A stretch of 64,000 nt of DNA from Gemmatimonadota bacterium (GTDB taxonomy: Bacteria; Gemmatimonadota; Gemmatimonadetes; Longimicrobiales; Gaopeijiaceae): positions 1 through 64,000 of the forward strand of contig VGVR01000007.1 of NCBI GenBank assembly GCA_016873995.1, in the 5' to 3' direction. This document shows positions 1 to 64,000 of the stretch, piece by piece (the first letter of the stretch is position 1; each line of letters begins with the position of its first letter). A program made the position numbers and the translations under genes. The notes beneath the pieces were generated by a model, which was given only the letters and a program-made list of their open reading frames with translations, was not told where the DNA came from and did no database searches.

Positions 1-1
1 C

Positions 2-775
2 GCCGTCCGCAGTGCCGCTGCCGCAGGCGGGTTCGCGCTCCCCGGCGACGTGCTCTGGGCGGGACTCGCCGGCGCGGGGCACGAGGCCTCGCGCTTGGGC
101 GTGGAGCGCGCGCTCGCCGGAGCCGGGCTCGCGCGCCGTGTGCACGTGGGCACCGACGTCGAGGCGGCGTTCCACGCGGCTTTTCCGGAGGGGCCGGGGC
201 TGATGCTCATCGCCGGCACGGGCTCGATCGCGTGGGGGAGGCGTCCTGCAGGGGATCTGTGCCGTGTCGGGGGTTGGGGGCAGCAGCTCGGCGACGAAGG
301 GAGCGGCTACGCGATCGGTCTCAAGGCCTTACGCGCAGTCGCCCGAGCGGAGGACGAGCGTACCGAGCCCACCTCACTGACGAGCGAGGTGCTGAGGGCC
401 CTCAGCCTGGACGCTCCTGGCGAGCTGATCCCGTGGGCGGCTTCGGCGACCAAGGCCGAGATGGCGGCGCTCGTCCCGGTGGTGGCCCGCTGCGCCGACG
501 CTGGCGACAAGACAGCCAGCGACATCCTCGAGGAAGCGGCCGCGCAGTTGGACGCGCACGTCTCCGCGCTGCTGCGCCGGACAGGCCCGTGGGCCTCGCG
601 CCCGGGGCTCCTCCTGTCGGGTGGACTCATCGCCCCCGGCGGGACGCTCCGCCCCATCCTCCTGCGGCGGCTGGCCGCCAAACCAGTCGACGTCCGCGCC
701 GACGAGGTGGACGCTGCCGTGGGTGCCGCGAGGCTGGCGATGTCACTCAGGGAAGGGGCGGCCCGGGCTCCCTGA
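2..775 (+). CDS. BadF/BadG/BcrA/BcrD-family ATPase, N-acetylglucosamine-kinase-like (5' end outside window)
   Basis: The reading frame is open from the left edge, so the N-terminal part (first phosphate-binding loop) is missing. The visible 257 residues show the family's second phosphate motif GTGSIAWGR and the hallmark GGWGQQLGDEGSGYAIG, followed by a C-terminal helical part with LLLSGGLIAPGG, the adenosine-binding glycine motif. This ASKHA-fold family includes N-acetylglucosamine kinases and benzoyl/hydroxyglutaryl-CoA reductase activators. No Fe-S cysteine pair of the activator type is visible, so a cytoplasmic amino-sugar kinase is more likely. The GTG at 50 is inside the protein and is not the true start. 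Confidence 0.85.
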   Translation, partial: AVRSAAAAGGFALPGDVLWAGLAGAGHEASRLGVERALAGAGLARRVHVGTDVEAAFHAAFPEGPGLMLIAGTGSIAWGRRPAGDLCRVGGWGQQLGDEGSGYAIGLKALRAVARAEDERTEPTSLTSEVLRALSLDAPGELIPWAASATKAEMAALVPVVARCADAGDKTASDILEEAAAQLDAHVSALLRRTGPWASRPGLLLSGGLIAPGGTLRPILLRRLAAKPVDVRADEVDAAVGAARLAMSLREGAARAP

Positions 776-992
776 CCGGGCTGGCACGGTTCGCTCAGCC
801 CACCTCGCGCCGCACCCGTGCGCCGCCGCCTCAGCCCTCGGCGGCGGCGTCCTGTAGGCGGACGCCGCGGCGAAAGAGGCCGCTCGTGCCGCGGATGCCG
901 AACCGGCAGCCAGGCGCCCCGCCGGACGTCAGTCTGACAGAGCGCGACCGCCAGTAACGCGTTGGGCCCGTTCATCTTGGCAGACTCTACGC

Positions 993-1007
993 TGGCATGC
1001 CGGTTGC
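993..1007 (+). promoter_or_regulatory. sigma-54 (-24/-12) promoter of hsp20
   Basis: TGGCATG-CCGG-TTGC matches the RpoN consensus TGGCAYR-N4-TTGCW at every conserved base except the last. The GG and GC dinucleotides are at the correct spacing, and the box lies 46 bp before the hsp20 ATG. It implies that hsp20 needs an enhancer-binding activator. Inferred from the consensus; the rest of 776-1052 holds no gene that I can see. Confidence 0.65.
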
Positions 1008-1052
1008 GTGGTGGAACGGCAACCATCAACCCCCTATCACGGGAGGAGGACT

Positions 1053-1490
1053 ATGACACTGGTGAGATATCCCGCGTGGCGGGAGCTCGACGAAATGACG
1101 AACCGCCTCGCGCGCATGTTCGACGATGCCGCGATTCGCCGCAGCAACGCGGCGACCTTCGCGCCTGCCGTGAGCGTTGCCGAGACGGCGGACGCTCTGG
1201 TCATTACCGCCGAGCTTCCGGGCCTGACGGAGAAGGACGTGACGATCGAGCTCGAGAACGACGTCCTGTCGATCTCGGGTGAGAAGACCGAAGAGCACGC
1301 GGAAGGGGACGAGGAGCGGAAGTACCACCTCTGGGAGCGGAGCTACGGCTCGTTCCGTCGCTCGTTCTCGCTGCCCCGCACCGTCGTGGGCGCTGAAGCC
1401 ACCGCGCGCTTCGACCAGGGAGTGCTCGAGATCAGGCTCCCGAAGGCGGCCGAGGCGAAGGGCCGTAAGATCGAGATCTCCAAGAACTAG
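1053..1490 (+). CDS. Hsp20/alpha-crystallin small heat-shock protein
   Basis: Small ATP-independent cytoplasmic chaperone that holds unfolding proteins. The 145-residue product has the usual family length. The alpha-crystallin domain (about 33-135) starts at APAVSVAETADALVITAELP and includes the PGL turn, and the beta-9 strand motif GVLEIRLPK is near the end. The C-terminal tail is short, and IEISK may serve as the I-x-I motif. The start is ATG 1053 because gggaggagga lies directly before it; an upstream in-frame GTG at 1008 falls on the -12 element. The gene stands alone behind a sigma-54-type promoter and converges on the phosphatase gene. Confidence 0.93.
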   Translation: MTLVRYPAWRELDEMTNRLARMFDDAAIRRSNAATFAPAVSVAETADALVITAELPGLTEKDVTIELENDVLSISGEKTEEHAEGDEERKYHLWERSYGSFRRSFSLPRTVVGAEATARFDQGVLEIRLPKAAEAKGRKIEISKN

Positions 1491-1525
1491 GAGACCACAG
1501 CCTAGTTCCTGCGCTGCTGGACGTC

Positions 1526-1553
1526 GCGGGCCCGGGCACCTGCCCGGGCCCGC
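1526..1553. terminator. bidirectional hairpin between hsp20 and the IMPase gene
   Basis: A perfect 13-bp inverted repeat (gcgggcccgggca and its complement) with a 2-nt gap lies between two convergent genes. There is no clear T-tract, so it may only protect 3' ends or act on both strands. Confidence 0.6.
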
Positions 1554-1558
1554 CGTCG

Positions 1559-2368
1559 TCAGGCGCCCAGCTCGTCCTGCAGCGCGGCCCGAAGTTCGGC
1601 GAGCATATCCGCGCCGTTCGCACCGCGGACGGGGCCCGGCGCCAGGCGCAGCTCATTGCCGTCGGGCCCGGTCGTCACGCCGCCCGCTTCGCGCACGAGC
1701 ACCATGCCGGCCGCGAAATCCCAGGGCATGAGGACCTCCTCCCAGAACGCATCCAGCGAGCCCTGCGCCAGGAAACAGAAGTCGAGCGCGGCCGACCCGG
1801 CGCGCCGTACACCCGCCGAGCTCCGGAGCACGCGGTCGAGCTGCGTCAGGTACCTGGGCATCAGCTCGAGGCGCTTGAACGGAAAGCCCGTCCCGACCAG
1901 GGCGTCGGCGATGCCGCGGCGTCCCGAAACGCGGAGGCGTCGCCCATCCTTGAACGCACCCTCTCCGTCCGCAGCCCACCAGCGCTCGTCGCTCGACCCC
2001 GACACCACAGCGCCCGCCACCGGTCGGCCCTCGACGGCGACCGCCACCGAGGCGCAGTGGAACGGGTGTGCGTGCAGGAAGTTCGTCGTCCCGTCGAGCG
2101 GGTCCACGAGCCAGAGCGGTCGGCCGTCCCAGCGAGCGAGCCGAGCTTCTACGCTCGCGGAGCTCTCCTCCTCCAGGACCGCGTGTCCGGGATGATTCCG
2201 ATGAATCACTTCGAGGGCAGCGACTTGCGCGTCGAGATCCGTCTGCGAGACGTAGTCGGCTCGCGCCTTCTCGGTCACGCCCCGCACGTGGCCGCGAGCG
2301 GCATCTCGGCGCTGCACGAGTGCCGCGGCTTCCGCGGCCTCGAGCGCCGTCGCGAGGAGTGGGTTCAC
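1559..2368 (-). CDS. inositol monophosphatase family phosphatase (SuhB-like)
   Basis: Mg2+/Li+-sensitive sugar-phosphate phosphatase fold acting on inositol phosphates or related compounds. The metal-binding motifs are all present: the EEES acidic loop, WLVDPLDGTTNF, and the C-terminal PWDFAAGMVL. At 269 aa the length is normal. The frame stays open to a TTG at 2473, but family proteins begin near the helix starting NPLLATALEAAE, so GTG 2368 is preferred; no strong ribosome-binding site supports it. It is transcribed divergently from trpS. Substrate cannot be told from sequence. Confidence 0.88.
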   Translation of the reverse strand: MNPLLATALEAAEAAALVQRRDAARGHVRGVTEKARADYVSQTDLDAQVAALEVIHRNHPGHAVLEEESSASVEARLARWDGRPLWLVDPLDGTTNFLHAHPFHCASVAVAVEGRPVAGAVVSGSSDERWWAADGEGAFKDGRRLRVSGRRGIADALVGTGFPFKRLELMPRYLTQLDRVLRSSAGVRRAGSAALDFCFLAQGSLDAFWEEVLMPWDFAAGMVLVREAGGVTTGPDGNELRLAPGPVRGANGADMLAELRAALQDELGA

Positions 2369-2472
2369 AGGGTGGAAGTCCCGGGCTGCTCCGCACGGCC
2401 AAACACGGCTCGAGCGACTTATGCAGAGCTGCCCTCGGTGTGGAGCGACGGGCAGGAGTGCTAACTTAGCCA

Positions 2473-3492
2473 ATGACCAAGGCCAAGGCGCCGCAGCGTC
2501 GCAGGCGCGTCTTCAGCGGCATGCAGCCCTCTGGGGAGGCACACCTCGGCAACTACCTCGGCGCGCTCCGTCGCTGGGTGGAGATGCAGGAGGAGTACGA
2601 CTGTCTCTGGTGCATCGTGGACGACCACGCGATCACCGCGGGTGGCAATCCGGCGGACATGCCGAAGAACGTTCTCGACCTCGCGATCTCCTTCCTCGCC
2701 GTGGGCCTCGACCCCGAGAAGTCGATCATCTTCGTGCAGTCGGACGTGCACGAGCACACCGAGCTCGCGTGGCTCTTCAACGCGGTGACGCCTGTCGGCG
2801 AGCTCGAGCGCATGACGCAGTACAAGGACAAGTCGCAGCGCTTCGAGTCGATTCCGGCCGGGATCTTCAATTACCCGATCTTACAGGCCGCTGATATCCT
2901 GCTCTACAAGGCGGACGCAGTGCCCGTCGGGGAAGATCAGCGCCAGCATCTCGAGCTCACCCGTGAGATCGCGCGCAAGTTCAACACGACCTACGGCCAG
3001 ACGTTTCCCGAGACGGACGCGCTCATCGACGAACAGGTCGGCCGCATCATGGGGCTCGACGGGGAAGCCAAGATGAGCAAGTCGCTCGGGAACACCGTGG
3101 GCATCCTGGCGGAGCCGGCGGCTGTCTGGGACCGACTGCGCACTGCCGTCACCGACCCACAGCGCGTGCGTCGCTCCGACCCCGGGCGCCCCGAGGTCTG
3201 CAACGTCTTCACGCTGCACAGGTTCTTCACGGGGGCGGAGACGCGGGCCGACATCGACCGCAAGTGCCGGGCTGCCGAGATCGGGTGCGTCGACTGCAAG
3301 CGCATCCTCTCCGACAACGTGGTGCAGGCGTTCGCGCCCTTCCGCGAGCGGGCGGCCCACTACAGGGCGCGGCCCGAAGAGGTCAAGCACGTTCTGGTCG
3401 AGGGTGCCAAACGGGCCCGGGCAATCGCTCAAGAGACCATGGCCGAAGTGCGCCAGAAGATGGGCCTCGACTGGCGGGCGGCGATCGACTGA
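2473..3492 (+). CDS. trpS: tryptophanyl-tRNA synthetase
   Basis: Class I aminoacyl-tRNA synthetase that charges tRNA-Trp. The product is 339 aa, the normal bacterial size. The N-terminal SGMQPSGEAHLGNYLGA contains the HIGH-equivalent, and KMSKS appears as AKMSKSLGN at about 197. The conserved MTQYKDKS region lies between them. A GCVDCK cysteine pair near the C-terminus is seen in some bacterial TrpS proteins. The ATG at 2473 follows an aggag box at somewhat long spacing. No TRAP-type or tRNA-dependent leader is visible upstream. Confidence 0.97.
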   Translation: MTKAKAPQRRRRVFSGMQPSGEAHLGNYLGALRRWVEMQEEYDCLWCIVDDHAITAGGNPADMPKNVLDLAISFLAVGLDPEKSIIFVQSDVHEHTELAWLFNAVTPVGELERMTQYKDKSQRFESIPAGIFNYPILQAADILLYKADAVPVGEDQRQHLELTREIARKFNTTYGQTFPETDALIDEQVGRIMGLDGEAKMSKSLGNTVGILAEPAAVWDRLRTAVTDPQRVRRSDPGRPEVCNVFTLHRFFTGAETRADIDRKCRAAEIGCVDCKRILSDNVVQAFAPFRERAAHYRARPEEVKHVLVEGAKRARAIAQETMAEVRQKMGLDWRAAID

Positions 3493-3556
3493 ATCGCCTT
3501 CCTCCGGCGCTGACAGTATGTTCGAGGTATAGCCTCACGGTTCGCGGAGGAACGAC

Positions 3557-4702
3557 ATGCAGGAGCTCTTCGGGGCCGCTGTGGAGCGGGGTGCCAGCGA
3601 CATCCACATCAAGGCCGGCGACTACATGCGGGCGCGGATCCACGGGATCCTCCAGCCCCTCACCCAGCAGAAGCTCACGCCCGAACAGGTGAAGGGGATC
3701 GCGCTCCAGCTCATCCCCCACGACGACGACCGGCAGGGCTTCGACAAGATCCTCGACTACGACTGTTCGTGGGGTATCGCGGGCGTCGGCCGCTTCCGTG
3801 TGAACATCATGAAGCAGCGGGGCTCGCCCATGATCGTCATGCGCGCCATCCCCTTCGAGATCCCAACCGTCGAGGACCTCGGGCTACCCGCGGTCATCAA
3901 TCGCATCGCCAACAACGAGCGGGGGCTGATCCTGGTGACCGGCGTCACGGGGTCGGGCAAGAGCTCGACGATGGCTGCGATGATCAACTGGATCAACAGC
4001 AACAAGCACGTCCACATCGTCACGCTCGAGAACCCGATCGAGTTCCTGCACCGCGACAATCAGTCGTCCATCACCCATCGGGATATCGGCACCGACACAC
4101 CGACCTTCGAGTCCGGTCTGCGCGCGGTGCTGCGTCAGGACCCCGACGTCATCCTCATCGGTGAGATGCGTGACAAGGTGACCATCGAGACCGCGCTCAA
4201 GGCCGCCGAGACCGGCCACCTCGTCATCTCGACGCTGTACACCAAGAACGCCGTGCAGACCATGTCGCGTATCATCGCGGTCTTCGAGCCGAGCGAGCAG
4301 GAGATGATCCGCGTGCGCCTCTCGGAGTCGCTCCAGGCCGTCGTCTCTCAGCGGCTGGTCCAACGCAAGGCGGGCGGGCGCGTCGCCGCAGTCGAGGTCA
4401 TGCTCATGACCTCCACGATCCGAGACTGCGTGCGCGATCCGGATCGCATGGAGGAGATCACCGACCTCATCGAGGAAGGTAAGGAGCACTACGGGTCGCA
4501 GACGTTCGACCAGCATCTCACGGAGTTGGTGAAGACCGGCGTGGTCGCCTTCGAGGTCGCCAAGGCGGCGGCGAACAACCCAGCCGACTTCGATCTGAAG
4601 ATGAACATGTTCGGAGATGCGAAGGCGCAGCGCGCCGCGACGTCGAGACCCGGCGGAACGCAGAACCTCGCCGACGAGATGTCGCGGATGATGGGGCGCT
4701 GA
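3557..4702 (+). CDS. PilT/PilU-like type IV pilus retraction ATPase
   Basis: Hexameric secretion ATPase that powers pilus retraction at the inner membrane. At 381 aa it has the family layout: N-terminal PAS-like domain (SDIHIKAG), Walker A GVTGSGKSST (about 132), Asp box, Walker B VILIGEMRD and the ETGH His box. The second His-box residue, normally LHT or LHA, is Tyr here (ISTLYTKNA), which is unusual. The C-terminal AIRE-type segment common in PilT is not obvious, which leans toward PilU or an orphan paralogue. SD cggaggaa precedes ATG 3557. No other pilus gene is nearby. Confidence 0.9.
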   Translation: MQELFGAAVERGASDIHIKAGDYMRARIHGILQPLTQQKLTPEQVKGIALQLIPHDDDRQGFDKILDYDCSWGIAGVGRFRVNIMKQRGSPMIVMRAIPFEIPTVEDLGLPAVINRIANNERGLILVTGVTGSGKSSTMAAMINWINSNKHVHIVTLENPIEFLHRDNQSSITHRDIGTDTPTFESGLRAVLRQDPDVILIGEMRDKVTIETALKAAETGHLVISTLYTKNAVQTMSRIIAVFEPSEQEMIRVRLSESLQAVVSQRLVQRKAGGRVAAVEVMLMTSTIRDCVRDPDRMEEITDLIEEGKEHYGSQTFDQHLTELVKTGVVAFEVAKAAANNPADFDLKMNMFGDAKAQRAATSRPGGTQNLADEMSRMMGR

Positions 4703-4730
4703 CGACGGGATGAACCGGGGCGCCTCGCGC

Positions 4731-4837
4731 GTCGATTCCCGAGTCGACCTGCAGTCGATTCCCGCGCCGACCTCCGCGTCGACTTGCACGTGGACCTCTA
4801 CGTGGACCTGCACGTGGACCTGCACGTGAACCTACAG
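4731..4837 (+). repeat. degenerate 12-bp tandem repeat, nine units, running into a gene start
   Basis: Nine tandem units of about 12 bp, consensus GTSGACCTGCAC. The first units are diverged (gtcgattcccga, an 11-bp gtcgacctgca, gtcgattcccgc, gccgacctccgc). The last ones are nearly identical (gtggacctgcac twice). The final unit, gtgaacctacag, supplies the GTG start of the following lyase. Because 12 is a multiple of 3, every full unit offers an in-frame GTG or TTG and would add V-D-L-H to the protein. Confidence 0.85.
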
Positions 4838-5731
4838 GGGACCTTCCTTCCGGTCACCACGCCGTTCCAGCCGCAGACGGGCGACGTCGACGTCGTAGCC
4901 TTCCGGGCCAACCTACGCTATTGGCTCGAGTGTCCGATCGCGGGCATTCTGATCGCTGGGACGAACGGCGAAGGCGCGCTGCTCGACGACCGCGAGCGGT
5001 CCCTCTTGGTCGAGGCAGCGGCTGGGTTGATGCCCTCGCACACGAAGCTCCTCGCGGAGTGCGGCGCCGAGAGCACGCGGCAGACCATGCGCCGGGTGAA
5101 GGTCGCGGCGGATGCTGGAGCGCACGTCGCGCTGGTGAGCCCGCCGGCATTCTTCAAGGCGGCGATGACACCCGAGGCGCTCGCCCGCCACTACCGGGCC
5201 GTCGCGGACGCGGCGCCCGTGCCGATCGTGATCTACCAGATCCCGCTCCGGGTGAGCACCATCGACCTGCCGACCGCCCTCGTCGCGGATCTCTCACGCC
5301 ATCCGAACATCGTCGGCATCAAGGATTCGCGCGGGAAGCTCGACGTGCTGGGCCAGCTGGTCGAGCAGTGTGCGCCGGGCTTCCAGGTGTTGATCGGAAA
5401 CGGGGCGCTTCTTCTGGCGGCGCTCGAGCTCGGAGCGGTCGGCGGCATCGTCGCCGTGGGCATGCTGGCGACCGCGGCGGCGGCGCGCATCCCGATCGCT
5501 TACCGCGAGGGCAGGAAGGACGAAGCGCGCCGCCTGCAGGAGCGCATCGCGCCGGTCCACGAGCTCATCGTGTCCGAGATGGGCATCTCGGGCGTGAAAG
5601 CCGCGCTCGATCTCCTCAACCTGCACGGAGGCGCGCCCAGGCCACCTCTCTCGCCTGCTTCTGCGGAGCGTATCGAGGCGATTCGGGGGATCCTCGGAAC
5701 CGCGGAACTTCTCATGCCAGTCAGCGTCTGA
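4826..5731 (+). CDS. dihydrodipicolinate synthase/N-acetylneuraminate lyase family protein
   Basis: Class I aldolase with a (beta/alpha)8 barrel using a Schiff-base lysine. The sequence opens with LQGTFLPVTTPF, has GTNGEG for substrate carboxylate binding, the tyrosine in IVIYQIP and the catalytic lysine in VGIKDSRG. About 301 aa, normal for the family. The GTG in the last 12-bp repeat gives the canonical N-terminus; starts in upstream repeat units would add VDLH blocks. There is no lysine-biosynthesis neighbour, so it may be a 2-keto-acid aldolase and not DapA. No good Shine-Dalgarno is seen. Confidence 0.85.
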   Translation: MNLQGTFLPVTTPFQPQTGDVDVVAFRANLRYWLECPIAGILIAGTNGEGALLDDRERSLLVEAAAGLMPSHTKLLAECGAESTRQTMRRVKVAADAGAHVALVSPPAFFKAAMTPEALARHYRAVADAAPVPIVIYQIPLRVSTIDLPTALVADLSRHPNIVGIKDSRGKLDVLGQLVEQCAPGFQVLIGNGALLLAALELGAVGGIVAVGMLATAAAARIPIAYREGRKDEARRLQERIAPVHELIVSEMGISGVKAALDLLNLHGGAPRPPLSPASAERIEAIRGILGTAELLMPVSV

Positions 5732-5762
5732 CGCGCACCCGATCACCCTTCGAGCGTCGCCC

Positions 5763-8024
5763 ATGAAACTCCGCCGCCCCATTCGGTCACTTCTTTCGCT
5801 GCCGCTTCTCGCACTTCTCCTGCTGCCTGCGCTCGCCCACGCGCAGAAGCGCATCAACGCCGGGCAGACCGTCACCGCACGGCTGACGGACCGCGACCCG
5901 ACGCTCTCCGACGGCTCCCACTACCAGCTCTACGAATACCGCGGGCGCGCTGGAGAGCGGCTTCAGATCACGATGAGGTCGGACGACTTCGACACGTACC
6001 TGGGCGGCGGCGTGATGCAGGGCGGCTCATTGAACGCCAGCGACACCGACGACGACGGCGCGGGCGGTACCGACTCGCGGCTGACCGTACTTGTGGGTGC
6101 GTCCGGGATCTATGTGATCCGCGCGAACTCGCTCTCGGGCGGCGTCACGGGCGAGTACACTCTGCTGGTCTATGTGCTCGGCGGTGGCGCACCCGCCACG
6201 TCGACCCCGACACAGGCGGCCGGCGGTCAGATCACTGCGGGCCAGACCGTGACGGGCCGGCTCGCCGCGTCGACGCCGACGTTGGGCGATGGCTCGCACT
6301 ACGAGACCTACTACTACGACGCCCGCGCCGGTGAGCGCATCCTCGTCACCATGACCTCGACCGACTTCGACACCTACTTGCGTTGGGGACGTGAGCAGGG
6401 CGGGAGCTTCGAGTCGCTCGAGTTCAATGACGACGGCGCGGGTGGCACCAACTCGCGGCTCGAGATCACGGTGGGGAGTGCCGGCTGCTATGCGATTCAG
6501 GCCAACTCTTACGGCGCGGACGCCACCGGTGCATACACGCTTGCGATTCAGTCGGAGTCAGGAGGCACCGGCGGCCTGCCAACGATCGCGATCGGGCAGT
6601 CGGTGTCGGGTCGGTTCGACAGCTCCGATCCGGTGCTGGGTGACAACTCGCACTACGAGATCTACGCCTACCAGGGGCGGTCCGGCGAACAGGTCCTGGT
6701 GACGATGCGGTCGGGGGACTTCGACGCGTACCTCGCGGTGGGGCGGATGGTAGGCGGCTCGTTCGAGTCGTCCGAGATTAACGATGACGGCGCGGGCGGG
6801 ACGGACTCGCAGATCCTGGCCACCTTGGGTGCCGATGGCGTCCTGGCCATTCGGGCCAATACGCTGCGGGCTGGTGAGACGGGCGCGTTCACGTTGAGCG
6901 TGGCCTCCGCGTCGGGCGGGCCGACCACGACTCCATCCAACTTGCCGCCGGGTGCGCGCGTGGTCTCGGCGGGACAGACCGTCAACGGGACGCTGCGCGC
7001 GTCCGACCCCATCCTGGCCGATAGCTCGCACTTCAACGACTACGTCTACTCCGGAGCGCCGGGCGACCGCGTGCGGATCACGCTCACGTCCGGCGACTTC
7101 GATGCCTACCTCCGCTGGGGGCAGATCAACGGGGAACGCTTCACCCAGGACGCCTACAACGACGACGGGGCGGGGGGCACCAACGCGGCCGTGGAGGCGA
7201 CGGTCGGCGGCAGCGGCACGTACGCCGTCCGGGTGAACAGCTTCAGCGCCGGCGAGACCGGTGCCTACACGCTCGCGGTGGAGCGCCTGACGGGTGCGGC
7301 GCCGACCCCGGCCAGCGCGCCCGTGTCAGGCTCCGCGGGCAAGTGGCACTTCACCTACGTCGACTCGCCCAACGCCGAATTCCGTCCGCTCACGCAGCGC
7401 GCCAAGCAGTGGGGCGTGCTCGAGACGATCGCAGGGGACATGGCAGCGCGCTACTTGCTGCCCCGCGACATCGACCTCGCGTTCGACGAATGCGGCATGA
7501 TCAACGCGTTCTACAATCCCAACGAGACTTCGATCACGTTTTGCTACGAGCTGCTCGCGCTGCTCCAGGACGTATTCGTGCCGGACGGCAACTGGACGCA
7601 GGAGGACCAGGACGAGGTGTCCGGGGCCATCTGGTTCATCATGATGCACGAGGTCGGGCACGCCCTCGTGGACGTGCTCGACCTGCCGATCACGGGTCGC
7701 GAGGAGGACGTCGCGGACCAGCTCGCGGTGGTCACCCTCATGGAGGCGGGCGAGAAGGGCGTGCAGGCGGCGTATTCCGGGACGCTCGCCATTCAGCTAG
7801 CCACCAACCAGTTCGAGCAGCTCGAGTTCGCGGACGAGCACTCTCTCGGCCCGGTGCGTCTCTTCAATGTGCTCTGCTGGATCTTCGGCTCCGACCCCAC
7901 GAAGTACTCGCCCATCGTGACCGACGGGCACCTGCCCGAGGACCGTGCGGTTCGCTGCCCCGGAGAGTGGGACCGTATGTCGAAGTCGTGGCAGCGGATC
8001 CTGCAGCCGCACCTGGCCCAGTGA
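5763..8024 (+). CDS. secreted protein with four PPC-type repeats and a C-terminal HExxH metallopeptidase domain (DUF4344-like)
   Basis: A signal peptide (residues 1-27, ending ALAHAQ) directs export. Four repeats of about 115-125 residues follow, each with the pattern DGSHY-x-Y/F-Y-x-G-x-GE, DFDxYL and NDDGAGGT; these resemble bacterial pre-peptidase C-terminal domains. From about 525 a different domain carries MMHEVGHALVDVLDLP, an HExxH zinc motif, followed by EEDVADQLA, resembling the putative metallopeptidase family DUF4344. The repeats probably aid secretion or binding. The acidic DDDGAGGTDS loops could bind Ca2+ (inference). No strong SD precedes ATG 5763. Confidence 0.82.
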   Translation: MKLRRPIRSLLSLPLLALLLLPALAHAQKRINAGQTVTARLTDRDPTLSDGSHYQLYEYRGRAGERLQITMRSDDFDTYLGGGVMQGGSLNASDTDDDGAGGTDSRLTVLVGASGIYVIRANSLSGGVTGEYTLLVYVLGGGAPATSTPTQAAGGQITAGQTVTGRLAASTPTLGDGSHYETYYYDARAGERILVTMTSTDFDTYLRWGREQGGSFESLEFNDDGAGGTNSRLEITVGSAGCYAIQANSYGADATGAYTLAIQSESGGTGGLPTIAIGQSVSGRFDSSDPVLGDNSHYEIYAYQGRSGEQVLVTMRSGDFDAYLAVGRMVGGSFESSEINDDGAGGTDSQILATLGADGVLAIRANTLRAGETGAFTLSVASASGGPTTTPSNLPPGARVVSAGQTVNGTLRASDPILADSSHFNDYVYSGAPGDRVRITLTSGDFDAYLRWGQINGERFTQDAYNDDGAGGTNAAVEATVGGSGTYAVRVNSFSAGETGAYTLAVERLTGAAPTPASAPVSGSAGKWHFTYVDSPNAEFRPLTQRAKQWGVLETIAGDMAARYLLPRDIDLAFDECGMINAFYNPNETSITFCYELLALLQDVFVPDGNWTQEDQDEVSGAIWFIMMHEVGHALVDVLDLPITGREEDVADQLAVVTLMEAGEKGVQAAYSGTLAIQLATNQFEQLEFADEHSLGPVRLFNVLCWIFGSDPTKYSPIVTDGHLPEDRAVRCPGEWDRMSKSWQRILQPHLAQ

Positions 8025-8077
8025 GGCGTTGACGGCCCCGGCGCGGGGCGTCTACCTTCCACCTAAGGATACACCAG

Positions 8078-8115
8078 CCAACGGGCCCATCCCCCTCGGG
8101 GGGTGGGCCCGTTGG
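8078..8115. terminator. long GC-rich hairpin before purA
   Basis: ccaacgggccca pairs perfectly with tgggcccgttgg, and an inner cccccc/gggggg run extends the stem to about 18 bp with a minimal loop. No T-tract follows. It ends 31 bp before purA, so it could terminate the upstream metallopeptidase transcript or act in the purA leader. Confidence 0.55.
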
Positions 8116-8146
8116 CGCTTCCAGCGCTTTGGATTCCGGGAATTCG

Positions 8147-9436
8147 ATGCCTCAGCAAGGTACCTGCACCGTCATCGTCGGCTGTCAGTGGGGGGACGAG
8201 GGCAAGGGCAAGATCGTCGACGTGCTCGCGGAGGACGTCGACATCGTCGCGCGCTATCAAGGCGGTGCGAACGCCGGCCACACTGTGAAGGTCGGGGAGG
8301 AGCTGTTCGTGCTCCACCAGATCCCCTCGGGCATTCTCCACGACGGCAAGCGGTGTCTCCTCGGGAACGGGGTCGTGCTCGACATCGTGCAGTTCTTCCA
8401 GGAGTACGACGCGCTCGTGGCTCGTGGCATCGAGCTCGATGGTCACGTGGGCGTGAGTCTGCGCGCGCAGCTCCTGCTCCCCTACCACCGGCTGCTCGAC
8501 CAGGCCTCCGAGAGCTCGGCGGCCGAGAAGATCGGGACGACCGGGCGGGGAATAGGGCCCGCCTACGAGGACAAGGCGGGGAGGCGCGGCGTGCGGGTGG
8601 CCGACCTCGGCAATGCCGAGCGGCTGGCGAAGCGCGTGGGCGAAGCACGGGAGCGGACGCGGCGGCGCCTCGAGCTCCTCGGCGCCAAGGGACCCGCGGA
8701 TCTGGACCGCGCGATCGACGAGGCGCTGGCGCTCGGACCGCGCCTCCTGGATATCGCATGCGACCCAGGTTTGGAGATCACCACGGCTCTCAGGGCCGGC
8801 CGTCGGGTGCTGCTCGAGGGCGCACAGGGCACCGCACTCGATCTCGACCACGGCACGTATCCGTTCGTGACCTCGTCCAACACCACCGCCGCTGCGGCTG
8901 CCACGGGTACGGGCATCGGACCGACGTGGATCGACGCCGTCGTCGGCGTCGTGAAGGCGTATACGACGCGCGTGGGCGAGGGGCCGCTCCCCACTGCCTT
9001 GGACCCCGACATGGACGAGAAGGTGCGCCAGCTGGGCGGTGAGTTCGGCGCGACCACGGGGCGCCCGCGGCGCTGCGGCTGGTTCGATTCCGTCATCACG
9101 CGGTACGCGTCGCAGGTGAACGGGCTCACCGGGGTCGCGGTCACCAAGCTGGACGTGCTCGACACGCTTCCGGAGCTCAAGGTCGCCACCGCGTACAAGC
9201 TCCCCGATGGATGCGTCACCGAGAGCTTCCCAGCCGATACCTGGTCGCTCTCCGCGGTGGAGCCCGTCTACGAGACGCTCCCGGGGTGGCTCGCGCCTAC
9301 GGGTAACGTGCGCCGGCTGGCGGATCTACCCAGGAACGCGCGGGCCTACCTCGACCGCATCGAGGAGCTCACCCGCGCGCCCGTGCAGTGGGTGTCAGTG
9401 GGCGTGAAGCGCAGCCAGATCATACCGGTCGGGTGA
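8147..9436 (+). CDS. purA: adenylosuccinate synthetase
   Basis: Catalyses GTP-dependent condensation of IMP and aspartate, the first committed step to AMP. The N-terminal GCQWGDEGKGKIVD contains the P-loop and catalytic Asp; NAGHT, GTTGRGIGPAYEDK and TRVGEGPLPT motifs follow in order, and the base-recognition segment TKLDVLD is at about 340. The product is 429 aa, the standard length. ATG 8147 gives the normal N-terminus; an in-frame TTG at 8129 would add six residues. The gene appears monocistronic. Confidence 0.97.
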   Translation: MPQQGTCTVIVGCQWGDEGKGKIVDVLAEDVDIVARYQGGANAGHTVKVGEELFVLHQIPSGILHDGKRCLLGNGVVLDIVQFFQEYDALVARGIELDGHVGVSLRAQLLLPYHRLLDQASESSAAEKIGTTGRGIGPAYEDKAGRRGVRVADLGNAERLAKRVGEARERTRRRLELLGAKGPADLDRAIDEALALGPRLLDIACDPGLEITTALRAGRRVLLEGAQGTALDLDHGTYPFVTSSNTTAAAAATGTGIGPTWIDAVVGVVKAYTTRVGEGPLPTALDPDMDEKVRQLGGEFGATTGRPRRCGWFDSVITRYASQVNGLTGVAVTKLDVLDTLPELKVATAYKLPDGCVTESFPADTWSLSAVEPVYETLPGWLAPTGNVRRLADLPRNARAYLDRIEELTRAPVQWVSVGVKRSQIIPVG

Positions 9437-9456
9437 CGCGGGGGGTTGGTCGGAGG

Positions 9457-9861
9457 TCAGCCCAACAGCTTGGCGAGCGACCACCCTACCAGCGCGATCG
9501 TCATGATCAGGCAGGGAAAGAGCGCGAGGCCGACCGAGAACGTGAGCCCCATGCGGTAGAGGCTCGGGCCCACCGGGAGCACCGTGCGCCCCCAGATCTT
9601 GTCGATCAAGATCTCGAGGGTGGGGCCGAGGCAATACATCACGTTGGCTCCCAGGCCGAACATCACCACGAACGGCCACGGGACCAGGTGAGGTGTGCCT
9701 TGGAGGATGCTGTCCACGACCGACATCACCACGTAGGACGCACTGCCAGCCGCGCCCACCGCGACGTTGTAGAACAGGCGCCGCCCTTCCCACCAACCGA
9801 CGATCGCGCCTGGGCTTCGTGAAGCCGGGGCCGGGAAGAGGAACTCGGTGAGGGAGCTCAT
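9457..9861 (-). CDS. conserved hypothetical integral membrane protein
   Basis: 134 aa, family not recognised. After a short soluble N-terminus (SSLTEFLFPAPASRSPG) come about three hydrophobic segments: around residues 36-50, 65-80 and a C-terminal pair (FSVGLALFPCLIMTIALVGWSLAKLLG). A GGAGAA box 4 nt before ATG 9861 supports this start over the huge antisense frame that overlaps ffh. It is divergent from ffh and converges on purA. Confidence 0.65.
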   Translation of the reverse strand: MSSLTEFLFPAPASRSPGAIVGWWEGRRLFYNVAVGAAGSASYVVMSVVDSILQGTPHLVPWPFVVMFGLGANVMYCLGPTLEILIDKIWGRTVLPVGPSLYRMGLTFSVGLALFPCLIMTIALVGWSLAKLLG

Positions 9862-9893
9862 GGGTTCTCCAGTATGGGGTCGGCGGTGGCCAC

Positions 9894-9921
9894 TTGTAAA
9901 GTACTCTGTTATGCAAAGTAC
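9894..9921. promoter_or_regulatory. direct repeat TGYAAAGTAC in the divergent 9861/ffh promoter region
   Basis: ttgtaaagtac (9894) and atgcaaagtac (9911) repeat with a 17-bp period, sharing ten bases with one mismatch, in a locally AT-rich stretch. It may bind a regulator of the divergent membrane-protein gene or ffh. Weak evidence. Confidence 0.3.
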
Positions 9922-10005
9922 AGGCCGGGGTGGGTACGAGGCGCGGACTTCACTCGGGCCGCCGGTGCCGTCTAGCTTGTCGGGCCCGTTCACCACCGGA
10001 GGACC

Positions 10006-11361
<1,356 letters not shown>

Positions 11362-11430
11362 CAGCCGGGGGTGCCCCTGATATCCTTCCCGTCTACTTTT
11401 CCTAGCCTTATTTCGATGGATTCGTAGCAG

Positions 11431-11841
11431 ATGCCAGTGAGAATTCGCCTCCGGCGGATGGGCCGGAAGAAGCAGCCCCACTTCCGCGTCGTCGTGGCCG
11501 ACGGGACGTCGCCGCGCGACGGCCGGTTCGTCGAGACGATCGGGTACTACAAGCCGCTGTCCGACCCGGCACGCTTGGTGCTCGACCTCCAGCGCGTCGA
11601 CCATTGGCTCGCCGAGGGCGCCAGCCCGTCGGATACGGTGCGCTCGCTCATCTCCAAGGCCCGCAGGGGTGGCGGTCAGGACGTGGCCGTGGGCGAAGTG
11701 GCCGCAGAGGAGCGGCAGACGAAGCGCGCCGAGACGCTCGCCGCCAAGCGCGCCGCCGAGCACAAGGCCGCAGCGAAGAAGGCCGACAAGGCTGCCAGCG
11801 AGCCCGCAGCCGAGGCCGCGGCCGACGCCGGAGCTCAGTAA
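11431..11841 (+). CDS. rpsP: 30S ribosomal protein S16, with long Ala/Lys-rich tail
   Basis: Structural protein of the small subunit needed for 30S assembly. Residues 1-80 are canonical S16 ([43 protein letters not shown]). The 136-aa protein is some 50 residues longer than E. coli S16 because of a low-complexity tail rich in Ala, Glu and Lys. Such tails occur in several high-GC phyla. It lies 69 bp after ffh and 19 bp before rimM. Confidence 0.97.
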
Positions 11842-11860
11842 CCGGCCGCCGTCCCCGCGC

Positions 11861-12421
11861 ATGGGTCGCAGCGGTTCGAGCAGTTCGAGTGAGCCGCGCT
11901 TTCTCGTCGTGGGGCATCTGAACAAGCCACACGGGACCAAAGGCGAGCTCTTCGTCTGGCCCCTGACCGATCACCCCGAGAGCGTGTACGCTCCCGGGGT
12001 GAGTCTTTTGGTGGGGGATGCGGAGGGGTTCGAGCCGGACCCTGCGGTCGGCGGGCTCAGGATCGTCGCGGTGAGGCCCTTTCGCAACGGCTATTTGGTC
12101 ACTTTGCAGGGCGTTCGCGACCGCAACCGGGCGGAGGAGCTGCGCGGTCGGTACCTGATGATGCCCATTGAGTCGCTCGCCCCGCTCGAGAGAGGCCAGG
12201 TCTTCTACCACCAGCTCTTGGGCATGGAGGTCGTCACCAAGGAGGGTGAGCGTGTCGGGGAGATCGCCGAGGTCTACGAGCTCCGGCCCGCTGCCATGCT
12301 CGAGGTGCACGGTCCCGACGGAGACGTCATGATTCCGTACCTGAGCCACATCGTCGTCGAGGTCGATACTGCGGCGCGCCGCATGGTGATCGACCCGCCC
12401 GAGGGCCTGCTCGACCTCTGA
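11861..12421 (+). CDS. rimM: 16S rRNA processing protein RimM
   Basis: 30S maturation factor that binds S19 and the 3' head of 16S rRNA. The 186-aa sequence has the N-terminal RimM domain (VGHLNKPHGTKGELFVWPLTD) and the C-terminal PRC barrel (YHQLLGMEVVTKEGERVGEI ... IPYLSHIVVEVD). The start is ATG 11861, giving a short Ser-rich leader; the frame is open upstream inside rpsP, but those residues are a shadow. Sits between rpsP and trmD as in most bacteria. Confidence 0.95.
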   Translation: MGRSGSSSSSEPRFLVVGHLNKPHGTKGELFVWPLTDHPESVYAPGVSLLVGDAEGFEPDPAVGGLRIVAVRPFRNGYLVTLQGVRDRNRAEELRGRYLMMPIESLAPLERGQVFYHQLLGMEVVTKEGERVGEIAEVYELRPAAMLEVHGPDGDVMIPYLSHIVVEVDTAARRMVIDPPEGLLDL

Positions 12422-12434
12422 GTCGGAAGCCAAC

Positions 12435-13121
12435 GTGCGCATCAACATCGTCACGATCTTTCCAGACTTCTTCGCCGGGCCGCTCGGCCTGTCGATTCCG
12501 GCGCGGGCAGCGGCCGCCGGTTTGGTCGAGTATCGCGTCATCGACCTTCGCGACTACACGCACGACAAGCACCGCACCGTGGACGACGTGCCGTACGGAG
12601 GCGGAGCGGGCATGGTCATGAAGCCCGAGCCGTTCTTCGAGGCGGTAGACGCTTTCGCGCCCAAGGGGCCGGTCGTGCTTCTGTCCGCGAGAGGAAGACC
12701 GTTCCGCCATCAGGACGCCGTGCGTTACAGCGTGGCCGGCGAGCTCACGCTCCTCTGTGGGCACTACAAGGACGTGGACCAGCGTGTGGCCGATCACCTG
12801 GCCACCGAGGAGATCAGCGTCGGCGACTTCGTGCTGTCCGGGGGCGAGGTCGCGGCGCTCGCGGTGACCGATGCGGTCGTGCGGCTCCTCCCGGGGGCGA
12901 TGGGAGACCACGACTCCGCCGCGGCCGACTCGTTCTACGACGGCGGGCTCCTGTCGCCTCCCTCGTACACCCGGCCGGCCGAGTACCGGGGGCACACCGT
13001 ACCGGAGGTACTGCGCTCCGGGGATCACGCCAAGATCGAGGCGTGGCGGGCCCGGGAGGCGGAGCGGATCACGCGGGCGCGTAGGCCGGAGCTGCTTGAG
13101 GAAGTGGGCCCGGGGGAGTAG
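12435..13121 (+). CDS. trmD: tRNA (guanine37-N1)-methyltransferase
   Basis: SPOUT-class methyltransferase making m1G37, which prevents +1 frameshifting. It has the N-terminal MRINIVTIFPDFF, the PYGGGAGMVMKPEP segment and the trefoil-knot SAM site LCGHYKDVDQRV ... EEISVGDFVLSGGE. 228 aa, normal. Starts with GTG 12435, 14 bp after rimM. Confidence 0.97.
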   Translation: MRINIVTIFPDFFAGPLGLSIPARAAAAGLVEYRVIDLRDYTHDKHRTVDDVPYGGGAGMVMKPEPFFEAVDAFAPKGPVVLLSARGRPFRHQDAVRYSVAGELTLLCGHYKDVDQRVADHLATEEISVGDFVLSGGEVAALAVTDAVVRLLPGAMGDHDSAAADSFYDGGLLSPPSYTRPAEYRGHTVPEVLRSGDHAKIEAWRAREAERITRARRPELLEEVGPGE

Positions 13122-13204
13122 GAAACGCGGGGCTTCACGGCCCGGAAACGCCCGATTATGTTACCCTTCTTCATAGGATAGGGTGTCCGTAGCGGGAGTC
13201 GCGT

Positions 13205-13570
13205 ATGGCCGATGTCATCCAGCAGATCGAACAGGAAGAGGCCCGGGAAGACGCCCTGGACTTCGCTCCGGGCGACACCGTGCGCGTGCTCTATCTCGTG
13301 AGAGAGGGATCGAAGGAGCGCATCCAGGCGTTCGAGGGCATCTGCATCGCCCGCAAGCATGGGGGTCTCGACGAGACGTTCATGGTGCGGAAGATCTCGG
13401 GCGGCGTCGGTGTCGAGCGCATCTTCCCGCTGCACGCGCCCACCGTCAAAGGCGTCGAGCTCGTCCGCCGCGGCAAAGTCCGCCGAGCCAAGCTCTACTA
13501 CCTGCGTGGCCGCAAGGGCAAGTCGACCCGCATCACGGAGAAGCGCGCGGCGCAGCAGCAGGAGCAGTGA
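13205..13570 (+). CDS. rplS: 50S ribosomal protein L19
   Basis: Located at the 30S-50S interface. The family signature is clear: [64 protein letters not shown]. 121 aa. It follows trmD after an 83-bp gap that is AT-richer than its surroundings (around ttatgttacccttcttcataggata) and may hold its own promoter. Confidence 0.97.
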
Positions 13571-13583
13571 CCGTGCGCCGGCG

Positions 13584-14222
13584 ATGAAGCCGGAAGCGAC
13601 CAAGACCGAGCGGCCCCGGGACGTGCTCGAATACGAGCGACAGTTCTGGGGCCGCGGTCGTTCGGTGGCCGGTGTCGACGAAGTCGGCAGGGGCCCGCTC
13701 GCGGGACCCGTGGTCGCTGCGGCGGTGGTGCTGGCCGAGGGTACGCTCATCGAGGGTGCGGACGACTCCAAGGTGCTCGGCGCGGACGAGCGGCTCGAGC
13801 TGTTCGCTCGCATTCGCGCGAGCGCCGTGTGCATCGGTGTCGGCGCGGCTTCGGTGCGCGAGATCGACCGGAGGAACATCCTGCGGGCGACGACCGTGGC
13901 GATGCAGCGCGCGCTGGACCGTTTGGTCGTTCGTCCCGACCACGTCGTGGTCGACGGCCTGCCAGTGAAACATTTGGGCAGGGAGCACGAGGCGGTGGTC
14001 GACGGCGACGCGCTCGTGCACTCCATCGCGTGCGCGTCGATCGTGGCCAAGGTGATTCGCGACCGGCTCATGCAGCGCCTCGCCCTGCGCTATCCGGGGT
14101 ATGCGTGGGAGAAGAACGTCGGCTACGGCACCCCCGAACATCTGGCGGCGATCGACCAGTTGGGCCTGACGCCCCACCATCGACTTACCTTTACCGGACT
14201 CCAGTTCGAGCTCGAGATCTGA
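13584..14222 (+). CDS. rnhB: ribonuclease HII
   Basis: Cleaves RNA in RNA-DNA hybrids and at single misincorporated ribonucleotides. The catalytic motif GVDEVGRGPLAGPVVAAAV (about 30) gives the first Asp and Glu; DDSKVL, HVVVDG and the SIACASIVAKVIRDR motif with its Asp follow. Start ATG 13584, 14 bp after rplS; 212 aa. The longer frame upstream runs through rplS and is not real. The extra N-terminal 25 residues are charged and not conserved. Confidence 0.95.
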   Translation: MKPEATKTERPRDVLEYERQFWGRGRSVAGVDEVGRGPLAGPVVAAAVVLAEGTLIEGADDSKVLGADERLELFARIRASAVCIGVGAASVREIDRRNILRATTVAMQRALDRLVVRPDHVVVDGLPVKHLGREHEAVVDGDALVHSIACASIVAKVIRDRLMQRLALRYPGYAWEKNVGYGTPEHLAAIDQLGLTPHHRLTFTGLQFELEI

Positions 14223-14233
14223 GGAAGACCAGA

Positions 14234-14632
14234 ATGCAATCGGAGCACTTGTCGAACCTCCACCCCGGCTGGGTGGTCGGTGGGTGGCTCGCCGCGGTGG
14301 CCGTCACGGCCGCGCTCTACCTGGCCGGCGTGGGACTGGGGCTCGCGGCCCCCGACTCCGGTGCCGTGGTTTGGGTGGGCGTGTCGATGGGGGGAGGGTT
14401 CTTCGTAGGCGGGCTGCTCGTCGGCATGCGCTGGAGCGACGCGCAGATCCTGCACGGAGCCGCGATCACGTTCCTTTCCGTGCTGGTGTGGTTCTTGGTG
14501 CTGATCTTCGGAGGGCCAGGCGACCTCGAGCCGATGGCGACGGTGCTCGGCCTCATCCTCCTGCAGTTGGTGGCGGCGTGCGCGGGTGGGTGGGTGGGCA
14601 GGAGGGCGATGGTGGGGGGTGGGGGGAGTTAG
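14234..14632 (+). CDS. small four-helix membrane protein, unknown function
   Basis: 132 aa starting at ATG 14234, 12 bp after rnhB, with a gaggaag box in between. Four hydrophobic segments are visible (VVGGWLAAVAVTAALYLAGV; VVWVGVSMGGGFFVGGLLVG; ITFLSVLVWFLVLIFGG; VLGLILLQLVAACAGGWVG). The Gly-rich first and second helices recall small inner-membrane proteins of the TIGR04086 type. No function assigned. Probably the last gene of the rplS-rnhB transcript. Confidence 0.7.
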   Translation: MQSEHLSNLHPGWVVGGWLAAVAVTAALYLAGVGLGLAAPDSGAVVWVGVSMGGGFFVGGLLVGMRWSDAQILHGAAITFLSVLVWFLVLIFGGPGDLEPMATVLGLILLQLVAACAGGWVGRRAMVGGGGS

Positions 14633-14640
14633 GGCGTCAC

Positions 14641-14713
14641 GACCCGGTAGCTCAGCTGGTAGAGCAACGGACTTTTAATCCGTAGGCCGTGGGTTCGAGA
14701 CCCACCCGGGTCA
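14641..14713 (+). tRNA. tRNA-Lys (anticodon UUU)
   Basis: Full cloverleaf: acceptor GACCCGG/CCGGGTC, D arm GCTC-AGCTGGTA-GAGC, anticodon stem ACGGA/TCCGT around CTTTTAA (anticodon TTT), T arm GTGGG-TTCGAGA-CCCAC, discriminator A. The 3' CCA is not encoded (TCA follows), so it is added after transcription. It starts 9 bp after the preceding stop codon. Confidence 0.97.
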
Positions 14714-14747
14714 TCAAAATGAGGCAGACGCGCCGGACCGCGGTCGC

Positions 14748-14834
14748 TCACTCGCTCGCTGGCGGTGCCGCGGGCGCGGCGTCGCGCTAGGCCTCAGCGC
14801 ATCACTCGTTCGCGGGCGGTGCCGTGGGCGTGGC
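14748..14834 (-). repeat. 54-bp-period duplication of a gene 3' end
   Basis: A 33-bp block at 14748-14780 matches 14802-14834 at 29 of 33 positions. The second copy is the last ten codons plus stop of the secreted-protein gene (…APPANE-stop). The first copy lies downstream of that stop and would itself encode …APPASE-stop. The offset equals 18 codons, pointing to an in-frame tail duplication, with the outer copy now untranslated. Confidence 0.7.
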
Positions 14835-15194
14835 TGCCCGTTGAGCCGTCCACGTGCCCTCCGCCATCCCACCGAAATCTGCGGTGCCCGACCAGGTCCC
14901 GTCCCGGAACGACCCCGTCAGCGTCGTGGGAAGATCCATCCCCTGATAGATGAGTGGCCAGAAGAACTCCACTCCGGTCGGCGTCTCGCGGCCGGTGAAG
15001 AAGACCACACCCGTCGGGATGCGGGCGACGAGGCTATCGCCTTCCTGCGTGATCGCGAGTGGGATGTCGAAGGACCCCTCGGGAGACTGGAGATTGAACG
15101 CCCACGATCCCTGCATTTGGCTCTGGGCCGAGACGGGCTGGGACGCGGCCAGGATTGCCGCAGCGGCGCATAGGGCGAGCATCGATCTACTCAA
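14802..15194 (-). CDS. small secreted beta-rich protein, unknown function
   Basis: 130 aa with a signal peptide (MLALCAAAAILAASQPVSAQ) and a mature part of about 100 residues made of alternating strands (GSWAFNLQSPEGSFDIPL, DGTWSGTADFGGMAEGTWTA), compatible with a small beta-barrel or lipocalin-like fold. The start is probably TTG 15194, because gggagga lies 5 nt before it; ATG 15182 is the alternative. Low-complexity Ala/Pro/Thr tail. No family recognised with confidence. Confidence 0.68.
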   Translation of the reverse strand: MSRSMLALCAAAAILAASQPVSAQSQMQGSWAFNLQSPEGSFDIPLAITQEGDSLVARIPTGVVFFTGRETPTGVEFFWPLIYQGMDLPTTLTGSFRDGTWSGTADFGGMAEGTWTAQRAATPTAPPANE

Positions 15195-15312
15195 CGGGTC
15201 CTCCCTGGGTGAACGGCGGGCGCTTCGAGACTCCGATAGCGTACCTCGGCCGGTCCGGTCGGTTCCTGAGGCGCGGCTCGGTCGTCCCGTCAGTGGGGCA
15301 GGGCGCAGCTGG

Positions 15313-15762
15313 TCACTTCGCCACCGCGAACCGAATCGGGACTTGAACCCAGACGGCGACGACCTCGTCGCCGTTGCGAGCCGGTGAGAACCGCATCGCG
15401 CGCGCGACGTTCTGCGCCGCTTGGTCGAGCGCCTCGTAACCCGAGCTCTCCTGCACCTCCGTGGACAGCACCCCGCCGTCCGTGGAGATGTAGAGCCAGA
15501 GAACGGGCGCGCCGCCGATGCCGGCGTCGCGAAGGACTGTCGGATACTCACGCATCAACGCCTCTTGAACCTCGGAAACGTTGGTGAGCGTGGGCCGGAT
15601 CCCGCAGCACGAGGGCGGGGACCGCCAAGGCGAGCACGAGGGCGGCGAACCAGACCCACCGCTCGGGGCGTCCGTATCTGCGGAGCACCGCGGCCATGGC
15701 AAGGGCTGCCCAGGCGATGGGCACGCCGGCGGCTTGGTGTACAACATGGAGTAGGTGATCAT
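15313..15762 (-). pseudogene. remnant of a BlaR1-like M56 peptidase/TonB C-terminal protein
   Basis: It begins at ATG 15762, overlapping the blaI stop by ATGA as expected for a BlaI-BlaR1 pair. The first 13 residues (MITYSMLYT…) are in one frame, the next stretch in another (VPIAWAALAMAAVLRRYG, then a helix ending ALVLAL-AVPALVL), and the C-terminal TonB domain (VQEALMREYPTVLRDAGIGG … AMRFSPARNGDEVV) is back in the first. The peptidase domain with HExxH is absent. So only the first membrane segments and the TonB-like domain survive, joined by a deletion and a frameshift. A small translated fusion cannot be excluded. Confidence 0.78.
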
Positions 15763-16139
15763 CGCTCGTCCTCCATCTCTCGGAGACGCCGGTCGAGGAG
15801 ATCCCTCATGCGGCGGAGCTCGTCCGGATCCAGCTCGGTGTCGACCAGGCGGAGCAGGAGCTTCTCGGGGGATCCGCCGAAGAGGCGCTCGGTCACGCGC
15901 TCGAGCGCGCTCTCGCCCGCCTCGTCGCGCTCCACCTCGGCAGCGTAGCGGTGCGCCCGCCCCTCTGGGCTTCGCGACACGTAGCCTTTGTCCTCCATGA
16001 TCTTCAGCATGGTGAGGACGGTGTTGTACGCGAGGTCGTCCTCGAGGGCTTCGAGGACCTCGGCGACCGTCGAGGGGCCGCGCGACCAGAGCACGGACAT
16101 GATGTCGAGCTCGCGCTCGGTGAAGCGGATCTCTCCCAC
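15759..16139 (-). CDS. BlaI/MecI/CopY-family transcriptional repressor
   Basis: Winged-helix repressor normally inactivated when its M56 partner senses a signal and cleaves it. The 126-aa sequence has the DNA-binding domain (FTERELDIMSVLWSRGPSTVAEV, YNTVLTMLKIMEDKGYVSR) and a C-terminal dimerisation part rich in Leu and Arg. ggagtgggag lies directly before ATG 16139. Its promoter is overlapped by a palindrome, so autorepression is likely. The downstream sensor gene is deleted internally, so release from repression may be lost. Confidence 0.93.
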   Translation of the reverse strand: MGEIRFTERELDIMSVLWSRGPSTVAEVLEALEDDLAYNTVLTMLKIMEDKGYVSRSPEGRAHRYAAEVERDEAGESALERVTERLFGGSPEKLLLRLVDTELDPDELRRMRDLLDRRLREMEDER

Positions 16140-16148
16140 TCCTGCCTC

Positions 16149-16166
16149 CTCCTAATGGTTTAGGAG
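16149..16166. promoter_or_regulatory. candidate BlaI operator O1
   Basis: CTCCTAA-TGGT-TTAGGAG, a perfect 7-bp inverted repeat with a 4-bp spacer, sits 2 bp downstream of the predicted blaI -10 box, thus over the start of transcription. A near-identical palindrome occurs at 37725-37742. Confidence 0.7.
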
Positions 16167-16168
16167 TC

Positions 16169-16197
16169 ACTGTACGGCACGGCGCGGCCGCTGTCAA
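16169..16197 (-). promoter_or_regulatory. sigma-70-type promoter of blaI
   Basis: On the minus strand TTGACA (16192-16197) and TACAGT (16169-16174) are separated by exactly 17 bp. This is the best -35/-10 match seen in the window and is flanked by palindrome O1 and half-palindrome O2. Confidence 0.72.
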
Positions 16198-16212
16198 CTA
16201 GGACTTTAGGAG
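16195..16212. promoter_or_regulatory. second, imperfect BlaI operator O2
   Basis: One half, TTAGGAG, is perfect; the other matches the O1 consensus at 4 of 7 positions. It overlaps the blaI -35 box and lies on the side facing the divergent permease gene, which it could also affect. Confidence 0.45.
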
Positions 16213-16344
16213 TCGGCCCGCCCACGCAACCCTCGGCGCCCGCCGGTCGTCCAACACCGGAGAGGACCGCGCCCGAATCCTCGCGCCGCCGCCCGGCGTA
16301 GGGTCCGCAGCCATGGTGCGGCGCATCATCGACCGGAACGCGAA

Positions 16345-18849
16345 ATGATCACGCTCAAGCTCGCCGTTCGGACGCTGGCAAAGAGTCCCTTCGTCACGAT
16401 CGTCGCCGTGGTGTCACTCGCCCTCGGCATCGGGGCGAACTCGGCGATCTTCTCGCTCTTCGATCAGCTACTGCTGCGCGGGCTCCCCGTCGAGGAGCCT
16501 ACGCGCCTGGTGAACCTGTCCGCGCCCGGGCCGAAGAACGGTTCGAACTCCTGCAACCAGGCGGGCAGCTGCGAGGATGTCTTCAGCTACCCGATGTTTC
16601 GGGACCTCGAGCGGAGTGGGGTGGGCTTCGCCGGGCTCGCGGCGCATCGAGTCTTCGGCGCGAACTTGGCGCTCGACGGCCAGCCGATCAGCGCGGAAGG
16701 CATGCTGGTGTCCGGGCGCTACTTCGAGGTACTGGGGCTGACTCCTGCGCTGGGACGCCTCCTAGGTCCAGCCGACGACGAGACCACCGGAGCGCACCCG
16801 GTCGCGGTGCTGAGCCACAGCTACTGGGCCAACGATCTCGGATCGGACCGGAGCGTCCTCGACCGCAGCATCGTCGCGAACGGTCAGACGCTCACGGTCG
16901 TGGGCGTCGCCCCGCCAGGGTTCGAGGGAACGACGGTGGGAAGCCGCCCGCGACTGTTCGTTCCGATCGCGATGACCGGGGTCATGATTCCGGGATGGGA
17001 CGACTTCGAGAACCGGCGCTCGTACTTCTTCTACGTATTCGGCCGCCTCCGCGGCGACGGATCGCTCGAGCAGGCACGTGCCGAGATCAAAGCGCTCTAC
17101 TCCTCGATCATCAACGAGGTCGAGGTCCCGCTCCAGGAAGACATGACACCGGAGGCGATGGAACGCTTCAAGGCGAAGCAGATCCTCGTCGAGGTGAGCC
17201 CGCGCGGGCAGAGCTCCATCAACCGCGAGGCGCGCACGCCGCTGATCCTGCTGCTCACGATCACTGGATTCGTGCTGCTGATCGCGTGCGCCAACATCGC
17301 CAACCTGCTGCTGGCGCGGGGAGCCACACGCGCCCAGGAGATCGCGGTGCGTAGCGCGATCGGGGGGAGCCGAGGCCAGTTGATCCGTCAGCTGCTCACT
17401 GAGTCGCTCATGCTCGCGGCGCTCGGGGGCGTCGCCAGCATGTTCGTGGCGAGCTGGACGCTGCAAGCCATCGGCTCGCTCATGCCGCCGCAGGCCGCGC
17501 AATCTGTAAGCCTCTCCATCGACCCTCGCTTGGCGCTGTTCGCGGCTGCGCTCGCGATGGGCACCGGGCTCCTCTTCGGCCTCTATCCCGCGCTCCATTG
17601 GACGCGCCCGGATCTCATCGCCGCGTTGCGGGTGAGTAGCGCGCAGCCCTCCGCGTCGCGGTCCGCGCAACGCTACCGGAGCGCCCTGGTGACGGCGCAG
17701 TTCGCGCTGTCGATGGCATTGCTCGTGGGCGCCGGTCTCTTCATTCGCAGCCTGGTGGCGGTCGCACGCGTCGACCTAGGCATTGAGACCGACGACATCG
17801 TCACCTTCGGCATCTCGCCCGAGTTGAGCGGATACGACGCGGAGCGATCGAGCGCCCTATTCCAGGAGACGGAGGAAGCCCTCGCCGCCATCCCCGGGGT
17901 CACAGCGGTTTCCGCAGCGCTCGTGCCCGTGCTCGGTGGGAGCAGCTGGGGGACGAGCGTCTCGGTGGAGGGCTACGCCTGGGAGCCTGGCGTGGACAGC
18001 GAATCGCGCCACAACCAAGTCGGCCCGGGATACTTCGCTACGCTGGGCATCCCCCTGCTCGCGGGGCGGGAGTTCGCGGACACCGACGTGCGTGGTGCGC
18101 CGCGGGTCGCGGTGGTCAACGAGGCGTTCACGCGGAAGTTCAACCTCGAGGGTCGCGCCGCGGTGGGGAAGCGGATGGCCGCGAACCAGAGTGACGCGGA
18201 CGAGCTCGACATCGAGATCGTGGGCGTGGTGCAGGACGCGAAGTACAACGATGTGAAGGAGCCCGTCCCGCCGCTGTTCTTCCTACCGTATCGACAGAGC
18301 CGCGGCATCGGGTTCCTCACGTTCTATACGAAGACCGGAGTCGATCCCAACCAGGTCATCCTGGCGGTGCCGGACGTCGTCGGCGCGCTCGACCACAACC
18401 TCCCCATCGAGAACGTGAAGACGCTCGAGCGGCAGATCCAAGAGAACGTCTTCCTGGACCGCCTCATCGGCACGCTCTCGTCGGCGTTCGCGCTGCTCGC
18501 GACGCTCCTCGCTGCGGTCGGCCTCTACGGAGTGCTCGCGTTCACGGTCGCGCAGCGCACGCGCGAGATCGGCGTGCGCATGGCGCTGGGGGCTGGGAGC
18601 GGGCGCGTGGGTCGGATGGTCCTCGGGCAGGTGGGCCGCGTCGTACTCGTCGGGGGCGTGCTCGGCGTCGTGGCGGCGTACTATCTGGGACGGGCGGCCC
18701 AGTCGCTCCTCTTCGAGGTGCAGGGGCTCGACCCGTTCGTGTTCGTGGGCGTGGCCCTGCTCTTGGCCGGAGTCGCGTTCAGCGCGGGGTACCTGCCGGC
18801 GCGGCGGGCGTCCCGGGTCGACCCGATGGTGGCGCTGCGGAGCGAGTAG
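16345..18849 (+). CDS. ADOP-type orphan ABC permease (MacB_PCD/FtsX duplicated)
   Basis: 834 aa. It starts TLKLAVRTLAKSPFVTIVAV, the usual N-terminus of duplicated orphan permeases abundant in Acidobacteria and Gemmatimonadota. A first membrane helix (20-40) is followed by a MacB-type periplasmic core (to about 280), three helices with RGATRAQEIAVRSAIGGSRG, a second helix (about 450), a second periplasmic core and three last helices with the FtsX motif RTREIGVRMALGAG. No ATPase gene is adjacent, as is typical. Probably involved in export or envelope stress. Start ATG 16345 lacks a strong SD; divergent from blaI. Confidence 0.9.
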   Translation: MITLKLAVRTLAKSPFVTIVAVVSLALGIGANSAIFSLFDQLLLRGLPVEEPTRLVNLSAPGPKNGSNSCNQAGSCEDVFSYPMFRDLERSGVGFAGLAAHRVFGANLALDGQPISAEGMLVSGRYFEVLGLTPALGRLLGPADDETTGAHPVAVLSHSYWANDLGSDRSVLDRSIVANGQTLTVVGVAPPGFEGTTVGSRPRLFVPIAMTGVMIPGWDDFENRRSYFFYVFGRLRGDGSLEQARAEIKALYSSIINEVEVPLQEDMTPEAMERFKAKQILVEVSPRGQSSINREARTPLILLLTITGFVLLIACANIANLLLARGATRAQEIAVRSAIGGSRGQLIRQLLTESLMLAALGGVASMFVASWTLQAIGSLMPPQAAQSVSLSIDPRLALFAAALAMGTGLLFGLYPALHWTRPDLIAALRVSSAQPSASRSAQRYRSALVTAQFALSMALLVGAGLFIRSLVAVARVDLGIETDDIVTFGISPELSGYDAERSSALFQETEEALAAIPGVTAVSAALVPVLGGSSWGTSVSVEGYAWEPGVDSESRHNQVGPGYFATLGIPLLAGREFADTDVRGAPRVAVVNEAFTRKFNLEGRAAVGKRMAANQSDADELDIEIVGVVQDAKYNDVKEPVPPLFFLPYRQSRGIGFLTFYTKTGVDPNQVILAVPDVVGALDHNLPIENVKTLERQIQENVFLDRLIGTLSSAFALLATLLAAVGLYGVLAFTVAQRTREIGVRMALGAGSGRVGRMVLGQVGRVVLVGGVLGVVAAYYLGRAAQSLLFEVQGLDPFVFVGVALLLAGVAFSAGYLPARRASRVDPMVALRSE

Positions 18850-18863
18850 CGCACCAGAACAAA

Positions 18864-18898
18864 ACGGGGCGGGCAGCCTCATCGGCCGCCCGCCCCGT
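18864..18898 (-). terminator. intrinsic terminator of the NHL lipoprotein gene
   Basis: acggggcgggc and gcccgccccgt form a perfect 11-bp stem with a 13-nt loop. Read leftward, the stem is followed by TTTTGTTC, so it is a proper intrinsic terminator for the minus-strand gene and may stop the permease transcript too. Confidence 0.8.
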
Positions 18899-18922
18899 GT
18901 TACCGACAGGACGCCGTCAGCC

Positions 18923-20191
18923 CTATGGCATCGGGTACTGCCTCAGAATCTGACCCGCGATCTTCGACGGATCTGCACCCGGGATAGGCGTGAACTTCTG
19001 CAGCCGCCCGGCGAAGCAGTCGGCGATGTAGAGGTTCCGCTCCTGGTCGGTCGTCATCCCGTGCGAGCAGTTCAGGCCCCCAGCCTGCGGACCCGGCGCG
19101 CCCCAGCTGTAGAGGTGATTCCCCTGCTGGTCGAACTTGAGGATGCGCGAGGTCGGCGCGTCGCCCACCCAGAGGTACCCATCGGTGTCGATGAAGTGGT
19201 TGACCATGAGGGTGTTCTGGTTCGCCGGCCATTGCGGTGAGCGCAGTGGGAACATGTACTGGAAGACCCCGTTCTCGTCGAACACCTGCATGCGCTCGTG
19301 CCGCGCTCCGCGGTCGATCACGAAGAGCATGCGATCCGCGCTGATCGCGATGCTATGGACGGTGTTGAACTCGTTGGGCCCCGGGTTCTGTGGGTCGGCC
19401 GGTGGGCCACCCCAGTCCATGATGAAGTTGCCCTGGGGATCATACTTCGCCACGCGCGTGCCGCCGTAGCCGTCGCTGATGAAGTAGGTGCCGTCCGGCA
19501 GCCAGGCGATGTCGGTCGGGCGATCGAACGTGTTGGGCCCGCGTCCACGCACGCCGAGCTCGCCATGCGAGTACACGAGCTGACCGTCATACGTGAACTT
19601 GTAGATCATGTGAAGCTGGTCGTCGATGATCCAGACGTGCTTCTCCTGATCGTACGGACTCATCTTGATCTGGTGCGGCCCGCGTCCGCAGCGCTGTGCC
19701 GAGAAGAGCGAGTCGAGATGAGGCCACTCGTCGACCAAGTAGCCCTCACGATCCACGATGAAGATCGAGTGCTCGAAGCGGCGCTCCCAGCCACGTAGCG
19801 GGGCAGGCTCGCAGGTCGCGCTGATGCCGTCGGAGTTGGGCTGCGCGTTCGGACCGCCGGCCACGGCGCCATACGCCTGCCAAGGCTGCATGCCCGGTTG
19901 GAGCGGCAGCTCTCCGCGCATGGCGATCCAGACGCGGTCGGGTGTCTCAGCGTACACGCCGCCGAACGAGCCCCACGTCCACCCCTCGTGAGAGTGGCGG
20001 GTGTCCGGAAGCGGCTTGGGCCAATCCGGCACGACCTGATACGGGCCGGTGGGCCAGTCCTGGTAGCTCCAGATCTCGCCGCCGGCGCCCGGCCCGGCGC
20101 CATCCTCGTCCGCTGCCGGCGGGCATGCCGTCATGCCCACCGCCGCTACGAGGAGCGCCAAAGTTCTCAAGGAGCGGAATGCTCCGGTCAT
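18923..20191 (-). CDS. NHL-repeat beta-propeller lipoprotein
   Basis: 422 aa. A lipoprotein signal (LRTLALLVAAVGMTAC) places it in the periplasm or outer membrane. The mature part has NHL-type blades: FDRPTDIAWLPDGTYFISDG, VAKYDPQGNFIMDWG, FNTVHSIAISADRMLFVIDRG, INTDGYLWVGD-like and MTTDQERNLYIADC. The pattern resembles peptidylglycine-amidating-lyase-like NHL proteins, but no lyase active site can be assigned. ATG 20191 is chosen because GTGGAGGTACATC precedes it; an upstream in-frame start at 20311 would hide the signal peptide. Confidence 0.83.
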   Translation of the reverse strand: MTGAFRSLRTLALLVAAVGMTACPPAADEDGAGPGAGGEIWSYQDWPTGPYQVVPDWPKPLPDTRHSHEGWTWGSFGGVYAETPDRVWIAMRGELPLQPGMQPWQAYGAVAGGPNAQPNSDGISATCEPAPLRGWERRFEHSIFIVDREGYLVDEWPHLDSLFSAQRCGRGPHQIKMSPYDQEKHVWIIDDQLHMIYKFTYDGQLVYSHGELGVRGRGPNTFDRPTDIAWLPDGTYFISDGYGGTRVAKYDPQGNFIMDWGGPPADPQNPGPNEFNTVHSIAISADRMLFVIDRGARHERMQVFDENGVFQYMFPLRSPQWPANQNTLMVNHFIDTDGYLWVGDAPTSRILKFDQQGNHLYSWGAPGPQAGGLNCSHGMTTDQERNLYIADCFAGRLQKFTPIPGADPSKIAGQILRQYPMP

Positions 20192-20344
20192 GATGTACCT
20201 CCACAGCTCGAGTAGGTGGCCCGACCCCCAAAGACGGGCCGCACGGGACAGTAGAGGCGCTCGGGGGAGGGAGCAAGGAGGCAGCGGCACGCCTATACTT
20301 CGTCCTTTCACGCCGCTTCCAGAGACCCTCGGAACGACCGCTTC

Positions 20345-21133
20345 ATGTCCTCGATCTTGGCCCGGGCTGGGCGCGAGCCGCTACTGCATTTCATGGCGCT
20401 CGCGGGGATCCTCTTCGTGGTGGCTGCTATGGTTCGGCGCGACGACGACCGCATCGAGGTCACGCGGGCCGAGCTCGATTACAGGATCGCGCAGGTGGAG
20501 GCGCGCGAGGGGACGACCTTGTCTCCGGACGAGCGTCAGCTCGTCGAGGAAGCCTACATCGACGAGCGGGTGCTGATCCGAGAAGCGCGCGCGATGGGGC
20601 TCGAAGTCGACGAGCGCATCGACGACCTCCTCATCCAGAAGATGCTGCACATCCTGAGCGGAGACGTGATTCAGCCCACGGATGCCGAGCTCGCCGCGTA
20701 CTACGCGCAGAACCAAGACCGCTACGCGGCAGATGCATCGGTTACGGTGGATGAGGTCGTGGTTCCCGAGGGCACGCCGCTCCCGCGCGCGCTGCTCGAT
20801 GGGGGCTCTCCAGACCAGCTGCCAGCCGGGTCGGTGGTGAGCCAGCGGGTGATGGAACGACTGACGCCAGACGACCTCGCGCAGATCTTCGGCGAAGACG
20901 GCGCTGCCACGATAGCGAGCGCGGAGATGGGGGACTGGTGGGAGGTGCTGCAGGGCCCACGCGGTTCGCACTGGATCCGGATCCGTGAGCGCTTCGGCTC
21001 CGTCGTGCCGCCGCTCGACGTGGTGCGCGATGCGGTGCGCCTCGACTGGATCGGGGAGCGAGAGCAGGGGCTCCTGCTCGACCGGGTGGGCGAGCTACGC
21101 GCGACCTATACCGTCGTGGTCGAAGGGCGGTAG
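20345..21133 (+). CDS. membrane-anchored PpiC/SurA-like peptidyl-prolyl isomerase family protein
   Basis: 262 aa: one N-terminal membrane helix (LLHFMALAGILFVVAAMV), a SurA-type helical region (IEVTRAELDYRIAQVEAREG … YIDERVLIREARAMGLE) and a degenerate parvulin-like C-terminal half (GDWWEVLQGPRGSHWIRI). Periplasmic chaperone or foldase role inferred. It is separated by 2 bp from the HupE/UreJ-like gene, an arrangement found repeatedly in bacterial genomes, so the two products probably work together. Confidence 0.8.
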   Translation: MSSILARAGREPLLHFMALAGILFVVAAMVRRDDDRIEVTRAELDYRIAQVEAREGTTLSPDERQLVEEAYIDERVLIREARAMGLEVDERIDDLLIQKMLHILSGDVIQPTDAELAAYYAQNQDRYAADASVTVDEVVVPEGTPLPRALLDGGSPDQLPAGSVVSQRVMERLTPDDLAQIFGEDGAATIASAEMGDWWEVLQGPRGSHWIRIRERFGSVVPPLDVVRDAVRLDWIGEREQGLLLDRVGELRATYTVVVEGR

Positions 21134-21135
21134 CG

Positions 21136-22140
21136 ATGGCTAAGTGGGCCTGGCTCGTCGCCATCGTCGTGTGCCTCGCGTGGCCGGCCAGCGCTGCGGA
21201 GGCGCACGACGTCGACGTGACGTCGATCGCGCGCGTCTTTCTCGAGGAGATTGGACCCCGCCGCTATCTGCTGTCCGTGGTGGACGCGCAGGTGCCCGCG
21301 CTCACCGATCCGGCGGCGGTGCTGCCGGCGGACTGTTTGCAAGTAGACGACGCCGGCCTGCGCATCGTATCCGGATTCGCGTTCGAGTGTGCGTCGGAGC
21401 TCGATGCGGACGACACGCTCATGCTGCCATGGGCCCTGGCCGGTGTCGTGGTCGTCGCGCGCTGGGGTGATGGCTCGGGCGCCTCGGTCTACTTCCGCGG
21501 GAGCCAGGGGCGCGTGCCCGTGGCGCTCGGCGACCTGCGCGCCGTGCCGGGATCGCGCGCGCGGGTGGCCGGTACGTACCTGCGGCTCGGGGCCGAGCAC
21601 ATCCTGCTCGGCGTCGACCATCTGCTCTTCGTGCTCGGCCTCCTGCTGCTGGTGCGCGGCCTCGCTCCGCTCGTCATGACGGTCACGGCGTTCACGGTCG
21701 CGCACAGCATCACGCTCGGCGCCTCCGTGTTCGGGCTCATACCGCTCGACCGCGCACCCATCGAGGCCGCGATCGCGCTCTCGATCGTAATGCTCGCTCG
21801 GGAGATCGTGGTCGCCGACCGCGGTGTCGTGCATCTGACGCACCGGATGCCCTGGCTGGTCGCGTTCGTGTTCGGCCTCCTCCACGGGCTCGGGTTCGCC
21901 GGTGCGCTCGGTGACATCGGGCTCCCGGAGAGCGCGATTCCGCTCGCGCTCCTTTTCTTCAACCTGGGCGTGGAAGCGGGTCAGCTCGCGTTCGTGCTCC
22001 TACTGCTGGCGCTCCACCGGTTTGCGGGTGGTTGGGTCGCGACCAGGTTGCTCCGCGCTCGCCCCGTGATGGGGTACGCGCTCGGGGCGCTCGCAACGCT
22101 CTGGTTCTTCCAGCGCCTCCCGCCCATCTGGGGCGGCTGA
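21136..22140 (+). CDS. HupE/UreJ-family membrane protein
   Basis: 334 aa. Signal peptide (to AAEAH), a beta-rich periplasmic domain to about 140, then six or seven helices carrying HupE/UreJ motifs: HILLGVDHLLFVLGL, FTVAHSITL, FGLLHGLGFAGAL and FFNLGVEAGQL. The histidines and Asp could bind Ni or another metal. Some relatives are metal transporters, but there is no hydrogenase or urease gene here, so the substrate is unknown. Translationally close to the PPIase gene upstream. Confidence 0.87.
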   Translation: MAKWAWLVAIVVCLAWPASAAEAHDVDVTSIARVFLEEIGPRRYLLSVVDAQVPALTDPAAVLPADCLQVDDAGLRIVSGFAFECASELDADDTLMLPWALAGVVVVARWGDGSGASVYFRGSQGRVPVALGDLRAVPGSRARVAGTYLRLGAEHILLGVDHLLFVLGLLLLVRGLAPLVMTVTAFTVAHSITLGASVFGLIPLDRAPIEAAIALSIVMLAREIVVADRGVVHLTHRMPWLVAFVFGLLHGLGFAGALGDIGLPESAIPLALLFFNLGVEAGQLAFVLLLLALHRFAGGWVATRLLRARPVMGYALGALATLWFFQRLPPIWGG

Positions 22141-22245
22141 GCCCGCCGCCGTCGAGCAAGGCCAATCGGGGTGGCGGACGCCGCTCCCCAGCGCCATGCT
22201 GACGCGCTCCCGAGGCCGTCGCACCTAGAGAAACAAGGAGTCGAG

Positions 22246-23822
22246 ATGATGCGCATCGGCGTGGTCGCAGCGGCCCTGCTGGCGTTGTCGCCTCCGGCTG
22301 TCCAGGCGCAGGCGCCGGCGGCGCCGGGACCTTGGTTCGGCGTGACGCTCCCGCCGCCGTTGCTCTACCACACGTTGGAGGTGCTCGCGGAGCGGCCGCC
22401 GGCGCCCGCGGTAGTTCCAGCCGGTGAAGAGCGCTTCACCGAGCTCTCCGGCGCGAATATGCACCGAGACCTGGCCACCATCGTCGACTTCGCCAAGGAG
22501 AGTCGCCGGACTCGCAGGTCGGGGACGGCGGGATCTGGGGGCGGATCACGGGCTTACCGTCCGGCCAGAAGACGATCGAGTTGGCCACGGAGCAGTTCCG
22601 CGCCGCGGGTATCCGCGACGTCGAGCTGCAGCGCTTCGCTCAGGCGGCCAACGCGGGCATCACGTTGCCGGTGTCGTGGGAGGTGCGTGTTCTCGGTGAC
22701 GCGGCATTCGGGTCAGGCACGCGCGACGTCGTGCTCGAGAGCGCGATGCCCCTTTCGGATCCCGACCTGCCCGCCGAGGGCATCACGGCGCCGCTCGTCT
22801 ACGTGGGGACCGCAACGCTAGCCGAGCTCGCACGCGTGGACGTACGCGGCAAAGTCGCGGTGCAGAAGGCGATCCCCCAGGCGCACACGGTTTTCATCCG
22901 TGACCCCGTGGGCCCCAGGGCGGAAGACCTGCTGGAGCGCGGCGCGGTGGCGGTGCTCACGGTGATCGACCTCCCCGGCAACATGCGCGTGAACGACATG
23001 GGGTGCGGAGCGGGGCCGTGCTTCAACATCGGCGGGCGCGACGGGCTCTTTCTGGAGCGGGTCCTGAGTGCCGCCGCCGAGCGCGGCACGCCCGACGCGG
23101 TGAGGGTGCGGCTGCGGCTGGACAACGAGCGCTTCACGGGGCTCTCCGCCGCCAATGGCGTGGCCGTCATCCCCGGCACGACGCGGGCTGGCGAGTTCAT
23201 CGTAATCAACGCGCACGCCGACTCGTGGTTCGATGGCGCGGGGGACAACGGCGACGGGCTCGCCGTCGCGGTCGCGCTGGCGCGTCACTTCGCCAGTCCC
23301 GACATGCGCCAGGAGCGGAGCCTCGTGTTCGTGGCCAGCGCCGGGCATCACTCGGCCGGACTCTCCGGTCCCGGCAACTTCGTGTCGATGAACCGCGACA
23401 TCGTCGGGGGCGCGGTGCTCTTCATCAACCTGGAGCACACTGCCCAGCGCAACATCACGCCGGCTCGAACGGAGTTCGACGACGGGTATCGCCAGTGGAC
23501 CGTGGACACGGGCGAGTCGCCGATCGTGGGGGGACTGACCAACCTGGCGCCCTTCCTCGAGGATCGGATCCAGCGGGGGATCGAGCGCTACGGCACGAAC
23601 TTCGTGTCGGGCCCCAACACCACCGCGAGCGGTGAGAGCGGGACCTACAGCCGCACGGGTGTCCCGGTGTTCACGACCATTCAAGGCCCGCCCATGTATC
23701 ACACGACCGGCGAGGTGCTCGAGATGGTGTCGGCGCCCGGGCTCGAGCGCATGGCTCGATTCATGGCGTGGTACGTCAAGGAGGTCAGCCGCGCACCGGC
23801 GTCCTCGATCGATCCCCAGTGA
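22246..23822 (+). pseudogene. secreted M28-family peptidase with PA domain, frameshifted
   Basis: ATG 22246 opens a signal peptide (MRIGVVAAALLALSPPAVQA) and continues to KESR near 22506. There the homologous reading switches frame (DSQVGDGGIWGRITGLPSG) and runs intact to 23822. One missing base, or two extra, near 22507 explains it; no homopolymer is involved. The rest has a PA domain (ADLLERGAVAVLTVI) and the M28 core with NAHADSWFDGAGDNGDG, but the usual catalytic Glu-Glu is replaced by SAGHHSAG, as in a divergent subgroup. Either a recent mutation or a sequence error. Zinc aminopeptidase ancestry is clear, current activity doubtful. Confidence 0.8.
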
Positions 23823-23871
23823 GGTGCGAGATTCGAAGCGAGTTCGCCCAACACCCAGAGGAGTGACGACG

Positions 23872-24456
23872 ATGTCGAAGCGGGGAATCCACGTTGGAGT
23901 AGCGCTGTTGGCCGTCGGGCTCGCGGCGGCGAGCGATGCGGCGGCGCAGCAGCGCGGTGCCGGCGGTGGACGGGGTGGCTTCAGCCTGCCGCCCCTCCTC
24001 ATGGAGACCACTGCATTCCCGGACGGCGGGATCATTCCGCCGCAGTACACCGGGCGCGGGGGCAACACGCAGCCTGGGTTCACGTTCCGGAACGCGCCCG
24101 AGGGGACCGTGAGCTACGCGATCATCTTCCACGACATCGACGTGGCGTTCGGCGGCAACACGGACGACGTGCTCCACTGGATGGCGTGGAACATCCCCGC
24201 CTCCGCGGGCGGCATTCCGGAGGGGAGCCTCCCCGCCGGCTCCGTGCAGGGCAACAACCTGCGCGGCCAGGCCAACTACATGGGTCCCGGCGCGCCCGCG
24301 GGTCCGCGGTACCACCATTACGTGTGGGAGCTCTACGCGCTGAACGCCAACCTCGACATTCCGCAGACTGCTACCCGCGCCGAGCTGATCGCGGCGATGG
24401 CGGGTAAGGTCGTGGCGAAGTCTGCGTACGTGGGGAGGTACCGCGCGGAGGGTTGA
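23872..24456 (+). CDS. YbhB/YbcL-type PEBP (Raf-kinase-inhibitor-like) secreted protein
   Basis: 194 aa. Signal peptide to ASDAAAQ, Gly/Arg-rich linker, then the PEBP fold: TAFPDGGIIPPQYT, YAIIFHDIDVAF, VLHWMAWNIPASAGGIPEG, YHHYVWELYALNANLD. The ligand-site Asp-Pro and His motifs are only partly kept (HDIDVA in place of D-P-D). GAGGAG lies before ATG 23872; a GTG three codons upstream is possible. Role unknown in bacteria. Confidence 0.85.
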   Translation: MSKRGIHVGVALLAVGLAAASDAAAQQRGAGGGRGGFSLPPLLMETTAFPDGGIIPPQYTGRGGNTQPGFTFRNAPEGTVSYAIIFHDIDVAFGGNTDDVLHWMAWNIPASAGGIPEGSLPAGSVQGNNLRGQANYMGPGAPAGPRYHHYVWELYALNANLDIPQTATRAELIAAMAGKVVAKSAYVGRYRAEG

Positions 24457-24615
24457 CGCCGCGAGGCTCGCGCCCTCAGGCGCGGTTAAGGTCCTGGGGG
24501 GCGGTCGCCGAATGCGGCGGCCGGCCCCCTTGGACGTTTCACGGGAACCAGAAGCGAGGCAACGAGCTGCTCGTCAGGCGCTTGCGGGTGGCCAAGCGGG
24601 CCGCCAGTCTGCTCT

Positions 24616-26172
24616 ATGCACCGCGCACTGCACCGCTTGCGCCGCCGTCGCCGCGGCACGCCTGTCGTCGCGGTCGCGGCATTCGCATTGCTCGCCGGCT
24701 GTGACGGCCTCTTGGAGGTCGAGCATCCGCACCTCCTGACCGCCGGCGACCTCACGAACTCCGCCAATGCCGAGTTCCAGATCAACTCGGCGATCGCACT
24801 CTTCGAGTGCGGCTACTCGACGTTCGGCTGGGTGGCGCTCGGGCACGAGGACGTGGCGGAGTACGTGTCTGGATTCGCGGCCAAGGCGCACGTGTTCCGC
24901 GCCGACCCCGCGACGGGCGTCTGTGACACCGGGTTCTTCCCGGCTCAAGCATGGTTCGACCAATTCATGGGCGCGCGGGCCATGCTCTCCAATGCCGACG
25001 GGACGGGCGTCTACCAACGGCTTCAGGGCGAGTGGTCGTTGGGCGTGCAAACGGAGCGCCTGTCGGCGCTGGCGGCGCTATACGTGGCGGCCGCCCTCGA
25101 CCACTTCGGCGAGTATTACTGCGAGATCACGTTCGACGGCGGCGACCTGCTCACGCCCGACGAGGTGCTCGCGCTCGCGGAGGACTGGATTACGAACCGG
25201 GCACTGGCGCACATCGCGAACCACGGAGATTTCGCGCTCCCCAACGGGATCGCGACGAGTGCGCAAACGACGGCGATCGCGCTGCGGGCGCGTATCCGCT
25301 GGGCGCGGGGCGACCTCGCTGGGGCCGCCGCGGACGCGGCGACGGTGCCTCCGGGGTTCACGGCCTGGGTCACGCGCGAGTCGGGGGCGCAGCGCAGGAA
25401 CAAGATCTTCGACGCTGCGACCTTCGGGTCGCCGTTCTCCGCCATGCTCGGGGTGAACAGGGCTTGGAACGGGGCCACTCGCAAGCCGAACCCCGTCACG
25501 GGGCAGCTCTGGCCGGACTCGGTCCCGTTCACTGGATACTTTTTCTTGGGCGTGATGCCCGACGGACGCGCCGTGAGCGACGCGGGGTATCCGGTACGCT
25601 GGGCCCAGGAGGTGCGCTCCCCAGCGCCAGCCAGTGCGCCGGTCTCGCTCGGTAACGGCGCGATCCCGGAGGTGCGCACGCCCCACACATTCAAGAGCGT
25701 CTCGGGCCCCGCGCCGCGCGAGGTGCCCAACCGCTTCAAGTCCGTAGCCGACGACATCCCGCTCGTCGACTGGAAGGAGATGTGGCTCATTCGGGCGGAG
25801 CACGCGGGCGGACAGGCCGCGATCGACTTGGTGAACGAGCTGCGTGTGGCCTCGGGGATGCCGCTCGTCACGTACATCACGGGTGCCTCGGCCACGGCGC
25901 AGCAGATCCGCTACATGCTGATCGAGGAGCGGCGTCGCGAGTTCTTTTCTCAGGCGGGGCGGTACTGGTCCACGAAGATCCTGAACACGGACATCCTTTG
26001 GTTCCCGCGCGGCGAGGGGCGCACCGTGTCCGGCGTGTATGCCCTTGAGGGCGGTGTGCGTCTCGCGATGCCGACGAACGAGTACCTGCTGAACCCTCAT
26101 CTCGTTGCGCGCGGTGGACTCGCCGTGCGCGGCTCGGGATGTGATCCGGCGGAGGCGCCGGTGTTCCCATGA
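24616..26172 (+). CDS. SusD/RagB-like outer-membrane nutrient-binding lipoprotein
   Basis: 518 aa with an Arg-rich signal and lipobox LLAGC at about 28. SusD features include the LxVExP-like DGLLEVEHPHLL, TPR-type helices in the middle (ALAALYVAAALDHFGEYYCE) and the conserved C-terminal block (MLIEERRREFFSQAGRYW). It partners with the downstream SusC-like receptor: the stop and the next ATG overlap (ATGA). Together they would bind and import an oligosaccharide or peptide. No glycoside hydrolase lies nearby, so the ligand is unknown. Confidence 0.9.
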   Translation: MHRALHRLRRRRRGTPVVAVAAFALLAGCDGLLEVEHPHLLTAGDLTNSANAEFQINSAIALFECGYSTFGWVALGHEDVAEYVSGFAAKAHVFRADPATGVCDTGFFPAQAWFDQFMGARAMLSNADGTGVYQRLQGEWSLGVQTERLSALAALYVAAALDHFGEYYCEITFDGGDLLTPDEVLALAEDWITNRALAHIANHGDFALPNGIATSAQTTAIALRARIRWARGDLAGAAADAATVPPGFTAWVTRESGAQRRNKIFDAATFGSPFSAMLGVNRAWNGATRKPNPVTGQLWPDSVPFTGYFFLGVMPDGRAVSDAGYPVRWAQEVRSPAPASAPVSLGNGAIPEVRTPHTFKSVSGPAPREVPNRFKSVADDIPLVDWKEMWLIRAEHAGGQAAIDLVNELRVASGMPLVTYITGASATAQQIRYMLIEERRREFFSQAGRYWSTKILNTDILWFPRGEGRTVSGVYALEGGVRLAMPTNEYLLNPHLVARGGLAVRGSGCDPAEAPVFP

Positions 26173-29100
26173 TTCGCGTCGCGCGGGCACTGCGTGGGGC
26201 GAGTGCGGCGCTCCTGCTCATCCGGCCCGGACTCGCCGCTCAGACCGGGTCCTTCGAAGGACGGGTGGCAGACGACCACGGCCGACCGCTCGCTGGCGCG
26301 GAGGTCGCCATCGACTATCTGGGGCTGAGGGCACTCGCCCTGCAGGACGGCTCGTACGTCCTCACCGACGTCCCTGCGGGGACCCATACGCTTTCAGCGC
26401 GGCATGTCGGACATCTGGAGACGCAGCGCGTTGGAGAAGTGGCCCCGCGCCAGATCTCGATCGACATCGACTTCCTTTTGCGCGCCGAGCAGCGGGCGTT
26501 GGAGGAGCCCGTCGTCGCTGGCGGGCCCCGACCCACCACGCGCCGGGCGATCGGTGGCGTCACCACGCTGAACGTGCCCGACCTAGTCGACGCCGCGCCC
26601 GCTTCGTCGCTGCAGGACGTACTCACCGGGCGTGTGCCGGGCATCAGATACACGCGCCTGACCGGAATCGTCGGAACGGGGTCGCCGTTCACGCTTCGGG
26701 AGATGGGGAGCTTCGCCGGCGCACGCACGCGTCCGCTCGTGTATCTGGACGGGATTCGCGTCGGTGCCGATCCCGGCGTAGGCCCGAACATCGGAAGCGG
26801 GCGGAGCGCGAGCGCGCTCGATGATTTCGGCCTCGAGGAAGTCGAGCGCATCGAAGTCCTGCGTGGGCCGGCCACGGCGAGCCTCTACGGAACCGAGGGC
26901 GCGAGTGGCGTCGTTCACCTCCTCACCAAGAAGGGTCGCGAGGGGCCTCCCGAGTTCACGATCTCGATTCGGGAGGGCCAAAACTTCCTCACCGACCCGG
27001 CGGGACGGCTGGGCACGATGTACTTCTGCCCCACGCAGCCGATCTCGAGCGCGACTCTCGGCATTCCCTGCACGGACCGCAGCCAGCTGCAGCCGTACAA
27101 CATGTACGACGAGGCGAACCTCTACCTCGCCCTGGGCTATGGCAAGGGTGACGCCTGGCTCACCGATCGCCTCTACTCGAATGGCCTGAGCCGGGGCTAC
27201 GACCTCCAGGCCCGCGGCGGGACGGAGGCGATCCGGTATTTCGTATCGACGAACTACGATCACGAAACCGGTTACGTCTTCTACAACCGAGACGAGACGT
27301 TCCGCGTACGGGCCAACGTCGGCGTGGACTTCAGTGAGCGCCTCGGCGTCGAGCTCTCCACTGGGTTCGTGGACGGCTCCACGACGTTCGGCGCGGCGAC
27401 GATCGTCGACGGGGGTGAGTGGACGGACCTGGTGTGGTCGAACGGTTACTACCTAGACCGGAACAGCCCCTTCGGCACGCTCGGTCGTTGCCCCCAAGGC
27501 ACCGGACAGGCCGGTTGCGCGCCAAACCCGCGCCTGGGCGGTTTCCAGGAGCACCTGCCCTCGGATATTGCCGAAGACGTGGAGGCGACGCGCGCCTACC
27601 AGCGCTTCACGGGATCGGCCGCGCTGAGCTTCACGAGCGGCGACGTGAACGTCGGTGGCGTGGCCGGCTCGCTCGAGTCGCGCCTGCTCGTGGGTGTGGA
27701 CCGCGGCTGGGACGTGAACCGGAACTGGTTCCGGAGGGAGGACGGTGTGGCGCCGAGCTGGCTGGCCAGGTACTGCTCCGATGCCGTGCGTCGACAGCTG
27801 GCTCCGGCAGCGCCGTCGACGTGCCCGGTGGGCTCCTGGAACTCGGTGTACACCGAGACCGCGACGGGCGAGATGACCTACGAGCGCCCAGTCCATTCCG
27901 ACGTGAGCGTCGATTGGAGGCTGACGGCGAGCGTCCGACCCGGAGCGAGGTGGAGCTTCGCTACATCGATCGGCGCCCAGTACTACGCCAGGTCGCTCGA
28001 GAGCTTCTCGAACACCGGTCAGGGATTTTGATCCTCCCAGTCGAAGTCGATCAACCAGATCTCGCAGGCCAACATGGTGACCACGTACGAGCTCGTGGAG
28101 ACCAAGTCTGCGGGATTCTACGTCCACGAGCAGGCCGACTTCGCCGACCGCATCTTCTTGTCGGGTTCGCTGCGCGTCGACGACCACTCTTCGTTCGGAC
28201 CCGACGCGCCCATGCAGGCCTATCCGGGAGTGTCCGCCGCGTGGGTTGTGTCGGACGAGAACTTCTGGCGGGTCCCCCGTGTGGACGTCCTGCGCGTGCG
28301 TGGAGCCTGGGGTAGGGCGGGAAGGGCCCCCGGCACGACCTCGGAGCTGAGCCTCTTCGTGCCGGCTCCGGGACAGAGTGGTTCAACTGGCGCGCGCCCT
28401 GCGAGTTTGGGCAACGCCGAGATCGGTCCGGAGGTGACCACGGAGCTCGAGCTGGGCGTCGACCTCGCGCTACTCGACCACCGCGTCGCGGGTCAACTGA
28501 CGCGTTATGCGAGGAAGAGCGAGGGGCTCCTCCTGGACGTCCCCGTCCTCTCGAGTAGCGGATTCCTGGGCACCATGGATCGGAACCTCGGGCGCATCGA
28601 CGCATGGGGGTGGGAGGCCCAGCTGTCGGCGCACCTGTACGAGAGCGACTTGTTCGCGTTCGACCTCGACATCGGGGCCGACTTCATGGACAACGAGATC
28701 GTCGACATGTGCGAGGACGTGTCGGGAGTGAACGTGTGCTACGCGGGCACCGCCAACATCCGAATTGGCTATCCGTTCCCGAACCGAACCGTGGAAGACG
28801 TGGTGGTCGAAGCCGGCTTCGATGCGACGCTCCCGCCGTGCAGCACCACGCTTTACACCCTCGGCGCGCGCTGCCGGTGGGGCAGCAACGCGTTCGGGCA
28901 GGGCCTCTACGCCTACTGCGACCAGGGCGCGACCACCGCGCCCGGGGGGATCGCGGATCCGAACGTAGGGCGCTATGCACGCCTGCCCGGAGGCGCGGTC
29001 GGGCAGTGCGGAGACCCTGCGTTCGTCGATCAGCACCTCTATGCGGGGCGCGGCTTTGCGACGCGCACGTTCACGCTGTCCCCGCGGGTCACCTTCATGG

Positions 29101-29546
29101 ACGGCGCCCTCCAAGTCTTCGCCCTCGCGGAGGGTCAGTACGGTCGTGTGTACGACGACAGCGGCCACCTCTGGGGCCACAACTGGCGGAACTCGGCGAT
29201 GAGCCGGGTGCAGGACGACCCATGGTGGGTGGCCTACGACGTTGCTGTCCAGACGAGGTGCGCATGGGACAAGTGCCTGTACGACGCGGACTTCTGGAAA
29301 TTGCGCGAGTTGGGCGCCCGTTATCGAGTTCCCGCTCGGCTGGTCGCGCGCGTCGGAGCCGAGCGCGCGACGGTCGGCCTCTCGGCCCGCAACGTCTACA
29401 CGCTCTGGCAGGCTCAAAAGAGGATCTACGGCCACGTGGTGTCGGACCCCGAGCTCGGCAATCCGAACCAACTCACTGGGGGCGGGAACTTCTACGAGCA
29501 GCCGCCGCTATCGAGCGTGAGCTTCACGCTGCGGGTGACGTTCTGA
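26169..29546 (+). pseudogene. SusC/RagA-type TonB-dependent receptor with in-frame TGA
   Basis: One frame runs from ATG 26169 to 29546 (1,125 codons), broken only by TGA at 28029-28031. Signal peptide, CarboxypepD_reg-like domain (FEGRVADDHGRPLAGAEVAI), plug (LQDVLTGRVPGIRY, VERIEVLRGPATASLYGTEG) and barrel are all recognisable. After the stop the homology continues at once (VTTYELVETKSAGFYVHEQ … LRVDDHSSFG) to the final aromatic-containing strand VSFTLRVTF. A single nonsense change is the simplest reading. Readthrough or sequence error are alternatives. Without it, the truncated 620-residue product could not form a complete barrel. Confidence 0.85.
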
Positions 29547-29553
29547 GTGTCCC

Positions 29554-30159
29554 CTACTTGATCTCGAAGACGAAGTAACGCGCGGCGCCGGGCGCGTCGG
29601 CCTCGTGGCTCGTGCCCTGCTGGAAGTGGGTCACGCTGGGCCGGCCGCTCGCGTCGAACGAAACGACCACCGCGTCGCGCGCGTGGCGGTGGGCTGAAGT
29701 CGTCGAAGTCGCCGCAGCGCCGTACTCCCACACGGTCACCCGGTCGTTGTCGAGTCGCTGGCCGATGCTGCCGACGGGCAGATACCCCGGCGGAGGCGGG
29801 CCAGTTTCAGGGCCGGCGGCGCGCTTCATCTCGATGAACACGGCGCGCAGCGGCTGCTCGCTCGCGCCCTCCTCACTGTGCGTGAGCCCGGTGCGCTGGG
29901 AGGTGATGTTCCACGCTTCGGTGTGTGTGGAGCGCCGCTCCCCTTCGGGCGAGATGATGATGCGGTCGCCCGACTGATAGTAGACGCCCGTCATGTCGTA
30001 GGGATGGCGGTGCAGGGGATACGGTTGCCGCAGCCAAGCGATGTCCCAGACGCGCACTTCGTCGTCCTCGAGGAGCAGCGTGGCGCCCGGACGCGGGAAC
30101 GGCGGCGGTGGAGCTTGTTGGAGCCCGAGCAGCACCAGGAGTGCGAGCGGCGTGCGCAT
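29554..30159 (-). CDS. secreted bicupin-like protein
   Basis: 201 aa with a short signal (RTPLALLVLLGLQQA). Two similar halves follow: one with VRVWDIAWLRQPYPLHRHPYD, a cupin His motif, and another with VTVWEYGAAATSTTSAHRHA. Duplicated cupin fold inferred; His-x-His could bind a metal in both halves. It lies 10 bp downstream of the phosphotriesterase-like gene and probably shares its transcript. ATG 30159 gives the signal peptide; the longer upstream frame is antisense noise over the neighbour. Confidence 0.75.
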   Translation of the reverse strand: MRTPLALLVLLGLQQAPPPPFPRPGATLLLEDDEVRVWDIAWLRQPYPLHRHPYDMTGVYYQSGDRIIISPEGERRSTHTEAWNITSQRTGLTHSEEGASEQPLRAVFIEMKRAAGPETGPPPPGYLPVGSIGQRLDNDRVTVWEYGAAATSTTSAHRHARDAVVVSFDASGRPSVTHFQQGTSHEADAPGAARYFVFEIK

Positions 30160-30169
30160 GTAGCCTCGC

Positions 30170-31243
30170 CTATGCCTTGGGTGTGAACGCGAGGAAGCGC
30201 CGCGGGTTTTCCTCGAGCACCATGCGCAGCGTCGCCTCGTCCATGCCGGCCTCGCGCAGCATCGGGCCGAAGACGGTGGCGGTCTGAGCGAACCCGGGTC
30301 CGCCCTCGCGCTTGAGTGCAGGACGCGAGTAGAAATCGGAGGAGAGCAGCAGTTTGTCAGCATGACCCGCGTTGGCGAGCGCCATCGCCATCACCACGCG
30401 GTTGGCGTCGGGCATGGTGCCATTCAGCGTCACGCGGTCGAAGCCGACGTACGCGCCTCGGCTCGCGATCCGACTCGCGATCTCGGCCTGCGGGTCGTCG
30501 AGGCAGCAGACGTGTCCGATGCAGATGTTCTGCAGGTTGGCGCCCGCCGCCTCGTAGATGTCGAGCTGCCTGAGCGCGGCGTCGCGCGGCACGTCCGTAG
30601 CGCGGATGTTGTAGGCGTTGTGCGTGAACACCGGGATGCCGCTGCGCACGTGCGCGAGCGCGACGGCTTGGTGGACCTTGGCCTCGTCGGCGGTGAGCAC
30701 GCCGCCTTGCTGGCCAATCTCGCCGAAGGCGCCGAGCCCATCGCGTCGGGCCTCGGCCACCAGCTCGTCCGCGATCTGCTGGGCTGACTTGGTGGCGATG
30801 TCCGCGGGGTAGGTGCGCTGCATGTAGTAGCCGCCGCTCGCCACCAGCGGGAGCCCCGACTCGCGTGCGATGCGGCGGAGCGCCTCGAGATCGCGGCGCA
30901 TGTCGGGGTGGCCGCCGTCCACGATGAGCGCGATCCCGTCTGCCTTCGCGGCGCGCGCCTCGCTCACCATGAGGTCGACGTCCGCATGAAACGACGGATT
31001 CGGGCCGATCTGAATCGAGAAATGCTCGTGGAAGAGCACTGCGCCCCGCCCGAGCGCGCTGGCAGCCACGTCGCCCTGGAGCGTGCGGAAGATGGGACCC
31101 TGCTGGAGCGGGCTCGCGCCGGCGCGGCCGCCGAACGCCAAGACGCCGGATCCCACGAGCAGCCCCGCACCCCCCGCCTTGCCCAGCACCTGGAGCGCCT
31201 CGCGCCGGGTGAGGGTGGGTCGCTCGTCGCGCGTCGTGTTCAT
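30170..31243 (-). CDS. Tat-exported phosphotriesterase-like amidohydrolase
   Basis: 357 aa, TIM-barrel metal hydrolase of the phosphotriesterase/lactonase type. A twin-arginine signal (TRREALQVLGKAGGAG) indicates folded export to the periplasm. Metal motifs: LFHEHFS (HxH), FTHN, GHVC and SSDF. The carbamylated lysine of PTE is not clearly placed, GEIGQQG occupying that region. Lactonase or ester-hydrolase activity is as likely as phosphotriesterase. GGAGA precedes ATG 31243, and an upstream in-frame ATG is less likely. Confidence 0.83.
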   Translation of the reverse strand: MNTTRDERPTLTRREALQVLGKAGGAGLLVGSGVLAFGGRAGASPLQQGPIFRTLQGDVAASALGRGAVLFHEHFSIQIGPNPSFHADVDLMVSEARAAKADGIALIVDGGHPDMRRDLEALRRIARESGLPLVASGGYYMQRTYPADIATKSAQQIADELVAEARRDGLGAFGEIGQQGGVLTADEAKVHQAVALAHVRSGIPVFTHNAYNIRATDVPRDAALRQLDIYEAAGANLQNICIGHVCCLDDPQAEIASRIASRGAYVGFDRVTLNGTMPDANRVVMAMALANAGHADKLLLSSDFYSRPALKREGGPGFAQTATVFGPMLREAGMDEATLRMVLEENPRRFLAFTPKA

Positions 31244-31329
31244 CTGCGGTCTCTCCATGCGGGCAGCGTCAGTCATTCCACCTCAACGTCCACTCGACTC
31301 CACTCCTGCGGCAAGGGGGCGGGGCATCT

Positions 31330-31962
31330 TCAGCGCCCGGCCAGCCCGAAGAACTCCGCGATGCCGGTGAAGCCCATCTGGAATCCGATCGCCACGAGGA
31401 TCAAGCCGGAGAAGCGCGTCAGGATGCGCGTGCCACGGCCATGGAAGTGCGCCGCGACGAAGCCGGCCAGCGCGAACACGAGGTAGACCACGAGCGCGGT
31501 GACGGTGATGGCGATGAACGTGGCGACGGGTACCAACCAGACGAAGTAGACTTCGCGCACGGCCAGCGTGACCGTGGTCACGATTGCGCCCGGCCCGGCG
31601 AGGAGGGGCATCACGAGCGGGACCCAGAGTGCGTCTTCGGCGTCGTCCGAGCGGCGCTCGGCGCCGTGCGCCTCGGGCTCTCTGCCCTGGAGCATCTCGA
31701 GCCCCATCACCACCAACAAGAGCCCGCCGGCCGCGCGGAAGGCCGACACCTCGATGCCGAGCAGCGCGAGAAGCTGCAGTCCTCCCACCGCGGCGACGGC
31801 CAGGATCAGCAGGACGCCGACGGAGACTTTGAGGGCTGCCGCGTAACGCTCACGCGCCGGCCGGTCGCCTGCGAGCGTGAGGAAGAGCGGTACCTCGGCG
31901 ATGGGGTTCACCATCGCGATGAGCGGGACCGCCATGAACAGCACTGTCTGCAAGAACGACAT
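31330..31962 (-). CDS. MarC-family integral membrane protein
   Basis: 210 aa with six predicted helices. It opens FLQTVLFMAVPLIAMVNPIA, the MarC signature around Asn-Pro, then ALLGIEVSAFRAAGGLLLV and PLVMPLLAGPGAIVTTVTLA. UPF0056/MarC proteins are of unsettled function; early links to multiple antibiotic resistance were not confirmed. A charged loop (HGAERRSDDAED) separates the halves. Confidence 0.9.
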   Translation of the reverse strand: MSFLQTVLFMAVPLIAMVNPIAEVPLFLTLAGDRPARERYAAALKVSVGVLLILAVAAVGGLQLLALLGIEVSAFRAAGGLLLVVMGLEMLQGREPEAHGAERRSDDAEDALWVPLVMPLLAGPGAIVTTVTLAVREVYFVWLVPVATFIAITVTALVVYLVFALAGFVAAHFHGRGTRILTRFSGLILVAIGFQMGFTGIAEFFGLAGR

Positions 31963-32000
31963 GTGGTCGGGCGGCTCTGTGCGGGATTCGCGTCGGGCCG

Positions 32001-32228
32001 CTAGTGGTTCGAGTCAGAAGTCCATTGAAGAACCGAGGGCACCGGACCCATTGCATCCGCAATGGGTGCCCCCCGCTCGGGCAAGGCGCGAATCGGGGTC
32101 CCCGCGAAACGAAGTTTCGTGGGGTGAGGGCGACGAGGAATAGCAGCGCTATTTCGAGGAGGAGCAACGCCGCCCCAGCGGATGCAGCGGTGGCCGAATT
32201 CCAAGGGACTTCTGACTCGAGCCACTAG
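32001..32228. mobile_element. 228-bp MITE-like element with 23-bp terminal inverted repeats
   Basis: The ends (32001-32023 and 32206-32228) are inverted repeats identical at 22 of 23 positions, beginning CTAGTGG and ending AGAAGTCC. The outer CTAG (or TA) may be the target duplication. No ORF of its own is convincing. Inside are three hairpins: ACCCATTGC/GCAATGGGT (32046-32067), CCCCGCGAAAC/GTTTCGTGGGG (32100-32124, one G:T) and AATAGC/GCTATT. The right end supplies the stop codon of the flanking minus-strand gene. Confidence 0.75.
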
Positions 32229-33295
32229 GTGCGGCTCGGCACCTCGAGCATGTACGGCTCGAGACCCCGCAGGTTGTGCTCGATCTCCGCGATCTTGACT
32301 TCCGTGAGCTGAGGTGCCCGACCGCGCTGCGTCGTCGTCCTGAAGATCCCCCGCTTCCAGAGCAGGTAACGTCCCGCGCCCGGGATCTCCTCCTCGCAGT
32401 TCAGCATGACCAGGAGCTTCGCATGGATGTCGCGCACGTCGTCCCAGTTTCCTGCTCGGTAGGCGCCCCACATGCGGGAGAACACGTCCGCATACATGGC
32501 GCAGCCGCTGACGAGACCGTCCACGCCCAGGCGGAGGTCGTAGGCGAAGTAACGGCCTCGCATGGCAGAGTACACGCGCTGGATGCCAGGCTGGCCGATG
32601 AGCGCTTGGATGCGATCGAACACCGGCTCGGCTTCTTCCTTCACGTAGCCGAGGTGCGGGTACTGCCGCACGAGCTGGAGGATGAACTCCGTGTCGAAGG
32701 TGACACCCGGCAGGTTCGGCTGCGTTTGGATCATGACGGGGCGGCGCGTGACCCCGGCGATGCCGGTGAAGTAGCGGCGGTAGTCGGTGAGCGACGTTCC
32801 CACTTTGGGCGGCATCGCGATCATCATGGTCGGCTCGAGCGTCTCCGCGAAGCGCGCGAGCTCGACGGCGTCTTGCGTGGCATCCTGCTGCACGCCGAGC
32901 ACGAGTGCCATGCCGCGCCCGCGATTCGCCTCGGCGAGCACCTCGAACCCGCGGCGGATCTCGTCGCGCGTGAGCCGCGGATAGTCGCTCGAGTTCTGCG
33001 GCCACACGAGCCCGTGCACGCCCGCGCGTTGGAGCCACTCGACTTGAAAGGCCATATCCTCGTAGTCCAGCGCACCGGACGCGGTGTACGGCGTCGACAG
33101 GATCACGAAGATGCCGCGGAGGTCTTCGGTGAGGGGCGCGGGCAGTCTCGCGTCCGCGGCGCTACTCATCGCTGGCCCCGCGTGCGCGGGGCCACCGGGC
33201 GCCGTCCTCGCATACCCGGACGCCGGGAGCCCTGCGGCGAGCCCCGCGGCCCCCATCAGCTTCAGGCTGTCCCTACGTGTGTACTTCGTCGTCAT
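32225..33295 (-). CDS. Tat-exported DHDPS/NAL-family lyase
   Basis: 356 aa. A twin-arginine signal (YTRRDSLKLMGAAGLAAG) is followed by a DHDPS-type barrel: IFVILSTPYTASGALDYEDM, GLVWPQNSSDYPRLT replacing the usual GTTGE loop, VMIQTQP, and the Schiff-base lysine in GYVKEEAEP. Exported members are unusual since most are cytoplasmic. The stop TAG lies in the inverted repeat of the MITE-like element, so the last residues may have been reshaped by insertion. It is 13 bp downstream of the PQQ dehydrogenase gene. Confidence 0.83.
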   Translation of the reverse strand: MTTKYTRRDSLKLMGAAGLAAGLPASGYARTAPGGPAHAGPAMSSAADARLPAPLTEDLRGIFVILSTPYTASGALDYEDMAFQVEWLQRAGVHGLVWPQNSSDYPRLTRDEIRRGFEVLAEANRGRGMALVLGVQQDATQDAVELARFAETLEPTMMIAMPPKVGTSLTDYRRYFTGIAGVTRRPVMIQTQPNLPGVTFDTEFILQLVRQYPHLGYVKEEAEPVFDRIQALIGQPGIQRVYSAMRGRYFAYDLRLGVDGLVSGCAMYADVFSRMWGAYRAGNWDDVRDIHAKLLVMLNCEEEIPGAGRYLLWKRGIFRTTTQRGRAPQLTEVKIAEIEHNLRGLEPYMLEVPSRT

Positions 33296-33308
33296 GGCGC
33301 CTCCTCGC

Positions 33309-35183
33309 TCAAGGAAGACGATACACGAGCAGAGCGTCCGTCGCGACGATCGCGACGTACTGCCTGCCGTCGCTGCCCCGGTACGTCATGGGATTCGCGT
33401 TCCCGACGCGTTCGAGGGTATCGACCCAGAGCTCCTGACCCGTGCGGGCGTCCAGGGCGCGGAAGCGCGCGTCGTCGGTCGAAGCCACGAACAGCAGCCC
33501 GCCTCCGGTGACGATGACGCCGGCGCGCCCCGGCCGGCCCGTGTTCTCCTTCTCGGGCGGGAGTCCTGCGGTGATTCCGACAGGCCGCACCCAAGCGATG
33601 TTGCCCGTCGACGCGTCGACGGCCGTGAGCCTCCCCCACGGCGGCTTCTGGCACGGCCAGCGCACACCGCCCATGTCCACGTCGAAGTTCGCGGGGCGCG
33701 GGGCGCTGCGCTGGTACGGTTGAGGCTCTCCATCGGGATCGTCCTGCATCCATCCGAACGAGCCGACGTCCTGGCTGAGCACGATCACGTAGCCGGTCGC
33801 GGGATCGAACGCCGCGCCTCCCCAGTTGGGCCCGCCGACCAGGCCGGGGAAGAGCAGGGTCGTGCGCGGCGGGGAGCCCGCGGGGCGGTACACCCATGGC
33901 GTGAACGCCCCCTGGTTGACGACCTCGCCGACGCTCTCGATGAGCGCCGTACACGCGGCGGCGTGTTCCGGTGTGGTGTCGTCCGCGGTGACGAGATCGC
34001 CCTCGCGGAACGCGACCCTGGCCATCGGCGGTGGGGCCGAGGGGATAGGCTGCGTTGGATACGCCAGCTCGCCCGGGACCTCGCTCGCCGGGACGGGGCG
34101 CTCCTCGACGCCGTAGAGCGGCTCGCCTGACGTGCGATCCAGGAGGTACAGGTAGCCGGACTTGGTCGTGACACCGAGGCCACGCACCGTCTGCCCGTTC
34201 CGCTGGACGTCGAAGAGGACGGGAGGTGCGGGGGGGTCGTGGTCCCAGAGGTCGTGATGGATGGTCTGGAAGTGCCACCGGTACTCGCCGGTGCGCACGT
34301 CGACCGCGACCACCGAGTTGGCGTACAGGTTGGCCCCGGGACGGTCGCCGCCGTATGGGAAGGGGAGCGGCGCCGCGAGCGGCACGTAGAGCAGCCCGAG
34401 CTCCGCGTCTACGGTGAAGTAGAAGGGCCACGCATTGGCGCCGAGACGATCCACCCAGCTCTCGCCCGCCCAGGTGTCGTGCCCGACCTGCCCAGGTTGG
34501 GCGACCGAGCTGAACTCCCAGAGCTTGGCGCCCGTGCGCGCATCGTAGGCGCGCGGATTGCCGATGCCGCCCGATGCCCCGGGCGGCGTATTGGCGCCGA
34601 CGACCACGACGTTCTCGAAGACGAGCGGGATCGAGATATACGGAACGCCGATGTCGAGCGTGCCGCCCTCGCCGAACCCCGCAGATGGCGCGCCCGAGGC
34701 GGCATCGATGGCCATCAGCCGCGAGCCCGACGTGAAGAAGACGCGCGGAGCAATTCCGTCGGCGCCGGCCCAGTACGCCACGCCCCGCCGCGACGGGCCG
34801 CCCCCCTGGACCGCGTGACTCCAGAGCACGCCGCCCGTGGCCGGATCGATCGCGACGACCCGATCGGCGGCGGGCAGATACATGACGTCGCCCACCACGA
34901 TGGGTGTGGCCTGCGAGCTCGGGTCGCGCGGGCGCGCATCTCCCGCGGCGGCGGCCGCCGCCGCCTCGGCGCCGAGTCCGTACCTCCACACGCGCTCGAG
35001 CCCCGCCACGTTGGCCGTCGTGATCTCCGAGAGGGGGGAGTAGCCCGTGCCCGCGAGGTCACCGCGGTACATCGGCCAGTCGGCCCTGGCGGGTGCGCCC
35101 TCGGAGCCGGCGCAGGCCGTGAGGGCCGACGCCGCGGCGAGAAGAAGGGCAGGGAACCGGACGGACGGGCGTCGTGTGCGCAT
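33309..35183 (-). CDS. PQQ-dependent quinoprotein dehydrogenase, lipoprotein
   Basis: 624 aa. Lipobox ALTAC at the end of the signal, then an eight-bladed propeller with tryptophan-docking repeats: WPMYRGDLAGTGYSPLSEI, VVAIDPATGGVLW, YDARTGAKLWEF, VVAVDVRTGEYRWHFQ, HHDLWDHDPPAPP and FRALDARTGQELW. Resembles membrane glucose/alcohol dehydrogenases without a cytochrome c domain. Substrate unknown. Start ATG 35183 chosen for the signal peptide. First gene of a leftward operon with the Tat lyase. Confidence 0.87.
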   Translation of the reverse strand: MRTRRPSVRFPALLLAAASALTACAGSEGAPARADWPMYRGDLAGTGYSPLSEITTANVAGLERVWRYGLGAEAAAAAAAGDARPRDPSSQATPIVVGDVMYLPAADRVVAIDPATGGVLWSHAVQGGGPSRRGVAYWAGADGIAPRVFFTSGSRLMAIDAASGAPSAGFGEGGTLDIGVPYISIPLVFENVVVVGANTPPGASGGIGNPRAYDARTGAKLWEFSSVAQPGQVGHDTWAGESWVDRLGANAWPFYFTVDAELGLLYVPLAAPLPFPYGGDRPGANLYANSVVAVDVRTGEYRWHFQTIHHDLWDHDPPAPPVLFDVQRNGQTVRGLGVTTKSGYLYLLDRTSGEPLYGVEERPVPASEVPGELAYPTQPIPSAPPPMARVAFREGDLVTADDTTPEHAAACTALIESVGEVVNQGAFTPWVYRPAGSPPRTTLLFPGLVGGPNWGGAAFDPATGYVIVLSQDVGSFGWMQDDPDGEPQPYQRSAPRPANFDVDMGGVRWPCQKPPWGRLTAVDASTGNIAWVRPVGITAGLPPEKENTGRPGRAGVIVTGGGLLFVASTDDARFRALDARTGQELWVDTLERVGNANPMTYRGSDGRQYVAIVATDALLVYRLP

Positions 35184-35317
35184 CGCTCGCTCTCGGGCGC
35201 GGGGAGGTCTGCGCGACGAATCTGCGGCGCGCCCCCCGGCCACGACAGTGCACGCTTGCGCCCGGTCGCACGGCCAGCGGATGTTGACGCCCGCCCGAAC
35301 CCGCTCCGGAGGATGAC

Positions 35318-36307
35318 ATGACTCGATACCTCGCGCTGGCCGGCCTCGCCGCCGCTCTTGCTGCGGCCCCCGTCACACTCGTCGCGCAGGCGCTGCCACC
35401 CGTCACCGCCGCCACCATCCAGCAGTGGGAGCAGGAGCTCTCCAATCGGGGCCGGTGGGGCCCGAACGACGAGTTGGGCACGCTCAACCTGATCACGCCC
35501 GAGAAGCGCGTGCAGGCAGCGCGGCTCGTCACGGAGGGCGTCTCGGTGTCGCTCTCACACGACTACCTCAAGGAGCGGGCGGAGGACGCGACGTCCCCCT
35601 GGGGGCACGACATCCTGGGCTCGCCGTCCGCCGGATTTCTCTCCGATCGGTACACGATCGCCTACCACGGATTCGCGCACAGTCACATGGACGCGCTCTG
35701 CCACAACTCGTCGGGCGGGCTCATGTACAACGGCATCGCGCGTACGACCGTCGACTCGGTTGCCAACGGTGACGGCTGCGTGAGGCTCGGCATCACGAAT
35801 GCGAAGCAGGGCGTGGTCACGCGCGGGATCCTCATGGACATCGCCCGTCTGAAGGGCGTCGAGTACCTCGAGCCCGGCACGCAGATCACCGTGGCCGACC
35901 TGGAAGCGTGGGAGCGCCAGGCGGGTGTGCGCGTCGGCCAAGGCGACGTCCTGCTCGTGCGCTCGGGCCGCTGGGCCCGCCGCGCCGAAGAGGGCGCGTG
36001 GGCCACCGGTCGCCTCGCGGCCGGGCTGCACGCGTCCGTGGCGCCTTGGCTCCGGGAGCGCGGCGTGGCGATGCTCGGGAGCGACTACACCAACGACGCG
36101 CTTCCGTCGGGCGTCGACGGGGTCGCCATGCCCATCCATCTGCTCACGCTGGTGACCATGGGCATGTGGCTCTTCGACAACCTCGACCTCGAGGCCGTGG
36201 CCGCCGAGGCGGCGGATCAGAACCGCTGGGAGTTCCTGCTCGTCGCGGCACCGCTGGCGGTGCCCGGTGGTACGGGGGCGCCGCTCAACCCCGTGGCGAT
36301 CTTCTGA
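35318..36307 (+). CDS. secreted cyclase-family (kynurenine-formamidase-like) hydrolase
   Basis: 329 aa with a signal peptide (ALAGLAAALAAAPVTLVAQ). The metal motif YHGFAHSHMDALCHNS corresponds to the family H-G-T-H-x-D-x-P-x-H, and DVLLVRSGRW and WLRERGVAMLGSDYTND are the further conserved blocks. Relatives hydrolyse formamides or cyclic amides/lactones with Mn2+ or Zn2+. Export to the periplasm is inferred. Divergent from the PQQ operon. Confidence 0.86.
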   Translation: MTRYLALAGLAAALAAAPVTLVAQALPPVTAATIQQWEQELSNRGRWGPNDELGTLNLITPEKRVQAARLVTEGVSVSLSHDYLKERAEDATSPWGHDILGSPSAGFLSDRYTIAYHGFAHSHMDALCHNSSGGLMYNGIARTTVDSVANGDGCVRLGITNAKQGVVTRGILMDIARLKGVEYLEPGTQITVADLEAWERQAGVRVGQGDVLLVRSGRWARRAEEGAWATGRLAAGLHASVAPWLRERGVAMLGSDYTNDALPSGVDGVAMPIHLLTLVTMGMWLFDNLDLEAVAAEAADQNRWEFLLVAAPLAVPGGTGAPLNPVAIF

Positions 36308-36314
36308 CCTGGTG

Positions 36315-36332
36315 GGGCTCCCGACCGAGCCC
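36315..36332. terminator. small hairpin between convergent genes
   Basis: GGGCTC-ccgacc-GAGCCC, a 6-bp stem with 6-nt loop between the cyclase stop and the outer-membrane gene stop. No T-tract. Confidence 0.4.
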
Positions 36333-36337
36333 GGGAC

Positions 36338-37663
36338 TCAGTTGAAGATGATGAAGTCGCCGCCGCCGCCGCCGAAGCGGGGGTTCACGACGTTGTTGAA
36401 GATGGAGCCGAAGCGGTACTGGATGCCGACGCTGTAGAAGTAGCGGTAGCTGGTCTCGAGCTGCCGCTGCCTGAGGAGGATCTGCTCCGTCGTGAGGCTC
36501 GCGGCGGAGATGTAGAGCTGGTCACGGACCCACTGGTAGTTCGCGTTCGCGAAGACGGAGAAGCCGCGAAAGAGCCGCATGTTCACGTTCCCGAACACGG
36601 TCACGCTCGAACGTTCCAGGTCGTGCAGGTACTGGGCGGCAGTGACTGACGTCGACCAGAGCCCCCACGGTTGGATGAGGGAGAGCCCGGCGGTGAGCGA
36701 CTGCTGAAAGAGCGCTTCCACGGTCTGGTTGAAGATCGTGCGCTCGTCGTAGTGGTAGTAGTTCGGTCCGACGAGGTACTGGAGCGTGAGCGACCTGCGA
36801 CTCGACTCGGTGTATGGGAAGAAGTTGAACTCGACTCCGGGCTCGACCGCGAGCCGAAGCCGCTGGTTGAGGCGCGTCGACGAGCTGGCGCTCCCGCGCA
36901 TGCCCACCGCCCACTGCGCGCCCACACTCCGCACGAACAGCCCGTTCGCTCGCCGGTCCTCCTGCTTCACCTCGATCGTACGCGCCGTCGCGCCCGAGCC
37001 GACCTCGAATTCCTGCGTGTTGCGCGAGAAGCTGAGCCCGAAATCGATCTTCCAGGCCTCTGTCGTCCGGTTCGCGGAAAGCGCGGTCCGCCAGTTGGCG
37101 AACCTCGACGTCGCTTCTCCGTTGGCGTTTGCGCTTCCATTGATACTGAACGTCCAGAAGTCCCACGGATCCTGCTGGGCCCCCGCGGCCTGATTGGCTC
37201 CCGGGCGAGCCTCCGGAGCGCCCGGCGCCGCGGGCGGATCGGCGTCGTACGTCACGCGCAGCCGGTCGGCCGCGGGCGTCCCCTGCACGTAGCGCACGAG
37301 CCCGAGCTTGAGGCGCTCCACGATACCCTGCCGCTGGTCGTCCACCGTGGCGTCGGCGGGAGTCGAGAACGTGAGCTCCTGGTCTTGCCCGAGGAGAGCG
37401 CGAAGGCCCAAGAACGCGAGCGTGAAGAACCGTCCCCCACCGCCTGCGGCCTGCGACGTGACCAATACGTGAAGGTCGGCGTCGGCACGGTCGCGCATCC
37501 AGTTGACCCAGGGTGCCTCGCGGCGAGCGAAATCGAGGTCGCACCCCGGCGCCGCGCAGTCGAAGAACAAGTTGATGGTCTCGGGCACGGAGGCCTGCGC
37601 GCATAGGTCATCCGCCGCGCCTAGCGAAGCGAGCAACCCCATGAGCGTTCCCATCCGCCTCAT
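36338..37663 (-). CDS. outer-membrane beta-barrel protein, unknown function (paralogue of 48501-49775)
   Basis: 441 aa, signal peptide, then an N-terminal domain with FFDCAAPGCDLDFARREAPW and DADLHVLVTSQAAGGGGRF (to about 125), a linker rich in Ala/Pro, and a barrel of amphipathic strands ending YRFGSIFNNVVNPRFGGG. The end and the N-terminal domain match the protein at 48501-49775. GGGGGAGGG precedes ATG 37663. A palindrome like the blaI operator lies 61 bp before the start codon, next to a TATACC -10-like box, so BlaI control is predicted. Function not known. Confidence 0.8.
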   Translation of the reverse strand: MRRMGTLMGLLASLGAADDLCAQASVPETINLFFDCAAPGCDLDFARREAPWVNWMRDRADADLHVLVTSQAAGGGGRFFTLAFLGLRALLGQDQELTFSTPADATVDDQRQGIVERLKLGLVRYVQGTPAADRLRVTYDADPPAAPGAPEARPGANQAAGAQQDPWDFWTFSINGSANANGEATSRFANWRTALSANRTTEAWKIDFGLSFSRNTQEFEVGSGATARTIEVKQEDRRANGLFVRSVGAQWAVGMRGSASSSTRLNQRLRLAVEPGVEFNFFPYTESSRRSLTLQYLVGPNYYHYDERTIFNQTVEALFQQSLTAGLSLIQPWGLWSTSVTAAQYLHDLERSSVTVFGNVNMRLFRGFSVFANANYQWVRDQLYISAASLTTEQILLRQRQLETSYRYFYSVGIQYRFGSIFNNVVNPRFGGGGGDFIIFN

Positions 37664-37724
37664 ACGTCCCTCCCCCGGGTCCCCGGACCTCAGGCCCGGC
37701 CACGCACCGGTACAACGGCCGCTA

Positions 37725-37742
37725 CTCCTAAATGATTAGGAC
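37725..37742. promoter_or_regulatory. candidate BlaI operator before the outer-membrane gene
   Basis: CTCCTAA-ATGA-TTAGGAC: same half-sites and 4-bp spacing as O1 at 16149, one mismatch. On the minus strand a TATACC box (37747-37752) lies 4 bp upstream, so the palindrome covers the likely start of transcription, as at blaI. Confidence 0.6.
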
Positions 37743-37803
37743 TAGGTATAAGCTGCGCTGGGTGCTACCGCCAGGGGGGCAGCTCAAACAGCAGGAAAGC
37801 AGC

Positions 37804-37834
37804 GGGGCCGCCGCGGAGAATCCGCGGCGGCCCC
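37804..37834 (-). terminator. strong hairpin after the PQQ dehydrogenase gene
   Basis: A perfect 14-bp stem (ggggccgccgcgga and its complement) closes on a 3-nt loop, 29 bp past the stop of the minus-strand gene. Read leftward it is followed by GCTTTCC, not a clear T-run. Confidence 0.7.
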
Positions 37835-37862
37835 TGATACCGATTTCGGCGACGTTCGGCGG

Positions 37863-40058
37863 CTAGTGCGCCGCGCCCGCCTGCGGCATCGCCGCCGGCA
37901 AGCCGAACGCTGCCAGGCCGTTGCCCAGCTGGACCAAAATGACCTGGTGGCCGTTGTGCTCCCAACTGGACATCCCGTAGCTGCTCTGTCCCGGGATCTC
38001 CACCGCGCCGACGCGTCGCCCAGTCCGCTTGTCGATGGCGAACAAGCTCGGCGTGTTGTTTGCCGTCATGCCCGACGCAAAGAGCAGGTTCGGCGACACC
38101 ACCATGGCCGAGTGTCCCTGCCGGCCGCGGTTGGCGATCTGGTCGATGTTCGGCACGCCCTGCAGGAGCGGATGGTTGCGAATCGCATCCTGCTGTGCCT
38201 GCGGTGCGTCCCCGTGCGGGGTCACCCACAGATGATCGCCGGTGTTCAGGTCGATCGCGGTGATGCGCCCGACCGGGCCCTTGAAGATGTCGAGTCCGTC
38301 GACCGTGGCACCGCCCCGGCCGCGGCCGCCTCCACCACCACCGCCCGCTCCGCCGCGGCCACCCGCTGCGGGCGCCTGACCACGGCCTGCGCTCCACTCG
38401 GAGTACGTCACTCCGGTCTGCTCCGGCGAATCGAGCGGAGACTCGTTCGCCGGCATGACCGACAGGTTCGAGCACGCGCTGTGCGACGTGATGAAGATGA
38501 TGCCCTGTACCGGGTCGGCCACTGCCGGTCCGGTGATGTTCACGCCGCCGGTATCACCTGGGCAGACTCGTGCGGGGCCTGCGGGGTCCGTGACCGTCGT
38601 CGGTGGGTTGAAGAGCGGTGCGAACAGGTTGTTGTCCTGAGCGACCTGCAGCGCGCGGCGGCGGATCTCCGGCGTGTAGTCGATCAGGTGTGACTCGTTG
38701 CGCCCCTGCAGGTCGAAGGGCGCCGGCCTCGTGGGGAACGGCTGTGTGGCTGCGAGCTTTTCACCCGGCACGCGCGACTGCGGGACCGGACGCTCCTCGA
38801 TCGGCCAGATGGGCTGGCCCGTCTCGCGGTTCATCGCGTAGAGGAAGGCCTGCTTCGTCGCCTGGTAGATGCCCTTCACCGGACGCCCGTTCACCGTCAC
38901 ATCCATCAGGATCGGGGCCGTGGGCGTGTCGTAGTTCCAGATGTCGTGGTGCACCATCTGGTAGTGCCAACGACGCTGACCCGTGTTCACGTCGAGCGCG
39001 ATGATGCTCGTGCTGAACAGGTTGTCGCCCGGACGGAAGCCGCCGTAGTAGTCGATGGTCGCGCCGTTGGTCACGACGTAGACGAGGCCGAGCTCCGGGT
39101 CCGCCGCCATGGGCGCCCAGGACGACACGTCACCCGTCCAGTCCCACGCGTCGTTCTCCCACGTCTCGTGGCCGAACTCGCCCGGACGCGGAATCACGTG
39201 GAACTTCCACTTGAAGTCACCCGTCGCCGCATCGTAGGCGAGGATGTCGCCCGGCACGTTCTCGATGCGGGTCTGTTGATAGCCCTGCTCGGCGGAGTTG
39301 CCGACGACGACCGTGCCGTTCACCACGATCGGTGGCGATGACGTCGTGATGTAGCCGAGATCCTTGGGGATGCCCAGGTTCGGGTCGTACGCGCCGCCCC
39401 GCCAGCGCTCCCACGGACCCCACCCATCGATGAGGTCGGGGATCATGTCCACGCCGCCGGTCTGCTGGAAGCCAGGGAGCGGGATCGGCTCGCCCCAGTC
39501 CTCGAGCGGCCGCCCCGTGTCGGCGTCGAGCGCCCACAGGAAGAAGCCCGGGGAGGAGATGAAGACCACACCGCCACGACCCGGAACCTCTGCGTACGCC
39601 ACGCCCTTACCGTAGCCTTTGCGCATGGAGTACTCGTGCCGATACGTCGTGGGCGGCTCGGTGAAGCTCCAGATGAGCTTCCCGGTCGATGGATCCAGCG
39701 CAATCACGTCCCGGTCCTCGCCGGTCACGGTGATGAGCTTGCCGTCCACGTACGAGGGCGTAGCCCTCGGCGTGCTCGGACCGAAGCTCGCCGCGTTGAA
39801 CTGCCAGAGCATCGTCAGCTCGTCGAAGTTGTCCGCGGTGATTTCGTTGGCGGGCGTGTAGCGCGTGTGCCAGGCATCGCCGCCCAGGTACGTCCAGAGT
39901 CCGTTTTCGGTGCCGGGACCCTGAGCGGTGGCTGCCCACGGCAGTGCAGCGAGCGCGACCAGCGCGAGCGGTACCTGCGGGGACTGACGGCGGGTCTTGT
40001 GACTCGTAATGTGTCTTCTTGCTCTCAAAGGTGCGACTGACGTGCGGCCTCGATTCAA
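37863..40058 (-). CDS. PQQ-dependent beta-propeller dehydrogenase with Gly-rich insertion
   Basis: About 731 aa. Signal sequence [19 protein letters not shown], then propeller repeats ([100 protein letters not shown]). A Gly/Arg-rich stretch interrupts the sequence near 580. No c-type haem motif. Paralogue of 33309-35183. The start is uncertain: the frame opens with TTG 40058, and no SD is convincing. Periplasmic oxidation of an alcohol or sugar is inferred. Confidence 0.85.
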
Positions 40059-40241
40059 GTCTGATGGATCAGCACTCGGACCGACTCCCCGCGCGAAACG
40101 TTGAGGGGCGCGTTCGGCTTCGAGTCGGGTGACACTCGGTGGTAGACGCGTTCCATGGCAAGGGTTCCTGGGCTTTACACTGCCTTACAGTCCTGAAGGC
40201 GCCTTTGACCGCGAGCACCGCGCGCCCCAAGATGGTGCCCC

Positions 40242-41363
40242 ATGTCCAACGGCCAATCCATGGAGTGGAGCCGGCGGCGCGTCATCGCGGCGCTCGCCGG
40301 GGTCGGCGTGGCGGCGCCTTTCGTGCGCGGGAGCCGCGCGAGCCCAGGCGAGCAAGTGGTGCTCCGGTACACGGGGCACATTCCCAACTCGCATGGTCTC
40401 TACACGCGTGTCTTCCTGCCTTGGGAGGAGATCTGCACCCGGGAGACGGACGGGCGCATCCGTTGGGAGACCTACATGGACGGTCTGCTCCACGGGGCAC
40501 TCGACGGGTTCAAGGCGATCGCGTCCGGGGTCACGGACTACACGCACGGCTATGCCACCTACCAGCCGGGAAGCTTTCACCTCACGCACGGGCTCCAGCT
40601 CCCGTTCTTGTTCGAGAACCCGGGCGTGGCGTCGCTCGTCTCCGAGGAGCTCTACCCTCGCTACTGGAAGGACGAGTACGAGCGTATGGGCGTATATCTC
40701 GCGCACTGCGACGCGACCACCGCCTACGACATCATCGCCAAGGTGCCCATCCATACGCCCGACGACATCGCCGGCCTCAAGGTGCGCTCGACGGGAGGCC
40801 TGATGGCCGACATGATCCGCGAGCTGGATGCGGTGCCGGTCGTGCTCGCTGCCTCCGATACGTACACGGCGTTCCAGCGCGGGATCATCGACGCCGTCGC
40901 GCTCAGCGCGCCGGACATGGCGGCGTACCGCCTCTACGACCTGGGCAGCCACTACCTACGCATCGGGCTCTCGCACACGGTGCTGCAGTGGGCCGTCAGT
41001 CCGCGCGCCTTCGACGCGATGCCAAGCGACCTGCGCCAGAGACTGCACGATCTCTTCCGCCTGCGCGGACAAGTTGCGAACCAGAACTACTACGGCGGCG
41101 CCGCGCTCCAGACGGCCCTGGATCGGCTCGCCGACAATGGGGTGGAGCTGAGCACGCCGACGCCGGATGAGCGGCGTCAGTGGGCCGACGCAGTTCGCCC
41201 GGTCGAGCATCGGTTCATCGAGCAAAACGAGGCGCTCGGGCTTCCCGCGGCCGAATTCGTGGCGGAGGCGAAGGAGCGCGGGGCGCGTTACGTCGGCTGG
41301 ACCGACCAACAGCTTTGGGACCACGTGGTCGAGAGCCCCCTCCAGGGCGTAATCGACCTTTGA
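40242..41363 (+). CDS. dctP: TRAP transporter substrate-binding protein, Tat-exported
   Basis: 373 aa. The signal has a twin-arginine motif (SRRRVIAALAGVGVAAP). The DctP fold is visible: LPWEEICTRETDGRI, GYATYQPGSFHLTHGLQLP, and GLKVRSTGG, whose Arg normally salt-bridges a substrate carboxylate. First gene of a dctPQM operon joined by overlapping starts. The ligand is probably an organic acid. Confidence 0.9.
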   Translation: MSNGQSMEWSRRRVIAALAGVGVAAPFVRGSRASPGEQVVLRYTGHIPNSHGLYTRVFLPWEEICTRETDGRIRWETYMDGLLHGALDGFKAIASGVTDYTHGYATYQPGSFHLTHGLQLPFLFENPGVASLVSEELYPRYWKDEYERMGVYLAHCDATTAYDIIAKVPIHTPDDIAGLKVRSTGGLMADMIRELDAVPVVLAASDTYTAFQRGIIDAVALSAPDMAAYRLYDLGSHYLRIGLSHTVLQWAVSPRAFDAMPSDLRQRLHDLFRLRGQVANQNYYGGAALQTALDRLADNGVELSTPTPDERRQWADAVRPVEHRFIEQNEALGLPAAEFVAEAKERGARYVGWTDQQLWDHVVESPLQGVIDL

Positions 41364-41950
41364 GCGCGAGCGGAGACGCGGGGGCCGGGGAGCCGACACC
41401 TCCGGCGAGCGCGCTGGACTCGGCGTTCGACCGCATCGACCGCGCGTCCGCCACGGCAGCTCGGCGGCTGTTTGCCCTCGGCATCTACGTCATGCTGCCG
41501 GCACTCGTCCTGCTGGTCACGACAGACGTGGTCCTGCGCTACGTCTTCGACTCGCCCCTCCAGTGGGCGCGCGACGTGAGCGGGCTCTTCCTTCTGATGT
41601 CGATAGGCGCCGCGCTCCCGCTCGCTTGGGACCGCTCGTATCACATCCGCATGGAAGTCGTGTACGACCGCCTGTCTCCCACGCGTCGACGGCTGGTCGA
41701 CGTGCTTTCTGTGGTGTCCGGTATCGTGTTTTTCGGGATGATGGCCGTGCAGGCTGCGCTGTACGTGCCATTCATGATCCGCACCGGCGAGACAGGGGAG
41801 GATTTGCTCTGGCCGCTCTGGCCGTACATGGCGTTTCTCGCGCTCTGCGGCTTCGTGGCGGTCGCCCGCTTGTTCGCGAATCCCGCGCCGTCGCGCTCTC
41901 GCGAGGGAGCAGCTCCGGTGCCGACGCCAACCGACGCAGGACAATCGTGA
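41360..41950 (+). CDS. dctQ: TRAP transporter small permease
   Basis: 196 aa, four predicted helices: LGIYVMLPALVLLVTTDVVL, GLFLLMSIGAALPLAW, VLSVVSGIVFFGMMAVQAAL and PYMAFLALCGFVAVARL. RYVFDSPLQWARDVSG is the DctQ signature. The TTG start at 41360 overlaps the dctP stop (TTGA). A Ser/Ala-rich N-terminal tail of about 35 residues precedes the first helix. Confidence 0.87.
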   Translation: MSASGDAGAGEPTPPASALDSAFDRIDRASATAARRLFALGIYVMLPALVLLVTTDVVLRYVFDSPLQWARDVSGLFLLMSIGAALPLAWDRSYHIRMEVVYDRLSPTRRRLVDVLSVVSGIVFFGMMAVQAALYVPFMIRTGETGEDLLWPLWPYMAFLALCGFVAVARLFANPAPSRSREGAAPVPTPTDAGQS

Positions 41951-43248
41951 GCCTCGAGTTGGTCGGTGGGATCGGCCTCCTGGCGATGTTCGTGCTCCTC
42001 GTCCTCGGCGTTCCCATCGCGTTCGCGATGGCTGTCGTGGGCGCCGTGGGCCTCTGGGTGCTCGAGGGTCTGGGGGCGGCCCTCGCCCAGGCGACGCTCA
42101 TCCCGTGGAGCGAAGGGCGGAGCTTCGTGTTCGTCACGATCCCGCTCTTCGTGCTCATGGGCCAGCTGGTCTATCAGACCGGGCTCGCCACCGACCTCTA
42201 TTCAGGGATCCGGGCTTGGATCGGCCGCGTGCCCGGCGGGCTCGCGGTGGCCTCCGTGGTCGCGTGCGCCGCATTCGGGGCGGTCACAGGGTCGAGCATC
42301 GCCACGGTGGCGACCATGGGCGCGATCGTCATGCCAGAGATGCGCCGCTACGGGTACAACCCGCGTCTCGCGACCGGAGCGCTGGCCGCCTCCGGCACGC
42401 TCGGCATCCTGATTCCGCCGAGCGTGATCTTCATTTTCTACGGGGTGATGACGGAGACGTCGATCGGCGAGCTCTTCATCGCCGGGATCGTGCCTGGGAT
42501 CCTAACCGCGATCATGTTCTCGGTCATCATCTGGGTCCGCTGCATGATCTCGCCCGACCTTGGGCCGCGTGGGCCCGCCGCCACCTGGGAAGAACGGTGG
42601 CGCTCCGCGAGCGGCTTCCTACCGATCGTGGCTCTCTTCTTCGGTGTGATCGGCGGGCTCTACGCTGGCGTCTTCACGCCCACCGAGGGTGCCGGGGTCG
42701 GCTGCGCAGGCGTCGTGCTCATCGCCGCGCTGAAGCGCAGGGTCAACTTGCCGGCCATGGGGCGCGCGCTCGAGGAGACGGCGCTCATCAGCGCGATGAT
42801 GTTCGCGATTATCGTGGCTGGTTATCTGCTTGCGCGCTTTCTCGCCATCACGGGCACCACCGAGACGATCGTCGACTTGCTGGTTGGCCTCGAGCTCGGC
42901 CGCGTCGGCTTCCTTGTCCTGCTGGTCGGCCTCTATCTCATGCTGGGCGCGTTACTCGATGTGTTCGGCATGCTCGTGCTCACCGTACCCTTCGTGATGC
43001 CGGTGGTCCGGGAGCTGGGGATCGACCCGATCTGGTTCGGAGTCTTCGTGGTCGTGATGTCCGAGGTGGCGCTGGTCACGCCCCCCATCGGGGCCAACGT
43101 CTTCGTGATGCGCCGAGCGGCGCCTGACGTGCCCATGACGGAGATCTTCATGGGGGTGCTCCCGTTCGTGGTCGGGGAGCTGATCATGATCGCCTTGCTG
43201 ATCGCGTTCCCTGAGATCGCGACCTGGCTCCCCTCGCAGATGGGGTAG
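41947..43248 (+). CDS. dctM: TRAP transporter large permease
   Basis: 433 aa, about 12 helices. Typical DctM motifs: VPIAFAMAVVGAVG, PLFVLMGQLVYQTGLATDLY, GAVTGSSIATVATMGAIVMPEM, ASGTLGILIPPSVIFIFYG, FTPTEGAGVGC and the C-terminal TPPIGANVFVM. Provides the Na+-coupled transport path. GTG 41947 overlaps the dctQ stop (GTGA). Confidence 0.92.
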   Translation: MSLELVGGIGLLAMFVLLVLGVPIAFAMAVVGAVGLWVLEGLGAALAQATLIPWSEGRSFVFVTIPLFVLMGQLVYQTGLATDLYSGIRAWIGRVPGGLAVASVVACAAFGAVTGSSIATVATMGAIVMPEMRRYGYNPRLATGALAASGTLGILIPPSVIFIFYGVMTETSIGELFIAGIVPGILTAIMFSVIIWVRCMISPDLGPRGPAATWEERWRSASGFLPIVALFFGVIGGLYAGVFTPTEGAGVGCAGVVLIAALKRRVNLPAMGRALEETALISAMMFAIIVAGYLLARFLAITGTTETIVDLLVGLELGRVGFLVLLVGLYLMLGALLDVFGMLVLTVPFVMPVVRELGIDPIWFGVFVVVMSEVALVTPPIGANVFVMRRAAPDVPMTEIFMGVLPFVVGELIMIALLIAFPEIATWLPSQMG

Positions 43249-43263
43249 GAGCTTCCCCCGCCG

Positions 43264-43890
43264 TCAGCGCCGCGGCTCGTCGTCCCTGGACGCCTCTAGC
43301 TCCGCCCAGACGCCGCCCGGTCCCGCGTTGACGATGCGCGTGTCCCCGACCAGCGACTCCTCTGTCCAACAGCCATGGATGTGCCCGCACACGACCAGCC
43401 GGGGCCATACGCGCTCTATCGTCTCGACCACGGCGCGGCTGCCGAGGTGCCTGCCGCCTGCGAGGTCCACGTGTCCGAGCGGCGGCGAGTGCGTCACCAG
43501 CACGGCGCCAGGCGGGCAGCCAGCAAGCAGCTCCGCAGCCTTCTCCTCGGGTAGGTCGTAACTCCACGGACCGAACGGCGTGACCGGCACGGCACCGCCG
43601 AGGCCCCAGAACGAGACTCCCTCGATCGTACATCCGCTTCCGTGCAGCACGTGCGCCCCCGCCCACCGTGCGCACGCGGCCGAGAGCTCCTCGTACGACT
43701 CCCCGTTGCCTGCGACGAGCACCGCCGGACAGGCGGCGCTCGCGAGCACATCGACGGTCTTCTGCAGTCCGGTGCGCATGACGCCCAGGTCGCCCGCGAC
43801 TACCAGCACGTCCGCCTCTGCGGACCGCTCGACCAACCTGCGAGCCGCCGCCAGATCGCAGTGGATGTCGCTACAGAGCAGCAGACGCAT
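43264..43890 (-). CDS. calcineurin-like metallophosphoesterase
   Basis: 208 aa: LLLCSDIHCDL (D-x-H), VVAGDLGVM (GD), VLVAGNGE (GN[H/E], His replaced by Gly-Glu), VLVTHSPPLGH and VVCGHIHGCW (GHxH). YfcE/ICC-like in size. The GNH motif variation may affect catalysis. ATG 43890 begins directly at the first strand and overlaps the MATE gene by 20 bp; an ATG at 43923 is also in frame. Third gene of the DUF2239-MATE operon. Confidence 0.85.
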   Translation of the reverse strand: MRLLLCSDIHCDLAAARRLVERSAEADVLVVAGDLGVMRTGLQKTVDVLASAACPAVLVAGNGESYEELSAACARWAGAHVLHGSGCTIEGVSFWGLGGAVPVTPFGPWSYDLPEEKAAELLAGCPPGAVLVTHSPPLGHVDLAGGRHLGSRAVVETIERVWPRLVVCGHIHGCWTEESLVGDTRIVNAGPGGVWAELEASRDDEPRR

Positions 43891-45256
43891 CGAATGCAGG
43901 TTGCGCCGCGTAAGCGCTGTCATCCGTGAGCTTCTTGCGGAGCTCGACGGTGAGCATCCACCAGCTGGCAGCCGCCTGCAGCAGTACGGTCGCCACGGAC
44001 GTGTACCAGAGGTGACGCAGCTCGAACCACGGCTGATACGAAAGCCACACCGCCGGGATCGCGAACGTCACGATGCGGGTCGCGCTCGCGAGCAGCGCGG
44101 GCACGGTGTTGCCGATGGCTTGGAACATGCCGGAGCAGGTGAACACGATCCCGGTGGCCACGAAATTCCAAGAGATGATACGCAGGAAGTCCGCACCGGC
44201 CGCCACCACGGCTGGATCGTCCGCGAAGAACGCGACCAGGACGCTGGGCCGCCACTGGCAGAAGAGCGTGAGCAGTACCATGAGGCAGCTCAGCGTCACC
44301 ATCGCCGTGCGGAAGGTTTCGCGCACACGGTCGTGCTTGCGCGCGCCGACGTTCTGCCCAGCGACCGGCGATGCGGCCCACGCGATCGCCATGGCGGGCA
44401 GGAAGATCGCCTGCATGACGCGTGAGCCGACCCCGAAGCCCGCCTGGGCGGCCGGTCCGAAGTCGCGGATCACCCAGTAGATCACGGCCATGTAGACGAA
44501 CATGAGCGTGAACTCGCCCCCGGGCGGGAGGCCGATGGCGAGGATGCGCTTCCACGCCTCGGCGCGCGGGCGCACGAGGCTCGCGTCGAAGCCGACGTAG
44601 TGCTCGAGGCGAACGAAGTACGCGATCATCATGATGACAGCCGCCGCCACCGAGATGGTCGTGGCAATACCCGCTCCCGCGATGCCGAGCGGAACGCCCG
44701 TGAGCCAGCCAGATATGAGGATCGGCGCGAGGATCGCGTTCAGCACCACGGTGGCGATCTGGACCATGATGGTCGGGTTCACGATCCCGGTGCCGCGCAG
44801 CGCCGAGCCCATGGAGATCATGGCGAACTGGAGCGCGAGGCCGGGCAGGAACCAGTAGAGGTAGGTGATGCCCGCCTCCGCGGTGGCCGCGTCCGCTCCG
44901 AGCCGCCCCATGTACCACGCCGACAGCGCGTAGCCACCGACGAGCGTGACGGCTGCGCACACCGCCGCGAGCACGAGGCTCTGGTTGAAGATCAGGTTCG
45001 CGTCCGCCCGGTCCTTCCGACCGGCTGCCTGCGCGATGAGCGCCATCGTGCCGACGCCGAGAATCTGCGTGATCGCCATGACGAGGAACTGCACGTTCCC
45101 CGCGGACCCTAGCCCGGCGATCGCAGCGTCGCCCAGGCGTCCGACGAAGTAGAGGTCGACCAGGTAGTAGGCCGTCTGAAAGACCATGCCGACCGCGATC
45201 GGGATCGCGATGCGCATCAAGTGGCCCGCGATCGGCCCCTCGGTCAGGTCGTTCAT
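43871..45256 (-). CDS. MATE-family efflux transporter
   Basis: 461 aa with 12 predicted helices in two halves. MATE features: LTEGPIAGHLMRIAIPIAVG at the start, VDLYFVGRLGDAAIAGLG, ALRGTGIVNPTIM, and in the second half PAMAIAWAASPVAGQNVGA and GMFQAIGNTVPAL. Na+- or H+-coupled export of cationic compounds is the family role. ATG 45256 overlaps the DUF2239 stop (ATGA), so translation is coupled. Confidence 0.93.
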   Translation of the reverse strand: MNDLTEGPIAGHLMRIAIPIAVGMVFQTAYYLVDLYFVGRLGDAAIAGLGSAGNVQFLVMAITQILGVGTMALIAQAAGRKDRADANLIFNQSLVLAAVCAAVTLVGGYALSAWYMGRLGADAATAEAGITYLYWFLPGLALQFAMISMGSALRGTGIVNPTIMVQIATVVLNAILAPILISGWLTGVPLGIAGAGIATTISVAAAVIMMIAYFVRLEHYVGFDASLVRPRAEAWKRILAIGLPPGGEFTLMFVYMAVIYWVIRDFGPAAQAGFGVGSRVMQAIFLPAMAIAWAASPVAGQNVGARKHDRVRETFRTAMVTLSCLMVLLTLFCQWRPSVLVAFFADDPAVVAAGADFLRIISWNFVATGIVFTCSGMFQAIGNTVPALLASATRIVTFAIPAVWLSYQPWFELRHLWYTSVATVLLQAAASWWMLTVELRKKLTDDSAYAAQPAFDASAAL

Positions 45257-45852
45257 GTTCGCTCGAAGGCCTCCGCCGCCATGCGCGCACACTGCGATCG
45301 TACATCGGCCGGCCACTCGCTCGTAGCGGCCGCGAACTCACCACCGTCGCTTCTGTAGAGCGCACGTATCGCCGACTCGTAGCCAGGCGAGTCCCCGGCC
45401 ATGCTCGTCATGAATCGGTACGTGGCGTCCTGCGCTCGCCTCACCACCTCGCGCCGCTCGTCCGTCCGGCGGGCTTCGTCCACGAGCCGACGCAACACGG
45501 CTGATGCGGTTCCCCGCTGGGCGCTCAGCCAGGCCCAGTGGCGAGGCAGAAGCGTAACCTCCTTCGACACCACGCCCAACTTGGGGCGGCCGCGGCCGCG
45601 GGGCGCGCGGTCGGCTCTCTGCGAGTCGGCGGAAGTCGGGGAGCTCGTAACGCGGGCGAGAACTTCGGAGGCGGTGCCGCGCAGGTCGAGATCGACGAGG
45701 CGACCGGTCGCTTCCTCGAAGACGAGGACCGGCGAGTCGGGGCGAGCCTCCACGCGTCTGCGGCCGGCCTCGGCAACCGTGAGGAGGTCGCCCAAGGCGA
45801 GCCGCTCCTGGCCGGCGAACGCCGCGAAGGTGGGGAGAGGGCCACGCGACAT
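45253..45852 (-). CDS. DUF2239 family protein
   Basis: 199 aa. The family pattern is clear: FAGQERLALGDLLTVAEAG, VLVFEEATGRLVDLDLRGT, GRGRPKLGVVSKEVTLLPRH, FMTSMAGDSPGYESAIRALY and WPADVRSQCARMA. The central GRGRPKLG is AT-hook-like and may contact DNA. Function unknown. First gene of an operon with MATE and phosphoesterase genes; a TATAAT box lies only 6 nt before the ATG, so the mRNA may be leaderless. Confidence 0.88.
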   Translation of the reverse strand: MSRGPLPTFAAFAGQERLALGDLLTVAEAGRRRVEARPDSPVLVFEEATGRLVDLDLRGTASEVLARVTSSPTSADSQRADRAPRGRGRPKLGVVSKEVTLLPRHWAWLSAQRGTASAVLRRLVDEARRTDERREVVRRAQDATYRFMTSMAGDSPGYESAIRALYRSDGGEFAAATSEWPADVRSQCARMAAEAFERT

Positions 45853-45858
45853 GGGAGA

Positions 45859-45886
45859 ATTATATCCGGGTAGAATATGGCGGCAA
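45859..45886 (-). promoter_or_regulatory. promoter of the DUF2239 operon, probably leaderless
   Basis: Minus strand TTGCCG (45881-45886), 16-bp spacer, perfect TATAAT (45859-45864), then TCTCCC and the ATG. The +1 would coincide with the start codon, and no Shine-Dalgarno is present. Confidence 0.65.
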
Positions 45887-46000
45887 GCTTCGCGTCGCCC
45901 GGTGGCGCCCGGGGGCCTGCCAACACTTCGGCGTTGCCCGAGCCGAGGCGAGCGGCCAACATCCGGCGGCGTAATCGTTCCTCTTCACCGGATCACGGCG

Positions 46001-47686
46001 TTGGCGAGCACGTCCCGGTCCCGCCGCGGGGCCCGGTCTTCGACGACTCTCTTGGGCGTTGTCCTCTTCGCTGCCGTCGGGCTCTCCTTCGGCCTGGCGC
46101 TGCAGGGGTATTTCGCCGCGCGCTCCCACCGACAGACCACGGAAGCCGTCCTGCGCGATTACGCCGAAGTCGCAGCGGCCGAGTATGCGCGCACCGCAGC
46201 CGCAGGGCTGTCGCGGTTCTTCGACGTCGCCTTCGATGAGGTGCCGCGCAGAACTCGAGGGGAGCTGCCAGGGATCGATGAGGTCGAGCGGGATATCGAC
46301 GATGCGATGCGAGCACTCGAGTGTCCGTGCCCGGACTTCAGGGAGCCGTTGGCCCTCGCCCGCATTTTGCTGCCCGACGGCGAGGTCGAGATCGCCTGGG
46401 GGCCGGTGCCGAGCGAGGTCACCTCTGCCGTGGCCGCAGAGGCGACCGCCCGTTATGCGTCGGATCCCGAGGGGCGCTACGGCCTCTTTCATGTAGACGA
46501 CTCGTCGGGCGGCGTGAGTGCGGTGGCCTACGCGACCGCCGAGAGTGACGCTGGTCCGCTGGCCGCGGTGTACGCGGTCATGGTGAGCGAGCGGGCGCTC
46601 GAGGAGCTCGCCTCTCACTGGCACCGCTCCAGCGAGTTGCTTCCGTACGCACTGGCGAATGGACTGCCGACGGATTCGGTGTTGTCGTTGACGCTGGCGC
46701 ACCCCGACGGCGTCCCGATCTTCGAATCGCCCGTGCGCTACGAGCGTACCTTCTCTGCCGCGGATACCCTGACTCCCGCGCTCGGCGCCTGGGTCGTCAC
46801 CGCTTCGATTCGTCCCGAGGCCGCGTCGAGTCTCGTGATCGGCGGCTTGCCGGACTCGCGGCTCTCCACCTCGCTGGCGCTCGTGGCCCTCACGCTCTTG
46901 GTTGGCGCCGCGGGCCTGTTGCAGATCCGACGGCACGAGCAGCTGAGCCGACTGAGGGAGGACTTCGTGTCGAGCGTCTCGCACGAGCTACGCACGCCCC
47001 TCACTCAGATTCGCATGCTCGGTGAGCTCCTCAGCGAAGACAAGCTGCGCTCGGAGCCGGAGCGGTCGCGCGCGCTGCAGATCATCCGCAGGGAGGCGCA
47101 GCGGCTGACCCAGCTGGTCGAGAACATTCTCCAGTTCTCACGCATCCGCGCCGCGCCTGCTGGCGCGGTCGACTTGCGGCGAGTGGACCTCGACGACGCC
47201 ATCGGTGAAGTGGTCTCTTCATTCCAGCCGATGGCCGAATCTGCGGGCGCGAACGTGCAGGCGGAGGCAGCGACAGGGCTCGCGGTCCGAGGTCAGCGAG
47301 AGGGCGTGCGTCGTATACTCCTGAACCTGTTGGACAACGCCATCAAGTATGGACCGTCGGGCCAGACGGTGCAGGTCAGCGCGGTCGCCGAGAACGGAAC
47401 GGTGCGCCTCACGGTCGAGGACCAAGGCCCTGGCGTTCCCGAGGCCGACCGCCAGCGCATCTGGGATCCCTACTGGAGGCTTCCGCGGGATGTCGACAGT
47501 TTGCGTCCGGGGAGTGGAATGGGGCTCGCGGTCGTGAGATCCCTGGCCGAGCAGTACGGGGGGTCCGCGTGGGTGGAAGGCGGTCCCAGCGAAACCGGCT
47601 CCCGCTTCGTAGTCGAGCTGTCGCGCGCTACTTCTCTTGAGACCGCAGTCGACTCGCCCGATACAGAGGGGGCCGTGCGCTCATGA
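46001..47686 (+). CDS. membrane sensor histidine kinase
   Basis: About 561 aa. First helix LLGVVLFAAVGLSFGLALQG, a periplasmic sensor of about 240 residues without a recognised fold, a second helix (SLALVALTLLVGAAGLLQI), HisKA with SVSHELRTPLTQIRM, and HATPase_c with LLNLLDNAIKYGP, DQGPGVPEADRQRIWD and GSGMGLAVVRSLAEQ. TTG 46001 is the likeliest start; the frame is open further left and no SD decides it. The gene overlaps its response regulator by ATGA. Confidence 0.9.
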   Translation: MASTSRSRRGARSSTTLLGVVLFAAVGLSFGLALQGYFAARSHRQTTEAVLRDYAEVAAAEYARTAAAGLSRFFDVAFDEVPRRTRGELPGIDEVERDIDDAMRALECPCPDFREPLALARILLPDGEVEIAWGPVPSEVTSAVAAEATARYASDPEGRYGLFHVDDSSGGVSAVAYATAESDAGPLAAVYAVMVSERALEELASHWHRSSELLPYALANGLPTDSVLSLTLAHPDGVPIFESPVRYERTFSAADTLTPALGAWVVTASIRPEAASSLVIGGLPDSRLSTSLALVALTLLVGAAGLLQIRRHEQLSRLREDFVSSVSHELRTPLTQIRMLGELLSEDKLRSEPERSRALQIIRREAQRLTQLVENILQFSRIRAAPAGAVDLRRVDLDDAIGEVVSSFQPMAESAGANVQAEAATGLAVRGQREGVRRILLNLLDNAIKYGPSGQTVQVSAVAENGTVRLTVEDQGPGVPEADRQRIWDPYWRLPRDVDSLRPGSGMGLAVVRSLAEQYGGSAWVEGGPSETGSRFVVELSRATSLETAVDSPDTEGAVRS

Positions 47687-48369
47687 CGCGCATCCTGTTG
47701 GTGGAAGACAACGCCGATCTCGCGTTCGGGCTGCGCGCGACGCTCGAGTTCGAGGGGTACGACGTCGACCTGGTGTCGGACGGCCGCGAAGCCAACGACC
47801 GCATCGGCAAGCTCGAGCCAGCTCTCGTGATCCTGGACCTGATGCTCCCGGGCCTCGACGGGTACGAGGTGCTGTCGCGGCTCCGCAAGACGGGGAACCG
47901 GACGCCGGTGCTCGTGCTCACCGCGCGCGGCGAGGAGGCCGACGTGCTCACGGGTTTCGAGCGGGGCGCAGATGACTACGTGATGAAGCCGTTCAGTACC
48001 GCCGAGCTCCTCGCCCGCGTGCGCGCGCTGCTCCGCCGCGCCGGAGGGACGGCGGCCGAGCGCCTGCCGGTCGACCGCTTCGGCGAGATCGAGGTGAACC
48101 CCGCGTCGGGCACCGTCATTCGCGACGGCGAGCCCCTCACGCTCACGCCCAAGGAGTTCGACCTGCTGGTGGCGCTCCTCAAGCGCCGCGGGGCGGTCGC
48201 TTCCCGCGCCGAGCTGCTGGGTGAAGTGTGGGCGTACGCGAACCCAGACGTGGAAACCCGCACCGTCGACGTGCACGTCGCGGAGCTGCGCCGCAAGCTC
48301 GAGCGCGATCCAGCGGATCCGCAGCACATCCTCACGGTCCGCAAGAAAGGGTACCGTCTGCAGATGTAG
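47683..48369 (+). CDS. OmpR/PhoB-family response regulator
   Basis: 228 aa. Receiver domain with LLVEDNADLAFGLR, phosphoacceptor Asp in LVILDLMLPGLDG, LVLTARG and DDYVMKPF; winged helix with LTPKEFDLLVALLKRRG, RTVDVHVAELRRKLE and VRKKGYRL. Partner of the kinase upstream. Four 11-bp direct repeats right after the gene resemble sites for this family and precede an outer-membrane gene. Confidence 0.95.
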   Translation: MTRILLVEDNADLAFGLRATLEFEGYDVDLVSDGREANDRIGKLEPALVILDLMLPGLDGYEVLSRLRKTGNRTPVLVLTARGEEADVLTGFERGADDYVMKPFSTAELLARVRALLRRAGGTAAERLPVDRFGEIEVNPASGTVIRDGEPLTLTPKEFDLLVALLKRRGAVASRAELLGEVWAYANPDVETRTVDVHVAELRRKLERDPADPQHILTVRKKGYRLQM

Positions 48370-48399
48370 TGAGCTCTGGGTTCCGGCAGGAAAGTTCGC

Positions 48400-48443
48400 T
48401 TACTCGGTTCTTACCGGGGTCGTACTGGAGCCGTACCACGGCT
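48400..48443 (+). promoter_or_regulatory. four tandem 11-bp direct repeats, candidate response-regulator site
   Basis: TTACTCGGTTC, TTACCGGGGTC, GTACTGGAGCC and GTACCACGGCT follow each other without gaps; the first three share KTACYSGGKYC-like positions, and TAC recurs every 11 bp. OmpR/PhoB proteins bind such head-to-tail repeats. The array ends 57 bp before the outer-membrane gene start. Confidence 0.6.
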
Positions 48444-48500
48444 CACTCGCGGGCGTCCTAGCTTCATCCGCCCGTCCTCTGGCCTCCTCTCGCCACGCGC

Positions 48501-49775
48501 ATGCTGCGACACCCCCTCCTTTCATCGCTCCTCTTGTCAGTCGCGCTCGCGAGTCCGGCACAGATATGCGCACAAGCTGCTGAACAAACGCCATTGCGTG
48601 TATATATCGACTGCGGCCGTTGCGACTTCGACCACCTGCGACGCGAGGTTCCGGTCGTCGACTACGTACGCGATCCCGCTGATGCGGACGTGCACGTTCT
48701 CGTCACGCTCGAGGGGACTGGCGCTGGGGGCGACGCGTTCACGTTCCATTTCCTGGGCATGGGTCCGCTCGCGGGTCGAGCGGACACGCTGCAGTACGTG
48801 AGTCAGCAGGCCCAGACCGCCGACGAGGTGCGCGACGGATACACGCGCACGTTCGGTCTGGGGTTGGTCCGCTACCTGGCCTACACCGGGCGTGAGGCGA
48901 GCGTCGAGCTCGACTTCGGCGACGTCTAGGATGCGGGGCGGCAGCTCGTTCCCGCGAACGATCCCTGGAACCTCTGGGTCTTCCGGGCCGGCATCGGCGC
49001 CGAGCTCCAGGGAGAGAGCCGTCGCAAGGACACGTCGCTCGACGGATCCTTCTCGGCGAGCCGCACGACCGAGGAGTTCAAGGTCGACATCGGCTTCCGG
49101 GGCGAGTACGAAGAGCAGGAGTTCGAGCTCAGGAGCGGGGCCAGAGAGGTGAGCAACACGCGGGAGCTCGAGGCCGAGGGCATCGTCGTTTGGAGTCTGG
49201 GCCCGCACTGGTCTTGGGGCATCGCGGGCGCGCTCGGCTCCGACCAGAGCGTGAATCAGGCGCTCTACACCGAAGCGGCGCCTGCGCTCGAGTACTCGTT
49301 CTTCCCGTACGCCGAGTCCACCCGGCGGCAGATCACGGCGACGTACCGCCTCGGCATGATGACGTTCTGGTACGAGGACCGCACGATCTTCGATCAGATT
49401 TCCGAGATCCGGCCCGCGCACAGCCTCGAGGTCGCTGCCGACTTCCAGCAACCGTGGGGAGAGCTGGTGGTGTCGGTGGAGGGCTCGCACTACCTGTACG
49501 ATCCGGACCGGCACCGAGTCGACCTCTACTCGAACATCGAGATCCGCCTGCTGCGCGGGGTGAACCTCGACATCCAAGGGAACGTCGCGCGCATCAAGGA
49601 CCAGATCTACCTCTCTGCCGCGGGGCTCGACGACAACGAGATCCTGATCGGGCAGCGCGAGTTGGGCACCGACTTCGAGTACGGCATGGAGGTCGGCCTG
49701 AGCTTCACGTTCGGCTCGATCTTCAACAACGTCGTGAACCCACGCCTACGCACCGGCGGCGACGACCTCGATTGA
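48501..49775 (+). pseudogene. outer-membrane beta-barrel protein with in-frame TAG (paralogue of 36338-37663)
   Basis: A single frame of 425 codons is interrupted only by TAG at 48927-48929. Before it: signal peptide, YIDCGRCDFDHLRREVPVVD, DADVHVLVTLEGTGAGGDAF and LGLVRYLAYTG, the N-terminal domain of the family. After it homology resumes immediately (NDPWNLWVFRAGIGAELQGE) through the barrel to FTFGSIFNNVVNPRLRTGG. CAG or GAG to TAG would explain it. Possibly controlled by the two-component system just upstream. Readthrough is possible but no evidence supports it. Confidence 0.83.
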
Positions 49776-49826
49776 TCCCGCGGGACTTCGTGCGCCGGTC
49801 GCATCCGCGGCCGGCGCACGGACGGG

Positions 49827-50741
49827 TTACATCATGCGGGCCTTGAGCGACTTCGCCTGCTCGGCCGTGAGCCCGAGCGGACGCCGCGCGAGCCCCGGTC
49901 CCTTCTGGAGCACGGGCTCGGAGCCGTCGAGGGAAGGGCGCTCGGTCTTGAAAAAGAGCCCGGTGTAGAGCGTGTCGCCCCACTCCATGGCGCGCTCGCA
50001 CGCGCTCTTCCAGTCGGACGGGTCGTGGCCCACGTCCTCGAGCCGCTTCACGCGCGCCTTGAAGAACGGGTAGTCGTTGTCGTTGTTGAACGTCACGCAC
50101 GGGCTGAACACGTCGATGAGCGCGAAGCCCTTGTGCTTGACGGCGCCCTTCATGAGCTCGGTGAGGTGCTTCGGGTCGCCGCTGAATCCGCGGGCGACGT
50201 ACGTGGCACCCGCCATGATGGCCGACGTGAGCGGGTTGAGCGGCGACTCGAGGTTCCCCATAGGAGTGCTCTTCGTCTTCATGTCGAGCCGGCTGGTCGG
50301 CGAAATCTGTCCCGTCGTGAGGCCGTAGATCTGGTTGTCCATCACGATGTAGGTGATGTCGATGTTGCGGCGCGCCGAGTGCATGAAGTGGCCGCAGCCG
50401 ATGCCGTAGCCGTCGCCGTCGCCACCCGTGGCGATCACCGTGAGCTCGTGGTTCGCGAGCTTGGCGCCCGTGGCGAAGGGGAGGGAGCGCCCGTGCAGGG
50501 TGTGCATGCCGTTCGCGTTGATGTACCCCGGCAGGTTGGACGAGCAGCCGATGCCGCTCACCACCATCAGCTGGTGCGGTTGCAGGCCGAGCTCGAAAAC
50601 TGCGCGCTGGAGCGCGTTGAGCACGCCGAAGTCGCCGCACCCCGGGCACCAGTCTGGCTCGACGCGTCCCTTGAAGTCTTTCGCCGACGCCGCCTTGCGC
50701 GGCAGCTCTACGGTCTTTGCCTCGAGCGTCGCCTGGCTCAT
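49827..50741 (-). CDS. korB: 2-oxoacid:ferredoxin oxidoreductase beta subunit
   Basis: 304 aa thiamine-diphosphate-binding subunit. PDWCPGCGDFGVL and GIGCSSNLPGYI hold conserved cysteines; GDGDGYGIGCGHFMHSARRN with IVMDNQIYGLTTGQ is the TPP/Mg motif. With KorA it converts 2-oxoglutarate (or another 2-oxoacid) and CoA to acyl-CoA, CO2 and reduced ferredoxin. ATG 50741 overlaps the korA stop (ATGA). Confidence 0.93.
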   Translation of the reverse strand: MSQATLEAKTVELPRKAASAKDFKGRVEPDWCPGCGDFGVLNALQRAVFELGLQPHQLMVVSGIGCSSNLPGYINANGMHTLHGRSLPFATGAKLANHELTVIATGGDGDGYGIGCGHFMHSARRNIDITYIVMDNQIYGLTTGQISPTSRLDMKTKSTPMGNLESPLNPLTSAIMAGATYVARGFSGDPKHLTELMKGAVKHKGFALIDVFSPCVTFNNDNDYPFFKARVKRLEDVGHDPSDWKSACERAMEWGDTLYTGLFFKTERPSLDGSEPVLQKGPGLARRPLGLTAEQAKSLKARMM

Positions 50742-52516
50742 ACGCTGATCTCCTGGGTGGGCACGTACACCGTGGTCTCTTGACTGAGGATGTCGAGCAC
50801 GCCGTGCACGATGTGGCGGGGCGTCAGCGGTTCGCCGTCGTACTTGCGGATGTGCGAGTGGGCGGCAATACCCGTCTGGCTGCGCAGGTACTCCGCGAAC
50901 TGACCCGTGTAGTTGTTCTCGACGACGACGATCTTCTTGGCCTTCGCGAGCGCTGCGGTGATCGCGTCCACGTGGAACGGCACGATCCACTTGATGGCGA
51001 GATGGTTGGCCGTCACGTCGTGCTCGGCCAGCCTCGCGATCGCCTCCTTGATCACGCCGTACGTCGACCCGAACCCCACCAGGGTCACCTCCGCCTTCTT
51101 GGCCCCCTCGAGCTTCGGCGCTGGCACGTCCTGCGCGACGGTCTCGAACTTGCGCGCGCGCTTCTCGACCATCTGGCGGCGCTTGAACGGGTTCGTGAAC
51201 TCGTCGCTGATGAGCACTCCGGACTCGTCGTGCTCGTCGGTGGCGGCCGTGTACACGAAGCCCTCGTGGCCGGGGAGCACGCGCGGAGAGATGCCGCTCT
51301 CGGTGTCCGCGTAGCGGTGGTAGTCGCCGTTCGGTGACGGATCCTGGATGAGAGCGCCGCGGTCGATCTCGAGGTGCATGTTCAGGCGGTCCGGGTCGAC
51401 GCTGAAGGTGCCCTCCGAAATGAGCAGGTCCGAGAGGAGGATCCCCGGGCACTGTGCCCGGTCGACCAGGTTGAAGAGCTCGGGCATGGTGTTGAACGCG
51501 TCGAGCGCGTTCAGCGGTGCGACGATGAAGCGCTCGAAGTCACCCTGGCTCGCGCCCAATGCCTGTCGCAGATCGCCCTGCTCCGTCTTGGTCGGAACGC
51601 CGGTGGAGGGCCCGGCCCGCATCACGTTGATGAAGACGCAGGGGACCTCCATCATGGCCGCCGCGCCGACGGCCTCCGTCATGAGTGCGAACCCACCGCC
51701 CGACGTGGCGCACATGGCGCGCACCCCCGTGTGGGCTGCGCCAATGGTCATGTTGGCAACGCCGATCTCGTCCTCGACCTGGCGCACCATGATGCCCAGG
51801 CCGCGTCCGTTCTGGGCCATCCAGTGGAGCACGCCGCTAGCTGGGCTCATGGGATAGGCCGCGTAGAACTTCACGCCCGCCGCGGCGCCGCCGATGGCGA
51901 TGGCGTCGTTGCCCGCCCACACGGCCAGAGGCTTACCGCCGCTGGGCAGCGGCTCGGGGAAGGGCTCGAAGTTGGAAACCGCGTGGTCGTAGCCTGCGCG
52001 AGCCACCGAGAGGTTCTCCTGCACCACCTCGGGTCCTTTCTTACCGAGGCTCTGCTCGAGCACCTTGCCGAGCACGTCGAAATCGACGCGGATAAGCCCC
52101 ATCATGACGCCGAGCGAGAGCGTGTTCTGGATCACCTTGTTCTTGCTGTCGCCCGTGAGCTGTTTCACGGGCATGGCGCAGAGATGCACGCCGGCGGCGG
52201 GCTCACCCGGCTGGATATCGTCGCTGTTGTAGAGGGCCCGAGCGCCGTCGCCCAGGAGCCCCAGGTGCCGATCCATGGTGTCCTGGTTGAGGCACAGCAG
52301 CATGTCGATGCGGTCGCCGTGGCTCAGGACCTCGGTCTGCCCCACGCGGAGCATGAGGAGGATGTGGCCGCCGCGGATGATCGACTGATGGGCGTTGTAC
52401 GAATAGAGGTGCAGCCCTCGCCGCGCGAAGATGCGGGCTAGGACGTTACCGGGGGTGGCGATACCCTGCCCGGCGGCTCCTCCGATGGCGATGGTGAGGT
52501 CGAGGGGTCTGCTCAT
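50738..52516 (-). CDS. korA: 2-oxoacid:ferredoxin oxidoreductase alpha subunit (gamma-alpha fusion)
   Basis: 592 aa: an N-terminal gamma-type domain (IAIGGAAGQGIATPGNVLAR, SYNAHQSIIRGGH) fused to the alpha pyrimidine domain (GNDAIAIGGAAAGVKFYAAYPMSPAS, RQVEDEIGVANMTIGAAHTG, MRAGPSTGVPTKTEQGDL) and the C-terminal domain II (GSTYGVIKEAI, VVENNYTGQFAEYLR). AGGAGC before ATG 52516. Electrons go to ferredoxin, suggesting a ferredoxin-linked TCA cycle. Confidence 0.93.
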   Translation of the reverse strand: MSRPLDLTIAIGGAAGQGIATPGNVLARIFARRGLHLYSYNAHQSIIRGGHILLMLRVGQTEVLSHGDRIDMLLCLNQDTMDRHLGLLGDGARALYNSDDIQPGEPAAGVHLCAMPVKQLTGDSKNKVIQNTLSLGVMMGLIRVDFDVLGKVLEQSLGKKGPEVVQENLSVARAGYDHAVSNFEPFPEPLPSGGKPLAVWAGNDAIAIGGAAAGVKFYAAYPMSPASGVLHWMAQNGRGLGIMVRQVEDEIGVANMTIGAAHTGVRAMCATSGGGFALMTEAVGAAAMMEVPCVFINVMRAGPSTGVPTKTEQGDLRQALGASQGDFERFIVAPLNALDAFNTMPELFNLVDRAQCPGILLSDLLISEGTFSVDPDRLNMHLEIDRGALIQDPSPNGDYHRYADTESGISPRVLPGHEGFVYTAATDEHDESGVLISDEFTNPFKRRQMVEKRARKFETVAQDVPAPKLEGAKKAEVTLVGFGSTYGVIKEAIARLAEHDVTANHLAIKWIVPFHVDAITAALAKAKKIVVVENNYTGQFAEYLRSQTGIAAHSHIRKYDGEPLTPRHIVHGVLDILSQETTVYVPTQEISV

Positions 52517-52665
52517 GTAGGGCTCCTGTGGACCGGCCAACCGTGGCGGCAAAGTGCGGGGAGGGGGGCTCGTCCGAAAGGTGGGCCCGGCTGGCGGGGC
52601 TGCTCCGTGGCGGACTATTCTGTGGTCGGAAGGGGAAACCAGGGGGTGGGAGGACTGCACGACCC

Positions 52666-53244
52666 ATGCGGATGAATCATTCGCCCGCTGCCCGGCGGGC
52701 GCTGCTGGCGGCCCTGGCCCCCCTGGCCATTGCGTGTGCGGCGCCGCGCGTGGCGCCGCCGCCGAGCGCCACACCGAACCTGACCTCGACGATGGTGATG
52801 TCGCCCAACGGCCGGGCTGCCCCGCTCGACCTTCGCCACGAGTCGTCCGTCGGCCAACGCACGGTCGCAGCCTCCCTGGTGGCGGTGTGGGCCGTACTTC
52901 CCGCCGTATTCGCTCAGCTCGAGGTCGAGCCGACGCGAGTCGATTCCAGCGAAGCGGTGATCGGGAACCCGAACTTCCGCGCCCGCCGCATCGAAGACAG
53001 GCGCATGTCCGACTGGCTCGATTGCGGGCGCGCATTCGGTAGGGAATACGCGGATCATTACACCGTCTCGATCGGGCTGTTGGTGCAGCTCGTGCCTGCG
53101 GCGGAGGGCGGTACGATCGTGCGCACCGTGCTCGACGCGTACGCCCGGGACCCCAGCACGAGCGGGAACGCGGTGCACTGCATCACCTGGGGATCGCTCG
53201 AGCGCCGCATCGGTGAGCTCGTGGCGGAGAGGGTCGCGCCCTAG
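52666..53244 (+). CDS. lipoprotein, unknown function
   Basis: 192 aa. Lipobox-like LAIAC after an Ala-rich signal, Pro-rich linker, then a conserved-looking region with VAASLVAVWAVLPAVFAQLE, a possible short helix, SDWLDCGRAFGREYADHYTV and a last Cys in NAVHCITWGS (two cysteines may pair). gggagga lies 12 nt before ATG 52666; ATG 52672 is an alternative. Family not recognised. Confidence 0.65.
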   Translation: MRMNHSPAARRALLAALAPLAIACAAPRVAPPPSATPNLTSTMVMSPNGRAAPLDLRHESSVGQRTVAASLVAVWAVLPAVFAQLEVEPTRVDSSEAVIGNPNFRARRIEDRRMSDWLDCGRAFGREYADHYTVSIGLLVQLVPAAEGGTIVRTVLDAYARDPSTSGNAVHCITWGSLERRIGELVAERVAP

Positions 53245-53246
53245 CG

Positions 53247-54462
53247 TTGTTGTTCGCCCAGGCCGCTTCCGAAGCCGCCGCGGTTCCTTCGGTCCTGGGG
53301 ATCCGTGCCGAGTTCGTGCTCTTCGCGCTCACGCTCGCGGGCGTCGCCGTCTTCCACCGCAGCGCCATGCAGATCGCGGCGGGGGGGGCTCGCGGCGATT
53401 CTGGCTCTGAAGCTGGCGCTCGATCCGAGCTTCGATGCGGTCGAGCACATGGTGGGCTCGCCGGAGCACGAGGGCGAGTGGCGCATCCTACTCAACCTAC
53501 TCGGCCTCCTGCTCGGGTTCGCCATTCTGGCGAAGCACTTCGAAGAGTCGAAGATCCCACTCACGCTGCCGCGCTACCTGCCGGACGACTGGAAGGGCGG
53601 CTTCGTGTTGCTCGTCATGGTATTCGTGCTCTCGTCCTTTCTGGACAACATAGCCGCCGCCATGATCGGCGGTGCCATGGCACTGGTCGTGTTCGAGGGG
53701 ACTGTCCACGTGGGCTACCTCGCAGCCATCGTCGCCGCGAGCAATGCGGGTGGATCGGGAAGCGTGGTCGGCGACACCACCACGACGATGATGTGGATCG
53801 CAGGGGTGCCGGCGGTAGCCGTGCTGCACGCGTATGTGGCGGCGATTCCCGCGCTCATCGTATTCGGCGTGATCGCGGCGGTCCAGCAGGATCGCTTCCA
53901 TCCCATCACTAGGGACTCGGCGGCCGACGTCCACATCGAGTGGCAGCGCGTGCTCGTCGTCGGGTTGATCCTGGCCGGCACCATCACGACCAACGTTCTG
54001 CTCGGGTTTCCCGCTCTGGGCGTCTGGGTCGCGCTCCTGGTCGGAGCCACGTTCACCTCGACCCCATGGGGCGAGCTGCGCCCGGCGCTGAAGGGGTCCA
54101 TCTTCCTGCTGCAGCTGGTGATGTGCGCCTCCATGATGCCGGTCGACCAGCTGCCGCCGGCGTCTTGGCTGAGCTCCTTGGTGCTGGGCTTCGTGTCCGC
54201 GGTCTTCGACAACATCCCGCTGACGAAGCTCGCTCTCGAGCAGGGTGGGTACGACTGGGGCGTGCTCGCCTACGCCGTCGGGTTCGGGGGGTCGATGATC
54301 TGGTTCGGATCGTCGGCCGGGGTGGCGATCTCCAACCTCCATCCCCAGGCGAAGAACACCGGGGCCTACCTGCGGCACGGCTGGCACGTGGCGGCCGCCT
54401 ACGTGTTGGGGTTCGCGGTCTTGATGGTGACGCTCGGGTGGCGCCCGCACGGGCCTGGGTGA
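53247..54462 (+). pseudogene. NhaD/citrate-transporter-like membrane protein, frameshifted in a G8 tract
   Basis: TTG 53247 starts LFAQAASEAAAVPSVLG and VLFALTLAGVAVFHRSAMQI, then a run of eight G (53381-53388) throws translation out. With seven G the frame would join LAAILALKLALDPSFDAVEH and continue to 54462. The rest has about ten helices with family motifs FLDNIAAAMIGGAMA, NAGGSGSVVGDTTTTMMWIA and FDNIPLTKLAL. Ion transporter superfamily; Na+/H+ antiport or carboxylate transport inferred. Either a slipped-strand switch now off or an assembly error. It starts 3 bp after the lipoprotein stop. Confidence 0.82.
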
Positions 54463-54547
54463 GCCGGAGGCGACGGCTGTCGCCGTCCCCCCTCCCGTCG
54501 TCCCGACTTCCCCGCCTCCGGCTCACCTCTGCTGACGGCCGCGCCCC

Positions 54548-54943
54548 TCAGCTTCCTGCCAGTGCCCCGTACTCGAGAATCGATACCTCGGACGCACACA
54601 GCAGTGGCTGCACGGTCAGCCGGAGCACGCCTCCCGCGCCGGGAAGCAGGACGTCGCTGGCGAACAGCCGCTCCGAGTCGTGTGCCCGCACCAGCAAGCG
54701 CACGCCCATCAACGCCATCTGCCCTTGAATACGGAGCTGGTCGCGCTCGAGGCCAGCGACCGTGCCGACACGACGCGGCGTGTTTCCATCTGCGAGGTAG
54801 ACGCCGACTTCCGATTCGCCGCGGTTCTCCACGTAGATGACGGTGCCCTTCGAGGTCGGGCCGACGGGGCGCGGCCGGGGCTTGGTGCACGCGGCGCTGA
54901 GTGCGACGAGGACCGCAATGAGCACCCGAGCGGGTGAGTCCAT
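54548..54943 (-). CDS. small lipoprotein, unknown function
   Basis: 131 aa with signal and lipobox LSAAC, a short Pro/Arg linker, and a beta-rich domain (GTVIYVENRGESEVGVYLAD, QLRIQGQMALMGVRLLV, VLRLTVQPLLCASEVSILEY). The strand pattern looks immunoglobulin-like. Divergent from the LysR gene. No family recognised. Confidence 0.65.
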   Translation of the reverse strand: MDSPARVLIAVLVALSAACTKPRPRPVGPTSKGTVIYVENRGESEVGVYLADGNTPRRVGTVAGLERDQLRIQGQMALMGVRLLVRAHDSERLFASDVLLPGAGGVLRLTVQPLLCASEVSILEYGALAGS

Positions 54944-54973
54944 GGGCGATTCCAGTTGCAGAGTACGAGATGC

Positions 54974-55002
54974 TTGACCGCTGCAATCCTGCGCCCGATA
55001 GT
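54974..55002 (+). promoter_or_regulatory. promoter of the LysR-molybdoenzyme operon
   Basis: TTGACC (54974), exact 17-bp spacer, GATAGT (54997), followed by the palindrome at 55001. Transcription would begin near 55009, upstream of ATG 55066. Confidence 0.5.
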
Positions 55003-55012
55003 GTCATGACAC
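55001..55012. promoter_or_regulatory. perfect palindrome GTGTCATGACAC at the predicted transcription start
   Basis: A 12-bp palindrome that overlaps the last two bases of the -10 box. Operator candidate for repression; the binding protein is unknown. Confidence 0.45.
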
Positions 55013-55032
55013 AAACAAATAATTCACACAAA

Positions 55033-55055
55033 ATCCATGAGCAATCTGCATGGAT
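55033..55055. promoter_or_regulatory. LysR-box-like inverted repeat
   Basis: ATCCATG and CATGGAT are separated by 9 bp and include a T-N11-A core. The site lies 10 bp before the LysR-family gene's ATG; autoregulation is likely. Confidence 0.5.
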
Positions 55056-55065
55056 AGGATCTGGC

Positions 55066-56052
55066 ATGGCCATCGAGGTGCGGGACCTGCGACTCCTGAG
55101 CGCGATTGCCGAACAAGGGACGCTGACGCGTGCCGGGAACGTGCTCTTCCTCACGCAGTCGGCGCTCAGCCGGCAACTCGCGGACGTGGAGAAACGGCTC
55201 GGCGTGGCCCTCTTCCAGCGGAGCGGACGGCGGATGGTGCTGACGCCCGCGGGCGAGCGGCTGCTCGACTCGGGGCGCGAGATCCTGGGCGCGTTAGCCC
55301 GCGCGGAGAGGGAAGTTAAGCAAGCCGCGGGAACATCCGAGGCGGTGCTCCGCTTCGCTACCGAGTGCTATACCTGCTATCACTGGCTGCCTGGCGCGTT
55401 GATCGAGTTCCGGCGTGACTTCCCCACGGTCGAGCCGCGCATCGTGGCGGGGGCGACGCGACGCCCAGTCCAGGCTCTGCTCAAGGGGCAACTCGACGTC
55501 GCCGTCGTGAGTGAGCCGATCCGCGATCGTCGGCTTGCGCTGACGCCACTCTTCGCCGACGAGTGCGTGGCGGTCGTATCAGCTCGGCATCCTTGGGCGG
55601 AGCGCGACTTCGTCACTGCTGCCGACTTCGCGGAGCGAGAGGTGCTGCTCTACAACGTTCCACGCTCCGAGAGTACGCTCTTCAACGAGGTGCTCGATCC
55701 CGAGGGCGTCACGCCGCTGCGCGTGTCACGCGTCGAATTGACCGAGGCCATTCTCGAGCTGGTACGAGCCGGGCTGGGCGTCGCGATGCTGGCGCGGTGG
55801 GCGGTCGCGCCCTACGTCCGATCGGGTGAGCTCGCTGCGGTGCGCATCACGCGCCGTGGGCTACACCGCCAGTGGAGCGCAGCCACGTTGGCCCAGAAGC
55901 AATCACCGGAGTACCTGACTGCGTTCGTCGCCCTCCTCTCTCGCATCGGCGAGCCCAAGGAGTCGGATGTCGGGTGGCGGCCTGCGATCGTGCGGGGGCG
56001 GGCTGGGGGAGCCAGAGCGCGGAAGTCGGAGCGTGAGGAGTCCGTCGCTTGA
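55066..56052 (+). CDS. LysR-family transcriptional regulator, MetR-like
   Basis: 328 aa. The HTH domain is standard (RLLSAIAEQGTLTRAGNVLF, LTQSALSRQLADVEKRLG). The effector domain begins LRFATECYTCYHWLPGALIEF, as in MetR-type regulators, and carries LDVAVVSEPI and GLGVAMLARWAV. MetR responds to homocysteine, but the ligand here is unknown. A basic tail follows residue 300. The gene overlaps the molybdoenzyme gene by TTGA, so regulator and enzyme are co-translated and the operon is probably self-regulated. Confidence 0.9.
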   Translation: MAIEVRDLRLLSAIAEQGTLTRAGNVLFLTQSALSRQLADVEKRLGVALFQRSGRRMVLTPAGERLLDSGREILGALARAEREVKQAAGTSEAVLRFATECYTCYHWLPGALIEFRRDFPTVEPRIVAGATRRPVQALLKGQLDVAVVSEPIRDRRLALTPLFADECVAVVSARHPWAERDFVTAADFAEREVLLYNVPRSESTLFNEVLDPEGVTPLRVSRVELTEAILELVRAGLGVAMLARWAVAPYVRSGELAAVRITRRGLHRQWSAATLAQKQSPEYLTAFVALLSRIGEPKESDVGWRPAIVRGRAGGARARKSEREESVA

Positions 56053-58136
56053 GCAGCGAGCTGGCAGCGATCGCTAACGGCACGGTCCGTGGTGCGTGCC
56101 CACACGACTGCCCCGACACGTGCGCGATGATCACGACGGTCGAGAACGGCCGCGCGGTGCGCATCGAAGGCGACCCGGACCACCCGGTCACGCAGGGCTT
56201 CCTGTGCGCCAAGGTGAATCGGTACCTCGAGCGCACCTATCACCCCGAGCGGCTCCAGTACCCCCTCCGGCGCGCCGGCCCGAAAGGGAGCGGTCGCTTT
56301 GAACGCGTGTCCTGGGACGACGCGCTGACGGACATCGCGGGTCGATTGCGCGATGTGATCGACCGACACGGCTCCGAGGCGGTCCTGCCGTACTCGTATG
56401 CGGGCACCATGGGATACCTGCAGGGCGAGTCGATGGACCGGCGCTTTTTCCACACCCTCGGCGCGTCCAAGCTCGACCGGACCATCTGCTCCACCGCTGG
56501 CGGGATGGGCATGCGCATGACGGTGGGTGGCAACCTCGGGGCCGACGCCGAGTCCCTGCCCGACTGCGACTTGGTGATCCTCTGGGGCACGAACACGCTC
56601 ACCTCCAACCCGCACCTCTGGCCCTTCGTGTTGCGGGCTCGGGAGAACGGCGCGCGGGTGATCTGCATCGACCCGATACGCACGCGCACAGCGCAGCAGT
56701 GCGACGAATGGATCCCGATTCGGCCGAGCACCGACGCGGCGCTCGCGCTCGGCATCATGCACGTGCTCTTCCGCGACGGGCTCCAGGACGACGACTTCCT
56801 CACTGAGCACACGCTCGGCGCCGACGCGCTGCGTGCGCGCGTCGCAGAGTGGACGCCGGAGCGCGTGTGTGCCACGACCGGCGTGCCGACGAAGACGGTC
56901 GAAGCGCTCGCGACGGCGTACGGTCGGGCGAGGAATGCGTTCATCCGCATCAACTACGGACTGCAGCGGCACTCGGGCGGAGGCATGGCGGTGCGCACGA
57001 TCGCGTGCCTCCCGGCCGTCACCGGGCACTGGCGCCGTCCTGGCGGCGGCGTGCAGCTTTCCACGAGCCTCAACTTCCGCTTCAACGCCGCCGCCCTCCA
57101 TCGGGCGGACGTCAGCCCCCCGGTGCGCACCATCAACATGATCCGGCTGGGTGACGCGCTCACCAAGCCGGACGCGGGCGTGGGCGGACCGCCGGTGCAC
57201 GCCCTCGTGGTCTACAACTCGAACCCAGCTGCGGTGGCGCCCGACCTCGTGACGGTGCGTCGAGGGCTCGCGCGCGAGGACCTCTTCACGGTCGTGCTCG
57301 AGCACTTCCAGACCGACACCGCCGACTGGGCCGACTACGTGCTTCCGGCCACTACGCAGCTCGAGCACTGGGACGTGCACCTGGCCTACGGACACCTGTA
57401 CGCCACCCTCAACCGGCCCGCCATCGCTCCGCTGGGGGAGGCCCTCCCGAACACGGAGATCTTCCGCCGACTCGCGCGCGCGATGCGGCTCACCCAGGAC
57501 TACTTCCGCGACGACGACGTCAGGCTCATCAGGCAGGCACTCGACACGAACCACGTGCGCATGCAGGGCGTGACGTTCGAGGCGTTGCTCGAGCGGGGGT
57601 GGGTGCGCCTGAACGTGCCCAAGCCGTACGCGCCGTACGCCAACGGTGAGTTCCTCACGCCGAGCGGGAAGTGTGAATTCTACAGCGAGCGGCTCGCGCA
57701 GATGGGGATCGACCCCGTACCGACGTACACGCCACCGGCCGAAGGGCCCGAGTTGGCTCCTGACCTGGTGGCGCGTCGGCCGCTCACTCTGGTGTCGTCG
57801 CCGGCGCACCAGTTCCTCAACTCGACGTTCGTGAACCTGGAGCCCCTCCGCCGGGGCGCGCGCCGGCCGGAGTGCATCATCCACCCCGACGACGCGGCCC
57901 CTCGGGGCATTCGTGCCGAAGACGAGGTCGAGATCCGCAACGACCGCGGCGCCTTCCGGGCAATCGCCCGGGTCGAGGACGGCATCAAGCGGGGTGTCGT
58001 GTGGGCGCCGTCCGTGTGGTGGACGAAGCTCACCCCCGACGGGAGGAACGCGAACGACACCACCAGCCAGCGGGAGACCGACTTCGGCGGCGGGGCGACG
58101 TTCTACGACAACCAGGTGGAGGTGGGGCTGGTGTAG
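56049..58136 (+). CDS. molybdopterin-dependent oxidoreductase with N-terminal 4Fe-4S
   Basis: 695 aa DMSO-reductase-family protein. The 4Fe-4S motif is C-x3-C-x3-C then C (CPHDCPDTCAM … FLCAK). MoCo-binding regions include LVILWGTNTLTSNPH, VICIDPIRTRTAQQCDEW, RINYGLQRHSGGG, and the C-terminal dinucleotide domain SPAHQFLNSTF … IHPDDAAPRGI. The Mo-ligand position appears to lack Cys or Sec (YAGTMGYLQGE), so Ser/Asp or oxo ligation may apply. No Tat signal, so it is cytoplasmic. Start TTG 56049. Confidence 0.9.
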   Translation: MSSELAAIANGTVRGACPHDCPDTCAMITTVENGRAVRIEGDPDHPVTQGFLCAKVNRYLERTYHPERLQYPLRRAGPKGSGRFERVSWDDALTDIAGRLRDVIDRHGSEAVLPYSYAGTMGYLQGESMDRRFFHTLGASKLDRTICSTAGGMGMRMTVGGNLGADAESLPDCDLVILWGTNTLTSNPHLWPFVLRARENGARVICIDPIRTRTAQQCDEWIPIRPSTDAALALGIMHVLFRDGLQDDDFLTEHTLGADALRARVAEWTPERVCATTGVPTKTVEALATAYGRARNAFIRINYGLQRHSGGGMAVRTIACLPAVTGHWRRPGGGVQLSTSLNFRFNAAALHRADVSPPVRTINMIRLGDALTKPDAGVGGPPVHALVVYNSNPAAVAPDLVTVRRGLAREDLFTVVLEHFQTDTADWADYVLPATTQLEHWDVHLAYGHLYATLNRPAIAPLGEALPNTEIFRRLARAMRLTQDYFRDDDVRLIRQALDTNHVRMQGVTFEALLERGWVRLNVPKPYAPYANGEFLTPSGKCEFYSERLAQMGIDPVPTYTPPAEGPELAPDLVARRPLTLVSSPAHQFLNSTFVNLEPLRRGARRPECIIHPDDAAPRGIRAEDEVEIRNDRGAFRAIARVEDGIKRGVVWAPSVWWTKLTPDGRNANDTTSQRETDFGGGATFYDNQVEVGLV

Positions 58137-58141
58137 GGAAG

Positions 58142-60463
58142 CTAGAACCGCAGCAGGCGGCTGATCTTGAGCACGAACGCCCGGTTCTCGAGTTCGGGGA
58201 TCCCGCTACCCAGCGTGGATCGCTCGTCGGTGTAAACCGCGAAGAACTCGCTTCCTGGGGCATACTCCCAGCGGAACCGGAGATTCGTGCTGAACGCGTC
58301 GGCGTCCGTGTCGTACTGCACGAGCCCGCCGACGAACATGAGCGGCGTGAAGGCGAGGTCGGCGCGCACGCCGACGACGGTCGCATTGAAATCGCCGGCG
58401 GGAAGGCGCACGTCGTTGTAGGAGATGGAGGGGAGGAGCGAGAGCCGATTGTGGAGCGCGATTCTGCCGCGTTGGAACTGTACCGTGGTGATCGTGCCGT
58501 CGTAGAATTCGCCGATCTCCAGGGATGCCTGACCCGACGCGCGCCGCTGGCCGCCGAACGTGTACTGCAGGGTGGCGCTCTTGAAGTCGTAGTCGCCCGC
58601 AGGAACCGACACGGTGCTCGAGACCCGGAGGGGCCTTTCGAGCCGCTCGACGTTCGACGAGCCACGCAGACCGACCATGTCGCTGTTCTCGAACTCGACG
58701 TTGAGGCCGCCGCTCCAGACTTCCGTTTCGAGGGCGCCGAGATCGAGGCTCTCGATGCGCTCGTAGCCGGCCTCCACCGTGAACTGGCGGATCCACTCGA
58801 TGTTGCGAGGCCGCGGGCTGTAGCGCGTCGAGCCCGAGTACCTGCGGAAGTCGTCCCTCCGCACCAGGCCGATCTCCGGGTTGAAGTCGTCCGACACCAC
58901 GAGGTACTGTCCGTTCAAGCCATACGTGTCGCCGTCGTAACTGGCCCGCGCCGTGTAGGCGTCCTTCACGCTCGCGACCCCCTCCGTGCGCGCCTGTGCA
59001 TAGAAGCCCCCAAAGCCAACGGTTTGGCCGAACCCGAAGTTCGCGTCGACGCCATACGCTTGGTTGCTGCCGCAGCCCGTGAGCGATCGCGAGCGATTGG
59101 TGAAGAGGGCGCCGATGTTGCTGCGGCGCAGAACGTCCGACTTGACTCTCACGACGGTGAAGTTGGTGGCAGGCGCCATATCCGCGACGCGATCGGTCTG
59201 GACGTTCATCGCGCCGAATGCGAGCCGTCCTTCCTTTCCGGTCACGCGAGCCCCAGCCAGGATCGGAACTGCTTCACTGCCGATGAGCCCGATCCGTCGT
59301 GAGTAGAACATCGTGGGCATCCCGCGGCCCCCCCCCCCCCCCCCGCCGCCACCACCACCGCCGCCTCGTCCACCACCACCGCCTGTGCCCCGGCCGAAAT
59401 CGAATGTCCCCTGTCCCTCGAGGAAGAATTCCCGCTTCTCCGGGAAGGACAGGCTGAAGCGACTCAGGTTGACCTGGCGCTCGTCCACCTCCACTTGAGC
59501 GAAGTCGGTGTTGTAGGTGAGGTCGGCGGTGATGTTCGCCGTGATGCCGAGCTTGAAGTCGACGCCCAGGTCGCCATCGACATCGTTCGAGATCCTCGGG
59601 ACTCGCGTGAGGTTGCTGGTGAGGCTGGACGTCGCGTACGGCTTGATCTCGATGTTCTTGCCGGCAGGGGGTAGATCCAGCCCAGTCAGCGTCGCCGCAG
59701 CGGAGACGCGATTGATGCTCTGCCTGCCTCCCGTCGAGGCGGGCACGAACGCGACGTGAGAGTACTCGTTCCTGCGTCGAATGGCACGGCGGATCTGGAT
59801 GCCCCAGGTATGGTCCGATCCGGACACGTAGCGAATCGACTTGAATGGGATGGCCATCTCCACGACCCAGCCCCCGTCGAACTGGCCCCCGCGCACGGAC
59901 CACACGGGGTTCCAGTCGTTGTTGGGAGCTTCGTCGGTGACCCATTGGTCGTTACGCGCGCCGAGCCAGTTCGCGTACATGTTGAAGCCGTTGCGACCGT
60001 CGTGGAACGTGTCGAACAGCGCGCCGAAGAAGTCGTTCTCCCTGAGGCCGTCCGTATCGCGGCGCATCTCGTTGGCGACCCACCCTTCGGGGCCTGCCGA
60101 GTCCCAGCAGCGGCAGGACAGATAGAGGTTCTCTTCGTCGAACATCACCCATGCCTCGGTGCGCTCGGTGATGGGCTGACCCTCGTCGGGAATGGTCTGG
60201 AGGAAGCGGTCGATGGGCAGGTTGTCTCGATAGACCGCCTCGTCGAGCGCGCCGTCCAGCCGCAACGGTTCGCTCAGCCGAATCGCGCGGATGGTGGCGC
60301 GCCCGTCTTCCGTGCCCGCGAGCGAGGCCGGTGCCAACGGGGGAGGCGGGTTCTGTCCGGCATCCGAGGATAGGCTCGCCTGGGCGGCGAGCGCCGGCGG
60401 AAGTGCCAAAGCGAGCGCGAACGCCGAGCCCAGCCAGCAAACGGTTCCGTTTCTCATTCGCAT
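58142..60463 (-). CDS. DUF5916 outer-membrane protein with CBM9-like N-terminal domain and poly-Gly tract
   Basis: 773 aa. Signal peptide ending ALAAQ; a CBM9-like domain (IRLSEPLRLDGALDEAVYRD, TEAWVMFDEENLYLSCRCWD, GGWVVEMAIPFKSIRY) and then a DUF5916 barrel (LSRFSLSFPEKREFFLEGQG, MFYSRRIGLIG) ending KISRLLRF, a terminal-Phe strand typical of BAM substrates. A Gly/Arg-rich loop at about 360-385 contains six Gly codons written as 18 consecutive G. Surface-exposed location of that loop is inferred. Divergent from the sigma-factor gene. Confidence 0.88.
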   Translation of the reverse strand: MRMRNGTVCWLGSAFALALALPPALAAQASLSSDAGQNPPPPLAPASLAGTEDGRATIRAIRLSEPLRLDGALDEAVYRDNLPIDRFLQTIPDEGQPITERTEAWVMFDEENLYLSCRCWDSAGPEGWVANEMRRDTDGLRENDFFGALFDTFHDGRNGFNMYANWLGARNDQWVTDEAPNNDWNPVWSVRGGQFDGGWVVEMAIPFKSIRYVSGSDHTWGIQIRRAIRRRNEYSHVAFVPASTGGRQSINRVSAAATLTGLDLPPAGKNIEIKPYATSSLTSNLTRVPRISNDVDGDLGVDFKLGITANITADLTYNTDFAQVEVDERQVNLSRFSLSFPEKREFFLEGQGTFDFGRGTGGGGGRGGGGGGGGGGGGGRGMPTMFYSRRIGLIGSEAVPILAGARVTGKEGRLAFGAMNVQTDRVADMAPATNFTVVRVKSDVLRRSNIGALFTNRSRSLTGCGSNQAYGVDANFGFGQTVGFGGFYAQARTEGVASVKDAYTARASYDGDTYGLNGQYLVVSDDFNPEIGLVRRDDFRRYSGSTRYSPRPRNIEWIRQFTVEAGYERIESLDLGALETEVWSGGLNVEFENSDMVGLRGSSNVERLERPLRVSSTVSVPAGDYDFKSATLQYTFGGQRRASGQASLEIGEFYDGTITTVQFQRGRIALHNRLSLLPSISYNDVRLPAGDFNATVVGVRADLAFTPLMFVGGLVQYDTDADAFSTNLRFRWEYAPGSEFFAVYTDERSTLGSGIPELENRAFVLKISRLLRF
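59327..59344 (-). repeat. 18-nt homopolymer G tract inside the DUF5916 gene
   Basis: Eighteen C on the plus strand, read as six GGG codons (374-379) in phase. A one-base length change would truncate the protein just before the barrel. This is a typical size for a slipped-strand contingency tract. Confidence 0.9.
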
Positions 60464-60610
60464 CTAGACACGCTGCCGCACCATCCGGTTGGGGGCCGGG
60501 CAGCCAGAGGGTGGTGGCGACTCGCAGTCCGCGCCCTGTGTGCGTTTCCGGCGCTGGTTCGTCATATCTAACGAGAGGGTTCCAGAAAGCTGCGCCTCGG
60601 GCACCAACTC

Positions 60611-61119
60611 GTGAAGACCGATTGGGCGGAAGTCTACCGCGCCACCTACGGCGATCTCGTCCGTTACCTGTCATGGGGGTCGGCGACGAGGACCACGCGC
60701 ACGACCTCGCACAGGAGGCGTTCGCCCGTGTGCTCGACCGAGACCCGACCAACGCGCGCGCGCTGATCTTCCGGGTCGCGGTCAACCTCGCGCGCGACGA
60801 GGCCCGCACGGTGGTACGCCGCAAGCGACACCTGACGCTCCTACGCGTCGAGGCGGACCTGCAAGCGGAAGCGGGCGCCTCACCCGCTGAGCAGGCGCAG
60901 CGGTCGGAGGCCGTGGAACGGCTCCGCCGAGCTCTCGACAAACTCGCGGAGCGGGATCGCGAAGTGCTTCTGCTGTGGGATGCGGGTCTCTCCTACGCGG
61001 ACATCGCCGATCAGACCGGTTTGGCGCTGGGTGGCATCGCAACGACGCTCGTGAGGGCCAAGAAGAAACTCGTGGAAGCGTACGACTCGCTGGAGATGAA
61101 CGATGCAGCATTTGGATGA
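60611..61119 (+). pseudogene. ECF-type RNA polymerase sigma factor, frameshifted in region 2
   Basis: GTG 60611 starts TDWAEVYRATYGDLVRYL, the beginning of region 2. At about 60671 the frame shifts and continues VGDEDHAHDLAQEAFARVL through region 4 (LAERDREVLLLWDAGLSYADIA). Alignment to the expected RYL-xxx-VxDE spacing shows one base missing near a G5 run. A shorter product from ATG 60673 (148 aa) would lack region 2.1. It overlaps the anti-sigma gene by 17 bp, so they are one operon. Error or true inactivation. Confidence 0.8.
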
Positions 61120-62356
61120 AGCAACCCTGCAGGCGTGGGTGGACCGAGCGCGTTTTGGGCTCGACCCGTCCAAGCTCGCGCAGATCGAGCAGCACCTCGC
61201 CGTGTGCGGCAGCTGCGCTTCCCAGGCCGAGGCTCTCGGCGCTCTCGGCCTACGGGCGCATGCCCTACTCGCGATCGGGCGCGAGCGGCACGCTCCTCGC
61301 GTGACCTACGAGGACGTGGTCCGGCGCGCCCACGGGTCGCGCACGCGTATGCGCAAGATCAAGGCGACGTGGGCAGCGAGTGTGGTAGTTGCGCTCGGGC
61401 TGGGATGGGTGTCGAACAACCTCTATCGTGCAGGCTTCTCACCGGACGCGGCGGGCGCCGCGGGCACTTCGTCGTTGGCCACCTCGACGCAGTCGACGAC
61501 GGTGCTCGGTGGGTCGCCGGGCGCACCAAGCCCGGGGGCAGCGTCGGTCGCAGGCACCGCCGCGTCCGACCCGAGCAGGCTGCGCTCAGCTGCGGATGTA
61601 GCGTCGAACGTCGCGTCCGCGTCGGGCAATCCCAACCAAGATACGTCCGCGGGCGCAGCAGGGTCGACAGCGTCGAGGGTCGATCCCGACGGTGTCGTCG
61701 TGCGCGGATTCGTGGCGGACGAGGGGGGGAGGCCGGTCCCGAGCGCCGAAGTGTACGTGGCCGAGCTCGAGGTCGGGGTGCTCACCCAGCAGAACGGACG
61801 GTACGATCTGCAGCTGCTGAGCGAACCAGATTCCTTCGAGTTGACCGTGCAGCGCATCGGCTTCAGGCAGCAGACGCGCGCGCTCAACAGCGGGGAAGGT
61901 GACTACATCGCCGCCGACTTCCGTCTGCGGGAGGAGGCCCTCGCGCTGGACGAGATCATCGTCACCGGGGAAGCAGACGGCACGCAGAGGCGGTCGAGCG
62001 GCAACAGGACGGCCGCCTTGCGTGCCGCTCCCTTCGTGTGGCGCCCCGCGCCCTCGATCGCCGCGGAGGGCTACGTGGGGTCCGACCTGTGGACGATGCC
62101 CGAGATGGACGTCTTGGCGCTCGAGGTCGCGTACGGCGACAACCCGAACGAGACGCATGTTGCTCGTGTTCGTCAGGCCTTGGGCGGCGGCAGGACTCTG
62201 ACGCTCATCCAGGGCCGTACCGACGGGCGGCGCACGCGGTGGCCGATCCAGTCGGCAGGTGCGGTGGTGTCGACATGGCGCGGCGAAATGTTGATCACGG
62301 CAACCGCTGCCGTTTCCGCGGACTCGCTACGGGTGTTGCTCAGCCAGTTGCGGTAG
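61103..62356 (+). CDS. zinc-finger anti-sigma factor fused to a carboxypeptidase-regulatory-like domain and TonB-box-like motif
   Basis: 417 aa. A ZAS-type anti-sigma domain with HLAVCGSC (H31, C35, C38) holds the sigma factor in the cytoplasm. One membrane helix lies at about 89-105, then a Ser/Ala/Gly-rich periplasmic linker (111-192). Residues 198-275 form a CarboxypepD_reg-like domain (VVVRGFVADEGGRPVPSAEV, NGRYDLQLL), then LDEIIVTG (282-289), as at the N-terminus of SusC/TonB receptors, and a C-terminal domain of unknown fold. This suggests sensing of or competition with TonB-dependent receptors (inference). Confidence 0.8.
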   Translation: MQHLDEATLQAWVDRARFGLDPSKLAQIEQHLAVCGSCASQAEALGALGLRAHALLAIGRERHAPRVTYEDVVRRAHGSRTRMRKIKATWAASVVVALGLGWVSNNLYRAGFSPDAAGAAGTSSLATSTQSTTVLGGSPGAPSPGAASVAGTAASDPSRLRSAADVASNVASASGNPNQDTSAGAAGSTASRVDPDGVVVRGFVADEGGRPVPSAEVYVAELEVGVLTQQNGRYDLQLLSEPDSFELTVQRIGFRQQTRALNSGEGDYIAADFRLREEALALDEIIVTGEADGTQRRSSGNRTAALRAAPFVWRPAPSIAAEGYVGSDLWTMPEMDVLALEVAYGDNPNETHVARVRQALGGGRTLTLIQGRTDGRRTRWPIQSAGAVVSTWRGEMLITATAAVSADSLRVLLSQLR

Positions 62357-62384
62357 CTAACCGAATGCCGTCGTGAGGAACCTT

Positions 62385-62400
62385 CCGAAGGCTCCTTCGG
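62385..62400. terminator. hairpin between convergent anti-sigma and kinase genes
   Basis: CCGAAGG-ct-CCTTCGG, perfect 7-bp stem with minimal loop in the 84-bp gap between convergent stops. No T-run. Confidence 0.45.
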
Positions 62401-62440
62401 CGTCTTCGGTCGTGCGTCTCGGGCATGGCAGCGTGTGGAG

Positions 62441-64000
62441 CTACTGAAGCGCCGCGAGGGCCTCGTCGAGGGTCCCCTCTAAGTACGCCACATTGTGGAA
62501 GGCCTCCCACGCGATCGCTTGGGCCACGTAGCGCGCGTCACCTGCTGTCCGACCGACCACGACGACCCGGGTGTTGTGGTCTTCCATGGGCAAGCGCCCG
62601 TGGTCTTTCGCCAAACGGATCTCGCCGGCGTCCCTCGTGTCGAGGACGCCGCTTCGCGGGATGTTCACGGCATCTGGTAGACTCCCGGATGCGAAGGCGT
62701 CGGGCTCTCGTGCGTCGATGACCACCGCGGTACGGTCTCTCGTCAGTACGTAGCGTAGGCCGTCGGGCTCGATCACCGAGATGCCGCCGAAGGCGCGCCA
62801 GACAGGTATGCCGAGTTGATAGCGCCGTACGTTCGTGTGCCCGGCGGCCCGGAGCTCGGACGCCAGGCGGGTGCTCCTGGGGCAGTACGGTCCGTTGCAG
62901 TACAGCACCAGCGGCCGCGCGAGGTCGCCGCCGACGAGTCGGCTCACTTCGGCCACGTCCGAGACGTACATGGACATGGGCATGCCGGGCCGCGCGGCCA
63001 CGTTGAGCGCGCCCGCGACGTGGCCGATCGCGTACTCGAGGTGCGGTCGCGCGTCGAGAATGATGGCGGAGTCGTTTGCCAGGAGTTGCTGAAGCTCCTC
63101 GGTCGTGATCTCGTCACTCGCATCCGCGATGTCGACACGGGCACCGCCAATTCTTTCCACTCCCCAGAGGCCCAGGGCGATCGCGGCGACTGCCCACGGG
63201 GCTGCCTGCACGAGGGTCGACCGTCTGCGACTCCCCAGCCGTGGCGCGGCGACATCGGTCGCGGTGCCTTGCTCGGACAGCGGCGCGCCCCACGGTTCGG
63301 ACGCCCCGCGCACGAGCGCTTCACCGAACTTGGCCGCTGTGGCGTATCGATCCGCGGGGAGTCGCGCCAACGCCTTCAGCACCGCCCGATCCAGCGCCAC
63401 GGGCGCGCTCTCTCGCAGCTGACGAATCTCCTTGGGGTGTTCGGTGAGGATCCGCGCCACCACCGACTGAGCAGTCCGACCCGTGAACGGAGGTTTTCCT
63501 GTCAGCATCTCGTAGACGACGCAGCCCAGCGAGTAGACGTCGGTGCGGGCGTCGAGCCCCCGCTCCCCGGTCGCCTGTTCGGGGCTCATGTAGTACGGCG
63601 TTCCCATCGATAGACCGGCCTTGGTCAGTAGATTGTCGGCGATCGTGCTCAACGCGAGCGCGATCCCGAAGTCCGTCACCACGGCCTGGCCGTCCTGAAA
63701 GAGAACGTTTTCCGGCTTCATGTCCCGGTGGATGACACCGTGGCGATGGGCGTAGTCCAACGCGCTCGCAACCGCGCGTCCGATATCGACGGCTTCCTCG
63801 ACCGGAAGCTGCTTTTCCCGTTGGAGCCGTGCGCGGAGCGTCTCGCCCTTCACGTAGGGCATGGTGTAGTAGATCAGCCCGTCGGCCTCGCCCGAATCGA
63901 AGAGCGGTAGGATGTTCGGATGCTGGAGCGCCGCCGTGACGCGGATCTCTGCGAGGAGACGCTCGGCGCCCACGACGGCGCCCAGCTCTGGGCGAAGGAC
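62441..64000 (-). CDS. Ser/Thr protein kinase with membrane helix and two rhodanese domains (5' end outside window)
   Basis: 519 visible residues; the glycine loop and catalytic Lys lie beyond the right edge. Numbering from GTG 63973: HRDMKPENV at 82-90, DFG at 101, activation segment to SPEQA, so an active Hanks-type kinase. A helix follows at about 254-273, then rhodanese domain 1 (288-397) with the active-site Cys in VLYCNGPYC (C359), and rhodanese domain 2 (about 405-508), where the loop reads VVVGRTAGDA without Cys. Topology puts the rhodaneses in the periplasm. Such a C-terminal sensor replaces the usual PASTA or TPR domains. Confidence 0.88.
   Translation of the reverse strand, partial: VLRPELGAVVGAERLLAEIRVTAALQHPNILPLFDSGEADGLIYYTMPYVKGETLRARLQREKQLPVEEAVDIGRAVASALDYAHRHGVIHRDMKPENVLFQDGQAVVTDFGIALALSTIADNLLTKAGLSMGTPYYMSPEQATGERGLDARTDVYSLGCVVYEMLTGKPPFTGRTAQSVVARILTEHPKEIRQLRESAPVALDRAVLKALARLPADRYATAAKFGEALVRGASEPWGAPLSEQGTATDVAAPRLGSRRRSTLVQAAPWAVAAIALGLWGVERIGGARVDIADASDEITTEELQQLLANDSAIILDARPHLEYAIGHVAGALNVAARPGMPMSMYVSDVAEVSRLVGGDLARPLVLYCNGPYCPRSTRLASELRAAGHTNVRRYQLGIPVWRAFGGISVIEPDGLRYVLTRDRTAVVIDAREPDAFASGSLPDAVNIPRSGVLDTRDAGEIRLAKDHGRLPMEDHNTRVVVVGRTAGDARYVAQAIAWEAFHNVAYLEGTLDEALAALQ

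Follow-up and report, generated by a model that had tools for sequence, protein, structure and literature searches.

A Ser/Thr kinase fused to a putatively periplasmic rhodanese tandem in Gemmatimonadota

PASTA kinases are membrane Ser/Thr kinases (STKs) with outside sensors, and they act by dimerization (PMC6213207); in the open-access text of the same review, which covers bacterial Hanks kinases, rhodanese does not appear. Among two-domain rhodanese enzymes, the type to which MPST belongs has an inactive N-terminal and an active C-terminal domain, with active loops of the form Cx4R/T or Cx5R (PMC10135228). Sensing through a sulfur bridge between two cysteines has a precedent in SoxR and SqrR (PMC10451225). 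No mention of a kinase–rhodanese fusion was found in the open-access literature, in agreement with an earlier note on this DNA, whose author knew of no characterized kinase of such a design. To our knowledge, the signals of Gemmatimonadota Ser/Thr kinases are almost all unknown.

Gene and domain layout

The DNA analyzed is a stretch of 64,000 nucleotides (the window, G000:C7:1-64000). The earlier note had described a single frame carrying a kinase, a hydrophobic helix, and two rhodanese domains near its end. This frame is real and open throughout on the minus strand, but the window edge cuts it off, with 45 N-terminal residues missing. The full gene is complement(62441..64135), with a GTG start 135 bases past the window edge at contig position 64135 (L008:8136) and AAGGAGGT as the SD just upstream. 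It encodes a 564-amino acid protein composed of a Hanks kinase (amino acids 17–262), a helix (308–326), a rhodanese domain (344–448), and a second rhodanese domain (~468–558). The features are as follows.

62441..64000, minus strand: window part of the kinase–transmembrane helix–rhodanese–rhodanese gene, which runs on to contig position 64135
63350..64000, minus strand: Hanks Ser/Thr kinase domain, residues 17–262, the first 29 beyond the window edge (Pfam PF00069, 2.3e-48; PF07714, 3.9e-29)
63707..63730, minus strand: catalytic loop HRDMKPEN, residues 136–143 (sequence motif)
63665..63673, minus strand: DFG motif, residues 155–157 (sequence motif)
63158..63214, minus strand: predicted single transmembrane helix LVQAAPWAVAAIALGLWGV, residues 308–326 (hydropathy and charge)
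62792..63106, minus strand: rhodanese domain 1, cysteine-bearing, residues 344–448 (genome scan, 5e-16; Pfam; AF2 model)
62882..62899, minus strand: two-cysteine active loop CNGPYC with C413 and C418 (both invariant in alignment A1)
62462..62734, minus strand: rhodanese domain 2, without cysteine, residues ~468–558 (genome scan, 3e-11; Pfam; AF2 model)
62570..62593, minus strand: near-invariant LPMEDHNT of the cysteine-less domain, residues 515–522 (alignment; E replaced by Q in genomes G073 and G149)

The Pfam Pkinase match (2.3e-48) spans residues 17–237. The Hanks-type motif set is complete in the full protein (Gly loop, VALK lysine, HRDxKPEN, DFG, and SPE), with the P-loop (GVGGMATV) and the VALK lysine lying in the 45 residues beyond the window edge. 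PF00581 matches in two stretches (3.7e-28, 98 bits against a cut-off of 22), and both rhodanese matches of the genome scan are far above chance. By these sequence tests, the protein is a Hanks kinase and contains rhodanese domains. The AF2 model (pLDDT 80, pTM 0.63) matches rhodanese structures; a sequence search against solved structures gave weak rhodanese matches only.

The cysteine that the earlier note had numbered C359 is Cys413 of the full protein. The same loop has a second cysteine, C418, absent from that note, and the two are the sole cysteines outside the membrane; the only other one in the protein, C205, is inside the kinase. Domain 2, which reads VVVVGRTAGD, has no such cysteine, as first described. 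Loop residues C81, N82, G83, P84, and C86 (alignment numbering) are fully invariant among the 17 sequences aligned, so that both paired cysteines are retained throughout. The loop reads CNGPYCPRS in the window protein and mostly CNGP[FYH]CGKS in relatives.

The helix is preceded by GSRRR, with a net charge of +3 on its N-terminal and −2 on its C-terminal side. This charge rule is less clear in two of the other fused proteins described below (G149 and G283), in which positive charges flank the helix on both sides. The helix occupies the position of the signal peptide in standalone relatives, right before the EVSTEEL that starts domain 1, and this placement together with the charge difference argues for rhodanese domains lying outside. 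The predicted layout is thus one helix with the sensor half outside, based on hydropathy, positive-inside charge, and exported relatives. The earlier note had called the rhodanese part apparently periplasmic. Fused homologues, exported standalone relatives, and the charge pattern support that placement, which we consider very likely.

At 60331-62356 on the plus strand, an ECF sigma factor gene precedes an anti-sigma-like gene. The anti-sigma-like protein has a zf-HC2-like N-terminus (below cut-off) and a CarboxypepD_reg C-terminal half, which ends in LDEIIVTGEA and resembles the N-terminus of a TonB-dependent receptor. Two DUF5916 proteins, encoded at 58142-60463 (minus strand) and L008:8400-10667 (plus strand), flank this sigma/anti-sigma/kinase block; the second has a CBM9-like domain, and its gene is divergent from the kinase gene.

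Recurrence, origin, and movement of the fusion

The rhodanese tandem occurs in 8 of 395 Gemmatimonadota genomes and is fused to a kinase in four of them: the window genome, G073, G149, and G283. The G073 copy is an open frame of 583 amino acids (64% identity to the window protein, 571 positions), and the G149 copy a frame of 579 amino acids (62% identity, 558 positions). The G283 copy (L064, G283:C108) is 67% identical over the C-terminal 387 positions; it has an in-frame TAG at 1912–1914 in the activation loop, after GTP and before YMSPEQ, which is either genuine or an error of the assembly, the frame being otherwise open. A second set of 394 genomes from the class, most of them shared with the first, added only a standalone copy in G057 that was already known.

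The window genome is a draft of 97 contigs, and two adjacent genes could in principle have been joined by misassembly or a frameshift, the weakness to which the earlier note had pointed in its own proposal. This explanation was rejected, with a probability that we consider close to nil, because fused homologues with the same architecture in three other Gemmatimonadota genomes span the junction, at 62–67% identity over the aligned length.

Outside Gemmatimonadota, no fusion was found in the 396 Acidobacteriota and 350 Chloroflexota genomes sampled, which contain one and three tandem proteins, respectively, all standalone. None was found either among the loci from a scan of 84,980 genomes by short patterns, which miss some divergent copies (e.g., those with LPMQDHNT).

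In the rhodanese tree, the four fused copies form one clade (100/98 support), whose sister is the standalone copy of G057. G073, G149, and G283 belong to three different families. Their rhodanese parts have nucleotide identities of ~0.78–0.94 and their helix regions 0.72–0.83, compared with 0.71 for RpoB (two of the three genomes), 0.71–0.80 for RecA, and 0.78–0.80 for GroEL; likewise, rhodanese dS is ~0.28–0.52, as against 0.59–1.16 for housekeeping genes. This greater similarity makes transfer of the helix–rhodanese half between families the most likely explanation. With a dS of ~1, the window copy is older. The G073 fusion gene has a GC3 of 0.85, whereas its called neighbors have 0.55–0.78, which points to import.

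The kinase half appears to have a separate history in G149. It is only ~0.6–0.79 identical to those of G073 and G283 and does not group with them in the kinase tree, which is poorly resolved and served only to support this exchange. The G149 gene (G149:C247; L056, L063) is a mosaic, with identity rising at about residue 290–305, shortly ahead of the helix. These sequences are most simply explained by recombination of the sensor half onto a different member of the ~74 related G149 kinases, or by overwriting of the kinase half. A similar identity step occurs between G073 and G283 at about residue 150–170. Between fused copies, dN/dS is well below 1 for both rhodanese domains.

The architecture and reality of the fusion and its mobility are well supported, as is a single origin, with one apparent capture of the tandem behind the helix of a Gemmatimonadota kinase. 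The cassette would have come from a standalone exported tandem and would later have moved as a module.

Standalone relatives and the proposed sensor

The scan of 84,980 species genomes returned 23 loci, most of them standalone proteins of ~260–310 amino acids at 45–67% identity. Standalone copies are ~44–67% identical over both domains (L033–L049, L058, L060, L061), and the loci come from records labeled Gemmatimonadota, Acidobacteriota, Pseudomonadota, Chloroflexota, Verrucomicrobiota, Ignavibacteriota, Poribacteria, Rokubacteria, cyanobacteria, and others. Among the 20 standalone copies examined, all but one (L060, where it is weak) show a clear hydrophobic segment for export at the N-terminus, at least five have a lipobox, and 19 keep both loop cysteines. 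A tandem from a Rokubacteria MAG (L048) lacks the whole cysteine loop, in frame. Given these export signals, the tandem family most likely functions beyond the cytoplasmic membrane. As a standalone protein, predicted to be exported, the tandem is rare and spread across many phyla; no published name for it was found.

Standalone tandems in unrelated genomes adjoin a BTAD-AAA-TPR regulator (L042), a cyclase-TPR protein (L045), and a PAS histidine kinase-receiver protein (L041), and in a small sample two lie downstream of groEL (L043, L068). No relative was found on viral contigs. Among the plasmid matches listed there is one tandem relative, on Microvirga pMVF16-2; nearly all the others listed cover domain 1 only at <40% identity and are mostly ArsR-rhodanese regulators.

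A sensor role of the rhodanese tandem is probable, and sulfane sulfur or redox state is our leading guess for the signal. The specific proposal of a single-pass inner-membrane Hanks Ser/Thr kinase, with a periplasmic tandem-rhodanese sensor gated by sulfane sulfur or oxidation at Cys413/Cys418, seems to us about evenly balanced between right and wrong. The cysteine pair would take up sulfane sulfur (persulfide, polysulfide, or thiosulfate) or become oxidized, producing a persulfide, a disulfide, or a sulfur bridge in the loop. Cysteine-less domain 2 would read the state of the loop through the interface between the domains. Transmitted through the one helix, the change of state would alter dimerization, upon which the kinase domains in the cytoplasm would trans-autophosphorylate and pass the signal on. 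The sensing role, the ligand, and the dimerization are what we infer here. Less likely, in our view, is the composite account, in which sulfane sulfur or the thiol redox state of the periplasm is sensed directly by the kinase via the two-cysteine loop, domain 2 transduces, and the sensor half travels between Gemmatimonadota families and is re-fitted to different kinases.

Several observations run counter to a sensor kinase. The activation loop of one fused copy in four (G283) contains a stop, no gene neighborhood is shared across the fused copies, no sulfur-metabolism genes were seen beside any of them, and the mobility of the cassette would fit a hitch-hiking enzyme as well. The periplasmic tandem might be mainly a sulfurtransferase, with the kinase anchoring or co-regulating it and receiving no signal. 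The standalone homologues, which are exported with an intact cysteine loop and are not consistently beside kinases, fit such an enzyme, as do charged residues, both basic and acidic, that are invariant near the loop and suggest an active site. Nevertheless, the fusion to a complete kinase is under purifying selection across families, and the fusion was kept where the kinase was exchanged. The layout of kinase, helix, and outer domain is also frequent in Gemmatimonadota membrane kinases: the kinase belongs to a large set in this phylum, with up to dozens of Ser/Thr kinases per genome, and paralogs in the same genomes often have a hydrophobic helix followed by other outer regions (judged by eye). 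We consider a tethered enzyme rather unlikely.

The sensor may instead recognize a periplasmic protein through the rhodanese pair, with the cysteines being structural. The best-conserved features of the alignment are the loop Y-C-N-G-P-x-C and the RLPMEDHNTR of domain 2, and the latter, the longest invariant stretch, sits in the domain without cysteine; rhodanese domains without activity are considered to mediate interactions (PMC10135228). A pure docking surface, however, does not need a C-N-G-P-x-C loop that is invariant in 17 sequences, and no conserved neighboring gene offers a candidate partner, which makes a protein ligand improbable in our estimation.

The nearest regulatory relatives bear on the choice of ligand. 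In a related subtype (~35% identity), ArsR DNA-binding domains are fused to one rhodanese that has the CxGPYC loop, and this type of loop thus serves in regulators elsewhere. ArsR-like proteins with a C-terminal rhodanese and CRGP[YFH]C are common among same-order relatives (L012–L019, L022, L028, L029); Pfam confirmed the ArsR-rhodanese composition of L012. This kinship with the ArsR/SmtB family raises the alternative that the ligand of the loop is arsenate, chromate, or a heavy metal, not sulfane sulfur. The ArsR family, however, includes the sulfane-sulfur sensors SqrR and SoxR (PMC10451225), so membership in it is no indication of a metal ligand, and no metal-resistance genes were recognized beside the copies, whose neighbors were annotated in part. 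We regard an oxyanion or metal ligand as distinctly improbable.

For the proposed sulfane-sulfur or redox sensor, the enzyme-like active loop of the outside domain provides a concrete class of ligand that can be tested by two point mutations. Control of the kinase by sulfane sulfur, if true, would link extracellular sulfur chemistry to Hanks-kinase signaling. The probable movement of the sensor half and exchange of the kinase domain show how such receptors may diversify.

Comparison with known systems

The window protein shares with the PASTA kinases PknB/PrkC and with PknD, which has a β-propeller, a cytoplasmic kinase, a juxtamembrane linker, one helix, and an outside domain, but its putative sensor is a tandem rhodanese. 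The PASTA-kinase model NF033483 (NCBIfam) matches the kinase part only (residues 11–280), at 301.9 bits against a cut-off of 450, and Pfam has no match to PASTA domains in the protein.

As in TST, MPST, and SseA, there are two rhodanese domains with a cysteine in one only. However, compared with TST and MPST the order is reversed, the cysteine loop being confined to the N-terminal domain in aligned members, and the loop is C-x4-C, not Cx4R/T or Cx5R. The window protein is also membrane-anchored by prediction, fused to a kinase, and modeled with a different arrangement of its domains: the modeled pair superposes on TST structures over one domain only (TM ~0.38, rmsd above 12). Of the sulfurtransferase architecture that the earlier note had recognized, the pairing of an active with an inactive domain stands; the domain order, the CNGPxC loop, and the superposition of the pair do not agree with it. 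The window protein is not of the TST/MPST type in the strict sense, nor is it a PASTA kinase.

The standalone exported tandems have both domains, the CNGPxC loop, and mostly MEDHNT, as in the cassette, and represent its direct ancestor type; they have no kinase, and a signal peptide or lipoprotein signal takes the place of the kinase helix. The ArsR/SmtB-rhodanese fusions likewise have a CxGPYC rhodanese within a regulator, but these are DNA-binding proteins without a membrane helix and with one rhodanese. SqrR and SoxR, in which two cysteines are bridged by sulfur atoms, resemble the proposed chemistry, but they are transcriptional repressors with neither a rhodanese nor a kinase.
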